A stretch of 36,185 nt of DNA from positions 1 to 36,185 of the forward strand of contig JAFYNQ010000016.1 of assembly GCA_017548065.1 (NCBI GenBank), written 5' to 3'. This document shows, piece after piece, positions 1-36,185 of this stretch. The position numbers and the translations under genes are program-made. The notes below the pieces were generated by a model that ran no database searches, was not told where the DNA came from, and was given only the letters and a program-made list of their open reading frames with translations. The stretch's first letter is position 1. Each line of letters opens with the position of its first letter. The DNA comes from Oscillospiraceae bacterium. GTDB lineage: Bacteria > Bacillota > Clostridia > Oscillospirales > Oscillospiraceae.

Positions 1-65
1 AGCGACCTGAGCGAGTGGCAGCGGTCGGTGAGCGACACAGCCGCTCCGTCGGCAAGGAGAGCACC

Positions 66-125
66 GGGCACCGCAACAGTTCGTAGTACAATGCAAAATT
101 TTCCAATGTACCTGGAAGCGACCAC
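66..125 (+). repeat. 60-nt ungapped intergenic repeat, copy 1
   Basis: This stretch aligns without gaps to 386-445, exactly 320 nt downstream. By my hand count 42 of 60 positions are identical. Both copies begin GGGCACCGCAA, share TAGTACAA about 19 nt in, and end GCGACCAC. The central 27 or so bases differ much more than the ends. Copy 1 can form only a weak internal hairpin (TTCCA/TGGAA). No coding function is evident. It lies just upstream of a tRNA 3' fragment. Confidence 0.6.
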
Positions 126-139
126 CATCGCAACTTCAG

Positions 140-170
140 GTCGTTGGTTCAAGTCCAACAAGGGGAGCCA
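140..170 (+). pseudogene. 3' fragment of a tRNA (T-arm, acceptor strand, CCA)
   Basis: Bases 143-159 form a perfect T-arm: stem GTTGG/CCAAC around the 7-nt loop TTCAAGT. They are followed by AAGGGGA, a G discriminator and an encoded CCA at 168-170. This is the 3' end of a tRNA; a G discriminator after an A/G-rich acceptor strand fits tRNA-Asn types. No matching 5' acceptor strand (TCCCCTT), D-arm or anticodon arm is visible in bases 1-142, so the gene is not complete here. Such 3' tRNA ends are typical of attachment sites left by integrative elements, which is an inference here. A terminator starts at the last A of the CCA. Confidence 0.6.
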
Positions 171-232
171 AAAAGAACACCACCCAAATGGGTGGTGTTC
201 TTTTTGCCTTCATTGCTGCATTTGCATCAATG
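170..232 (+). terminator. Terminator plus second hairpin, copy 1
   Basis: A 16-bp perfect stem (170-185 with 190-205, loop AAAT) is A-rich on the left and T-rich on the right, so it can terminate in both directions. It is followed at 211-232 by a second hairpin, CATTGCTGCA / TGCATCAATG, with one mismatch. The same two-hairpin arrangement recurs at 1316-1378, with the linker GCCTT preserved before the second hairpin. Confidence 0.8.
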
Positions 233-290
233 AACTTCGGAATAATGGCTTGTCGCTATACCGACTGAGCGTAGCGAAGGAGGTAGCCAA

Positions 291-331
291 AGTGCCGCCC
301 CGCTGCCGGTGGCAGGAGGAGGGGTGGCACT
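291..331. repeat. Imperfect intergenic hairpin
   Basis: Bases 291-301 (AGTGCCGCCCC) pair with 321-331 (GGGGTGGCACT) with one G-T pair, enclosing an inner CTGCC/GGCAG stem (303-307 with 311-315, loop GGT). There is no coding signal here. It belongs to the gene-poor, hairpin-rich block at 1-480. Confidence 0.5.
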
Positions 332-345
332 TTGTGTGCAGCGGT

Positions 346-386
346 CTATAAAATCGAGGATCAGCGTAAGCCCGAAGATTTTATAG
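346..386. repeat. AT-rich 10-bp hairpin next to repeat copy 2
   Basis: CTATAAAATC at 346-355 is the exact reverse complement of GATTTTATAG at 377-386, with a 21-nt loop. There is no T-tract, so it is not an obvious terminator. It directly abuts the second copy of the 60-nt repeat. Confidence 0.45.
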
Positions 387-445
387 GGCACCGCAAACGT
401 TCATAGTACAACGAAGGTCATTTAACTGCACTTCGTTGCGACCAC
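386..445 (+). repeat. 60-nt ungapped intergenic repeat, copy 2
   Basis: This is the partner of 66-125, with the same length and the same conserved ends. In this copy the divergent centre forms a 7-bp hairpin, AACGAAG/CTTCGTT. It lies directly upstream of the promoter at 460-488. Confidence 0.6.
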
Positions 446-459
446 TTTCCACCGTGTCG

Positions 460-488
460 TTGATTTTAGTACGCAAACGTGATATAAT
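460..488 (+). promoter_or_regulatory. Sigma-A promoter upstream of the DUF1871-like gene
   Basis: TTGATT at 460-465 and TATAAT at 483-488 are separated by 17 nt. Transcription should start near 495. The ATG at 487 overlaps the -10 box and so cannot be a start codon of this transcript. Confidence 0.7.
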
Positions 489-551
489 GTCAATAAAAGA
501 AGGTATACTAAGTCCGACAAATTCCGTATTGTCAAAAAGTATATTGATCAA

Positions 552-764
552 ATGGACTACTATGCATTATTGGCAGGAGGATCTCCTTCTGATGAATTTG
601 ATCTTGAGTCAAAGATGATTAGCGAAATGCTACAAAATGACCATTCAGCCCAAGAAATAGCGAACATAATTGCATCCGTTTTTAATAAACAGTTTGGTGA
701 ACATGATGATGCAAGCGTATTTCTGCCTGTGGCAGAACGGATCAAGAGTGAATTTGTAAAATGA
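552..764 (+). CDS. DUF1871-like small protein, start codon uncertain
   Basis: The 70-residue product has a GSPSDEFDLE segment near the N-terminus and a C-terminal FNKQFGEHDDAS...VAERI segment. This layout resembles small DUF1871 proteins of Firmicutes, whose function is unknown. The same frame is open upstream to 483 and would add about 22 plausible residues (encoding KSDKFRIVKKYIDQ just before the ATG). A Shine-Dalgarno-like AAAAGAAGG sits at 495-503. No ATG, GTG or TTG in this frame follows it at a usable distance, and the ATG at 552 has no ribosome site. Either the original start was lost, leaving a degrading gene, or an unusual start is used. The family call is tentative. Confidence 0.5.
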   Translation: MDYYALLAGGSPSDEFDLESKMISEMLQNDHSAQEIANIIASVFNKQFGEHDDASVFLPVAERIKSEFVK

Positions 765-807
765 TTGGTGTACTTTTCGCTTTTCTTTGCCCCATTTACG
801 CACCGCA

Positions 808-927
808 CCAAAGCCTCCCTCTGATGAGGGAGGTGCCCCGAAGGGGCGGAGGGAGAGAACTCCCCCTCAGTCACGCTGTTCGCGTGACTGCTCCCCTGAC
901 AAGGGGAGCCTTGGGCGCTTCTGCGCC
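808..927. repeat. Five-hairpin intergenic repeat of gut clostridia
   Basis: Five short perfect hairpins follow one another: CCTCCCTC/GAGGGAGG (814-833), GCCCC/GGGGC (835-847), CAGTCACGC/GCGTGACTG (868-890), GCTCCCCT/AGGGGAGC (890-909) and GGCGC/GCGCC (914-927). From memory, sequences of this type (CCTCCCTCTGATGAGGGAGG and following) are dispersed many times in Oscillospirales genomes. It has no transposase and no plausible protein. Mobility or RNA function is unknown. Confidence 0.7.
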
Positions 928-964
928 AGTGCAGAGTACATATATGCAAAGTGAGGTATGAACA

Positions 965-1216
965 ATGAAAATCTTTGCACTAAATACTAAACTCACTAGC
1001 TATTCATATCCTTTAGCTAAAATCATTATATCAATAATGGTTGTGCTTTTTTGCATATTTCGAAATCATATTTTCACCATTTCTTTGAAGCCATTAAACT
1101 TTTTAGTTACACTGATTTGTTTTCCAGTTACCTTGGCTGCGATACTATGTACTTATATTTCCGTCGGCGAATTGTTCTATGTCAGGAAAAACAAAAAGAA
1201 GCAAAAGATTAAGTAA
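965..1216 (+). CDS. Small AT-rich two-helix membrane protein
   Basis: The 83-residue protein has two hydrophobic segments, at about residues 18-33 and 43-66, and a lysine-rich tail ending KKQKIK. This predicts a small membrane protein with a cytoplasmic C-terminus. A GAGG element lies 8 nt upstream of the ATG. Its base composition is clearly more AT-rich than the genes from 1492 onward, which suggests separate acquisition together with the repeat block around it. I recognise no family. A terminator module follows about 100 nt downstream; bases 1217-1315 between hold nothing I can identify. Confidence 0.5.
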   Translation: MKIFALNTKLTSYSYPLAKIIISIMVVLFCIFRNHIFTISLKPLNFLVTLICFPVTLAAILCTYISVGELFYVRKNKKKQKIK

Positions 1217-1315
1217 ATAATCCGTTAGATAAATTCCAATTTGTTGAATTGAGCAGTATACTACTTTTACTTACTCTTGCCTTAATTTTGCTCCGTTTGG
1301 CTACGCTTTTGCAAT

Positions 1316-1378
1316 AAAAAACACCATCCATTCGGATGGTGTTTTTTTATTGCCTTCATTGCTGCATTTGCAGCAATG
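1316..1378 (+). terminator. Terminator plus second hairpin, copy 2
   Basis: A 14-bp stem (1316-1329 with 1334-1347) ends in a run of T. After a short linker (TATTGCCTT) comes a perfect 10-bp palindrome, CATTGCTGCA/TGCAGCAATG (1357-1366 with 1369-1378, 2-nt loop). The arrangement matches 170-232, although the stem sequence of the first hairpin differs. Confidence 0.8.
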
Positions 1379-1446
1379 ACCTGCCGATTATCAGAGCGGT
1401 CCTTTTTGCTACTTTCGGAATTTATCTTTTATTTTCTGAAAATTCA

Positions 1447-1455
1447 TGCTATAAT
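1447..1455 (+). promoter_or_regulatory. Extended -10 promoter of the FAD dehydrogenase gene
   Basis: TGCTATAAT is an extended -10 box. The expected -35 position (about 1427-1432) is only T-rich. The gene's AGGAGG ribosome site at 1479-1484 lies 7 nt before its ATG. Confidence 0.6.
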
Positions 1456-1491
1456 AGTATCGCTTTGTAATAACAAACAGGAGGAGCGCTT

Positions 1492-2856
1492 ATGAAATAT
1501 GATGTGATCATTATCGGAGCAGGTCCCGGAGGTATTTTTGCGGCTTATGAGCTGATGATCAAAAAGCCGGAACTGAAGGTGGCTGTATTTGAAGCCGGAC
1601 ATGCTTTGGATAAGCGCCATTGCCCCATTGACGGAGAGAAGGTCAGGTCCTGCATTGGCTGTAAGAGCTGTTCCATTATGAGTGGCTTCGGCGGCGCAGG
1701 CGCATTCTCCGACGGTAAATATAATATTACCAATGATTTTGGCGGCACACTGTATGAGTATATTGGCAAGAAGCAGGCCATGGACCTGATGTACTATGTG
1801 GACAAGATCAATATGCAGCACGGCGGCAGCGGCTGCAAGCTGTACTCCACTGCCGGTACCAAGTTTAAGACACTATGCATTCAAAATGACCTTCATCTGC
1901 TGGACGCTTCCGTGCGTCACCTGGGTACGGACGTGAACTATGTTGTGCTGGAGAATCTGTATGCTGAGCTGCAGCAGAAGGTGGATTTCTATTTTGATGC
2001 TTACGTGGAAGCCATTGATATCGTTGACGGCGGCTACAGCGTGAAATGCAAGGATACATCCTACACCTGTGAAAAATGCATTGTCTCTGTGGGCAGAATC
2101 GGCAGTAAGTGGATGGAAAAGGTGTGCAAAGACCTTGCAATCCCCACAAAGTCCAACCGTGTTGATCTGGGTGTGCGTGTGGAGCTGCCGGCAACGGTGT
2201 TTGCCCACCTGACGGATGAACTGTACGAGAGTAAGATCGTCTACCGCACCAAGCAGTATGGCGACAAGGTACGTACCTTCTGCATGAACCCCAAGGGCGC
2301 TGTTGTTAACGAGAACACCAACGGCATTATTACCGTTAACGGTCACAGTTATGAAGATCCTGCGCTGCAAACGGAGAACACCAATTTTGCATTGCTGGTT
2401 TCCAAGCATTTCTCCGAGCCCTTCAAGGATTCCAACGGTTACGGCGAATCCATTGCAAGATTGAGCAATATGCTGGGCGGCGGTGTGATCGTGCAGCGCT
2501 TCGGTGATTTGATTCGTGGCCGCCGTTCTACTCCCAGCCGTATGGAGGATGCATTTATTACGCCAACCTTGCAGGCTACACCCGGTGACTTGAGCCTGGT
2601 GCTGCCCAAGCGACTGCTGGACGGCATTATTGAGATGATCTACGCACTGGATAAAGTAGCGCCCGGTACTGCCAACGATGACACGCTGCTGTACGGTGTA
2701 GAGGTAAAGTTCTACAACATGGAGGTAGAAGTCAGCGACAAGCTGGAGACACGGCATAAGGGCCTGTATATCATTGGTGACGGCAGCGGCATCACCCACT
2801 CTCTGTCCCACGCCTCCGCAAGCGGTGTGCACGTGGCAAGAGACATTGCCCAGTGA
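1492..2856 (+). CDS. FAD-dependent dehydrogenase, COG2509 type
   Basis: The 454-residue cytosolic protein opens with a Rossmann dinucleotide-binding motif, VIIIGAGPGGIFAAYEL (residues 5-21, GAGPGG core), followed by an acidic residue ending the second strand (VFEAG). A Cys-rich segment RSCIGCKSC at about residues 52-60 and the following GGAGAFSDGK segment are typical of the uncharacterised FAD-dependent dehydrogenases of COG2509. A C-terminal GLYIIGDGSG motif is the usual FAD-pyrophosphate contact. Substrate and electron partner are unknown. The start is fixed by AGGAGG 7 nt upstream. The HprK-like gene follows after 28 nt and probably shares the transcript. Confidence 0.85.
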   Translation: MKYDVIIIGAGPGGIFAAYELMIKKPELKVAVFEAGHALDKRHCPIDGEKVRSCIGCKSCSIMSGFGGAGAFSDGKYNITNDFGGTLYEYIGKKQAMDLMYYVDKINMQHGGSGCKLYSTAGTKFKTLCIQNDLHLLDASVRHLGTDVNYVVLENLYAELQQKVDFYFDAYVEAIDIVDGGYSVKCKDTSYTCEKCIVSVGRIGSKWMEKVCKDLAIPTKSNRVDLGVRVELPATVFAHLTDELYESKIVYRTKQYGDKVRTFCMNPKGAVVNENTNGIITVNGHSYEDPALQTENTNFALLVSKHFSEPFKDSNGYGESIARLSNMLGGGVIVQRFGDLIRGRRSTPSRMEDAFITPTLQATPGDLSLVLPKRLLDGIIEMIYALDKVAPGTANDDTLLYGVEVKFYNMEVEVSDKLETRHKGLYIIGDGSGITHSLSHASASGVHVARDIAQ

Positions 2857-2884
2857 GTCAACAATTCTCCCGGAGGTGAGGTCT

Positions 2885-3619
2885 GTGGATATGTTTGCAA
2901 TTGAAATTGCCGGTGTGGCGATTTCAGTGGAGACAATGTTTTTAAGCACAAAAGAATATTTCAGACCTTACCTTACGGAAAAGGAAGCGGAATTTTCTGT
3001 GGATGTGACGCCCTTGGATCTTGCCCGTGAGCAGGAGCTGCTGGATCTGGAAGCGGATGCAGAGGGGCTGAAGCGACGGAAATTCACAGACCCCTTCCTG
3101 GAGCGTACGGTTATCCAGCGGAAGATCGCTGATCGCCTGATTGGAAATGACACGTTGCTGCTCCACGGCAGCACTGTTGCGGTGGATGGAAAGGCCTATT
3201 TGTTTACAGCCCCCTGCGGTACCGGAAAGTCTACCCATACCCGGTTGTGGCGAGAGACGTTCGGCGAACGGGCGGTGATGGTCAACGATGACAAGCCTTT
3301 TTTGCGGCTGACTTCCGACGGTGTCCTGGCTTATGGCTCTCCCTGGAGCGGAAAGCATGGCCTTGCTACCAATATCTGCGTACCGCTGCAAGGCATTTGC
3401 CTTCTCCACCGTGGGGAGGAAAATTGCATTCAGATGCTGCCGCCTATGGAGATCAAAGGGATTTTGCGCCACCAGCTCCACGAATCCACAGATGCGGCTT
3501 TGCAGGAGAAAGCCTTTGCGCTGCTGGATAGATTGCTGGAAACAGTTCCCACGTGGGAACTGTTCTGCAACAAAGAACCGGAAGCTGCCCGGATGGCATA
3601 CGATGCCATGCATAAATAA
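2885..3619 (+). CDS. HprK/PEPCK-like P-loop ATPase
   Basis: The GTG at 2885 is chosen because GGAGGT (2872-2877) lies 7 nt before it; the ATG at 2891 is further away. The 244-residue product has LLHGSTVAVDG followed by the P-loop APCGTGKST (residues 109-117) and VNDDKP (134-138), then GSPWSGKHG. This order, with the strand-loop LLHGSxV before the P-loop and an Asp pair after it, is that of the HPr kinase/PEP carboxykinase-like fold. It is shorter than genuine HprK and I do not see the HprK signature, so the target is unknown. Similar orphan HprK-like kinases occur in peptide-modification clusters, but no precursor peptide or radical-SAM gene is visible here. Confidence 0.7.
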   Translation: MDMFAIEIAGVAISVETMFLSTKEYFRPYLTEKEAEFSVDVTPLDLAREQELLDLEADAEGLKRRKFTDPFLERTVIQRKIADRLIGNDTLLLHGSTVAVDGKAYLFTAPCGTGKSTHTRLWRETFGERAVMVNDDKPFLRLTSDGVLAYGSPWSGKHGLATNICVPLQGICLLHRGEENCIQMLPPMEIKGILRHQLHESTDAALQEKAFALLDRLLETVPTWELFCNKEPEAARMAYDAMHK

Positions 3620-3620
3620 T

Positions 3621-3659
3621 AAAAAGGAACCCCCGGTTTTACCGGGGGGTTCCTTTTTT
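3621..3659. terminator. Bidirectional terminator between convergent genes
   Basis: AAAAAGGAACCCCCGGT pairs with ACCGGGGGGTTCCTTTTT around a short T-rich loop, with one extra G on the right arm. It separates the HprK-like gene (+) from the HAD gene (-). Confidence 0.9.
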
Positions 3660-3666
3660 ATGGAGA

Positions 3667-4356
3667 TTAAAAAGAAAAATATTCCGTCACAGAATGCACA
3701 CGGTGAACAAGGGCGTCGTTTTCAAAGGGGTCATCCTCCCATCGCGAATCCAGCCAAACAGCTTCCATGTTCGCACCCCGTGCGCCGGCAATGTCGGAAA
3801 GCGGGTCATCTCCGACAAACAGACATTCTTCGTTGGAAACACCCAAAAGCTTAGCGGTATGGTCAAAAATGCGACGGTCGGGCTTGTGAATATCCAAATC
3901 CCCGGAAACAACGATGGCATCAAACAGCGGCGCAAGTCCCAGTGTCCTGATTTTGCGCCACTGGTCAGCGGTGCGCTCCTTGGGAATGTTGGTGACAATG
4001 GCGTTCTTTATGCCCATTGCACGGAGGTTTTGCAGAACGGTCAGCGGCGCTTTCGCAGGTCGGGCAAACTTGTACATATTTTCATAGTAATACGCAAGAC
4101 AAGCATCGTAATCAAAGGGAGTCTCCGGGGGATATTTTTCCGTCAGCTGCAAAAATGCCTCCAAAGGCACCATGCTGTTGCGATGTACCTTTGTCATCAT
4201 ATAGTCAGCCGCTTCCTCCAGCTGCACTTGGCTTTTTCCGGGATAGAGAAGGGTTTGGAACATTCCCGGAAAGGTCAATCGTGCCGCTTGCTTCCGGCTG
4301 TATAATGTATCGTCCAGATCCCAAAGGACGGCTTTGATTTTTGTGCTGTCAAACAT
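3667..4356 (-). CDS. HAD-superfamily hydrolase (YjjG/Pyr nucleotidase-like)
   Basis: The 229-residue protein carries the HAD motifs in order: DLDDTLY (motif I, near residue 13), IVTNIP (motif II), HKPD (motif III lysine) and VGDDPLSDI (motif IV). The alpha-helical cap inserted after motif I is subfamily I type. Such enzymes dephosphorylate small metabolites, often nucleotides or sugar phosphates; the substrate cannot be read from the sequence. GGGAGGG lies 8 nt before the ATG, and a near-perfect sigma-A promoter stands upstream (4381-4409). It is monocistronic and ends at a terminator shared with the convergent gene. Confidence 0.88.
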   Translation of the reverse strand: MFDSTKIKAVLWDLDDTLYSRKQAARLTFPGMFQTLLYPGKSQVQLEEAADYMMTKVHRNSMVPLEAFLQLTEKYPPETPFDYDACLAYYYENMYKFARPAKAPLTVLQNLRAMGIKNAIVTNIPKERTADQWRKIRTLGLAPLFDAIVVSGDLDIHKPDRRIFDHTAKLLGVSNEECLFVGDDPLSDIAGARGANMEAVWLDSRWEDDPFENDALVHRVHSVTEYFSF

Positions 4357-4380
4357 GTTGCGTACCCTCCCGTTTTTGTA

Positions 4381-4409
4381 ATTATACTATCGGGGGAAAA
4401 TAATGTCAA
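4381..4409 (-). promoter_or_regulatory. Consensus sigma-A promoter of the HAD gene
   Basis: On the minus strand TTGACA (4409-4404) and TATAAT (4386-4381) are separated by exactly 17 nt. This is one of the closest matches to consensus in the window, so high constitutive expression is likely. Confidence 0.85.
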
Positions 4410-4458
4410 TTCTGTGGGCAGAAACTGTAAATAGATATATTCCCTTTTTGAAAAGTTG

Positions 4459-4467
4459 TGCTATAAT
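4459..4467 (+). promoter_or_regulatory. Extended -10 promoter of the carbohydrate-type cluster
   Basis: TGCTATAAT precedes the first gene of the seven-gene cluster. The -35 region is poor, so an activator may be needed; this is an inference. No operator repeat is evident. Confidence 0.55.
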
Positions 4468-4497
4468 AAACAAAACTGCAAGAAAAGGGGACTGGTT

Positions 4498-6315
4498 ATG
4501 CCCAATAAACGCTATTTATCACGGAACAAAATCGCTACCTTTCAGGGGAATGTGTTGCCGCTGCGCCTTCTCGGAGGAGAGGAATACGGCAATGAGAAGA
4601 TTACCTGGAAGACCGACAACAAAGCCGTGGTGCAGATTACGGAATTTTCCAAAAATTATCCCACCGGCGGTGAATTTACAGACGGTGTGCTGCTGACCTT
4701 CCTGAAGCCCGGCGAGGCAACGGTCACCGTAAGACACGGCAAAAAGACCTACAGCTGTAGCGTGCAGGTGCGTGAAATGCGCCATGCAGACCCGGAGGCG
4801 GAAAAGCAGTACTATGTGGGTGATATGCATGACCACACCTGGAATAACCATAAGCTGGCAGAGTTTTCCCTCCGCGGGCCGGAACTGTATCCCATAAATC
4901 ACTACATGAAAAAGATGAAGGCAGACGGCAAAATGGACTTTGCTGTGGTGTCTGACCATGCAGATATTATCAATGCACGGGAATTTTTCCGTGGCTATGC
5001 AGATGCAGATGTGGCAGGGGAGGACGTGATCTTCTTCCCCGGCGCAGAGGGCCAGGTCACTACCCGTAAGACAGACCGCTTCGGCGTTATTCGTATGGAC
5101 GGCGGCGAGGTTCTGATGTTCAATGCGGACATTGCCTTTGAGACCGATTCCTGGGAAGGTCTTCTCAAGGGCTTCAAGACCAGTCCCTTTGCCTTCTGTG
5201 GCTACCCCCATCCGCAGATCGTGGGCATTTCCGTGCCCGGTATTTGGGATTTCCACCACAGCGAGCATAACGATGCCCGTTTCCGAAAGCTGTTCCGCTT
5301 CGTGGAACTGGGTGACGGCGCATGCCGCAGTTCCAATCTGCTGAACAGATTTACCTATTCTGTGGCGCTGGATGCCGGTTTTCGGGTATCTCCCACCTGC
5401 TCCGGCGACGGTCATGGTCCCGGGAAGTGGGGCTACGACGGCTTCCCGGGAAAGACGGTGATCATGGCAACGGAAAAAAGCAAGGAAGCTTTCCTGGATG
5501 CCATTTTGAATAACCGCATGTATGCCAGCTCCACCGGCAATGTAAAGGTGCATTATACCGTGAACGGCAGGACTGCCCCCACTACCTTGAATGATGAGGG
5601 TACATACCGCTTTGAGGTGGTGCTGGATTATTTCCGAGCAGGAGAGCCGGACACCCACATCCAGAAATGCAAGCTGATCACCGACAAGGGCGTGAAGCTG
5701 GTGGAGCTTGAAAATATGGGCGACCGCTTCAGCTTTACGGTGACAGCGCCGGATTCTCACTATTTTTATCTGTGCCTTGCGGATGCAGAAAACAGAAGAA
5801 CCTGGTCTTGTCCCGTGTGGACGGGTAAGCCCTTCCAAAAGAAGAAGGAGCGTCCCCTTACTCCCATTGATAAGTCCGGCATTACGGCTTTTGACCGCAT
5901 CAGCGGAAAGGCTGTTACAGATATCATAAATGATGACCTCACCAGAAGCTGGTCTTCCGGTGAGAAAACGGCAGATCTTGTTTTTGATCTGGGACAGAAA
6001 CTAACAGTATCCGCATTGAGTCACTACCCCTTCTGGGTGGATAGATACACCGTAGAGCAAAAAGGCTCTTCCGGTCTGGCGCTGGGTGAATTCCCCTGCG
6101 AGTATCGCATTTCCGTCAGTGATGACGGCGAGCATTTCCACCGGGTGGCATTGGGCGTCTTCCGTATTTTCGGTTCGGAGGAGACCATTCGTTTTGAAAA
6201 GACAAAGGCAAGATTTGTCCGTTTGGAGGTGCTCTCCACCATAGGAAAAGCCTGGGGCGGCGATGGCATCACAGAAGTACCCCTCACCATCGGTGAGATC
6301 ACATTGTGGAAGTAA
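4498..6315 (+). CDS. PHP-domain metallohydrolase with Ig-like and discoidin (F5/8C) domains
   Basis: The start at 4498 follows an AAAGGGG ribosome site. The 605-residue protein has no signal peptide. Residues about 1-95 look like a bacterial Ig-like (BIG2-type) domain. Residues about 105-345 are a PHP phosphoesterase-type domain: GDMHDH (H111, H113), SDHAD (D153, H154), PGAEG (E184), GYPHP (H238) and SGDGH (D304, H306), a near-complete metal-ligand set. Residues about 460-605 resemble an F5/8 type C carbohydrate-binding domain, ending in ARFVRLEV and a conserved IGEITLW. CehA/McbA-type enzymes share this PHP core. The substrate is unknown; the carbohydrate-binding fold and neighbours suggest a glycan derivative. 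A cytosolic location is odd for an Ig/discoidin protein. Confidence 0.8.
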   Translation: MPNKRYLSRNKIATFQGNVLPLRLLGGEEYGNEKITWKTDNKAVVQITEFSKNYPTGGEFTDGVLLTFLKPGEATVTVRHGKKTYSCSVQVREMRHADPEAEKQYYVGDMHDHTWNNHKLAEFSLRGPELYPINHYMKKMKADGKMDFAVVSDHADIINAREFFRGYADADVAGEDVIFFPGAEGQVTTRKTDRFGVIRMDGGEVLMFNADIAFETDSWEGLLKGFKTSPFAFCGYPHPQIVGISVPGIWDFHHSEHNDARFRKLFRFVELGDGACRSSNLLNRFTYSVALDAGFRVSPTCSGDGHGPGKWGYDGFPGKTVIMATEKSKEAFLDAILNNRMYASSTGNVKVHYTVNGRTAPTTLNDEGTYRFEVVLDYFRAGEPDTHIQKCKLITDKGVKLVELENMGDRFSFTVTAPDSHYFYLCLADAENRRTWSCPVWTGKPFQKKKERPLTPIDKSGITAFDRISGKAVTDIINDDLTRSWSSGEKTADLVFDLGQKLTVSALSHYPFWVDRYTVEQKGSSGLALGEFPCEYRISVSDDGEHFHRVALGVFRIFGSEETIRFEKTKARFVRLEVLSTIGKAWGGDGITEVPLTIGEITLWK

Positions 6316-6326
6316 GGAGAAAAATT

Positions 6327-8273
6327 ATGTTTAAGATCAAAAAATTGCGCGCTGACCATGTGTTTGATTTTGCGGCTGAGGAACTGAAAAAGTATCTGCG
6401 TATGATGATGCCCGAGGGCGGCGATGTGGAAATTTCCTATGAGCCCGGCGCTGAAGATGGCTTCCGTCTTGGCCTTTTGGAGGACTTCGGTCTGCCCTTT
6501 GAAGGCGACGATGCGGTGCTGGATGACGTGATCCACGTGGAGGCAGATGCAGAGGGCGGTATTCTGGCTGGCTCTAACCCCAGAAGTGTGCTGTTTTCTG
6601 TGTACCGCTTCCTTCGTGAGAACGGCTGCCGCTGGCTGTACCCCGGTGTGGACGGCGACTATGTACCTATGAAGGATCTTGAGCCGGTATCCTACCACAA
6701 GCTGGCAGATCACCGCTTCCGTGGTCACTGCAACGAGGGTGCAGAGTCCCAGCAGTGCATGCTGGAGACCATTGATTTCTATGCCAAGCAGGAGCTGAAC
6801 ATCTACATGCTGGAGTTCAAGATCCCCTTCGGCTACTACGATCACTACTATAACCATCGCTTTAACAATAAGAACCGTATTCCCGAGCCGGTCAGCCCCA
6901 TGCAGGTACTGCAGTGGAAGCGTCAGTGCGAGACCGAGATCGCCAAGCGCGGTCTGCAGTTCCATGACATGGGTCATGGTTGGACAGCAGATCCCTACGG
7001 TATGGACACCTCCAACCGTAAGCTGTGGAGAAACGGCACACTGAAGCTCACCGACGAGTGCCGCAAGTACATTGCACTGCGAAATGGCGAGCGTGAGCTG
7101 TTCCGATCCGATCCCCAGTGGACAAATCCCTGCATGTCCCAGCCCATTGTGCGCAGCATTATGGCAGATGCAGTAGTTGCTTATGCCAAGAGCCACAGCA
7201 ATGTGGACTACCTGCACGTATGGCTGGCTGACGGCACCCACAATCACTGTGAGTGCGAGGAATGCAGCAAGATGCGCCCCTCCGACTGGTACATGATGAT
7301 CATGAACGAGATCGATGAGAAACTGGAAAAAGAGGGATTGGACACCCGTATCGTATTTATTGCCTACGTGGATACCCTTTGGGGTCCTGAAAAGATCGCC
7401 ATCAAGAATCCCAAGCGCTTCTCTCTTCTCTACGCACCCATCACCCGTACCTACTGCGAGTCCTTCCAGAAGGACAGTGTGCTGCCCGAGCCTCTGCCCT
7501 ATGAGCGGAACGCATGGCAGACGCCTTCTTCTGCTTTGGAGAATCAGGCGCTGCTGAACCACTGGTTTGAGATGTGGAAGGGCGACAATTTCGCCTATGA
7601 GTACCACTTCTGGCGCCATCAGGTAAGAGATCCCGGCGGTCAGTACATTGCAAAGCGGATCTATGAGGATATCCGTGCACTGAAGTACATGAATCTTCGT
7701 GGCATCGTGGAGGATGGCTCTCAGAGAAGCTTCTTCCCCAACGGCTTTGCCATTTATATCTACGCAGAGACCCTTATGAACCGTGACTGCGACTACGAGG
7801 CTGTGAAGGAGGACTATTTCTCTCACATCTACGGTCCTGACTGGAAGCTGGCAGTGAGTCTGTTGTCCCGGATCACCGCTGCCTTTGACTACGAGTACAC
7901 CTCTGCACAGAAATATACAGACCCGGAGATTTCCAAGTTCTACAACCCCGACATGGTACCCCAGCTGAGAAAGATCAAAGACCTGGCAGCTGAGGAGCGT
8001 GCTTTGGTGGCAAAGCACATGGTCATGCCTAACCGTCCTCAGACGGTTTCCTGGAGACTGCTGGGTTACCACGCAACCTATATTGAGCTGTTTGCCGACC
8101 TGCTCATAGCCAAGGCTGCCGGTGACAACTTCCTGGCGAAGGAGCTTCATGACCGCTTCCGGGAGGAGTTCGGTAAGTTTGAGGTGGAGATTGAGCGTTA
8201 CTATGACCAATCCAACACCTTCTGGGCAATGAACGATTACATCAAGAACATCAAGCACATTGTGCTGGAGTAA
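6327..8273 (+). CDS. DUF4838 domain protein, glycosidase-like
   Basis: The ATG at 6327 is preceded by AAGGAG at 7 nt spacing and lies 11 nt after the previous gene; an in-frame upstream ATG at 6306 lies inside that gene and lacks a ribosome site. The 648-residue protein has an N-terminal domain of the GH67/GH20 N-terminal type (about 1-120, with ILAGSNPRSVLFSVYRFL) and a central DUF4838 domain containing WLADGTHNHCECEEC (D302; C308, C310, C313), the hallmark of the family. DUF4838 proteins sit in polysaccharide-degradation loci and are thought to be TIM-barrel glycoside hydrolases, but activity cannot be assigned. No signal peptide is present, so it acts on imported material or is exported by another route. 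Confidence 0.82.
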   Translation: MFKIKKLRADHVFDFAAEELKKYLRMMMPEGGDVEISYEPGAEDGFRLGLLEDFGLPFEGDDAVLDDVIHVEADAEGGILAGSNPRSVLFSVYRFLRENGCRWLYPGVDGDYVPMKDLEPVSYHKLADHRFRGHCNEGAESQQCMLETIDFYAKQELNIYMLEFKIPFGYYDHYYNHRFNNKNRIPEPVSPMQVLQWKRQCETEIAKRGLQFHDMGHGWTADPYGMDTSNRKLWRNGTLKLTDECRKYIALRNGERELFRSDPQWTNPCMSQPIVRSIMADAVVAYAKSHSNVDYLHVWLADGTHNHCECEECSKMRPSDWYMMIMNEIDEKLEKEGLDTRIVFIAYVDTLWGPEKIAIKNPKRFSLLYAPITRTYCESFQKDSVLPEPLPYERNAWQTPSSALENQALLNHWFEMWKGDNFAYEYHFWRHQVRDPGGQYIAKRIYEDIRALKYMNLRGIVEDGSQRSFFPNGFAIYIYAETLMNRDCDYEAVKEDYFSHIYGPDWKLAVSLLSRITAAFDYEYTSAQKYTDPEISKFYNPDMVPQLRKIKDLAAEERALVAKHMVMPNRPQTVSWRLLGYHATYIELFADLLIAKAAGDNFLAKELHDRFREEFGKFEVEIERYYDQSNTFWAMNDYIKNIKHIVLE

Positions 8274-8328
8274 TTTTACCCAATAGGGGCAGAGAATAAA
8301 TTCTTGATCTGACAGGAGTGCATGGGAT

Positions 8329-9177
8329 ATGATCACTATTCAAAATAAATATTTGACAGCTACGTTTAATACCCTGGGCGCAGAGCTGAAAAGCCTTACA
8401 ATGGAGGGGACAGAGTATATCTGGCCCGGACACCCGGATATTTGGAAAAGCTCCTGCCCACTGCTGTTTCCCATCTGTGGTGGACTGAAGGAGGACAAGT
8501 ACACCTATCAGGGTGTAGCGTATTCCTTGCCCCGACACGGCTTTGCCCGTACAAGAGAATTTGCGGTGGAAAGCCAAAGCGAAACGCAGGTGGTGTTCCT
8601 GCTGGTGGCAGATGAGGCAACAAAGGCGGTGTATCCCTTTGATTTTGAACTGCGTGTGCAGTACACCCTGGAGGAAAAGTCCTTGCACATCTGCTGCAAC
8701 GTAAAGAACAAGGGACAAGGTCCCATGTATTTCAGCATCGGCTCTCATGAGGGGTATTTCACCCCGGAGGGCGTGGAGGACTACGATGTTCTCTTCCCCA
8801 ATCAGGAGACGCTGAATACCTATGTGCTGAACGGACCGATTTTGTCCGCACAGCAGATGCCCATTATCAAGGAGCAGAACTACCTGCCCATTTATGAAAA
8901 ATATTTCATGATTGACACCCTGGTGTTCAAAGACCTGGTGTCCCGTAGCGCAACGCTCCGCAATCGGAAAACCGGCAGAGCCATCCGTGTGGACTTCCCG
9001 GATTGTGACTACTTTATGATCTGGCACAAGCCCGGTGCACCTTATCTGTGCCTGGAGCCCTGGGCCGGCGTGGCGGATATCCAGGGTACCAGCTTTGCCA
9101 TTGAGGAAAAAGAGGGCATTAACTGCCTGGCATCCGGCGCAGAGTACACCAATACCCATAGCATCACTGTGCTTTAA
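8329..9177 (+). CDS. Aldose 1-epimerase family protein (LacX-like)
   Basis: The 282-residue cytosolic protein has the galactose-mutarotase fold signatures: FPICGGLKEDKY, LPRHGFAR (substrate-binding His), SIGSHEGYF where the family usually has a GxHPYF-like segment (catalytic His retained), and LEPW with the catalytic Glu near residue 245. Family members interconvert alpha and beta anomers of hexoses or related sugars. The LacX-type sequence suggests a substrate other than free galactose, which is an inference. AGGAG lies 10 nt upstream; an overlapping ATG at 8322 is in another frame. The 55-nt gap before it contains no clear terminator, so it is probably co-transcribed with the preceding genes. 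Confidence 0.85.
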   Translation: MITIQNKYLTATFNTLGAELKSLTMEGTEYIWPGHPDIWKSSCPLLFPICGGLKEDKYTYQGVAYSLPRHGFARTREFAVESQSETQVVFLLVADEATKAVYPFDFELRVQYTLEEKSLHICCNVKNKGQGPMYFSIGSHEGYFTPEGVEDYDVLFPNQETLNTYVLNGPILSAQQMPIIKEQNYLPIYEKYFMIDTLVFKDLVSRSATLRNRKTGRAIRVDFPDCDYFMIWHKPGAPYLCLEPWAGVADIQGTSFAIEEKEGINCLASGAEYTNTHSITVL

Positions 9178-9192
9178 AAGGAGCGGGTTTCC

Positions 9193-10452
9193 ATGAAAAA
9201 AGTATGTTCCATGCTGCTTTTGCTGGCGCTGGTGCTATCTTTGTTTTCTGCCTGCGGCAAGACCCCGGCGCCGGTGGAGACAGAGGTAGAAGCCTTTGTG
9301 ACCAATACCCTTATTTCTGGCGGCAGCAGTGAATACGTCATTGTGCATGACTCAGATTTTGCCGCCCAGGACTTTGCTCGGGCGTTGTCCATCTGGCTGT
9401 CCCGTGCCTACGGCGTGCAGCTTGCGGTGGAAGCGGCAGGCGAAACGGTGCATCCCTATGAGATCGTTGTAGGCAACTGCCGTGACATCGCCGGGCGGAC
9501 AGCGGAGAAGCTGACAGAACCCTTTGACTTTGCGCTGAAGGTAGCGGAAAATGCCCTGGTGCTGTGCGCTGTGAACCAGCTTTCCTACGATTACTTTGGG
9601 GAATACCTGCAGCGTGAGGTGTTTGTTCCCACCGAGGAAAAGACTTTGACATTGGATTCCGAGGATAATTTCTTCTTCACAAAATCGGAGCTGATGGCTT
9701 ATACCTACGTGGATTACCTGGCGCTGGAGGGTAAACCCTTTGCCCTGGAAAAGGTATTTGACTGGAAGACCTACGAGAATGCCGATACCAGCTTACCCTA
9801 TCGCATTTACATTCCCTTTAATTACGATCCCCAGAAGCAGTACCCCTTGGTGGTGAACCTCCACGGCGCAGGTCTTCGGGGAGCGGACAATGCAAAACAC
9901 CTGAAATTTATAGACGTTCCCATGTCCATGCCGGAAGTGAATTTGGATGATGCCATTATTATTTGCCCCCAATGCCCGGAAAATCAAAAGTGGGTGGACA
10001 GCAACTGGGGCATGGGCTCTTATAGCCTTGCCAATGTGCCGGAATCCAATGAAATGAAGGCTGTGGTGGAGCTGGTGTGCCAGCTGCAGGAGAACTACAG
10101 TGTGGATGCCGGTCGCATCTATGCCTGCGGCTTCTCCATGGGCGGCTATGGCACCTGGAATCTTTTGATGAACCATCCTGACTTGTTCTGCGCCGGTGTT
10201 CCCATGTGCGGTGCCGGTGACCCCGGTATGGCAGAGACACTGAAGAACATCCCCGTTTGGGCGGTACATGGCGCCAAAGACCCCACTGTGCCGGTTTCCG
10301 GCTCCCGGGATATGGCAACAGCCCTGGAAAATGTGGGCGGCACGCTTTGGCACTACACAGAGCTTCCTGACAATGAGCATGACGTTTGGAACTACACCTA
10401 TGGCAATGCGGAGATATTTGCGTGGCTGATGGCGCAGAGAAAGGAAAGCTGA
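9193..10452 (+). CDS. Lipoprotein esterase (PHB depolymerase/CE1-like) with GH67N-like domain
   Basis: A signal peptide ends in a lipobox, FSAC, with Cys21 as the predicted lipid anchor. Residues about 40-160 (SSEYVIVHDSDFAAQDFA..., IVVGNC) resemble the alpha-glucuronidase/DUF4838 N-terminal domain. Residues about 190-415 are an alpha/beta hydrolase with oxyanion segment NLHGAG, nucleophile GFSMGG (Ser315), Asp363 in HGAKD and His396 in NEHDVW. This is the layout of COG4099/PHB-depolymerase-type esterases, which include feruloyl and acetyl-xylan esterases. It is the only clearly exported enzyme in the cluster and would act outside the membrane, perhaps removing ester decorations before uptake. 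The actual substrate is unknown. Confidence 0.82.
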   Translation: MKKVCSMLLLLALVLSLFSACGKTPAPVETEVEAFVTNTLISGGSSEYVIVHDSDFAAQDFARALSIWLSRAYGVQLAVEAAGETVHPYEIVVGNCRDIAGRTAEKLTEPFDFALKVAENALVLCAVNQLSYDYFGEYLQREVFVPTEEKTLTLDSEDNFFFTKSELMAYTYVDYLALEGKPFALEKVFDWKTYENADTSLPYRIYIPFNYDPQKQYPLVVNLHGAGLRGADNAKHLKFIDVPMSMPEVNLDDAIIICPQCPENQKWVDSNWGMGSYSLANVPESNEMKAVVELVCQLQENYSVDAGRIYACGFSMGGYGTWNLLMNHPDLFCAGVPMCGAGDPGMAETLKNIPVWAVHGAKDPTVPVSGSRDMATALENVGGTLWHYTELPDNEHDVWNYTYGNAEIFAWLMAQRKES

Positions 10453-10464
10453 AAAGGAGATACT

Positions 10465-11904
10465 ATGCCAATTTATCATGACAGCTGCTACGATGTGGTC
10501 AGCGTTTCAAAAACCTATCGGGATCTGCGCCATTTGTCCGATGACAAAACGGTTTTGGAAAATCCCCATAAGGGATGGTATTACCATTTCCTGGACAACG
10601 GCTACGCCCGTCCTGCCTACCGTGACAGACTCACGGAGGGACAGCGCCTTGCCACACCCGGCTTGAACTACATGTATCTGCGGTTTGACTGGGGCGATAT
10701 TGAAAAGGAAGAGGGCGTCTATGACTGGTCTTATATAGAGCATGTTTTTGACACCTGGGGCGCACTGGGCTATAAATTTACCCTGCGTATCTGCACCTTT
10801 GAAGGGGCAAATATTACCTATGCCACCCCCAAATGGCTCATAGACCGTGGCGTGGGGGAGACCCATGTGATCCCGGAGGGCATCGTTTCCTCCGACCCCA
10901 GCCTTTCTGTAGAAGATATGAAAAAGGGCGCTTATGAGCCGGATTACGGACATCCGCTGTACCTGGAGAAGCTGGATGCTTTCCTGGCAGAATGCGGCAA
11001 GCGCTTTGACAATGATCCCAGGATCGAGCATATAGACATCGGTACTTTTGGTACCTGGGGTGAGGGACATACCTCCTCCGGCTCCCGTAAGCTGTACGGA
11101 GCGGATGTGGTGAAAAAGCACATCAATCTGCATTTGAAGCACTTCCCCCATAAAACGCTGATGATCAACGATGACTTTATTGCCCACGTGGCAAGAAGCG
11201 ACAAGGAAGGCGCATCTCAGCTTTACGATTACTGCATCAATAAGGGCCTGGGCATTCGGGACGATTCCATTTGCGTCCGCTCTTTCAGCGAGCGCTTCGG
11301 CTATGACACCCTGCGACTGCCCACGCTGTTTGCCAATTTCGGAAAAAATGCGCCGGTGGATATTGAATTTGCCCATGTGTATCACAATCAGGAAGACCTG
11401 CTGAAGGACGGCTATCCTATTATTGAGGCGCTTCGCCATGCCCATGCCACCTATGCCGGCTACCACGGCTATGAGGAGGACTGGTTTGCCAAAGTTCCCT
11501 ATTTGTCGGAATACTGCGCCAACCGCCTGGGCTACTGGTTCTTCATTGAAGGCATTGATATGGGAACACCTTCTTCCGGCTGCAGTGAAATGGCAAAGGT
11601 CTATATCCGTAACAACGGCTTTTCTAAGTGCTACCATCAGTATGACCTGCAGCTGCGCCTGACAGACAGCGAGGGAAAAAGCTACCGGCTGAATGCAAAA
11701 TATCCCGACAGTACCCGTTGGGAAGGGGACAAGACCTTTGAAGAGGTGTTCCGTGTCAGCTATGCAGATATTCCTGCCGGGGAGTACCATGTGGAGCTGG
11801 CGCTGCTGGAGGGAGAGACTCCCATCAAGCTGGCACTGAAGCAGGAGCTTTTGCAGCCGGACGGTTATTACCGCCTGTCTCAGATTACGGTGACATCCCT
11901 ATGA
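10465..11904 (+). CDS. DUF4832-type TIM-barrel protein, glycosidase-like
   Basis: The 479-residue protein begins with a segment NPHKGWYYHF (33-42) characteristic of DUF4832/DUF4874 proteins. A GH42-like barrel follows: NYMYLRFDWGDIEKEEGVYDW, then DIGTFGTWGEGH, where Glu200 sits where the acid/base of clan-A glycosidases would be. The C-terminal third (about 370-479) is a beta-sandwich with VYIRNNGFSKCY. It lacks a signal peptide. The domain order matches proteins annotated with DUF4832 in glycan loci; catalytic activity is unproven for the family. AAAAGGAG precedes the ATG. Its stop overlaps the start of the next gene by 4 nt, so the two are translationally coupled. Confidence 0.78.
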   Translation: MPIYHDSCYDVVSVSKTYRDLRHLSDDKTVLENPHKGWYYHFLDNGYARPAYRDRLTEGQRLATPGLNYMYLRFDWGDIEKEEGVYDWSYIEHVFDTWGALGYKFTLRICTFEGANITYATPKWLIDRGVGETHVIPEGIVSSDPSLSVEDMKKGAYEPDYGHPLYLEKLDAFLAECGKRFDNDPRIEHIDIGTFGTWGEGHTSSGSRKLYGADVVKKHINLHLKHFPHKTLMINDDFIAHVARSDKEGASQLYDYCINKGLGIRDDSICVRSFSERFGYDTLRLPTLFANFGKNAPVDIEFAHVYHNQEDLLKDGYPIIEALRHAHATYAGYHGYEEDWFAKVPYLSEYCANRLGYWFFIEGIDMGTPSSGCSEMAKVYIRNNGFSKCYHQYDLQLRLTDSEGKSYRLNAKYPDSTRWEGDKTFEEVFRVSYADIPAGEYHVELALLEGETPIKLALKQELLQPDGYYRLSQITVTSL

Positions 11905-12704
11905 ATATAAAAGCCATATTTTTAGACCTGGACGGAACACTGAATAACGATCAGAAGAGGATCACACCCCGGACAAAAGCGGCGCTGATGAAGGCCCAGG
12001 AAAAGGGGATTCGCATCGCCCTGGCCTCTGCCCGTCCTGCCCCGGGACTGTTTAAAGAACGGGATGCCCTGGAGCTTGCAAAATTCGGCGGTATTCTCAT
12101 GTCCTACAACGGCGGCAAGATCGTGGAGGCAGCCACCGGGAAGGTGCTGTTTGAAACTGCTATGGAGCTGCAGACCACAAAAACGGTGCTGCGTTTCCTG
12201 GAGCAATTGCCGGTGACACCGATTTTGGATGACGGAAAGGACTTTTTTGTCACAGACAAAAACGGTTTCAAGGTGGCATACGAGTGCCAAAACAACGGTA
12301 TGATCTGCCATGAGGTGGCGAATCTTGCGGATTTTCTGCATTTTGCCCCGATCAAAATTCTTATGTCCGTTGTCCCGGAAGCACTGCCCCGGGTGCAAAA
12401 AATAATTGCTGCGCAGCTGCCGGAAAAACTGACGGTGGTGCAGACAGCGCCCTTCTACCTGGAGGTGATCCCCGCTGCCATCCATAAGGGGCAGGGCGTG
12501 CTGGACACCTGCAAGGTGTTGGGCATAGACCCCAAAGACACCGTCGCTTTCGGAGATGCGCAAAATGATATTCCTATGCTGCAGGCTGCCGGCGCAGGTG
12601 TAGCCATGGGAAATGCCACAGAGAATGTAAAAGCTGCCGCAGACTGCGTGACAGCCACCAACAACGAGGACGGCATCGCGCTGTGGCTGGAGCCGTATTT
12701 GTAA
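11901..12704 (+). CDS. Cof-type HAD phosphatase (subfamily IIB)
   Basis: The 267-residue protein has FLDLDGTLN (Asp9 nucleophile, Asp11 acid/base), ALASARP (Ser43), a C2-type cap and FGDAQNDIPML with the motif IV aspartates, followed by GVAMGNATENVKAAAD, typical of Cof/YidA-like phosphatases. These hydrolyse sugar phosphates and related metabolites in the cytosol. The ATG overlaps the stop of the previous gene (ATGA), indicating translational coupling. In this cluster it may dephosphorylate a sugar released by the glycosidase-like enzymes; that role is inferred. Confidence 0.88.
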   Translation: MNIKAIFLDLDGTLNNDQKRITPRTKAALMKAQEKGIRIALASARPAPGLFKERDALELAKFGGILMSYNGGKIVEAATGKVLFETAMELQTTKTVLRFLEQLPVTPILDDGKDFFVTDKNGFKVAYECQNNGMICHEVANLADFLHFAPIKILMSVVPEALPRVQKIIAAQLPEKLTVVQTAPFYLEVIPAAIHKGQGVLDTCKVLGIDPKDTVAFGDAQNDIPMLQAAGAGVAMGNATENVKAAADCVTATNNEDGIALWLEPYL

Positions 12705-12716
12705 GGAGAAAAGGAA

Positions 12717-13463
12717 ATGCTGCTGAAATTGCTTTCTTTTAATATTCGCTGCACCAATGATCCCAATGGGCATTCCATTGCAGAGCGTGCGCCCCGTGTG
12801 GCGGCGGTTTTGAAAAACTATGCTGCGGACATCGTGGGTTTTCAGGAGTACCACTTTTTGCGGTGGTGTGATGCCTGGGCGCAGGTGGAAGACCCGGCTT
12901 ACGGTGAAATAAAAATCGATCGTGGTGACGGAGAAGGCCTGGTGCTTTGGTGGCGGAAGGATAAATTTACGCTGCTGGATAAGGGACATTTTTGGTTTGC
13001 CGATGACCCTTCTGTGCCGTCAACGGACTGGGATGAAAAATACCACAAGCCCCGAATCTGCGGTTGGCTTCTGCTGCAGGATAAGAAGACAGAGAAGACC
13101 TTTCTGTACATGAACGTGCATTACGGCTTCGGCGCGGAGGGTCAGCAAAAAAATGCGGGTCTGCTGCAGCGCTATGCCAAAAGCATAGGCGACTATCCGC
13201 TGATCATCGCCGGTGATTTCAACATGCTCCCGGGGACACCGGGGTATACCGCTATGGCGGAGAAATTCACCGATGTGAACGCAGTGACGGCAAAGCTGCC
13301 GGATATTACCTACCACGGCTACGGTGAAAAAGAAAGTATGCTTTTGGATTACTGCTTTGTAAACGAAGCCGTTACCCCCATCGGCTATGAAATCGTGAAA
13401 ACAATGTTTGATGGTAAATACCCGTCAGACCACTACCCCATTGAATTACAAGTGCAGTTATAA
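12717..13463 (+). CDS. Endonuclease/exonuclease/phosphatase (EEP) family hydrolase
   Basis: The 248-residue protein shows the EEP fold motifs: LLSFNIRC near the start, VGFQE (metal-binding Glu), a divergent NVHYGFG in place of the usual NTHLDH, AGDFNMLPG (catalytic Asp and Asn), LLDYCFV and SDHYPI (catalytic His). Family members cleave phosphodiesters in DNA, inositol phosphates or sphingomyelin. Bacterial versions in carbohydrate loci are uncharacterised. AAGGAG lies upstream. It is the last gene of the cluster and is followed at once by a terminator. Confidence 0.85.
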   Translation: MLLKLLSFNIRCTNDPNGHSIAERAPRVAAVLKNYAADIVGFQEYHFLRWCDAWAQVEDPAYGEIKIDRGDGEGLVLWWRKDKFTLLDKGHFWFADDPSVPSTDWDEKYHKPRICGWLLLQDKKTEKTFLYMNVHYGFGAEGQQKNAGLLQRYAKSIGDYPLIIAGDFNMLPGTPGYTAMAEKFTDVNAVTAKLPDITYHGYGEKESMLLDYCFVNEAVTPIGYEIVKTMFDGKYPSDHYPIELQVQL

Positions 13464-13496
13464 AAAAGAACGGTCGGAATTCCGACCGTTCTTTTT
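13463..13496. terminator. Bidirectional terminator
   Basis: AAAAAGAACGGTCGG pairs perfectly with CCGACCGTTCTTTTT across an AATT loop. It ends the cluster from 4498 on the plus strand and the PfkB gene on the minus strand; the PfkB stop codon overlaps its edge. Confidence 0.92.
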
Positions 13497-14445
13497 ATTT
13501 CAAAAATGCCTTTACTTCTTCTAAAGTGGGAATGGAGGACAGCGCGCCTTGGGTCATGGTGGAAATGCTGGCGGCGGTGCAGGCAAAGGTGGTGATTTTC
13601 GTAAGCTCTGCGGCGGTTAATTCCTCCGGGGCTTTTTGGCTTTGCAAAATACCATACATTGCGCTGCCGCCGAAAATATCACCTGCGCCGGTGGTATCTG
13701 CCACGGTGATTCCCTTGGGTGCTGCTACGTTGCCGGAGGCAATGGCATTGCGGAAATGGCAACCGTCAGCACCGCAGGTGACAAATACCAGCTTCACGCC
13801 AAAACTTTCCAGGATATGCTTTGCACCTGCCTGGGGGTCAAGACCAAAGAGAAATTCCACTTCGTTGTCGCTGATTTTTACCACGTCTGCCTGGGAAAGT
13901 CCCCACAGTAGCTGTTGTCTGCAAAAATCCTTGTCATCCCAAAGCGGCAGGCGCAGGTTGGGATCATAGGAAATCAGCTTGCCCTTTTCTTTTGCGTAGG
14001 CAATGGCACGCTGGGTGGCAGTGCGTGCCGGCTCGTGGGTCAGGGACAGAGTGCCGAAATGAAACACCTTTGCGCTGTTAATAATGGAAAGATCTACCTC
14101 CTCGGTGGTCAGCTGGGTATCTGCGCCGGGCTTTCGGGCAAAGGAAAAGCTGCGGTCACCGCTGCTGTCCAATGTCACAAAAGCCATGGTGGTGAAGCTG
14201 TTGTCATCCAGCAAAACACCGCCCGTGGCGACACCGGCATCCTGCACTGTGCGGATCATCAGCTTGCCAAAAGCGTCATTGCCCACTTTACCCAGAATAG
14301 CCGTTTTGCAACCAAACCTGGCAAGGGTGGCTATAAAGTTTGTCACCGCACCACCGGGATGTGCAGCCATCGTGGGGAATCCGGTGCTGTCTGTGCTGAC
14401 ACAAGTAAAGTCAATCATCAATTCACCTAAAGTTACAACATCCAT
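13495..14445 (-). CDS. PfkB-family carbohydrate kinase (fructokinase-like)
   Basis: The 316-residue kinase begins VVTLGELMIDF and has HPGGAVTNFIATLARFG (PfkB signature 1 with the GG hinge) and ADTTGAGDIFGGS near residue 252 (signature 2, with the catalytic Asp and the anion hole). It resembles fructokinases and 2-keto-3-deoxygluconate kinases; the sequence does not separate these. GAGGTG lies 5 nt before the ATG, and the gene starts 9 nt after the LysR gene's stop, so the two form an operon. It converges on the carbohydrate-type cluster and could phosphorylate its product. Confidence 0.88.
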   Translation of the reverse strand: MDVVTLGELMIDFTCVSTDSTGFPTMAAHPGGAVTNFIATLARFGCKTAILGKVGNDAFGKLMIRTVQDAGVATGGVLLDDNSFTTMAFVTLDSSGDRSFSFARKPGADTQLTTEEVDLSIINSAKVFHFGTLSLTHEPARTATQRAIAYAKEKGKLISYDPNLRLPLWDDKDFCRQQLLWGLSQADVVKISDNEVEFLFGLDPQAGAKHILESFGVKLVFVTCGADGCHFRNAIASGNVAAPKGITVADTTGAGDIFGGSAMYGILQSQKAPEELTAAELTKITTFACTAASISTMTQGALSSIPTLEEVKAFLK

Positions 14446-14454
14446 AGTGACACC

Positions 14455-15348
14455 TCATAATAAAGTAAATTTGATTTCAATTTGCGGCTCACGGGAGAGA
14501 ATATTTCGCAAGCAGGTGAGGAATGGGTCTAACGCTGTCGGCTGCTCGCCACCATCTGCGATATTGCAGTATACTTCACGGTGGGGGAGCGGTTGGGATG
14601 TTGGGACGATCACAGTTTCTTCCTGCATGCCGTTGGCAACACTTACGGGTACGATCGCCCAACTGCCGGGGCGTTTCATGAAAAGCCGCAGCTGCTCCAT
14701 AATGGAAATGCTGATTTGCGGCTGGGCGCAGAAACCAAATGCTTCCCGATGCCACTGCTCAAAGGCGGCGCACCAGGGAACATAAACCTCCTGGCGACCG
14801 GACAACTCTGATAATGTTACGGCCGTGGTGGTGGCAGAGGCTTTGGGAAAAATCAGCACCATAGGTTCGGAAAAAATATGTATGCTTTTTACACCGGGCG
14901 CATCGGCATCTCTTGTGGTAAAGGCGATGTCTGTCAATCCACGCTGGATGCTGACATATGCCTGGGCAAGCTCTTTGTCCTGAATCTCCAGTTCTGCATC
15001 CGGATATTCCTGCAAGAAGGCTTCATAAACAGAGGGCAGCAGAAAAGAACCCAGGCTGTTTATGGAAGAAACACGCAAAGACAAATGCTGCTCCTTGCAA
15101 AGCCGGTTCATTTGGGAAACAATGGATTCATATTGCACTGAAAGGGCGAAGAAGGCTTTTCCCTTGGGTGTCAGAATCATTTCCCGGCAGCCCTTCTGCC
15201 GATAAAAAAGCCGCCCACCCAAATCACGCTCCAACGTATTCAGCCGGGTGCTTAATGCAGATTGGGAGATAAACAAATGCTCCGCTGCCCGGGTTATGGT
15301 TTTGTAACGGCAGATGGCCAAAAAGGATTCAATTTCCGCAGTGGTCAT
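14455..15348 (-). CDS. LysR-family transcriptional regulator
   Basis: The 297-residue protein opens with the LysR winged helix: IESFLAICRYKTITRAAEHL then SQSALSTRLNTLERDLGGRLF (about residues 5-50) and LTPKGKAF. The effector-binding domain follows from about residue 85. AGGAGG lies 6 nt before the ATG. It is co-transcribed with the PfkB kinase and divergent from YitT, the alanine-dehydrogenase-like gene and MmgE/PrpD across a 100-nt AT-rich gap. Such an arrangement usually means the regulator controls the divergent operon as well as itself. I see no convincing T-N11-A operator among several AT-rich candidates. Confidence 0.9.
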   Translation of the reverse strand: MTTAEIESFLAICRYKTITRAAEHLFISQSALSTRLNTLERDLGGRLFYRQKGCREMILTPKGKAFFALSVQYESIVSQMNRLCKEQHLSLRVSSINSLGSFLLPSVYEAFLQEYPDAELEIQDKELAQAYVSIQRGLTDIAFTTRDADAPGVKSIHIFSEPMVLIFPKASATTTAVTLSELSGRQEVYVPWCAAFEQWHREAFGFCAQPQISISIMEQLRLFMKRPGSWAIVPVSVANGMQEETVIVPTSQPLPHREVYCNIADGGEQPTALDPFLTCLRNILSREPQIEIKFTLL

Positions 15349-15402
15349 AATTGCCTCCTAAAATATTTAATCTACTTAATATATTATAATAAAATAATCA
15401 AT

Positions 15403-15431
15403 TTTACAATACCTGTTTGTGTTCCTATAAT
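15403..15431 (+). promoter_or_regulatory. Sigma-A promoter of the yitT-ald-prpD operon
   Basis: TTTACA (15403-15408) and TATAAT (15426-15431) are spaced by 17 nt. The leader to the YitT start would be only about 12-13 nt, just enough for the GAGGTG ribosome site. A minus-strand TATAAT at 15388-15383 could serve the LysR gene, placing both promoters within 50 nt. Confidence 0.75.
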
Positions 15432-15449
15432 AAAAAAAGAGGTGTTATA

Positions 15450-16313
15450 ATGAAAAAGAAATTACTTACCGTAATTCAAGATTACGGACTGATTTTTATA
15501 AGCTGTATTTTATATGCCTTTTCTTTTGATTGCTTTTTTCAGCCGATTGCGCTACCGATGGGAGGCTTCAGCGGTATTGCCCAGATTTTGCACCATGTAG
15601 TGCCGTATTTGCCTGTGGGTGTGACCATATTTGTTATGAACATACCGCTTATGATTTTGGGCGTTAAAAAGGAAGGCTGGATGCTGCTTGCGGCATCTGT
15701 GTTTGCCATTACCGTAAGCTCTGTTGCCATTGACCTGATGGCAATGCTGGTGAATTTCCAAACCATGGATCCGCTGCTTGCCTGTCTCTACGGCGGTGTG
15801 ACGCTGGGCGTTTCTTTGGGATTGATGTTCTTAAAGGGCGCAACCACCGGTGGTACAGAGCTGGCGGCAAGACTGCTGAAATATCGCTTTCGCAACATTT
15901 CTGTTGGCAAGCTTTGTTTGATGATTGATGTTTCGGTTATTTGCTTGTATGCTCTTACCTTCGGAGATGTTCACAATGCCCTTTACGGTGTAGTTGCTAT
16001 GTATGCGTGCAGTTTGGTAATGGATATGGTGGTATACGGCACGAAGAGCGCAAAGCTTGCATATATTATCAGCGACAAAAGTGAAGCAATTCGGGATAGC
16101 CTGATGAAGCTGGGATTGGGTGCAACGCTGGTGCCGGCAAAAGGTGCGTATACAAAAAGCGGACGGGAAATTCTTATGTGTGCTGTAAGACCGTCCAAAC
16201 TGAGCGCTTTGAAATCCGTAGTGGCGGAGATTGACGGAGACAATGCCTTTGTAATCGTAAGCGATGCCCGTGAGGTATTTGGCGAAGGCTTTGGTACATA
16301 TTCAGAACTTTAA
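15450..16313 (+). CDS. YitT-family membrane protein (DUF161/DUF2179)
   Basis: The start at 15450 follows GAGGTG and lies downstream of the predicted transcription start, which rules out the earlier in-frame ATG at 15417. The 287-residue protein has about five membrane segments in its first 200 residues, including the family motif QPIALPMGGFSGIAQIL and a glycine-rich FLKGATTGGTELAARLL. A cytoplasmic DUF2179 domain with GATLVPAKGAYTKSGREILMC follows. YitT proteins are suspected small-molecule transporters without a firm substrate. Its place ahead of two metabolic enzymes suggests it moves their substrate or product. Confidence 0.9.
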   Translation: MKKKLLTVIQDYGLIFISCILYAFSFDCFFQPIALPMGGFSGIAQILHHVVPYLPVGVTIFVMNIPLMILGVKKEGWMLLAASVFAITVSSVAIDLMAMLVNFQTMDPLLACLYGGVTLGVSLGLMFLKGATTGGTELAARLLKYRFRNISVGKLCLMIDVSVICLYALTFGDVHNALYGVVAMYACSLVMDMVVYGTKSAKLAYIISDKSEAIRDSLMKLGLGATLVPAKGAYTKSGREILMCAVRPSKLSALKSVVAEIDGDNAFVIVSDAREVFGEGFGTYSEL

Positions 16314-16346
16314 AAAATACTAAGAAAATATAAGGAGAAAATAAAT

Positions 16347-17513
16347 ATGGTATTTGGTGTATTAAAAGATATTAAAGTCGGCGAGAACAGAGTTATCTGC
16401 ACCCCTGTGGAGGTAGCTACCATTGTGGCGGCCGGTCATAAGGTGCTGGTGCAGAAGGGCGCAGGCGAAGGTGCAGGCTTCCGGGACGAGGCTTACGAAA
16501 AAGCAGGCGCACAGCTTTGCGACAGTGCAAAGCAGCTGTGGGATGCTTGTGACTTCCTGGCAAAGGTTAAGGAAATTGAACCTTCGGAGTACGGCTATCT
16601 CCGTGAGGGACAGATCGTTTATTGCTGCATCCACCCGGCAGGTCACCCGGAGGAGGTGCAGGCGCTGCTGGACAGCAAGTGCATTGCCATCACGGCAGAG
16701 GATTCCCACCGCTACGGCTCTCCCAACTGTGAGGCAGCCGGTAAGCAGGGCGCACTGTTCGGACTGGAGTCCATGCTGACCATCAACGGCGGCAAGGGAA
16801 AGTTTGTAGGCGGTTTTGCCGGCGCACCGGGCATGAATGTGCTGATTCTGGGTGGCGGTATCGTCGGTCAGGGCGCACTGTCTGTGCTGTATGCCCTGGG
16901 TGCCAATGTGACAGTGATGGATATCAACGTAGGCACGCTGAAAATGCTGGGGGATAAGTATCAGAATCATATCAATACCATGTTCTGCACAAAGGAGACC
17001 ATTGCCTCCGTGTTGCCCCAGACCGATATGGTGCTTAACTGTGTTAAGTGGCCCAAGCAGCGGAAGGACTTTTTGATCACCAAGGAAATGCTGAAGCTGA
17101 TGGAGCCCGGCTCTGTGCTGGTGGATATCTCCAACGATGACCCCGGCGCCATTGAGTCCAGCCATGAGACGCACCACGATAATCCCCGATACGTGGTCAA
17201 CGGTGTGGTGCATTACTGTGTGTCCAACATTCCCGGCGCTGTGGCACACTCCACCACCGTGGCGCTGGCAGCAGAGACACTGCCCATGCTTCTGAACATT
17301 TTGAATAACGGTGTCACCGAGGCTTGCGTTTCCGACGGCTTTATCCGCCGCAGCCTAACTACCTATCAGGGCTACCTGACCCATGAGGAGACCTCTGCCA
17401 TCCAGGATCGTCCCTGGATCCGCCCCGAGGATATTTTGGGCATCGCTGACCGCAAGCTGGACTTTGCGCCGCCTGCCACCACCACAAGAAGTGACAACTT
17501 CCTGAAGCTGTAA
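16347..17513 (+). CDS. Alanine-dehydrogenase-like NAD enzyme
   Basis: The 388-residue protein aligns by motif with alanine dehydrogenase/transhydrogenase-alpha proteins: Arg15 in GENRV, Lys75 in AKVKE and His96 in CCIHPAG match the catalytic positions of known enzymes, and VLILGGGIVGQGAL (about 165-178) is the NAD-binding loop. The segment normally DIAIDQGG is here DISNDDPG: the Asp is kept but Gln-Gly are replaced, and the middle region (SPNCEAAGKQ) departs from the usual SEVAG segment. The substrate may therefore be an amino or imino acid other than alanine. AAGGAG precedes the ATG. The MmgE/PrpD gene follows after 4 nt, so a linked pathway is likely. Confidence 0.8.
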   Translation: MVFGVLKDIKVGENRVICTPVEVATIVAAGHKVLVQKGAGEGAGFRDEAYEKAGAQLCDSAKQLWDACDFLAKVKEIEPSEYGYLREGQIVYCCIHPAGHPEEVQALLDSKCIAITAEDSHRYGSPNCEAAGKQGALFGLESMLTINGGKGKFVGGFAGAPGMNVLILGGGIVGQGALSVLYALGANVTVMDINVGTLKMLGDKYQNHINTMFCTKETIASVLPQTDMVLNCVKWPKQRKDFLITKEMLKLMEPGSVLVDISNDDPGAIESSHETHHDNPRYVVNGVVHYCVSNIPGAVAHSTTVALAAETLPMLLNILNNGVTEACVSDGFIRRSLTTYQGYLTHEETSAIQDRPWIRPEDILGIADRKLDFAPPATTTRSDNFLKL

Positions 17514-17517
17514 GACA

Positions 17518-18840
17518 ATGAAATTTGTAACAGATTATAAGTTAGAAAATTTTATACTGGAAACACGTTGGCAGCAGCTGCCTGACGATGTGCAGCAACG
17601 GCTGCGTGGATGCCTTTTGGATCTTTTGGGGGCGCTGATCTCCGGCAGTGGCAGCCGGCAGTTTCAGGTAGGTGTGAAACTGGCAAAAGCTTTGTTCCGT
17701 GACGGCAATGTTGCCGCCATCGGCACGAAAGAGCGGTTTTCCGTCTCCGGTGCGGCAACGGCTATGGGTCACAGTTCCAATGCTTATGACATTGATGACG
17801 GACATAATATTATCCGCGCCCACCCCGGCACCAGCTTCATCGGCGGCCTGCTGGCGGCAGCATACGAAAAGAATCTGGGCGCAACGGATTTTCTGACGGC
17901 ATTGTACGTGGCCTATGAAAGCACCATCCGCATGGGCGCTGCCATTATGGATTACTATCAGTATGCCCACTCCAGCGGAACTTTCGGCGCAATTGGTGTG
18001 GTGGCAGGTGTTGGTCGCATTTATGGTTTTACCAAAGAGCAGCTGAACAATGCTCTTTCTGTATCCGAGTTCAATGCGCCGCTTGTGCCTGGTATCCGCA
18101 GTGTAGAGTACCCCTCTATGAACAAAGACGGCGTACCTTTTGGCGTTATGATAGGACAGCTGGCACTGGCGGCAAATACTTGCGGCTTTACCGGCAATAA
18201 GCACCTGCTGGAGGCAGAAGAATACGCCCACTACCTGGATGACCTGGGGGAAAAGCATCAAGTCATGGACTTGTACTTTAAGCCCTATCCTTGCTGCCGT
18301 TGGGGACATCCTGCCATTGATGCCTGCCTTGCCGTAATGCAGGCGCATCAGGTATCTCCGGAGGAAATCGAAGCGGTTACAGTAGAGACCTTCTTCAAAG
18401 CCACCCAGCTTTCTAAGGGCATTCCTGCCAGCGCAGACGAGGCGCAGTATAACATTGCGTATCCTGTGGCATCCGCCATTGTAAACGGTGGCTTCTCCAT
18501 TGCCCAGGTAGAGGAGACCGGTGACCCCAGAGTACACCGCATGATGGAAAAGCTGGCATTTGAATGCGATCCGGAGCTGGATGCACAGTTTCCCGGTAAG
18601 CGTCTGTGCCGTGTGCGTATGAAGCTGACAGGCGGCAGGGAAGTGGTGTCCGGTGTCCACGAACCCCGTGGCGAAGCCTTTGAGAATATCGGCTACACCT
18701 GGCTTTCTGAAAAGTTCTGCCGCATCACTGCCCACAAGCTGACAAAAAACCAGCAAGAGACGATCATCAGCCTCTTGCAACAAGACGCATGGTCTGTCCC
18801 ACAGCTGGTGGAAACGATCAATGAGTATCTGGATATATAA
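17518..18840 (+). CDS. MmgE/PrpD family protein
   Basis: The 440-residue protein shows the MmgE/PrpD pattern: LLDLLGALISGSG, GHSSNAYDIDDGH with the conserved DDGH-type segment at about residues 85-95, AHPGTSFIGG, a Ser-Gly-Thr-Phe-Gly-Ala turn, and YFKPYPCCRWGHPAIDA in the second domain. The family includes 2-methylcitrate dehydratase, cis-aconitate decarboxylase and iminodisuccinate epimerase. No other methylcitrate-cycle gene is nearby, so PrpD function is unlikely. Next to an amino-acid-dehydrogenase-like enzyme, an epimerase or lyase acting on an imino or dicarboxylic acid is a reasonable guess only. It lacks its own ribosome site and is probably coupled to the preceding gene. Confidence 0.82.
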   Translation: MKFVTDYKLENFILETRWQQLPDDVQQRLRGCLLDLLGALISGSGSRQFQVGVKLAKALFRDGNVAAIGTKERFSVSGAATAMGHSSNAYDIDDGHNIIRAHPGTSFIGGLLAAAYEKNLGATDFLTALYVAYESTIRMGAAIMDYYQYAHSSGTFGAIGVVAGVGRIYGFTKEQLNNALSVSEFNAPLVPGIRSVEYPSMNKDGVPFGVMIGQLALAANTCGFTGNKHLLEAEEYAHYLDDLGEKHQVMDLYFKPYPCCRWGHPAIDACLAVMQAHQVSPEEIEAVTVETFFKATQLSKGIPASADEAQYNIAYPVASAIVNGGFSIAQVEETGDPRVHRMMEKLAFECDPELDAQFPGKRLCRVRMKLTGGREVVSGVHEPRGEAFENIGYTWLSEKFCRITAHKLTKNQQETIISLLQQDAWSVPQLVETINEYLDI

Positions 18841-18843
18841 GGG

Positions 18844-18888
18844 ATATAAAAACTATGGAACGACCGAGTCGTTCCATAGTTTTTATAT
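18844..18888. terminator. 21-bp perfect hairpin, bidirectional terminator
   Basis: Bases 18844-18864 are the exact reverse complement of 18868-18888, with a CGA loop. The arms end in A and T runs on both strands. It lies between the MmgE/PrpD gene (+) and the ceramidase-like gene (-). Confidence 0.92.
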
Positions 18889-18898
18889 TAAGCAATTT

Positions 18899-20425
18899 TC
18901 AGGGCGCTATATCCACAATTACATTCTGCTCATCAAAAAGCAGTTTCATGGATGTTTGGGAGAGGACTTTTTCTGCCGTTTCCTTGTCGGCGACCAGCAT
19001 AGTTTTGAAGGTATTGCCTGTGAGTAAGATCACTTGATAGAAACCATTTTCTACCGCTTTGGCGGCATCCAGTTGACCGGGAACAGGGTTCATATACTCT
19101 ATGCCATCGCTGAACGGCGCAAATTCCGGCGTGAGATAGCCAGGTGCTTTTTCAGCTTCCGTATAACCGGCAGCTTCAAATAGGCGGTCCAGCATAGCCA
19201 GCTGCTGGTCAGCCAAGTCTTCCGCCATGCCTACTTCGTAACGGGTAATGCGTACCTCATAATGATGCTCCCAGGGGAAGGATTCAGGCGTAGGCAGGTA
19301 GCTCTGCCAATCGTTGGTCACCGACGCATAGAATGTCATGGGGAATTTAGAACCCTCTCTGACAAATACTTCGTTTGTATCAAAGGTCTCAAAAGGCGCT
19401 GTGATAAAGGCAACATCACCGATACTGAACGCATACACCGGAACTTGGAAGTTATTTCCGTTTCGCAGGTTGTTCCGCAGGAGTATATTCTCCTCAAGCT
19501 GAATATTATCTGTTTTGGCAGGCTGGAAGTTTTCTGCCGTCTTTATAACTTCCTGACCCAGCGCTTCACCTAGGTTTACATAATTCTTATCAAAACGGTT
19601 TTCGGATTCAAGCTGTGAGCCGTTGTTGGAGTTGCCGGAAGCGGCCAGAACAAAAACGCTCAGGCAATCCAGCGACTTCTCCACTGTAGCACGCATGACA
19701 CCGGGGTAGTTGCTGGTGGCAGTGGTGTAGGGAATAGGATCACTGCCCCAGGGATGACCACGCCAGTTCATCATAAGGATGTCCTTTTTGCCTTCCCGGG
19801 TGAATTTTATAAGCTGCATCAGGTTATCGCACTTATGGGTGTGACCGATGGCGCTGTCCTTTACTGCGCCCACGCCCTCACCGCGGTAGCTGCCGTCGTT
19901 CATCAGGTAGTGCCGCACAAAGACATACCCCTCCGGGCGGCTGAAGGCGGTTTGCATTTGGGCTGGCGCTCTGTCCGCCATCGCATCTTTTGCGGCGGTT
20001 AGGATCCGCTCTTGCAGCAGCTGATAATACTTGTGATCAGCGGCATCGGGGCCACTGTGGCTATGGGAGCTATGGATAATAATATGGTCGAAGGGAACAC
20101 CGGTTTCTGCAGAGATCTGTTTCCGTATGGGATCAGATTGCGCTCTTAATACATACAACAGGTCACAAGCAATGAAAATCACTGTCTCGCCCTCTGCATC
20201 GGTAAACGCAACGACAGTGGCATACAATCTTTCCGCCACGCCTGTGGACATACGTTCCTCAATGGGATCGTTATAGCCGATCAAGTAGACAGATGATTCA
20301 GGAGAAATATCCGCTTTGCCATAACCTACAGAGAAGGCGGCAACCGCTTTCTTATCTTGGGCACAGCCTCCCAGTAAGACGATGGACAAGGAAAAGCACA
20401 AAAGCATGCATAAAATTCGTTTCAT
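18899..20425 (-). CDS. Lipoprotein, neutral/alkaline ceramidase-like
   Basis: The 508-residue protein has a signal peptide and lipobox LGGC (Cys21). The mature part begins FSVGYGKADISP, the usual opening of neutral/alkaline ceramidase N-terminal domains, and contains HSSHSHSGPDA (the zinc-binding His-x-His-Ser-Gly-Pro motif) and MMNWRGHPWG (a further His). These enzymes are zinc amidases; bacterial lipoprotein homologues may act on N-acyl lipids or other amides rather than ceramide. The C-terminal Ig-like domain of full-length ceramidases is not obvious. It is transcribed alone from its own promoter. Export and host-lipid contact are consistent with a gut habitat, as an inference. Confidence 0.82.
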   Translation of the reverse strand: MKRILCMLLCFSLSIVLLGGCAQDKKAVAAFSVGYGKADISPESSVYLIGYNDPIEERMSTGVAERLYATVVAFTDAEGETVIFIACDLLYVLRAQSDPIRKQISAETGVPFDHIIIHSSHSHSGPDAADHKYYQLLQERILTAAKDAMADRAPAQMQTAFSRPEGYVFVRHYLMNDGSYRGEGVGAVKDSAIGHTHKCDNLMQLIKFTREGKKDILMMNWRGHPWGSDPIPYTTATSNYPGVMRATVEKSLDCLSVFVLAASGNSNNGSQLESENRFDKNYVNLGEALGQEVIKTAENFQPAKTDNIQLEENILLRNNLRNGNNFQVPVYAFSIGDVAFITAPFETFDTNEVFVREGSKFPMTFYASVTNDWQSYLPTPESFPWEHHYEVRITRYEVGMAEDLADQQLAMLDRLFEAAGYTEAEKAPGYLTPEFAPFSDGIEYMNPVPGQLDAAKAVENGFYQVILLTGNTFKTMLVADKETAEKVLSQTSMKLLFDEQNVIVDIAP

Positions 20426-20457
20426 ACTGTATCCCCCTTGATTGTTTTCCTGCTTTT

Positions 20458-20485
20458 ATTATATAGCAAACATGCTGATTTGCAA
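20458..20485 (-). promoter_or_regulatory. Promoter of the ceramidase-like gene
   Basis: On the minus strand TTGCAA (20485-20480) and TATAAT (20463-20458) have a 16-nt spacer. AAGGGGGA lies shortly before the start codon. Confidence 0.65.
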
Positions 20486-20495
20486 GTCGTATACA

Positions 20496-20533
20496 AAAGG
20501 AGGTTGCGATAAAGAATTATCGCAACCTCCTTT
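20496..20533 (-). terminator. Terminator of the M81-SDR operon
   Basis: A 15-bp perfect stem, AAAGGAGGTTGCGAT/ATCGCAACCTCCTTT, with an 8-nt loop is followed on the minus strand by TTTTG. It lies directly after the SDR stop codon. Confidence 0.88.
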
Positions 20534-20544
20534 GTGTCCGTAAA

Positions 20545-21282
20545 TTAAGTGCGCAGACCGCCGCAGACGGGAATGATGGCGCCGTTGACGAAGCTGGAGT
20601 CGTCGCTGGCCAGGAAGAAGATGACCGCTGCCAGCTCGGCAGGTGTGCCGAAGCGCTGGGAGGGGTTGGCCTTGATGCTGCGTTCCAGAATGTCAGCAGG
20701 CACGCTGCGCTGCATTTCGGTATCAATATGAGCAGGCTCAACAGCGTTGACGGTGATGTTCTTACGGGCAGACTCACGAGCCAAGGTCTTTGTGAAGCCT
20801 TCCACAGCTGCCTTGGAAGCAGAGTAGTTACACTGACCGGGGTTGCCGTTGGCGGAGGTGGAGGAGATGTTGATGATCTTGCCGTAGCACTGCTCACGCA
20901 TCAGGGGAACCACGTGCTTGCAGCAGTAGTACAGACCGTTCAGGTTCACATCAATGACCTGATGCCACTGGTCGTCGGTCATCTTGTGGAAAATGGCATC
21001 CCGGATGATGCCGGCATTGTTTACCAGAATATCAATACGGCCAAAGGCAGCCAGTACCTGCTCCACAGCGGCCTTGACCTGCTCATCCTTGGAAACGTCG
21101 CAGGCAATGGCGATCACATTACCGCCGATCTCCTTGGCGGTGTTCTGTGCCTTTTCCAGGTTGTAGTCCAAAATGGCAACACCGGCTGCCTCTTCTTCTA
21201 TGAAGCGCTTGGCAATGGCAGCGCCCAGACCCTGGCCACCGCCGGTGACAATAGCGTACTTTCCGTTCAAATTGGTTTTCAT
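20545..21282 (-). CDS. SDR-family oxidoreductase (FabG-like)
   Basis: The 245-residue enzyme is a classical short-chain dehydrogenase: TGGGQGLG at residues 13-20 (cofactor loop), ILDYN with an acidic residue favouring NAD, LVNNAGI, Ser in NISSTSANG, and YSASK with catalytic Tyr and Lys. It ends in VNGAIIPVCGG. The usual NAVAPG segment reads NAVEPAHIDT. It resembles 3-oxoacyl-ACP reductase and sugar/polyol dehydrogenases; no fatty-acid genes are near, so a catabolic alcohol or ketone substrate is likelier. AAGGA precedes the ATG. It starts 17 nt after the M81 gene and shares its operon. Confidence 0.9.
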   Translation of the reverse strand: MKTNLNGKYAIVTGGGQGLGAAIAKRFIEEEAAGVAILDYNLEKAQNTAKEIGGNVIAIACDVSKDEQVKAAVEQVLAAFGRIDILVNNAGIIRDAIFHKMTDDQWHQVIDVNLNGLYYCCKHVVPLMREQCYGKIINISSTSANGNPGQCNYSASKAAVEGFTKTLARESARKNITVNAVEPAHIDTEMQRSVPADILERSIKANPSQRFGTPAELAAVIFFLASDDSSFVNGAIIPVCGGLRT

Positions 21283-21299
21283 AGTGATGATCCTTTCTG

Positions 21300-22748
21300 T
21301 TAACCCTTCCAGGTGCGGAAGGGGAATTTTTCGGGACGGGGGTCAATGTAACCCGGCATGGGGATGGGGAGCATGGCACGGGCGACTGTGCCGAAGGTGG
21401 CACGGTAGTGGATAGAAGACTTAACCACCAAAAGGCGCATATCCATGGGGTTAATGCCGTGACTGTAGAAAACTTCTATGTCATAAGGCTGCCAGGAGTA
21501 GGAGGTGACGATCACGGTGTTGCCCTGGATATTCAGCACCGCTGTCTTACCCATTCTCATTGTGGCGCCCTGAGCCATGAGACCTTTGTTGATATACGTG
21601 CCGTCGGTGAGCATCCGCACATAGGCGGTGACCTCCACCGGGCCGCCGGAATAAGCAGGATCGCTCCAGCCACCCAGGTTTAGTTGTACCGTAGCACCTA
21701 CACCGGCTTTTTCACATGCCGCAACACTTTGGGGATCTACGATGACTGCAAAGGCGCAGCCGGTCATATTGCGCTCCAAAACACGGCGGAGAATGTGGGT
21801 GGTGTTGCCAATGCCACCGCCGCCGGGGTTGTCGGAGGTGTCGGCAATGACCACCGGGCCGTCACCCGGCTCCATGGCCATATCCAGCGCCGCATCCAGG
21901 GGCAGGTAGTCATCCTGCAGTGTATCTTTTCTCTCACAGATGGCTTCTGCCAAAAGGGTTGCGGACTCTTCAGCCAGGGCAGCGTCACCGTCGGTAACAG
22001 CCAGTACCGCCATGCCCATTTCTTCAATATCCGCCGCAAAGAAACCGTGGGTAAAACCGGCGGACAGCACACCGGGACGGCTTTTCAACTGATGCGCCAG
22101 GTCATACAGCGGACGGATTTCCTGCCGCTCGGTGGGGTAAAGGGGCATCAGGTGGGGGATCCGGCGGCATGCCATAACGGGTTTTGCCTTGCCGTAAAGG
22201 GCATCGGCAAAGATCTGCGCTGCGGCATAGGCGGTGTCATAAACGTCGGTATGGGGGTAATTTTCAAAGGGAACAAGGGCGGTGGCGCATCGTGCCATTT
22301 TTTCTGTCACATTGGCATGCAGGTCCAGGGAGGAGACAATGGGGATGTCCCAACCCAGCTGGGAGCGCAGCATTTCCAAAAGATCGCCCTCGGCATCCGG
22401 ATGTCCCTCTGCTACCATGGCACCGTGGAACAGAGCCATCACACCATCAAAGGGGCCTTTCTCCCGGATGGTCTGCAAAAGCAGGTCTTCCACATAGCCA
22501 TAAACCTCACGGGTTACCGGGCCGGAGGGATTGGCGAACATATTCACCACGGGAACGACCTCCAGATCCGGATAAGCTTCCAGGACGTTTAAAGCGCCGG
22601 TCACTTCCACTCTTGCACTGCGAGGGATTTTCATAATATCCTCGCCCAACACAAAGCAGGATTTTTTGTAAGCGGTCATATCCGCCGGAACCGGGCAAAT
22701 TGCGTTTGTCTCATGCTGAAAACGAAAGAGCAAAACCTTCTTTCCCAA
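21300..22748 (-). CDS. M81-family metallopeptidase (MlrC-like)
   Basis: I place the start at TTG 22748: GGAGGT lies 7 nt before it and the protein then begins MGKKVLLFRFQHETN, the normal family opening (FxHETN). An in-frame ATG at 22763 overlaps that ribosome site and would be nearly leaderless. The 482-residue product has SLDLHANVTEKM and YPHTDVYDT (metal-binding Asp and His) and DTSDNPGGGGIGNTT in the C-terminal domain, all typical of M81/MlrC proteins. Family members include the microcystin-linear-peptide hydrolase MlrC; most have unknown substrates. The coupling to an SDR suggests a small-molecule amide or peptide degradation route. Confidence 0.86.
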   Translation of the reverse strand: MGKKVLLFRFQHETNAICPVPADMTAYKKSCFVLGEDIMKIPRSARVEVTGALNVLEAYPDLEVVPVVNMFANPSGPVTREVYGYVEDLLLQTIREKGPFDGVMALFHGAMVAEGHPDAEGDLLEMLRSQLGWDIPIVSSLDLHANVTEKMARCATALVPFENYPHTDVYDTAYAAAQIFADALYGKAKPVMACRRIPHLMPLYPTERQEIRPLYDLAHQLKSRPGVLSAGFTHGFFAADIEEMGMAVLAVTDGDAALAEESATLLAEAICERKDTLQDDYLPLDAALDMAMEPGDGPVVIADTSDNPGGGGIGNTTHILRRVLERNMTGCAFAVIVDPQSVAACEKAGVGATVQLNLGGWSDPAYSGGPVEVTAYVRMLTDGTYINKGLMAQGATMRMGKTAVLNIQGNTVIVTSYSWQPYDIEVFYSHGINPMDMRLLVVKSSIHYRATFGTVARAMLPIPMPGYIDPRPEKFPFRTWKG

Positions 22749-22775
22749 AACGGACACCTCCATTTCATTGAAACC

Positions 22776-22804
22776 ACTATAGCACATGAAACCACGGAAT
22801 GCAA
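22776..22804 (-). promoter_or_regulatory. Promoter of the M81-SDR operon
   Basis: TTGCAT (22804-22799) and TATAGT (22781-22776) on the minus strand are spaced by 17 nt, and the -10 has a TG extension. Predicted transcription start is near 22769. Confidence 0.7.
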
Positions 22805-22823
22805 CCGAAATAGATTTTATGTA

Positions 22824-22852
22824 TTGACCTATAAGAAAAATGAATATAGAAT
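22824..22852 (+). promoter_or_regulatory. Promoter of the lipoprotein gene at 22882
   Basis: TTGACC (22824-22829) and TAGAAT (22847-22852) have a 17-nt spacer. It is divergent from and only about 20 nt away from the M81 promoter. Confidence 0.75.
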
Positions 22853-22881
22853 GAAATATATCATAGAAAGCAGGTGGAGAT

Positions 22882-23763
22882 ATGAAAAGAGGATTGGCGG
22901 CAGCGTTGTTGGCAGGCATTTTGCTGAGTGGTTGCGGCGGCGCACCGGAAGCACCGGTCACCACAGAACCCACAGAGCAAAGCGCCCACCAGGAACTGAC
23001 GGCAGAAAGCGCAACCTTTAACCCGAAAACGGATATGCGCATTGATTTGCCTCAGCTGGGACTGGAAAATGTACTCGTCCGGGATTGCGTATCGAATGTT
23101 TCTGTAGAGGAAGCTGTCAGTGGTGATGTGTATTTACTGGCGGATGACGGCGCAGGAAGCAGGAGAGATGGACACTATTTGCTGGTGGCGGCGGAGGAAA
23201 CTGTCACAGCGGTAGATCTGTGGAAAATCGGTGAAACAGATTGTGTTACCGGTGAAATTGCCGTTGCAGATGTGGATGGAGATACAGACAAAGAAATTAT
23301 CGTCCAGGAGGCTGTAGATTTCTTTGGCGGTGCGGGACAGTACCGTTCCTGGGTCTTTGATTATAAAGACGGCAAACTGCAGGAACTGTTTTGCTCCGTG
23401 AAAAACGGGGACCTGACAGACACCGGGTTTTCTGTGAAGCTTTTGGAAAACAGACAGTTTGAAATCCAAAACAGCATTACCGGCTACCGGGAAATCTTTA
23501 CGGTTACAAACAAACAAGACCTTTATTTTGAGGGCTGGTACAATAAGGACGGTACGGTTATCGACCGTGACCTTTGGGTGGACAGCTTTCTGGGCTTCAA
23601 GCCGGTAGATGTGGATGGCGATGGCGTGTGGGAACTGGAATGCACCCAGTATACCAGTCTGTTCTCTCATGCGGATTTCTTCGGTTGGGCGCATTCTGTA
23701 ATGCGCTACAACGCAGAAACCCGATCCTTCCAAATCATCAATGCGTGGTTTGTGGTTGAATAA
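22882..23763 (+). CDS. Lipoprotein with FG-GAP/VCBS-like calcium loops
   Basis: The 293-residue protein has a signal peptide and lipobox LSGC (Cys18), followed by a Thr/Glu/Pro-rich linker. Two DxDxDxxxE loops, DVDGDTDKEI near residue 130 and DVDGDGVWEL near 240, look like calcium-binding FG-GAP/VCBS-type repeats of a small beta-propeller-like domain. It is anchored on the outer face of the membrane. No enzymatic motif is seen and I cannot assign a function. AGGTGGAG precedes the ATG, and the gene is transcribed alone. Confidence 0.75.
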   Translation: MKRGLAAALLAGILLSGCGGAPEAPVTTEPTEQSAHQELTAESATFNPKTDMRIDLPQLGLENVLVRDCVSNVSVEEAVSGDVYLLADDGAGSRRDGHYLLVAAEETVTAVDLWKIGETDCVTGEIAVADVDGDTDKEIIVQEAVDFFGGAGQYRSWVFDYKDGKLQELFCSVKNGDLTDTGFSVKLLENRQFEIQNSITGYREIFTVTNKQDLYFEGWYNKDGTVIDRDLWVDSFLGFKPVDVDGDGVWELECTQYTSLFSHADFFGWAHSVMRYNAETRSFQIINAWFVVE

Positions 23764-23777
23764 AACAGAATTGTCAC

Positions 23778-23860
23778 AAAATAAGAATGACTGATATGCA
23801 CCCCAAAAGTTAGACACTTTTGGGGTGCATATCACATTTGGTCGGGGTCATTCTTATTTT
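23778..23860. repeat. Nested palindrome with IS3-end-like core, probable bidirectional terminator
   Basis: The core, 23793-23810 with 23816-23833, is an 18-bp perfect stem with loop TAGAC. Around it, AAAATAAGAATGAC (23778-23791) pairs with GTCATTCTTATTTT (23847-23860), a 14-bp outer stem. The core sequence GCACCCCAAAAGTTAGACA resembles terminal repeats of IS3-family elements as I remember them. The stop codon of the next minus-strand gene lies within the outer right arm. It could be an insertion-sequence remnant now used as a terminator. Confidence 0.65.
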
Positions 23861-25146
23861 TCAAATGTAAAATCACGGAATGTAATATTATCGCCGGTGG
23901 AGATCCTTGCGGTGAAGGTGCACTGGTATGTACCGGGTGCAAGCGCATCTTTGTCAATGTATCCTTGCATAACATCCTTTTCCACCCCACTGGTGAAGCG
24001 GTAAAGATTGAACTCGTACATTTCGTTTTGATGACCGAAGCAGGTGGCTTCCTGCACGGTTTTTCCTTTTTGGGAAATGGTCACAGTGATAGAAGAAAAA
24101 CGGTAATTGGCGGTGAGAATACCTGCAAACATGTTTTCGTAGGTGGGCGCATCGGTATAATCCGTAATGGCAGCCTCCGGCAGGGGGCTGGGGTCAACAA
24201 GCTCCTTGCAGGTCACGGGGAGATAGGCCTTCTTGAATAGGGTGTTATAGGTCCATTCCTTGTCCATGATCTCGCAGGGGTAGACCAGCTGCTGGAGCTC
24301 TTCATTAAAATAAGGTTCTGCCTTTTCCTCTTCGCCGGAGGTCTGTTCCAGCACAGTCACGTAGCTTTTCTCGCCGTCAATGGTACCGTCTTCCAAATAA
24401 ACGGGATTGGTGGTCACCACCATTACGGCATGACCTGCGCCGCTTCTTGTGATCAACACCATGCCGTCACCCTTTTGCAGCTGCGCATAGGCGGCAAACA
24501 TCCGCTGCTCGCCGTTTGCCTTGACAATATCCTTGGTGTTATTCTCAGCAGAGAAATTGGTGCCGGTATATTCATAATCGCCTACCTTAAGACAACCGTA
24601 GAACTCGGTCATGTTGCCGGTGAAGCCGAACTGAATAGAGGGAGAGATCCTGCTCCATGCCCAAAACAGCTGGTCGGCGCAATCGTTACCGATTCGTGCC
24701 CGGCGGTTCTCACGGCTACCGGCAGAACCGGTGAGCAACTGGTCGGTAAGACCGGTCAGGGTGTAGACACCGTCTTCGGTCTGGTCAGTGGCAAAGGAAA
24801 GGAAGCTGTAATAGCTGCCACTGCCGTGGGCGTAGGGGATGCCCTGGTAGATCCTTCCGGCATAGAAGGTGGATACCTCACCGGGGGTTTCCTCTTCGTC
24901 CAACACGATACCCTTGGAATTGTTGCGACGGGAATAGGTGAAGGTCTCTGCCGGTGTCCACAAAATGGCGGACTGCTCACGCATAGCCTGTTCCACTACG
25001 TCACGGCGATAGGCTAAAATATCCTCAGCTGATTCCGGCTCGGTGGGGGAGACGGTGGGGTATACGATCTGGAATTCTTCCTCTCCCTTGGGGGCGCAGC
25101 CGCAAAGCAGCAGCATAACAAGTAACAAACAGATAAGCTTTTTCAT
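23854..25146 (-). CDS. Lipoprotein with NlpC/P60-like cysteine-peptidase domain
   Basis: The 430-residue protein has a signal peptide and lipobox LCGC (Cys17). A segment YQGIPYAHGSG (about 100-110) is followed by IGNDCADQLFWAW with a candidate nucleophile Cys156 and by SGAGHAVMVV with candidate His239. This G-x-PY, Cys, His order matches papain-like NlpC/P60 and YiiX-type domains, though the insertions are longer than usual. The C-terminal 100 residues look like a beta-sandwich. A cell-wall or amide hydrolase on the outer face is possible. It starts 12 nt after the DUF4349 gene and shares its operon. Confidence 0.7.
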   Translation of the reverse strand: MKKLICLLLVMLLLCGCAPKGEEEFQIVYPTVSPTEPESAEDILAYRRDVVEQAMREQSAILWTPAETFTYSRRNNSKGIVLDEEETPGEVSTFYAGRIYQGIPYAHGSGSYYSFLSFATDQTEDGVYTLTGLTDQLLTGSAGSRENRRARIGNDCADQLFWAWSRISPSIQFGFTGNMTEFYGCLKVGDYEYTGTNFSAENNTKDIVKANGEQRMFAAYAQLQKGDGMVLITRSGAGHAVMVVTTNPVYLEDGTIDGEKSYVTVLEQTSGEEEKAEPYFNEELQQLVYPCEIMDKEWTYNTLFKKAYLPVTCKELVDPSPLPEAAITDYTDAPTYENMFAGILTANYRFSSITVTISQKGKTVQEATCFGHQNEMYEFNLYRFTSGVEKDVMQGYIDKDALAPGTYQCTFTARISTGDNITFRDFTFEK

Positions 25147-25158
25147 AGGTTCTCCCGG

Positions 25159-26052
25159 TTAGTTTTCTTTTTCTTCTTTTTGACTGGCGGTTTTCTTCGC
25201 TTTCTTTTTGCGGCAGAAGAAAACAATAATAAATGCGATGACACCGATCAGCAGCAGATAGGGACTTGCCACAATAATAAATACAAACAGCTCCACAAAG
25301 AAATTGCCGAGACCCTTCAGACTCTTAACAAATCCGGTACCGATTCGCTCCCAAACCGTCTCCGGTTCTTCCTCGGGAACAGAGTATTCACGGACTTCGT
25401 TAATGTTCAGGGTGATGGTGGCATAGTCCACCATGTTGTCATAGAGTCGGATCTGGGAGGTGTACTCCTCCAACTCTGTGCGCACATCGGTGAGCCGTGC
25501 TTCTATGGTCAGCAGGTCTTCCATGTTTTGCGCTTGCGCCAGCAGCTCCAAAAGACGAGCCTGCTCTGTTTCCAAAGCGGTGATGCGGCTTTGTGTGGCA
25601 ACGTAGGTGAGGGTGATGTTGTCCACGGTTTCGTTGCTGGAGACGATATTGCTGCTTTCCTTCACATGGGAGACAAAATTGTCCATATCCGCCACGGGGA
25701 TGCGTACGGTCATGGTAGCGCTGCGGTAGCGCCTGCCGGAATACTGGCTGCCGTTATACACATCTCTTGCTTCCACATAGCCGGAAAGTGCGGTGATCTT
25801 CTCGTCAATGGCAGCAAGCAGCGTGTCCAGGTCTTCTGTCTCTGCTTCCAGTCGCAGCTTTCGTACCAGCTTTTGGTTTTCTGCCTGGGGAAGCGCACCG
25901 CTGCCGGTGCTTCCGGAAATGTCGGCTGTACCCATATTTTCCATAGGTAAGGCATTTTCTGTGTCCTTCATAGCACCGCTTTCTGCACCACAGCCGAAGA
26001 GTAAAGAAGCCACCAAAATAAATACGATTAATAAAGTAAAACGCTTTTTCAT
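25159..26052 (-). CDS. DUF4349 lipoprotein
   Basis: The 297-residue protein has lipobox LFGC (Cys21) and the DUF4349 layout: KLVRKLRLEAETEDLDTLL, a long coiled coil around residues 155-205 (ALETEQARLLELLAQAQNME...), then DYATITLNINEV and a C-terminal membrane helix at about 246-275 with a Lys-rich cytoplasmic tail. It is anchored at both ends. DUF4349 proteins are widespread in Firmicutes with unknown function, possibly in envelope stress. AGGAGG precedes the ATG. It is first in the operon with the NlpC-like lipoprotein and divergent from ClpP. Confidence 0.87.
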   Translation of the reverse strand: MKKRFTLLIVFILVASLLFGCGAESGAMKDTENALPMENMGTADISGSTGSGALPQAENQKLVRKLRLEAETEDLDTLLAAIDEKITALSGYVEARDVYNGSQYSGRRYRSATMTVRIPVADMDNFVSHVKESSNIVSSNETVDNITLTYVATQSRITALETEQARLLELLAQAQNMEDLLTIEARLTDVRTELEEYTSQIRLYDNMVDYATITLNINEVREYSVPEEEPETVWERIGTGFVKSLKGLGNFFVELFVFIIVASPYLLLIGVIAFIIVFFCRKKKAKKTASQKEEKEN

Positions 26053-26091
26053 GAAATAACCTCCTTACATTATTATATATGGTCTACTACA

Positions 26092-26120
26092 AGCATACTA
26101 AAAACAACTCTCTTTGTCAA
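26092..26120 (-). promoter_or_regulatory. Promoter of the DUF4349 operon
   Basis: TTGACA (26120-26115) and TATGCT (26097-26092) on the minus strand are spaced by 17 nt. For the divergent ClpP gene I see only a weak -10 candidate (TATAGT, 26177-26182) without a matching -35. Confidence 0.7.
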
Positions 26121-26222
26121 TGCAGGGATTTTTGGAAAATCTTTTCTTTGCTGCGAAAAGTGGGCGCAAGGCCCGTTATAGTATGTGCAAAGAATATTGA
26201 AGAGAGAAAGGTAGGAAATAAT

Positions 26223-26822
26223 ATGTCCAATCAGATCCAAACCGCAGAGGTGCTGTCCGACCAGTATCTGTTGAGCAAGAATCAGATCTATCTGTTTGGC
26301 CCGGTGAATACAGCCATGGCAGCACGGGTGATTCCCCAAATGCACTATATCGAACAAAAAATGCTGGAAGAAAACCTGCCTGAAGAAGAACGTGTACTTA
26401 CACTGCTCATCAACAGCCCCGGCGGCGCTGTGACAGATGGCCTTGCTATCTACGACACCATCAATATGCTGGACTGCAAGGTGCGCACCATTTGCGTGGG
26501 ACTTGCGGCTTCCATGGGAGCGTTTCTGCTGTCCTCCGGCAGCAAGGGCATGCGTTTTGCGCTTCCCAATTCCGAGATCCTGATCCACCAGCCCCTGGGC
26601 GGCGCCCAAGGTCAGGCATCGGATATTATCATTGCGGCAAAGCATATTGAGCAGACAAGAAAGAGACTCAATTCCATTCTTGCCATGAATACCGGCAAGT
26701 CCGTGGAGTGCATTGCAAAGGACACGGACAGAGACAACACCATGACAGCAGAGGAGGCCATGGCATACGGTCTTGTGGACCATGTGCTGACACCTGCGGG
26801 CATCAAAGCAAAGGAGGGCTGA
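26223..26822 (+). CDS. ClpP-type serine protease subunit, cluster-associated
   Basis: The start at 26223 is chosen because it opens the ClpP domain and has a GGTAGG element upstream; the in-frame ATG at 26079 would add 48 unrelated residues. The 199-residue product has GPVN, INSPGG (65-69), GLAASMGA with Ser97, LIHQPLGGAQGQA with His122 and DTDRDNTM with Asp171. These are the triad numbers of mature E. coli ClpP. The sequence is divergent from housekeeping ClpP, with longer loops around residues 47-57. In ClpP the barrel degrades substrates fed by an AAA+ unfoldase. Here the next gene, 4 nt away, encodes a degenerate AAA+-like protein, so a dedicated protease complex is inferred. Confidence 0.9.
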   Translation: MSNQIQTAEVLSDQYLLSKNQIYLFGPVNTAMAARVIPQMHYIEQKMLEENLPEEERVLTLLINSPGGAVTDGLAIYDTINMLDCKVRTICVGLAASMGAFLLSSGSKGMRFALPNSEILIHQPLGGAQGQASDIIIAAKHIEQTRKRLNSILAMNTGKSVECIAKDTDRDNTMTAEEAMAYGLVDHVLTPAGIKAKEG

Positions 26823-26826
26823 CCCT

Positions 26827-28491
26827 ATGGAAAAGACAGCAAGTTATTTGATTGAACCCTTACTGACTCAGTATTTTCTTATGGATGCCATCTGTGGGGA
26901 ATACCTGGAGGAGGACACCCGAAAAAATATTTACGCAGAACTGACCCGAGTGTTCTGCATTCCCGATTGGGAGGAGACAGACCGCTTCTTCCGTGCGGCG
27001 GAGGAAGAGCCTTTCAAGAGCGTTACCGACAGCGCCGCCTATGAACGGCTGTGCAGAACCATTGAATTTGCCCGAAAGAGTGGGCAAAGCCTGGAGCTTA
27101 CAGAAACAGACCGTGTGATCCTGGCAAGAAAGCAGGAGGCAATGCGCATCAAGACAAAGCTTTTTGATAAGGTGTGCAATCTCACCGATGACATGATCCG
27201 TGACACCTTGAGTAACACCGCAATGAACGGCGACGTGGATGCCATGGTGATGCTGGCTTACATGGAGTACAACGGCATCTGTGTCTGCCGTGACAGAGCA
27301 GGCGCCCGGAAGCGTCTGCGGCTGTGCGCCAAGTGGAATCACCTGTTCGGAAACCTGATGGGCATCGCCTATGACCCGGAGAATCGGGAAACCTATTACA
27401 ATACCCTGTATACCGTCCTTCGCAGTGCGGACCGGAAGGCAGTGTTCTCCCACATCTGTCGGCAGACCGGCTACAGCGGCGAGCCGGTGAAGGATCCCGT
27501 GGCGGATATGCTGGAAACCGCCTTCGGCATGAAGCTGATGAAGCGTGACACCTATGACAGAAGCGTTGCCAAGATTGCTTTCTCCCAGCTGTTGTCTGCA
27601 GAGGACAAGGAGAAGCTGCTGCTGAACAACAAGCCCGAAACCATCGGTGCCTTGCTGGATATCCCCTTTGACGCAAAGCGGGACGCCGGCTACAGCTTTG
27701 ACTGCAGCCTGGCAAGCAACATTCCGCTTCCCCGTACGGAAGAACTGGACAAGGTCTTCTGCGGTATTTACCCTGCCACCGGGCATATCCCCGGCGGCTA
27801 CCGCCCCCTGCTGGTGGCAGGCGATGACGAATACATCCCCGAGATGTACGCAGAAGCCCTGAAGGCAGGCTTCTCCGGCAGCAACAAGGTTATTGAAATT
27901 GATGCCGGCACCTTGACGGGAGCGGATTTTGCAGAAGGAAAGGAAAACTTCCTGCTCCGTGGTCTGTCGGAGACAAAGCAGACCCACACAGTGTTCCTGG
28001 TAAAGCACTGTGACGAAATGGGCGAGGCAGAGCTGGAAGCACTGGCAAAACTGCTGGACTACGGCTACAGACGGAAGTTCAAGCTTTTGGTGCCTACGGT
28101 GTCCCTGGATCTGTCCGATGTGCTTCTGGTGCTGTTTGCTTCCCGGGTGAACCCTGCGGCAAAGCGCCTGGCAAGGGAGTGCGACGTGCTTTGGACAGCG
28201 CCCATTACCCAGGAGGAAAAGCAGCGCATGATTGAGACGGTTTTTGAAAGCCGTGCAAAGTCCTTCGGCATCGGCAGCGCAAAGCTGGAGGCAGAGGGAA
28301 GAGACTTCCTGACACCCTTTAAAACGGGACAGATCGTGCTGCTGCTGGACGGTGCGCTGAAGCGTGCGGCCTTCCACAAGGAGTCGGTGATCACCGCAGA
28401 GGCGCTGCGGACGGTGTCCGATCAGCAGAGCATCCGCAGGAATAAGCGTGAATTTGGTTATCTTGGAGGTGGCTGTAATGAAGAGTATTGA
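26827..28491 (+). CDS. Sel1-like/degenerate Clp-type AAA+ protein without Walker A
   Basis: No family name comes to mind for the whole 554-residue protein. Residues about 125-180 contain a Sel1/TPR-like unit (MNGDVDAMVMLAYMEYNG...AGARKRLRLCAKWN). Residues about 320-530 follow the order of a Clp/AAA+ module: RPLLVAGDDEYIPEMYAEAL where the P-loop should be, with no Gly-Lys-Thr/Ser; VFLVKHCDEM as a Walker-B-like strand (D396, E397); LLVLFASR as a sensor-1-like strand; an arginine and WTAPITQEEKQRMIE as in Clp proteins; and a C-terminal helical lid with SVITAEAL. It probably cannot bind ATP normally and may act as an adaptor or scaffold for ClpP. Its ribosome site lies inside the end of the ClpP gene; its 3' end overlaps the next gene by 14 nt. 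Confidence 0.65.
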   Translation: MEKTASYLIEPLLTQYFLMDAICGEYLEEDTRKNIYAELTRVFCIPDWEETDRFFRAAEEEPFKSVTDSAAYERLCRTIEFARKSGQSLELTETDRVILARKQEAMRIKTKLFDKVCNLTDDMIRDTLSNTAMNGDVDAMVMLAYMEYNGICVCRDRAGARKRLRLCAKWNHLFGNLMGIAYDPENRETYYNTLYTVLRSADRKAVFSHICRQTGYSGEPVKDPVADMLETAFGMKLMKRDTYDRSVAKIAFSQLLSAEDKEKLLLNNKPETIGALLDIPFDAKRDAGYSFDCSLASNIPLPRTEELDKVFCGIYPATGHIPGGYRPLLVAGDDEYIPEMYAEALKAGFSGSNKVIEIDAGTLTGADFAEGKENFLLRGLSETKQTHTVFLVKHCDEMGEAELEALAKLLDYGYRRKFKLLVPTVSLDLSDVLLVLFASRVNPAAKRLARECDVLWTAPITQEEKQRMIETVFESRAKSFGIGSAKLEAEGRDFLTPFKTGQIVLLLDGALKRAAFHKESVITAEALRTVSDQQSIRRNKREFGYLGGGCNEEY

Positions 28492-30160
28492 GCTTTTCAA
28501 GGATTATGAAAATGCCAAGCTGGTAACAGCGGAAGAATTTGTGGAAACCCACCGTGACACCACGGTGAAATACAGTGACCTGGCATCCCGAAATATTGAC
28601 GGTATTCCTCTTTGTATCCGCAGAGACGGTGAAGGAGAACTGGAGGTCTCCTTCACCCCGGATACCCACCTGCTTGCCATCGGCGCTACCCGAAGCGGCA
28701 AGACCACGGGCTATGTGATCCCTACCCTGAACGTGCTGCTGAACAAAAAGAATAAGCCCAGTATGGTTATCAGCGATCCCAAACAGGAGCTGTATCGTGC
28801 CAATGCCCGGAAGTTTATCCGCCAGGGCTACCGTGTGCTGCTGCTGGACTTTACAAATTACATCCACAGCGACTGCTGGAATCCCCTGACCAAATACTAC
28901 AGATCCTATCAGAACTACCTGCAGGTGGAGCGGCAGGTGGAGCTGGTGGAGACGGAAGAGGGGTTCTACCACCGTTTCCAGGGTGTTACCTACAAGGATC
29001 ATCGGGAGCTTTCCCGTGTGATCAATGAACAGAGGGAGCGATACCTGGACGAGACGGAAAAGGGCATTACCGCACTGTGTCAGTCGGTAGTTCCTTCCAT
29101 CAATTCCAAGGACCCCTTCTGGGAGGACTCAGCCCGTGACCTGCTGAAGGCGGTCATTTACGGCATGCTGGAGGACAGCGTGGCCGGTGGTATCACCGAG
29201 GACAGCTTCTCCTTTGATACAGTCATCCGTATTGTGGACGGCTTCACCGATTCTGACAGCGACTACGATGGCGGTTATTTCACCAGGAGGGACATCACCA
29301 CCTCCAAGGCACACCAACTGGCAAGAAAATGCATCATTGAGCAGGCGGCGACTACCCGACGCTGCATCAGCTCCTGCTTCTGCGCAATTATGAATAAGTT
29401 CCGTGACACCGCTGTCAGACGGATCACCTGCACCAATACATTTGAAATGCAGGAGCTGGACGGGGACGTGCCTACGGTGATCTTCGTTTTCTACAAAGAC
29501 GAGGAGAGCCTGCACTATGAGATGATCAGCATGTTCCTGACCAATCTCTACACAGAACTGATCGCCCTGGCACGTAAGAAGGGAACGAGACTTTCCCGAC
29601 CCTTCTATTTCCTGCTGGATGAGTTCGGCAACCTGCCGAAATTCAATGATTTTGACAAGGTGATCTCTGCCTGCGGCGGCAGAAACGTGTGGTTTTTGCT
29701 GATCCTGCAATCCTATGCCCAGCTGAACAATGTGTACGGCAAGGAAACGGCAGACATTATAAAAGACAACCTGAATACCCATATTTTCTTCGGCACCAAC
29801 AACCCGGAGACGAAACGGGAATTTTCCGAGGAATGCGGAAAGAAGACGGTGATCGCACCCACCTCCGCCCTCAATGGCTCCGGCGAGACCATTGAGCGGT
29901 ATGAAAAGGATACGGTGGCGCTTGTTCCCGTCAGTGCCCTGACGAAGCTCCCGGTGGGAGATTGCATCGTAACGCAGATGCGTGAGGATGTGCTGTGGTC
30001 TTACTTTGAAAGAAGCTACACCTGCCCCGAGTTTGCGGATGCGGAAACCGACCCCGGGGAGTGGAAAAGTCTGGTGCGGTTTATGGATGAAAAGTATACC
30101 TACACACCCCAAAGCAAGGGGCCGGTGGCAAACCGGGTGAAGCAGATGCTGGAATTTTAA
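28478..30160 (+). CDS. Soluble VirD4/TraG-type DNA-translocase-like ATPase
   Basis: The start at 28478 follows GGAGGT at 7 nt. The 560-residue protein has Walker A GATRSGKTTG (69-78, Lys75), the VirD4-like ISDPKQELY (98-106), Walker B FYFLLDEFGNLPK (376-388, Asp381 and Glu382) and LILQSYAQL with the conserved Gln411. This is the type IV coupling-protein core. The two N-terminal membrane helices that anchor VirD4 are missing: the P-loop comes within 70 residues of the start and no hydrophobic helix precedes it. No relaxase, VirB4 or mating-channel gene is nearby. It is therefore likely a cytosolic hexameric motor working with its neighbours, acting on DNA or protein. Confidence 0.85.
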   Translation: MKSIELFKDYENAKLVTAEEFVETHRDTTVKYSDLASRNIDGIPLCIRRDGEGELEVSFTPDTHLLAIGATRSGKTTGYVIPTLNVLLNKKNKPSMVISDPKQELYRANARKFIRQGYRVLLLDFTNYIHSDCWNPLTKYYRSYQNYLQVERQVELVETEEGFYHRFQGVTYKDHRELSRVINEQRERYLDETEKGITALCQSVVPSINSKDPFWEDSARDLLKAVIYGMLEDSVAGGITEDSFSFDTVIRIVDGFTDSDSDYDGGYFTRRDITTSKAHQLARKCIIEQAATTRRCISSCFCAIMNKFRDTAVRRITCTNTFEMQELDGDVPTVIFVFYKDEESLHYEMISMFLTNLYTELIALARKKGTRLSRPFYFLLDEFGNLPKFNDFDKVISACGGRNVWFLLILQSYAQLNNVYGKETADIIKDNLNTHIFFGTNNPETKREFSEECGKKTVIAPTSALNGSGETIERYEKDTVALVPVSALTKLPVGDCIVTQMREDVLWSYFERSYTCPEFADAETDPGEWKSLVRFMDEKYTYTPQSKGPVANRVKQMLEF

Positions 30161-30173
30161 TGGAGGTGGCGTG

Positions 30174-30704
30174 ATGGCACAGATCAATGCAATGACGCTG
30201 CAGGAAATGCTGAGGCAGCAAAATACCGTCAGTATTGGCTGGCTGCAGAAGGAACTGGCGCTGACCTATTCCGAGGCACGGCAGCTGGTAGGCTACCTGC
30301 AGAAGCGTGGTTGGCTGGGGGAAGAGAAGGCCTTCGGCTACAAAGTGGTGAAAACAGCACTGTTCCTGCGGGAGCTGGAGAGAACAGAAGTGGGCGAACT
30401 GGTGGATGCGTTTACCAACGACTGCCAGATCGTGATGAATCGGCTGCAGGAGGAGCCTGCGGAGGGTGCAGATTTCGGCACCCTGGAAAAATCGGTACGG
30501 GGCGAAAGCGATACCCGGGAGGCGGTGGAGATCCTGCTGCGGCATAAGCTTATCTTTTTTTGGGACGGCTTTTACTTTTTGCGCGTGAACAGAAAAACCG
30601 TGGAAGCGTTCAAAGAAATGATGCTTCGCAAGCGTTTGATGGAGCGACGGGAAACGATGGATCGCAAGCGGCTGATAGCTTGCTTTGATGCATTGTTTGC
30701 ATAA
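30174..30704 (+). CDS. Small winged-helix protein, FtsK-gamma-like
   Basis: ATG 30174 is preferred to GTG 30171 because GGAGGT (30162-30167) is then 6 nt away. The 176-residue protein begins with a helix-turn-helix segment, VSIGWLQKELALTYSEARQLVGYLQKRGWLG (given here in part by its pattern: S-x3-LQ-x4-L-x-Y-x2-A-x2-L-x3-L-x3-G), which resembles the FtsK gamma domain that guides the motor to DNA sites. The remainder is helical with a Lys/Arg-rich tail. It starts 13 nt after the VirD4-like gene, so it may supply DNA recognition to that motor, as FtsK gamma does within FtsK. This is inferred from pattern and position. No terminator follows. Confidence 0.65.
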   Translation: MAQINAMTLQEMLRQQNTVSIGWLQKELALTYSEARQLVGYLQKRGWLGEEKAFGYKVVKTALFLRELERTEVGELVDAFTNDCQIVMNRLQEEPAEGADFGTLEKSVRGESDTREAVEILLRHKLIFFWDGFYFLRVNRKTVEAFKEMMLRKRLMERRETMDRKRLIACFDALFA

Positions 30705-30734
30705 GTTGCCGGGGGAGAAGCACAGAAATTTAAC

Positions 30735-30763
30735 TTGACCGCCAATGCAAAAAAGGATATAAT
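30735..30763 (+). promoter_or_regulatory. Internal sigma-A promoter before the sigma factor gene
   Basis: TTGACC (30735-30740) and TATAAT (30758-30763) are separated by 17 nt. Transcription would begin near 30770, which excludes the in-frame ATG codons at 30735 and 30762 as starts of the next gene and gives the sigma/anti-sigma/RyR genes their own transcript. Confidence 0.8.
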
Positions 30764-30809
30764 GCCCTTACTTAATGTATGTATGCACATGGAAGGGAGA
30801 GTGATAACT

Positions 30810-31673
30810 GTGCAGTTTACGCGTTCGGAATTTGATACTATGGTGCAGCAGCTTCTGTTTGATGAAGAAGTCTCTTTTGAGATGCTTTGCCATATTGCGG
30901 AAAAGACACTTCGCCACAGCGTGAGAAAGTGGTGCATGGAAGACCCTGCGCTGACCGACAAGGAGTGCGAGCATGACATCATGCAGGAGATTCAGATCCG
31001 GCTGATGACCAGAACCGTGACCCATTTCCTGCTGCGTGGAGAAGTGGGCGAAATCAACGATGATCCTGAAGGCTTTGAAGACTGGATCTTCAAGGTGGCA
31101 AAGAATATTAAAAAGGACTTTGCCAATGAGGCAAGAAAGCGCAACGCACGGTTTGACGGCACAGACCCCGACGGCCTGGGTGGGATCGTGGATCCCAGCG
31201 CAGAACTCAACCTTCCCGGGTTGGAGAAGCTGCAGCAGGCAGCCGGGATCGTGCTGGATGCCCGTGCAAGTGTCTATAAGGTGCTGACCTGGCTGGCGCA
31301 GGCCGTTGTGATCGTCAGTGGCAATGTCTCCAAGCTGGAATCCAATGAGATCATGCTGAGGTTCTTTGAAAACAGAACGCTGTTTGAAATGTACGGTTTC
31401 ATCCTGAAGCAGGCGGATGGGATCCCCTGGCTGAATATTTCCGAAAAACACAGAGCCTCCCTGGCGGCGGCACTGGGAAAAGAATGGCAGGACGGTGTGT
31501 CCTACGGTAATGCACGCTACAGAGATTTCTTTATGAAAAAGAACGGTGTGCCTTGCGGCAAAAAATCCATTAGTGACTGGGTGAACAGAATGAATGAACT
31601 GATAAAACGCAAGATGCAGGATGAAACAAAATCCCCGAAGGCCCAAAAGTCGGCTGACGGGAAGGAGGCATAA
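30810..31673 (+). CDS. ECF-like sigma factor
   Basis: GTG 30810 is chosen because GGGAG lies 10 nt upstream and the promoter at 30735-30763 rules out earlier starts; ATG 30783 or 30789 remain possible. The 287-residue protein has a region-2-like block around residues 55-110: CEHDIMQEIQIRLM, then EGFEDWIFKVAKNIKKDFANEARKR, matching the DxxQE...WLxxIAxNxxxDxxR pattern of ECF sigma factors. The C-terminus ends with a helix-turn-helix-like KKSISDWVNRMNELIKRKM that could be region 4. The long linker between (about 115-250) is unusual for the group. A zinc-finger-like anti-sigma candidate follows after 2 nt, which supports the call. Confidence 0.65.
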   Translation: MQFTRSEFDTMVQQLLFDEEVSFEMLCHIAEKTLRHSVRKWCMEDPALTDKECEHDIMQEIQIRLMTRTVTHFLLRGEVGEINDDPEGFEDWIFKVAKNIKKDFANEARKRNARFDGTDPDGLGGIVDPSAELNLPGLEKLQQAAGIVLDARASVYKVLTWLAQAVVIVSGNVSKLESNEIMLRFFENRTLFEMYGFILKQADGIPWLNISEKHRASLAAALGKEWQDGVSYGNARYRDFFMKKNGVPCGKKSISDWVNRMNELIKRKMQDETKSPKAQKSADGKEA

Positions 31674-31675
31674 CC

Positions 31676-31921
31676 ATGAAGCATCTGAGTGCGGAAGAGA
31701 TCATAAGCTATGTAACCATGGATGAGATGAACGAAGCATCTTTGGGATTTTGTAAAAATGTAACCGGACATATACGCGGATGCTCTGCCTGCCTGGGTAA
31801 GCTGCGCAAGTATCTGGATATCCATGACGTTTATAAAACACAGAATCCCGGTGGAGATTTCAAGGCCTTTGCAACAGAACTGTTGCAGGAGGAGTCTCCG
31901 GTTACCATGGATATGAATTGA
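31676..31921 (+). CDS. Small ZAS-like anti-sigma factor candidate
   Basis: The 81-residue protein has the motif HIRGCSACLGKLRKYL at about residues 32-47, a H-x3-C-x2-C arrangement as in zinc-binding anti-sigma (ZAS/zf-HC2) domains, with an N-terminal LSAEEIISYV helix also seen in those proteins. There is no membrane segment, so it would be cytosolic. AAGGAGG lies in the end of the sigma gene and the ATG is 2 nt after its stop, the usual sigma/anti-sigma coupling. It may hold the sigma factor inactive until a signal arrives, perhaps by way of the membrane protein next door; that link is inferred. Confidence 0.65.
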   Translation: MKHLSAEEIISYVTMDEMNEASLGFCKNVTGHIRGCSACLGKLRKYLDIHDVYKTQNPGGDFKAFATELLQEESPVTMDMN

Positions 31922-31938
31922 GATTTGGAGTGATAAGT

Positions 31939-33699
31939 ATGTGGGAGACCGGTTTTGTTCTCTCTTTGTGCGCCGTTGCGCTTTTTGTGCTGGTGGCGGC
32001 TTTGTTCCGAAATAAGCTGAAGCCTTTTTATGTGCTGTTTGCCGGTGTGCTGGTAACTGCAACCATCGCATTTTATCCGGCTTGCTATCTGCTGGTGTCA
32101 GAAGGTGCCGGTAGAGGTGCAACAGCGGTTTTGTATGCCTTTGTAAATGCCATGCGCATCTTCGCCATTGGCAGCGAGGACGAACTGCTTGTGGGCATCA
32201 CCTGCGAAGAGGCAGGTGATTTTTGGGTCGTCTATCGTGTACTGCTGGTGGCGCTGATGGTGATAGCACCCTTCTTCACCTTCGGCTTTGCGGTATCTCT
32301 CTTTAAGAACTTTTCTGCACAGCTGCGTCTGTCTCTGCTGTGGAATCGGGACGCATATGTATTCTCTCAGCTGAACGAGCGCTCTCTGTTGCTGGCAACA
32401 GATATCAGAAAAAATCACCCCAAGGCAGCCATTGCCTTTGGCAGTGTTTCCGCAGAGTCCTCCCAGGAACTGGCAGAGCGTGCGGAGAAGCTGGGAGCCA
32501 TTTTGTTCTCCAAGGGCGTTGTGGAAATCGGCTTCAAGCTGTATTCCCCCAAGCGCCAGCTGCGGTTCTTTGCAATTGCGGAAGATCCTGCGGAAAACCT
32601 GGAGCGCACGGTGGAACTGGTGGAAACCTACAAAACACGGGATAACACCCACGTGTATCTGTTCTCCGGCGAGACAGAAAGTGAAATGCTTCTTTCCGCT
32701 ATGGATAAGGGTAAGGTCAAGGTTCGCCGCATCAATGAGGTGCGTTCTCTTGTGAACCGACTGCTGTATGAGCAGGGAAATGTCCTCTTTGACTCTGCCA
32801 AGGCAGGCGTGGACGGCAACAAGCACATCTGCGCTGTTGTTGTGGGCATGGGTCGCTACGGCACCGAGGTGGTCAAGGCGCTGACTTGGTTTGGTCAGAT
32901 GGACGGCTATGTGCTGGATATCCATGTATTTGACAAAGATCCCCAGGCGGAGGCTCGCTTCATGGCGCTGGCGCCGGAGCTTATGCGCAAAGAATTTAAC
33001 GGCACCAATATTCCGGGCGAGGCACAGTACAGCATTACCGTCAACGGTGGTGTGGATGTGAAGAGCGCAGAGTTTGTGCGTCGTATTCAGGCACTGGAGG
33101 ACGCCACCTATGTGGTGGTGGCTTTGGGTGCTGACAGCGCCAATATTGACACGGCTGTGGATCTGCGTACCTACTTTGCCCAGGTGGATTGTACCCCGGT
33201 GATCAATGCCATCGTGCATAATTCTCACCAGAAGACAGTCCTGACCGGTATTAAGAACTACAGAGGTCAGTCCTACGACATCACCTTCATTGGCGATCTG
33301 GAAACTGCCTGCAGTGAGGCGGTACTGCTGAACTCCGAGCTGGAGGAGGATGCACTGCGCCGTCACCTGAAGTGGGGCAAGGAAGAGGAATTCTGGACCT
33401 ATGAGTATAACTACCGCTCCTCTGTGGCTTCTGCCATCCATATGAAGGCAAGGATCCATTGCGGCATCCCCGGTGCAAACAAGAAGGAAGGGGAGCTGAC
33501 GGTGGAGGAACGGGATATCATTGAGGTGTTGGAGCATCGCCGTTGGAATGCTTATATGCGTACCGAGGGCTATGTCTACAGCGGCAGCCGTGACAAAGCC
33601 AGCCGTAATGACCTGGCAAAGCGGCACCATGACCTGGTTCCCTTTGCTGCGCTTTCCGAGGAAGACAAGCGAAAAGACAGTAAAGTCGGCACAAACTGA
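31939..33699 (+). CDS. Membrane protein with TrkA-N/Rossmann domains and C-terminal RyR domain
   Basis: ATG 31939 has GGAG 8 nt upstream; a TTG at 31918 overlaps the previous stop. The 586-residue protein has membrane helices at about 5-23, 32-52 and 98-121. A first Rossmann-like segment starts at YVFSQLNERSLLLATDI (140-156); a second has ICAVVVGMGRYGTEVVKAL (297-315, GMGRYG loop), as in TrkA-N/RCK nucleotide-binding domains. The C-terminus (about 527-580) reads VLEHRRWNAYM...GY...RHHDLVPFAALSEEDK, matching prokaryotic RyR domains (HxxW...GW...H-x-x-L-x-P-[WF]-x-x-L-x-E). Such domains are proposed nucleotide-ligand sensors in conflict systems. It is plausibly the sensor of this locus. Confidence 0.78.
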   Translation: MWETGFVLSLCAVALFVLVAALFRNKLKPFYVLFAGVLVTATIAFYPACYLLVSEGAGRGATAVLYAFVNAMRIFAIGSEDELLVGITCEEAGDFWVVYRVLLVALMVIAPFFTFGFAVSLFKNFSAQLRLSLLWNRDAYVFSQLNERSLLLATDIRKNHPKAAIAFGSVSAESSQELAERAEKLGAILFSKGVVEIGFKLYSPKRQLRFFAIAEDPAENLERTVELVETYKTRDNTHVYLFSGETESEMLLSAMDKGKVKVRRINEVRSLVNRLLYEQGNVLFDSAKAGVDGNKHICAVVVGMGRYGTEVVKALTWFGQMDGYVLDIHVFDKDPQAEARFMALAPELMRKEFNGTNIPGEAQYSITVNGGVDVKSAEFVRRIQALEDATYVVVALGADSANIDTAVDLRTYFAQVDCTPVINAIVHNSHQKTVLTGIKNYRGQSYDITFIGDLETACSEAVLLNSELEEDALRRHLKWGKEEEFWTYEYNYRSSVASAIHMKARIHCGIPGANKKEGELTVEERDIIEVLEHRRWNAYMRTEGYVYSGSRDKASRNDLAKRHHDLVPFAALSEEDKRKDSKVGTN

Positions 33700-33706
33700 C
33701 AAATAT

Positions 33707-33731
33707 CCCCGTTCTGCGTAGCAGGACGGGG
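33707..33731 (+). terminator. Terminator of the ClpP-RyR cluster
   Basis: CCCCGTTCTGC pairs with GCAGGACGGGG (one T-G pair) around a GTA loop, followed by a weak T-rich stretch (AATTTGCTTT). It is probably a moderate terminator. Confidence 0.7.
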
Positions 33732-33805
33732 AATTTGCTTTGTGGCAGATTCCACAAAAACGGAGTGGGTAAATTGTGCAGTACGTATAAAACACGGTGT
33801 TCCCG

Positions 33806-33834
33806 TTGCAATTTTGCCATTCTAGTGGTAGAAT
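33806..33834 (+). promoter_or_regulatory. Promoter of the beta-helix surface protein
   Basis: TTGCAA (33806-33811) and TAGAAT (33829-33834) are separated by 17 nt. A leader of about 50 nt follows, with AGGAGG at 33878-33883, 7 nt before the ATG. Confidence 0.75.
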
Positions 33835-33890
33835 ATGTGAGCCAGGTCGTCCGAATAGGATGACAAAACGAATTTTTAGGAGGAAAAACA

Positions 33891-36185
33891 ATGGCAAAGA
33901 ATCTGAAAAAGCTTTTGAGCTTTGTGCTGGCAATGATCATGGTTCTGTCTATGATCCCTGCTGTCTATGCTGACGAGACCACAGAGCCCGAAACAAATGA
34001 AACGATCCCTGAAGATGTTCAGTGGATTGAAATTGCAAGCGAAGATGATTGGAAGGAGTGGTTTGGCGGCAAGGATAAGTCCAAGCTCATGACCACTTAT
34101 GCCAACAGCACAGCTTATGTGAAGCTGACCCAGGATGTGGCATTCTCCACGAATGCGCTGATCACCATCGGTTACACCAATCCTGTCAAAATGGATCTGG
34201 TACTGGATCTGGGTGGCAACACCCTGACCATTAACCAGGGTACTTACAAGAACCGTATCTTTGGTGTTTACGGTGAATCTGATTTCACCATCCAGAACGG
34301 TACAATTGTAAACAATGTGGCAGTTACCTCCCAGCATGGCGGCTTGGTGCTGGTAAGCGTGGGTAACCTGAATGTTAAGAATGTCACCGTTACCGACAAT
34401 AATACCGGTGCCTTTGCCTGCAACGGTAAGATCTTCAGCTATTCTGCAAACTGTGGTGGCATGTTGGAGAATGTGACCATCACCTCCGACACCAGCAACA
34501 GCAAGAGTTCCTATAAGACTGACGGAAGCTATCAGTATGGCGCAGGTGGCCTGATTTCCAATGCCGGCGACCTGACCATCAAGAACTGTAATTTCACTGC
34601 CAGCAGCGAGACCACTGTTGAGACAGAAAAGAACCGCATTTACTACGGCGGCATCGTGGCTGCTCTGGGCGGCACTACCACCATTACCGATACCACCTTC
34701 AACGGCGGTGTTGCTTATGTCGGTGGTGCCATCGGTGCTTCTTCCACTGCTGCAACGGTAAATGTTGAAAACTGCACCTTCAATGGCAGCTTTGCCACCA
34801 ACGGTGGTGTTTTGGGCGCTGAGTATGGCGTTATCAATGCTACAAATTGTACCTTCACCGGCAGTACCGCAACCCACGGTGGTGTGGCGACTGTTTTGGA
34901 AAACGGCGCAGTCAACCTGACGGATTGCGAAATTACAAATACCGTAGCAACCAGCCGTGGCGGCGCTCTCTACGTTTATGCAAACAAGCGTGATGTTGCT
35001 ATGAATGTGGTCAACACCAGTATTACCAATTGCCAAGCTCCCAACGGCGGCGCACTTATGGTTTGGGGCAGAGGTACTGTTGCGATTACCGGCGGCACCA
35101 TCACCGGCTGTAAGGCTACTACCGGCGTGGGCGGCGCACTGTACTTCGGCAACAACGGCTGGACCAGTGGCGGCCCCAAGGCTACCATTGACGGCCTGAC
35201 CGTTATTGACTGTGAATCTGTGGGCAATGGCGGCGCTATGTATGCTACCAATACCACAGTTACCAACAAGGATACCGGTGTTGTCACCGTTTACACACCT
35301 TGTGAGATCACCATTAAGAACTCCCACATCTCCGGTGGTAAGGCTACCCAGGATGAGGCCTTCGGCGGCAACATCTACGTGGCAGGCTCCGACAGAGTTC
35401 TGTCCAACGGCACTGTTCTGCGCAGCACCGTTACTTTTGAAAACACTGTGATTGAAAACGGTGAAGCCAACAGCTGGGGCGGCAATGTTGGCATTGCAGG
35501 CTTTGCAAATCTGATTTTTACAGATTGCACCATCCGTGGCGGCTCTGTTGTTGACAGCAAGAGCTCCGGCGGCGGCAACCTTTACATGGGTAATGCCAAC
35601 TCTGACATCACCCTGAACAATACCACCGTGGCCAACGGTACTGCTGCAAACTTCGGCGGCAACATCCGTATCGGCGGCGGTACGGTGATTATGAACGGCG
35701 GCCTGATTGAAGGCGGTACTGCTGCAAAGGGCAGCGAAGAGATCTACCTGAACGACAATGCGGCTGCTGTTTTCAAGATGTTTGACGGCACCATCCGTAG
35801 CGATGCTACTAAGATTCCTGCACTGCATTCTGCAGGCAAAGGTCAGCTGGCTCTGTACAACGGCACAGTAGAAGGCTTTGATCCCACTGCATTCGTTCCC
35901 TACGGCGAGGCTGTTGCTACTGCAAACGGCGAGAATGCTTACACTGTGAAGCACCTGGCTGTTGACGGCGCTACCACCAAGGAAGGTACCTGCGAAGAGG
36001 CCGGCACTGTTACCATTGTCTGCCCCACCTGTGAGCATACCTATGTTTACGAAGAGGCTGCAGCCGGTCACGCTATCGTGATTGACAAGGCTGTTGCTGC
36101 TACCTGCACCGAAGCAGGCCTGACCGAGGGTCAGCACTGCGCACTGTGCGACTACGCTGTCGCTCAGGAAGTGATCCCCGCAGCC
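33891..36185 (+). CDS. Large secreted beta-helix surface protein, 3' end outside window
   Basis: The frame is open from ATG 33891 to the last base, giving 765 residues so far. A signal peptide (KKLLSFVLAMIMVLSMIPAVYA) predicts cleavage after residue 27. From about residue 100 to 660 the protein is built of short repeats rich in Gly-Gly-Ala, Asn and Thr (GGALYV, NCTFNGS, GGNIYV), the pattern of right-handed parallel beta-helix proteins such as polymorphic-membrane-protein-like adhesins. From about 690 it changes to repeats with Cys-x-x-Cys and TCTEAGLTEGQHCALC, a tandem module common in clostridial surface proteins. An anchor (LPXTG or SLH) would lie beyond the window. It likely functions in adhesion or glycan contact, by family resemblance only. 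Confidence 0.85.
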   Translation, partial: MAKNLKKLLSFVLAMIMVLSMIPAVYADETTEPETNETIPEDVQWIEIASEDDWKEWFGGKDKSKLMTTYANSTAYVKLTQDVAFSTNALITIGYTNPVKMDLVLDLGGNTLTINQGTYKNRIFGVYGESDFTIQNGTIVNNVAVTSQHGGLVLVSVGNLNVKNVTVTDNNTGAFACNGKIFSYSANCGGMLENVTITSDTSNSKSSYKTDGSYQYGAGGLISNAGDLTIKNCNFTASSETTVETEKNRIYYGGIVAALGGTTTITDTTFNGGVAYVGGAIGASSTAATVNVENCTFNGSFATNGGVLGAEYGVINATNCTFTGSTATHGGVATVLENGAVNLTDCEITNTVATSRGGALYVYANKRDVAMNVVNTSITNCQAPNGGALMVWGRGTVAITGGTITGCKATTGVGGALYFGNNGWTSGGPKATIDGLTVIDCESVGNGGAMYATNTTVTNKDTGVVTVYTPCEITIKNSHISGGKATQDEAFGGNIYVAGSDRVLSNGTVLRSTVTFENTVIENGEANSWGGNVGIAGFANLIFTDCTIRGGSVVDSKSSGGGNLYMGNANSDITLNNTTVANGTAANFGGNIRIGGGTVIMNGGLIEGGTAAKGSEEIYLNDNAAAVFKMFDGTIRSDATKIPALHSAGKGQLALYNGTVEGFDPTAFVPYGEAVATANGENAYTVKHLAVDGATTKEGTCEEAGTVTIVCPTCEHTYVYEEAAAGHAIVIDKAVAATCTEAGLTEGQHCALCDYAVAQEVIPAA

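Follow-up and report, generated by a model that had tools for sequence, protein, structure and literature searches.

A ClpP, pseudo-AAA+ and soluble VirD4 core with a putative sigma/RyR switch in gut Clostridia

CalpL, CalpT and CalpS are the protease, anti-sigma factor and ECF sigma factor associated with type III CRISPR (PMC11417357, PMC11229360), and they are among the closest described systems to the locus presented here. Another relative is RyDEP, a phage protein that handles cyclic ADP-ribose signals with residues His75, Trp78, His100 and Asp117 (PMC13232231, a preprint). The present locus lies on the + strand of the window, that is, the whole 36,185-nt stretch of the Oscillospiraceae bacterium contig JAFYNQ010000016.1, where seven ORFs follow one another at 26223–33699. 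Like CalpL/T/S, it contains a protease, an anti-sigma factor and a putative ECF-type sigma factor in one locus, with an apparently similar nucleotide-signal logic. It differs from CalpL/T/S in that ClpP is the protease and no SAVED-Lon protein is present (SAVED and Lon peptidase domains are absent from all seven proteins in Pfam, NCBIfam and PADLOC scans), and in its VirD4 motor and winged helix, which have no counterpart there. Moreover, CalpL/T/S is tied to type III CRISPR, whereas no CRISPR was seen in the window, and an Rfam scan of the window gave no match. By title and abstract, none of the matches listed describes this gene set, in a searched literature that omits most subscription papers.

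The locus is tentatively read, with a probability of about 0.45, as a two-unit, self-regulated conflict locus, probably directed against phages or plasmids, in which a sensor/sigma switch would command a protease/DNA-motor effector. The first-pass annotation had described seven genes in one direction as a single unit. The direction and spacing are confirmed by the ORFs (gaps of 2–17 nt or a 14-nt overlap, with 105 nt ahead of the sigma gene), but the unit does not hold: the constant part is a four-gene core that consists of ClpP, an AAA+ protein of Lon-like type lacking ATP-site motifs, a membrane-less VirD4 and a winged helix. This core was found in eight loci, whose hosts represent no fewer than four families within a single order (gut Clostridia). 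VirD4 is present in all eight, ClpP in seven and the winged helix in seven (once as a VirD4 fusion); the anti-sigma factor occurs in 5/8, and the sigma factor and the membrane TrkA/RyR protein in three loci each. The recurrence of gene order in distant genomes, which the annotation had left to be checked, stands for the core, while only the window and, with extra genes interrupting the order, L017 showed the complete set. Pairwise identities co-vary across the core loci (AAA–VirD4 r 0.98, AAA–ClpP 0.91, VirD4–ClpP 0.99), figures of which host relatedness is one possible source.

Since the same core order is found in other genomes, a chance neighbourhood of unrelated genes is refuted for the core. 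The variation of the sigma and RyR parts between loci would suit such an accident, but the order shared by eight loci, the co-varying distances and the shared promoter motif leave it a negligible probability. Against the switch reading stand the low counts of sigma and RyR genes, the weak homology of the sigma factor and the lack of a TIR gene in the window. In its favour, the host genome does carry TIR domains, five of its six TIR matches being over the cut-off and none of the six on the window's contig.

The ClpP gene (26223..26822, +) is certain from its Pfam match (1.4e-64), as had been claimed. Ser97, His122 and Asp171, which we take by homology to be the catalytic triad, are invariant in 5/5 aligned sequences; the docking-pocket tyrosine is replaced, and there is a 7-aa insertion. 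Core and housekeeping ClpP are separated by one branch (support 91/93), and a second, housekeeping ClpP was found in 6/6 hosts searched, out of seven with a core ClpP. The AAA-like gene (26827..28491, +), assigned by PDB profile search and homologue alignment, encodes a Sel1-like helical part and a Lon-like AAA+ module (Lon AAA+ 5.8e-5, plus Sel1 repeats). The absence of a P-loop noted earlier is borne out, with Walker A GxxxxGK[ST] missing from 8/8 homologues; in addition, all eight carry Lys or Arg in place of the Walker B Asp (Lys in the window protein), so far as alignment indicates a Lon-like pseudo-ATPase. The earlier label "Clp-like" was given up: the nearest recognised relatives are Lon proteases, the 15 weak profile matches being ORFs with one P-loop, of which the five scanned were all Lon proteases. 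The C-terminal FGYxGG (6/8; GIGFGQIGG at L063, none at L064) resembles the IGF-type loops that dock on ClpP, and is taken as a lead only.

Compared with known machines, the locus shares an intact ClpP with ClpXP/ClpCP and a Lon-like AAA+ module with Lon. Unlike in ClpXP/ClpCP, however, the AAA partner has neither Walker A nor the Walker B Asp and the ClpP docking-pocket tyrosine is replaced, and unlike Lon the partner carries no Lon peptidase domain. The sole intact ATPase of the operon is VirD4, in place of which three ClpB_D2-small (ClpX/ClpC-type) proteins encoded in the host genome, outside the operon, could serve as the ATPase for core ClpP.

The identity of the VirD4/TraG-type gene (28478..30160, +) is likewise certain (Pfam 7.4e-53). 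The protein keeps Walker A GATRSGKT and LLDEF. As previously claimed, it is membrane-less: by hydropathy, with L043 left out, an N-terminal TM-like segment is missing from 7/7 core proteins, whereas 7/8 other relatives have one (L006 being the exception). Its closest named family is CD1115, whose members are VirD4 coupling proteins from conjugative elements in Firmicutes (234.5 bits, cut-off 250), from which the core proteins differ by the missing TM anchor, a pseudo-AAA partner, a separate clade (100/100) and no T4SS seen. The winged-helix gene (30171..30704, +) was described as an FtsK-gamma-like reader; a match exists, but it is weak (FtsK_gamma 2.3e-5, below cut-off; FtsK gamma structure 0.033). 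At L064 the winged helix is fused to VirD4 (profile 2.7e-17), so that a DNA motor of one superfamily and a winged-helix reader are combined as in FtsK, although the motor is of VirD4 type, the winged helix mostly separate and the gamma match weak. By PADLOC, VirD4 also matches mad8 (2e-11); as the sole mad gene match among the seven proteins, it does not amount to the set of mad genes of MADS.

The core VirD4 clade branches beside the coupling protein of L037, a T4SS-like locus of the same order (99/98), and retains the T4SS-DNA_transf and TraG-D_C regions while the membrane anchor is lost. These features would suit an anti-conjugation decoy: a soluble VirD4, descended from the coupling proteins that conjugative elements of the same hosts encode, would capture incoming relaxase-DNA, and the relaxase would reach ClpP by way of the pseudo-AAA+. 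A nucleotide signal of phage type would explain the RyR, CARF and TIR neighbours equally well, and the decoy is considered quite unlikely. The same ancestry, together with a PcfJ-like gene adjoining the core at L036, would also fit a conjugative element's remnant or cargo that still aids mobilisation. That flanking genes complete an ordinary conjugative element, as the first-pass annotation had allowed, is not what was found: ten window neighbours scanned (15.4–36.2 kb) include no relaxase, VirB4 or integrase family, the first 15.4 kb being read as ORFs only, and inspection by eye of the ORFs listed for L042, L043, L062 and L063 showed none of these families either. Together with the lost N-terminal TM segment and the conservation of ClpP and pseudo-AAA+ along with VirD4, this leaves the remnant disfavoured and very unlikely. 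A viral origin was considered and dropped, as profiles found no relative of the pseudo-AAA+ or VirD4 among 53 and 51 viral-contig pattern stretches, respectively; the sigma profile found none among three such stretches, and 50,697 phage records held no pseudo-AAA+ relative. A plasmid origin was also set aside, the plasmid matches of VirD4 being generic (4,461 records, all below 60 percent identity).

The surroundings of the core bear on its function. Proximity to defence genes, proposed earlier as a check, was observed: CARF-nuclease-type genes lie at L017, L062 and L043, a NADAR gene at L017 and a TIR-TPR gene at L064. In this the related loci resemble Thoeris and Card1/Can2, whereas neither was found in the window, and no arrangement known from Thoeris or type III systems is present. 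The window neighbours themselves are metabolic or surface genes. Six genomes of the same genus that were read have the upstream DUF4349 gene in different, core-less surroundings, and hence no clean empty-site junction was obtained. A stress or DNA-quality regulon would account for the metabolic and surface neighbours; in that case TrkA/RyR would respond to ions or to metabolites of NAD type, with the sigma factor inducing protein/DNA quality control, such as the removal of DNA-crosslinked proteins. The TrkA-N-like domain, the ordinary genes around many RyR loci (by eye) and the SprT-like protease with a PcrA/UvrD tudor domain that follows the core at L042 agree with it; the sparse spread of the core (4/394 genomes of the order) and the CARF nuclease, NADAR and TIR genes by related loci are, on the contrary, typical of conflict systems, and the regulon is regarded as unlikely.

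The membrane protein gene (31939..33699, +) was assigned from TrkA_N (0.0011), RyR (0.02) and hydropathy; its ATG at 31939 is placed from the conserved N-terminus, with a TTG also at 31918. N-terminal TM-like segments are followed by a TrkA-N-like part and a C-terminal RyR part. The RyR half of the earlier domain claim is confirmed by profile matching to RyR structures (5.5e-6) and by residue pattern, whereas TrkA-N falls below the curated cut-off in single sequences, as do the FtsK-gamma, RyR and sigma assignments when scanned in that way. His540, Trp543, His570 and Asp587 (numbered from TTG 31918), aligned to the structures, correspond to the RyDEP ligand/catalytic residues given above, and the His-x2-Trp and His-x16-Asp ligand residues are invariant in 27/27 sequences. 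The RyR part plausibly binds a nucleotide, in keeping with the sensor role first proposed, and by analogy the protein could be a sensor or a signal-clearing enzyme. It is a host membrane protein, whereas RyDEP (PMC13232231) is a phage protein without TM and TrkA parts. As to independent scatter, the core genes stay together, but the ClpP core occurs at only 1/25 RyR loci fetched (four of them under 5 kb), and in 21 RyR loci listed many neighbours look like housekeeping genes by eye. When 86 proteins encoded next to RyR genes were tallied by Pfam, the best 25 of 126 families included M41 proteases (5), ABC transporters (5) and AAA families (up to 7).

Of the sigma/anti-sigma pair, the small ZAS-type anti-sigma gene (31676..31921, +) is well founded, with H32, C36 and C39 (HxxxCxxC) invariant in 5/5 homologues, while the sigma match stays weak. 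The sigma-70-like gene (30810..31673, +, GTG start) encodes an ECF-type region 2 (NCBIfam sigma70-ECF 4.6e-5, below cut-off; PDB SigL 0.032), with homologues at L017 and L062. It is preceded by a sigma-A-type promoter, TTGACC-17-TATAAT (30735..30763, +, 11/12). Ahead of the core lies a promoter-like motif, TGCGAAAA-N14-CGTT (26152..26177, +), 71 nt before the clpP ATG; it is the only exact match in the window (0.03 expected). The form TGCGAAAA-N14/15-NGTT, picked after looking at the sequences, precedes clpP or the AAA gene exactly in 5/8 loci, against three occurrences in 512,323 background bases, in 6/8 with at most one mismatch, and in 5/5 loci having the anti-sigma factor. The sigma factor encoded in the locus is proposed to act on this motif, and the promoter layout suggests that sigma, anti-sigma and RyR form a constitutive switch with the ClpP–VirD4 genes as its induced output.

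According to the favoured reading, unit 1 (sigma, zinc anti-sigma and membrane TrkA/RyR) would be expressed constitutively from its housekeeping-type promoter. The TrkA/RyR protein would bind an ADP-ribose-type nucleotide, for example the product of a TIR enzyme, and binding would release the sigma factor, which could then read the motif and turn on unit 2, namely the dedicated ClpP, the pseudo-AAA+, the soluble VirD4 and the winged-helix DNA reader. VirD4 and the winged helix may capture DNA or track along it, the pseudo-AAA+ may bridge the motor to ClpP, and ClpP would receive proteins met on DNA, or the anti-sigma factor itself. An immune machine in which a conjugation-type motor replaces the Clp ATPase, a DNA-tracking protease clears proteins off foreign DNA and an RyR cyclic-ADP-ribose sensor frees sigma is rather doubtful. 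If the reading is right, a host RyR domain would be a reader of TIR-type nucleotide signals, ClpP would be coupled to a DNA motor without an active AAA+ unfoldase in the operon, and one system would join an RyR reader, a sigma switch with its own promoter, and ClpP with a DNA motor, a combination met in no system found in the searched literature. The switch/effector division predicts a ligand, a promoter and a complex, all open to in vitro tests that do not need the uncultured host.

The remaining sites vary. A terminator-like hairpin follows the operon (33706..33732, +; 12-pair stem with 8 G-C, 3-nt loop), judged by strength and place only, with 10 such sites against 8.6 expected in the region. 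A blind 8-mer search was dominated by A-rich words and uninformative, 79/200 shuffles being as good. Sigma-A-type sites at 9/12 are no rarer than chance, so the L017 site (9/12) is weak; L064, without the core motif, has a strong one (11/12) before clpP, and neither sigma nor anti-sigma was found on its whole contig. In the stretches fetched, L043 and L063 have anti-sigma and motif without sigma, and at L042 the motif occurs without either gene. L063 was at one time regarded as a decaying locus with a broken anti-sigma, an idea dropped because the ORF is intact at 70 aa. Further motif copies lie inside the L017 sigma gene, in L064 and 166 nt before the L062 sigma gene; a second L017 copy is found 61 nt ahead of the point where the NADAR gene is inferred to start.

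The seven-gene locus at 26223..33699 on the forward strand of the window (ClpP, an AAA-like protein, VirD4, a winged helix, sigma, anti-sigma and a membrane TrkA/RyR protein) is considered with high confidence to be real, recurrent, rare and modular, and to carry an inferred promoter logic of its own. ORF calls in the window confirmed the gene positions of the first-pass annotation. In single-sequence family searches, two assignments were certain, ClpP (1.4e-64) and T4SS coupling protein (7.4e-53), and FtsK-gamma (2.3e-5), TrkA-N (0.0011), RyR (0.02) and ECF sigma (4.6e-5) all fell below the curated cut-offs; the strongest PADLOC result among the seven proteins was the mad8 match of VirD4 (2e-11).

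A scan with the RyR protein returned 25 loci, all in MAGs of Clostridia and four of them shorter than 5 kb, and the full ClpP-AAA-VirD4-winged-helix set (the core) was present in one, L017 (numbers of this kind denote related loci in other genomes). Searches with the AAA protein recovered 4 of 394 genomes at the order level, own genome included, the same four being returned by an eight-row profile, and at the phylum level 1 of 398, the own genome. In one family, 19 of 196 were matched at 1e-5, comprising four true homologues and 15 single-P-loop ORFs (Lon in all five scanned); two further families gave 1/63 and 1/9, both already known loci. Pooling these searches gives eight core loci: the window, L017, L036, L042, L043, L062, L063 and L064. 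AAA is followed by VirD4 in all eight, and ClpP lies upstream of AAA in seven; L063 is without core ClpP, and a genome search of its host found a single ClpP. The VirD4 gene of L043 (7645-9356) is split over two frames, which is either real or an assembly error. The winged-helix protein is present in seven loci: in L043 it is larger and encoded farther 3' (profile 6.9e-12), and in L064 it forms the C-terminal part of a fusion with VirD4 (2.7e-17). With L043 VirD4 left out and host relatedness still included in the r values, distances co-varied for AAA-VirD4 (r 0.979; reached by one of 5040 permutations, namely the actual order), AAA-ClpP (r 0.910; 23/5040) and VirD4-ClpP (r 0.987; 6/720).

When a profile of the eight AAA proteins was compared with a PDB set, Lon AAA+ structures were matched at residues 368-496 (5.8e-5) and Sel1 repeats at about residues 117-185; Lon proteases of relatives were also matched. 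GxxxxGK[ST] is absent from all eight proteins, and the Walker B aspartate is replaced by Lys or Arg in each. Owing to the Lon matches and the loss of both motifs, the protein is, as judged from its sequence, a Lon-like pseudo-ATPase; the missing P-loop described earlier stands, but the nearest recognised relatives of the protein are Lon rather than Clp. FGYxGG is conserved at the C-terminus of this pseudo-AAA protein (26827-28491 in the window) in six of the eight homologues, and is possibly a candidate ClpP-docking motif.

A second ClpP exists elsewhere in all six searched hosts with a core ClpP (seven such hosts; that of L017 was left out), and that of the own genome is 52 percent identical to the core protein. 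In a tree of 7 + 7 sequences, which carried a long-branch warning on L064, core and housekeeping ClpP were parted by one branch (support 91/93). The residue preceding INSP, which we take to be the counterpart of docking-pocket Tyr62 of E. coli ClpP, is Tyr in 7/7 housekeeping proteins, and Leu (6/7) or Trp (1/7) in the core proteins, six of which have six or seven extra residues inserted directly N-terminal of the strand bearing it. Both changes are consistent with a dedicated partner; the host's own three ClpB_D2-small proteins count against this reading.

GAT[RG]SGKT and LLDEF are kept in all seven core VirD4 examined, and VirD4 is the sole intact ATPase in the operon. By hydropathy, none of the seven has an N-terminal TM-like segment (the window protein has one marginal internal window, 1.61), and such a segment is found in seven of eight other VirD4 relatives of the order, L006 being the exception. 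The seven core proteins form a single clade (100/100), with the VirD4 of L037 nearest (99/98). The FtsK gamma match of the winged helix is weak (0.033); it is the L064 fusion, resembling FtsK with its gamma domain, that links this protein to VirD4.

As for the seven-gene order, the core recurs in eight loci, but sigma is found in only three (window, L017, L062); none was detected by profile in L036 (a 6.6-kb contig), the L042, L043 and L063 stretches or the whole contig of L064. An HxxxCxxC anti-sigma occurs in the window, L017, L062, L043 and L063, intact in the last. The motif TGCGAAAA-N14/15-NGTT, which was picked by eye and resembles ECF promoters, is exact in five of the eight core loci, 64-82 nt 5' of the start codon of clpP (of AAA in L063), and L043 is a sixth with one mismatch; a background of 512,323 bases contained the exact motif 3 times and, when up to one mismatch was allowed, 50 times. 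It occurs in 5/5 loci with anti-sigma versus 1/3 without (L042), is absent from the core upstream regions of L036 and L064, and has its sole exact copy in the window upstream of clpP. Other exact copies lie within the L017 sigma gene, in L064 off gene starts, 166 nt 5' of the L062 sigma, and 61 nt 5' of the inferred start of the L017 NADAR gene. A blind 8-mer test was uninformative because of A-rich words. L064 has instead a strong sigma-A-type promoter 5' of clpP (11/12; the other six loci 8-9/12), and such sites precede the sigma gene in the window (11/12), L062 (10/12) and L017 (9/12), 9/12 being chance level. The switch unit would thus be constitutive through its sigma-A-type site, and the effector unit induced through the core motif.

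His540, Trp543, His570 and Asp587 are invariant in 27/27 RyR proteins, and RyR structures were matched by their profile (5.5e-6). A preprint shows that RyDEP, a phage RyR-domain protein, both binds 2' and 3' cyclic ADP-ribose and cuts them, using His75, Trp78, His100 and Asp117; in several homologues binding was seen with no cleavage (PMC13232231). Compared with RyDEP, the His-x2-Trp and His-x16-Asp spacings are identical in the locus proteins, whereas their middle loop is longer by five residues. From such residues, spacings and structure matches, the RyR domain probably binds a nucleotide, and it may either sense or destroy this signal. Five TIR domains above cut-off are encoded in the own genome, none on the contig of the window.

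Mainly because neighbours in related loci are mostly conflict-type genes, we infer a defence function; confidence in it, as in the proposed ligand, complex and target, is moderate to low. L017 carries NADAR (7.7e-76), a CARF-PD-D/ExK nuclease (PADLOC 1.7e-24) and RyR, and further an AAA-AAA-M41 protease, a second RyR and a DnaA-like gene; L062 and L043 carry a Card1-type nuclease (Pfam 1.4e-6 and 1.1e-6), and L064 carries RyR, AAA-M41 and TIR-TPR. The divergent sister L032 (3895-13861), detected through the RyR search alone, combines AAA-like, soluble VirD4-like, HTH, CARF nuclease, AAA, RyR and TIR-kinase genes without ClpP; its AAA-like protein, called from similarity to the AAA neighbour, has no Pfam match and, by eye, no P-loop. 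In L036, a PcfJ-like gene (239-1828), of a family known from conjugative plasmids, lies directly 3' of the winged-helix gene. In L042, a SprT-like protease bearing a PcrA/UvrD tudor domain (13933-14505), 100 nt past the winged helix, hints at a theme of DNA-protein crosslinks or RNA polymerase, and is also consistent with DNA-protein quality control.

The L017 NADAR gene (5326-6033) is of antitoxin type and bears its own motif copy; no toxin gene was noticed beside it by eye. A protein of 1,124-1,182 aa, which where scanned combines a pair of AAA domains with an M41 protease, lies directly 3' of the TrkA/RyR gene in 5/25 RyR loci (L017:11816-15280, L018, L022, L023, L024) and in L064 (9698-13180). 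Large TIR-domain proteins lie near TrkA/RyR genes in L031 (2101-5976) and L034 (14810-17959), loci without the ClpP core.

Protease-nuclease pairs are an established immune theme (PMC12799240). In the CRISPR-linked CalpL/T/S set, a Lon-type protease cuts the anti-sigma upon a cyclic-nucleotide signal; the locus logic is alike, but the components are different (PMC11417357, PMC11229360). A word search of PMC7159879 and PMC8195603 found no ClpP, VirD4 or TrkA, and by title and abstract the gene set is undescribed among the open-access matches listed.

The host genome, of which the window is one contig, is 2.46 Mb and about 89 percent complete. Of ten neighbouring proteins at 15.4-36.2 kb, a family scan assigned eight to metabolic, membrane or surface-type families, two to none, and none to transfer, integrase or phage families; no tRNA or Rfam family was detected in the window, and no repeat above 24 nt between 25.5 and 36.2 kb. 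Past the operon terminator, a right-handed beta-helix protein (33891-36185) extends off the window end. A DUF4349 gene (25159-26052) adjoins the locus. Six same-genus genomes were read, and in four of them this gene instead lies beside one that we take from its sequence to be thymidine-kinase-like.
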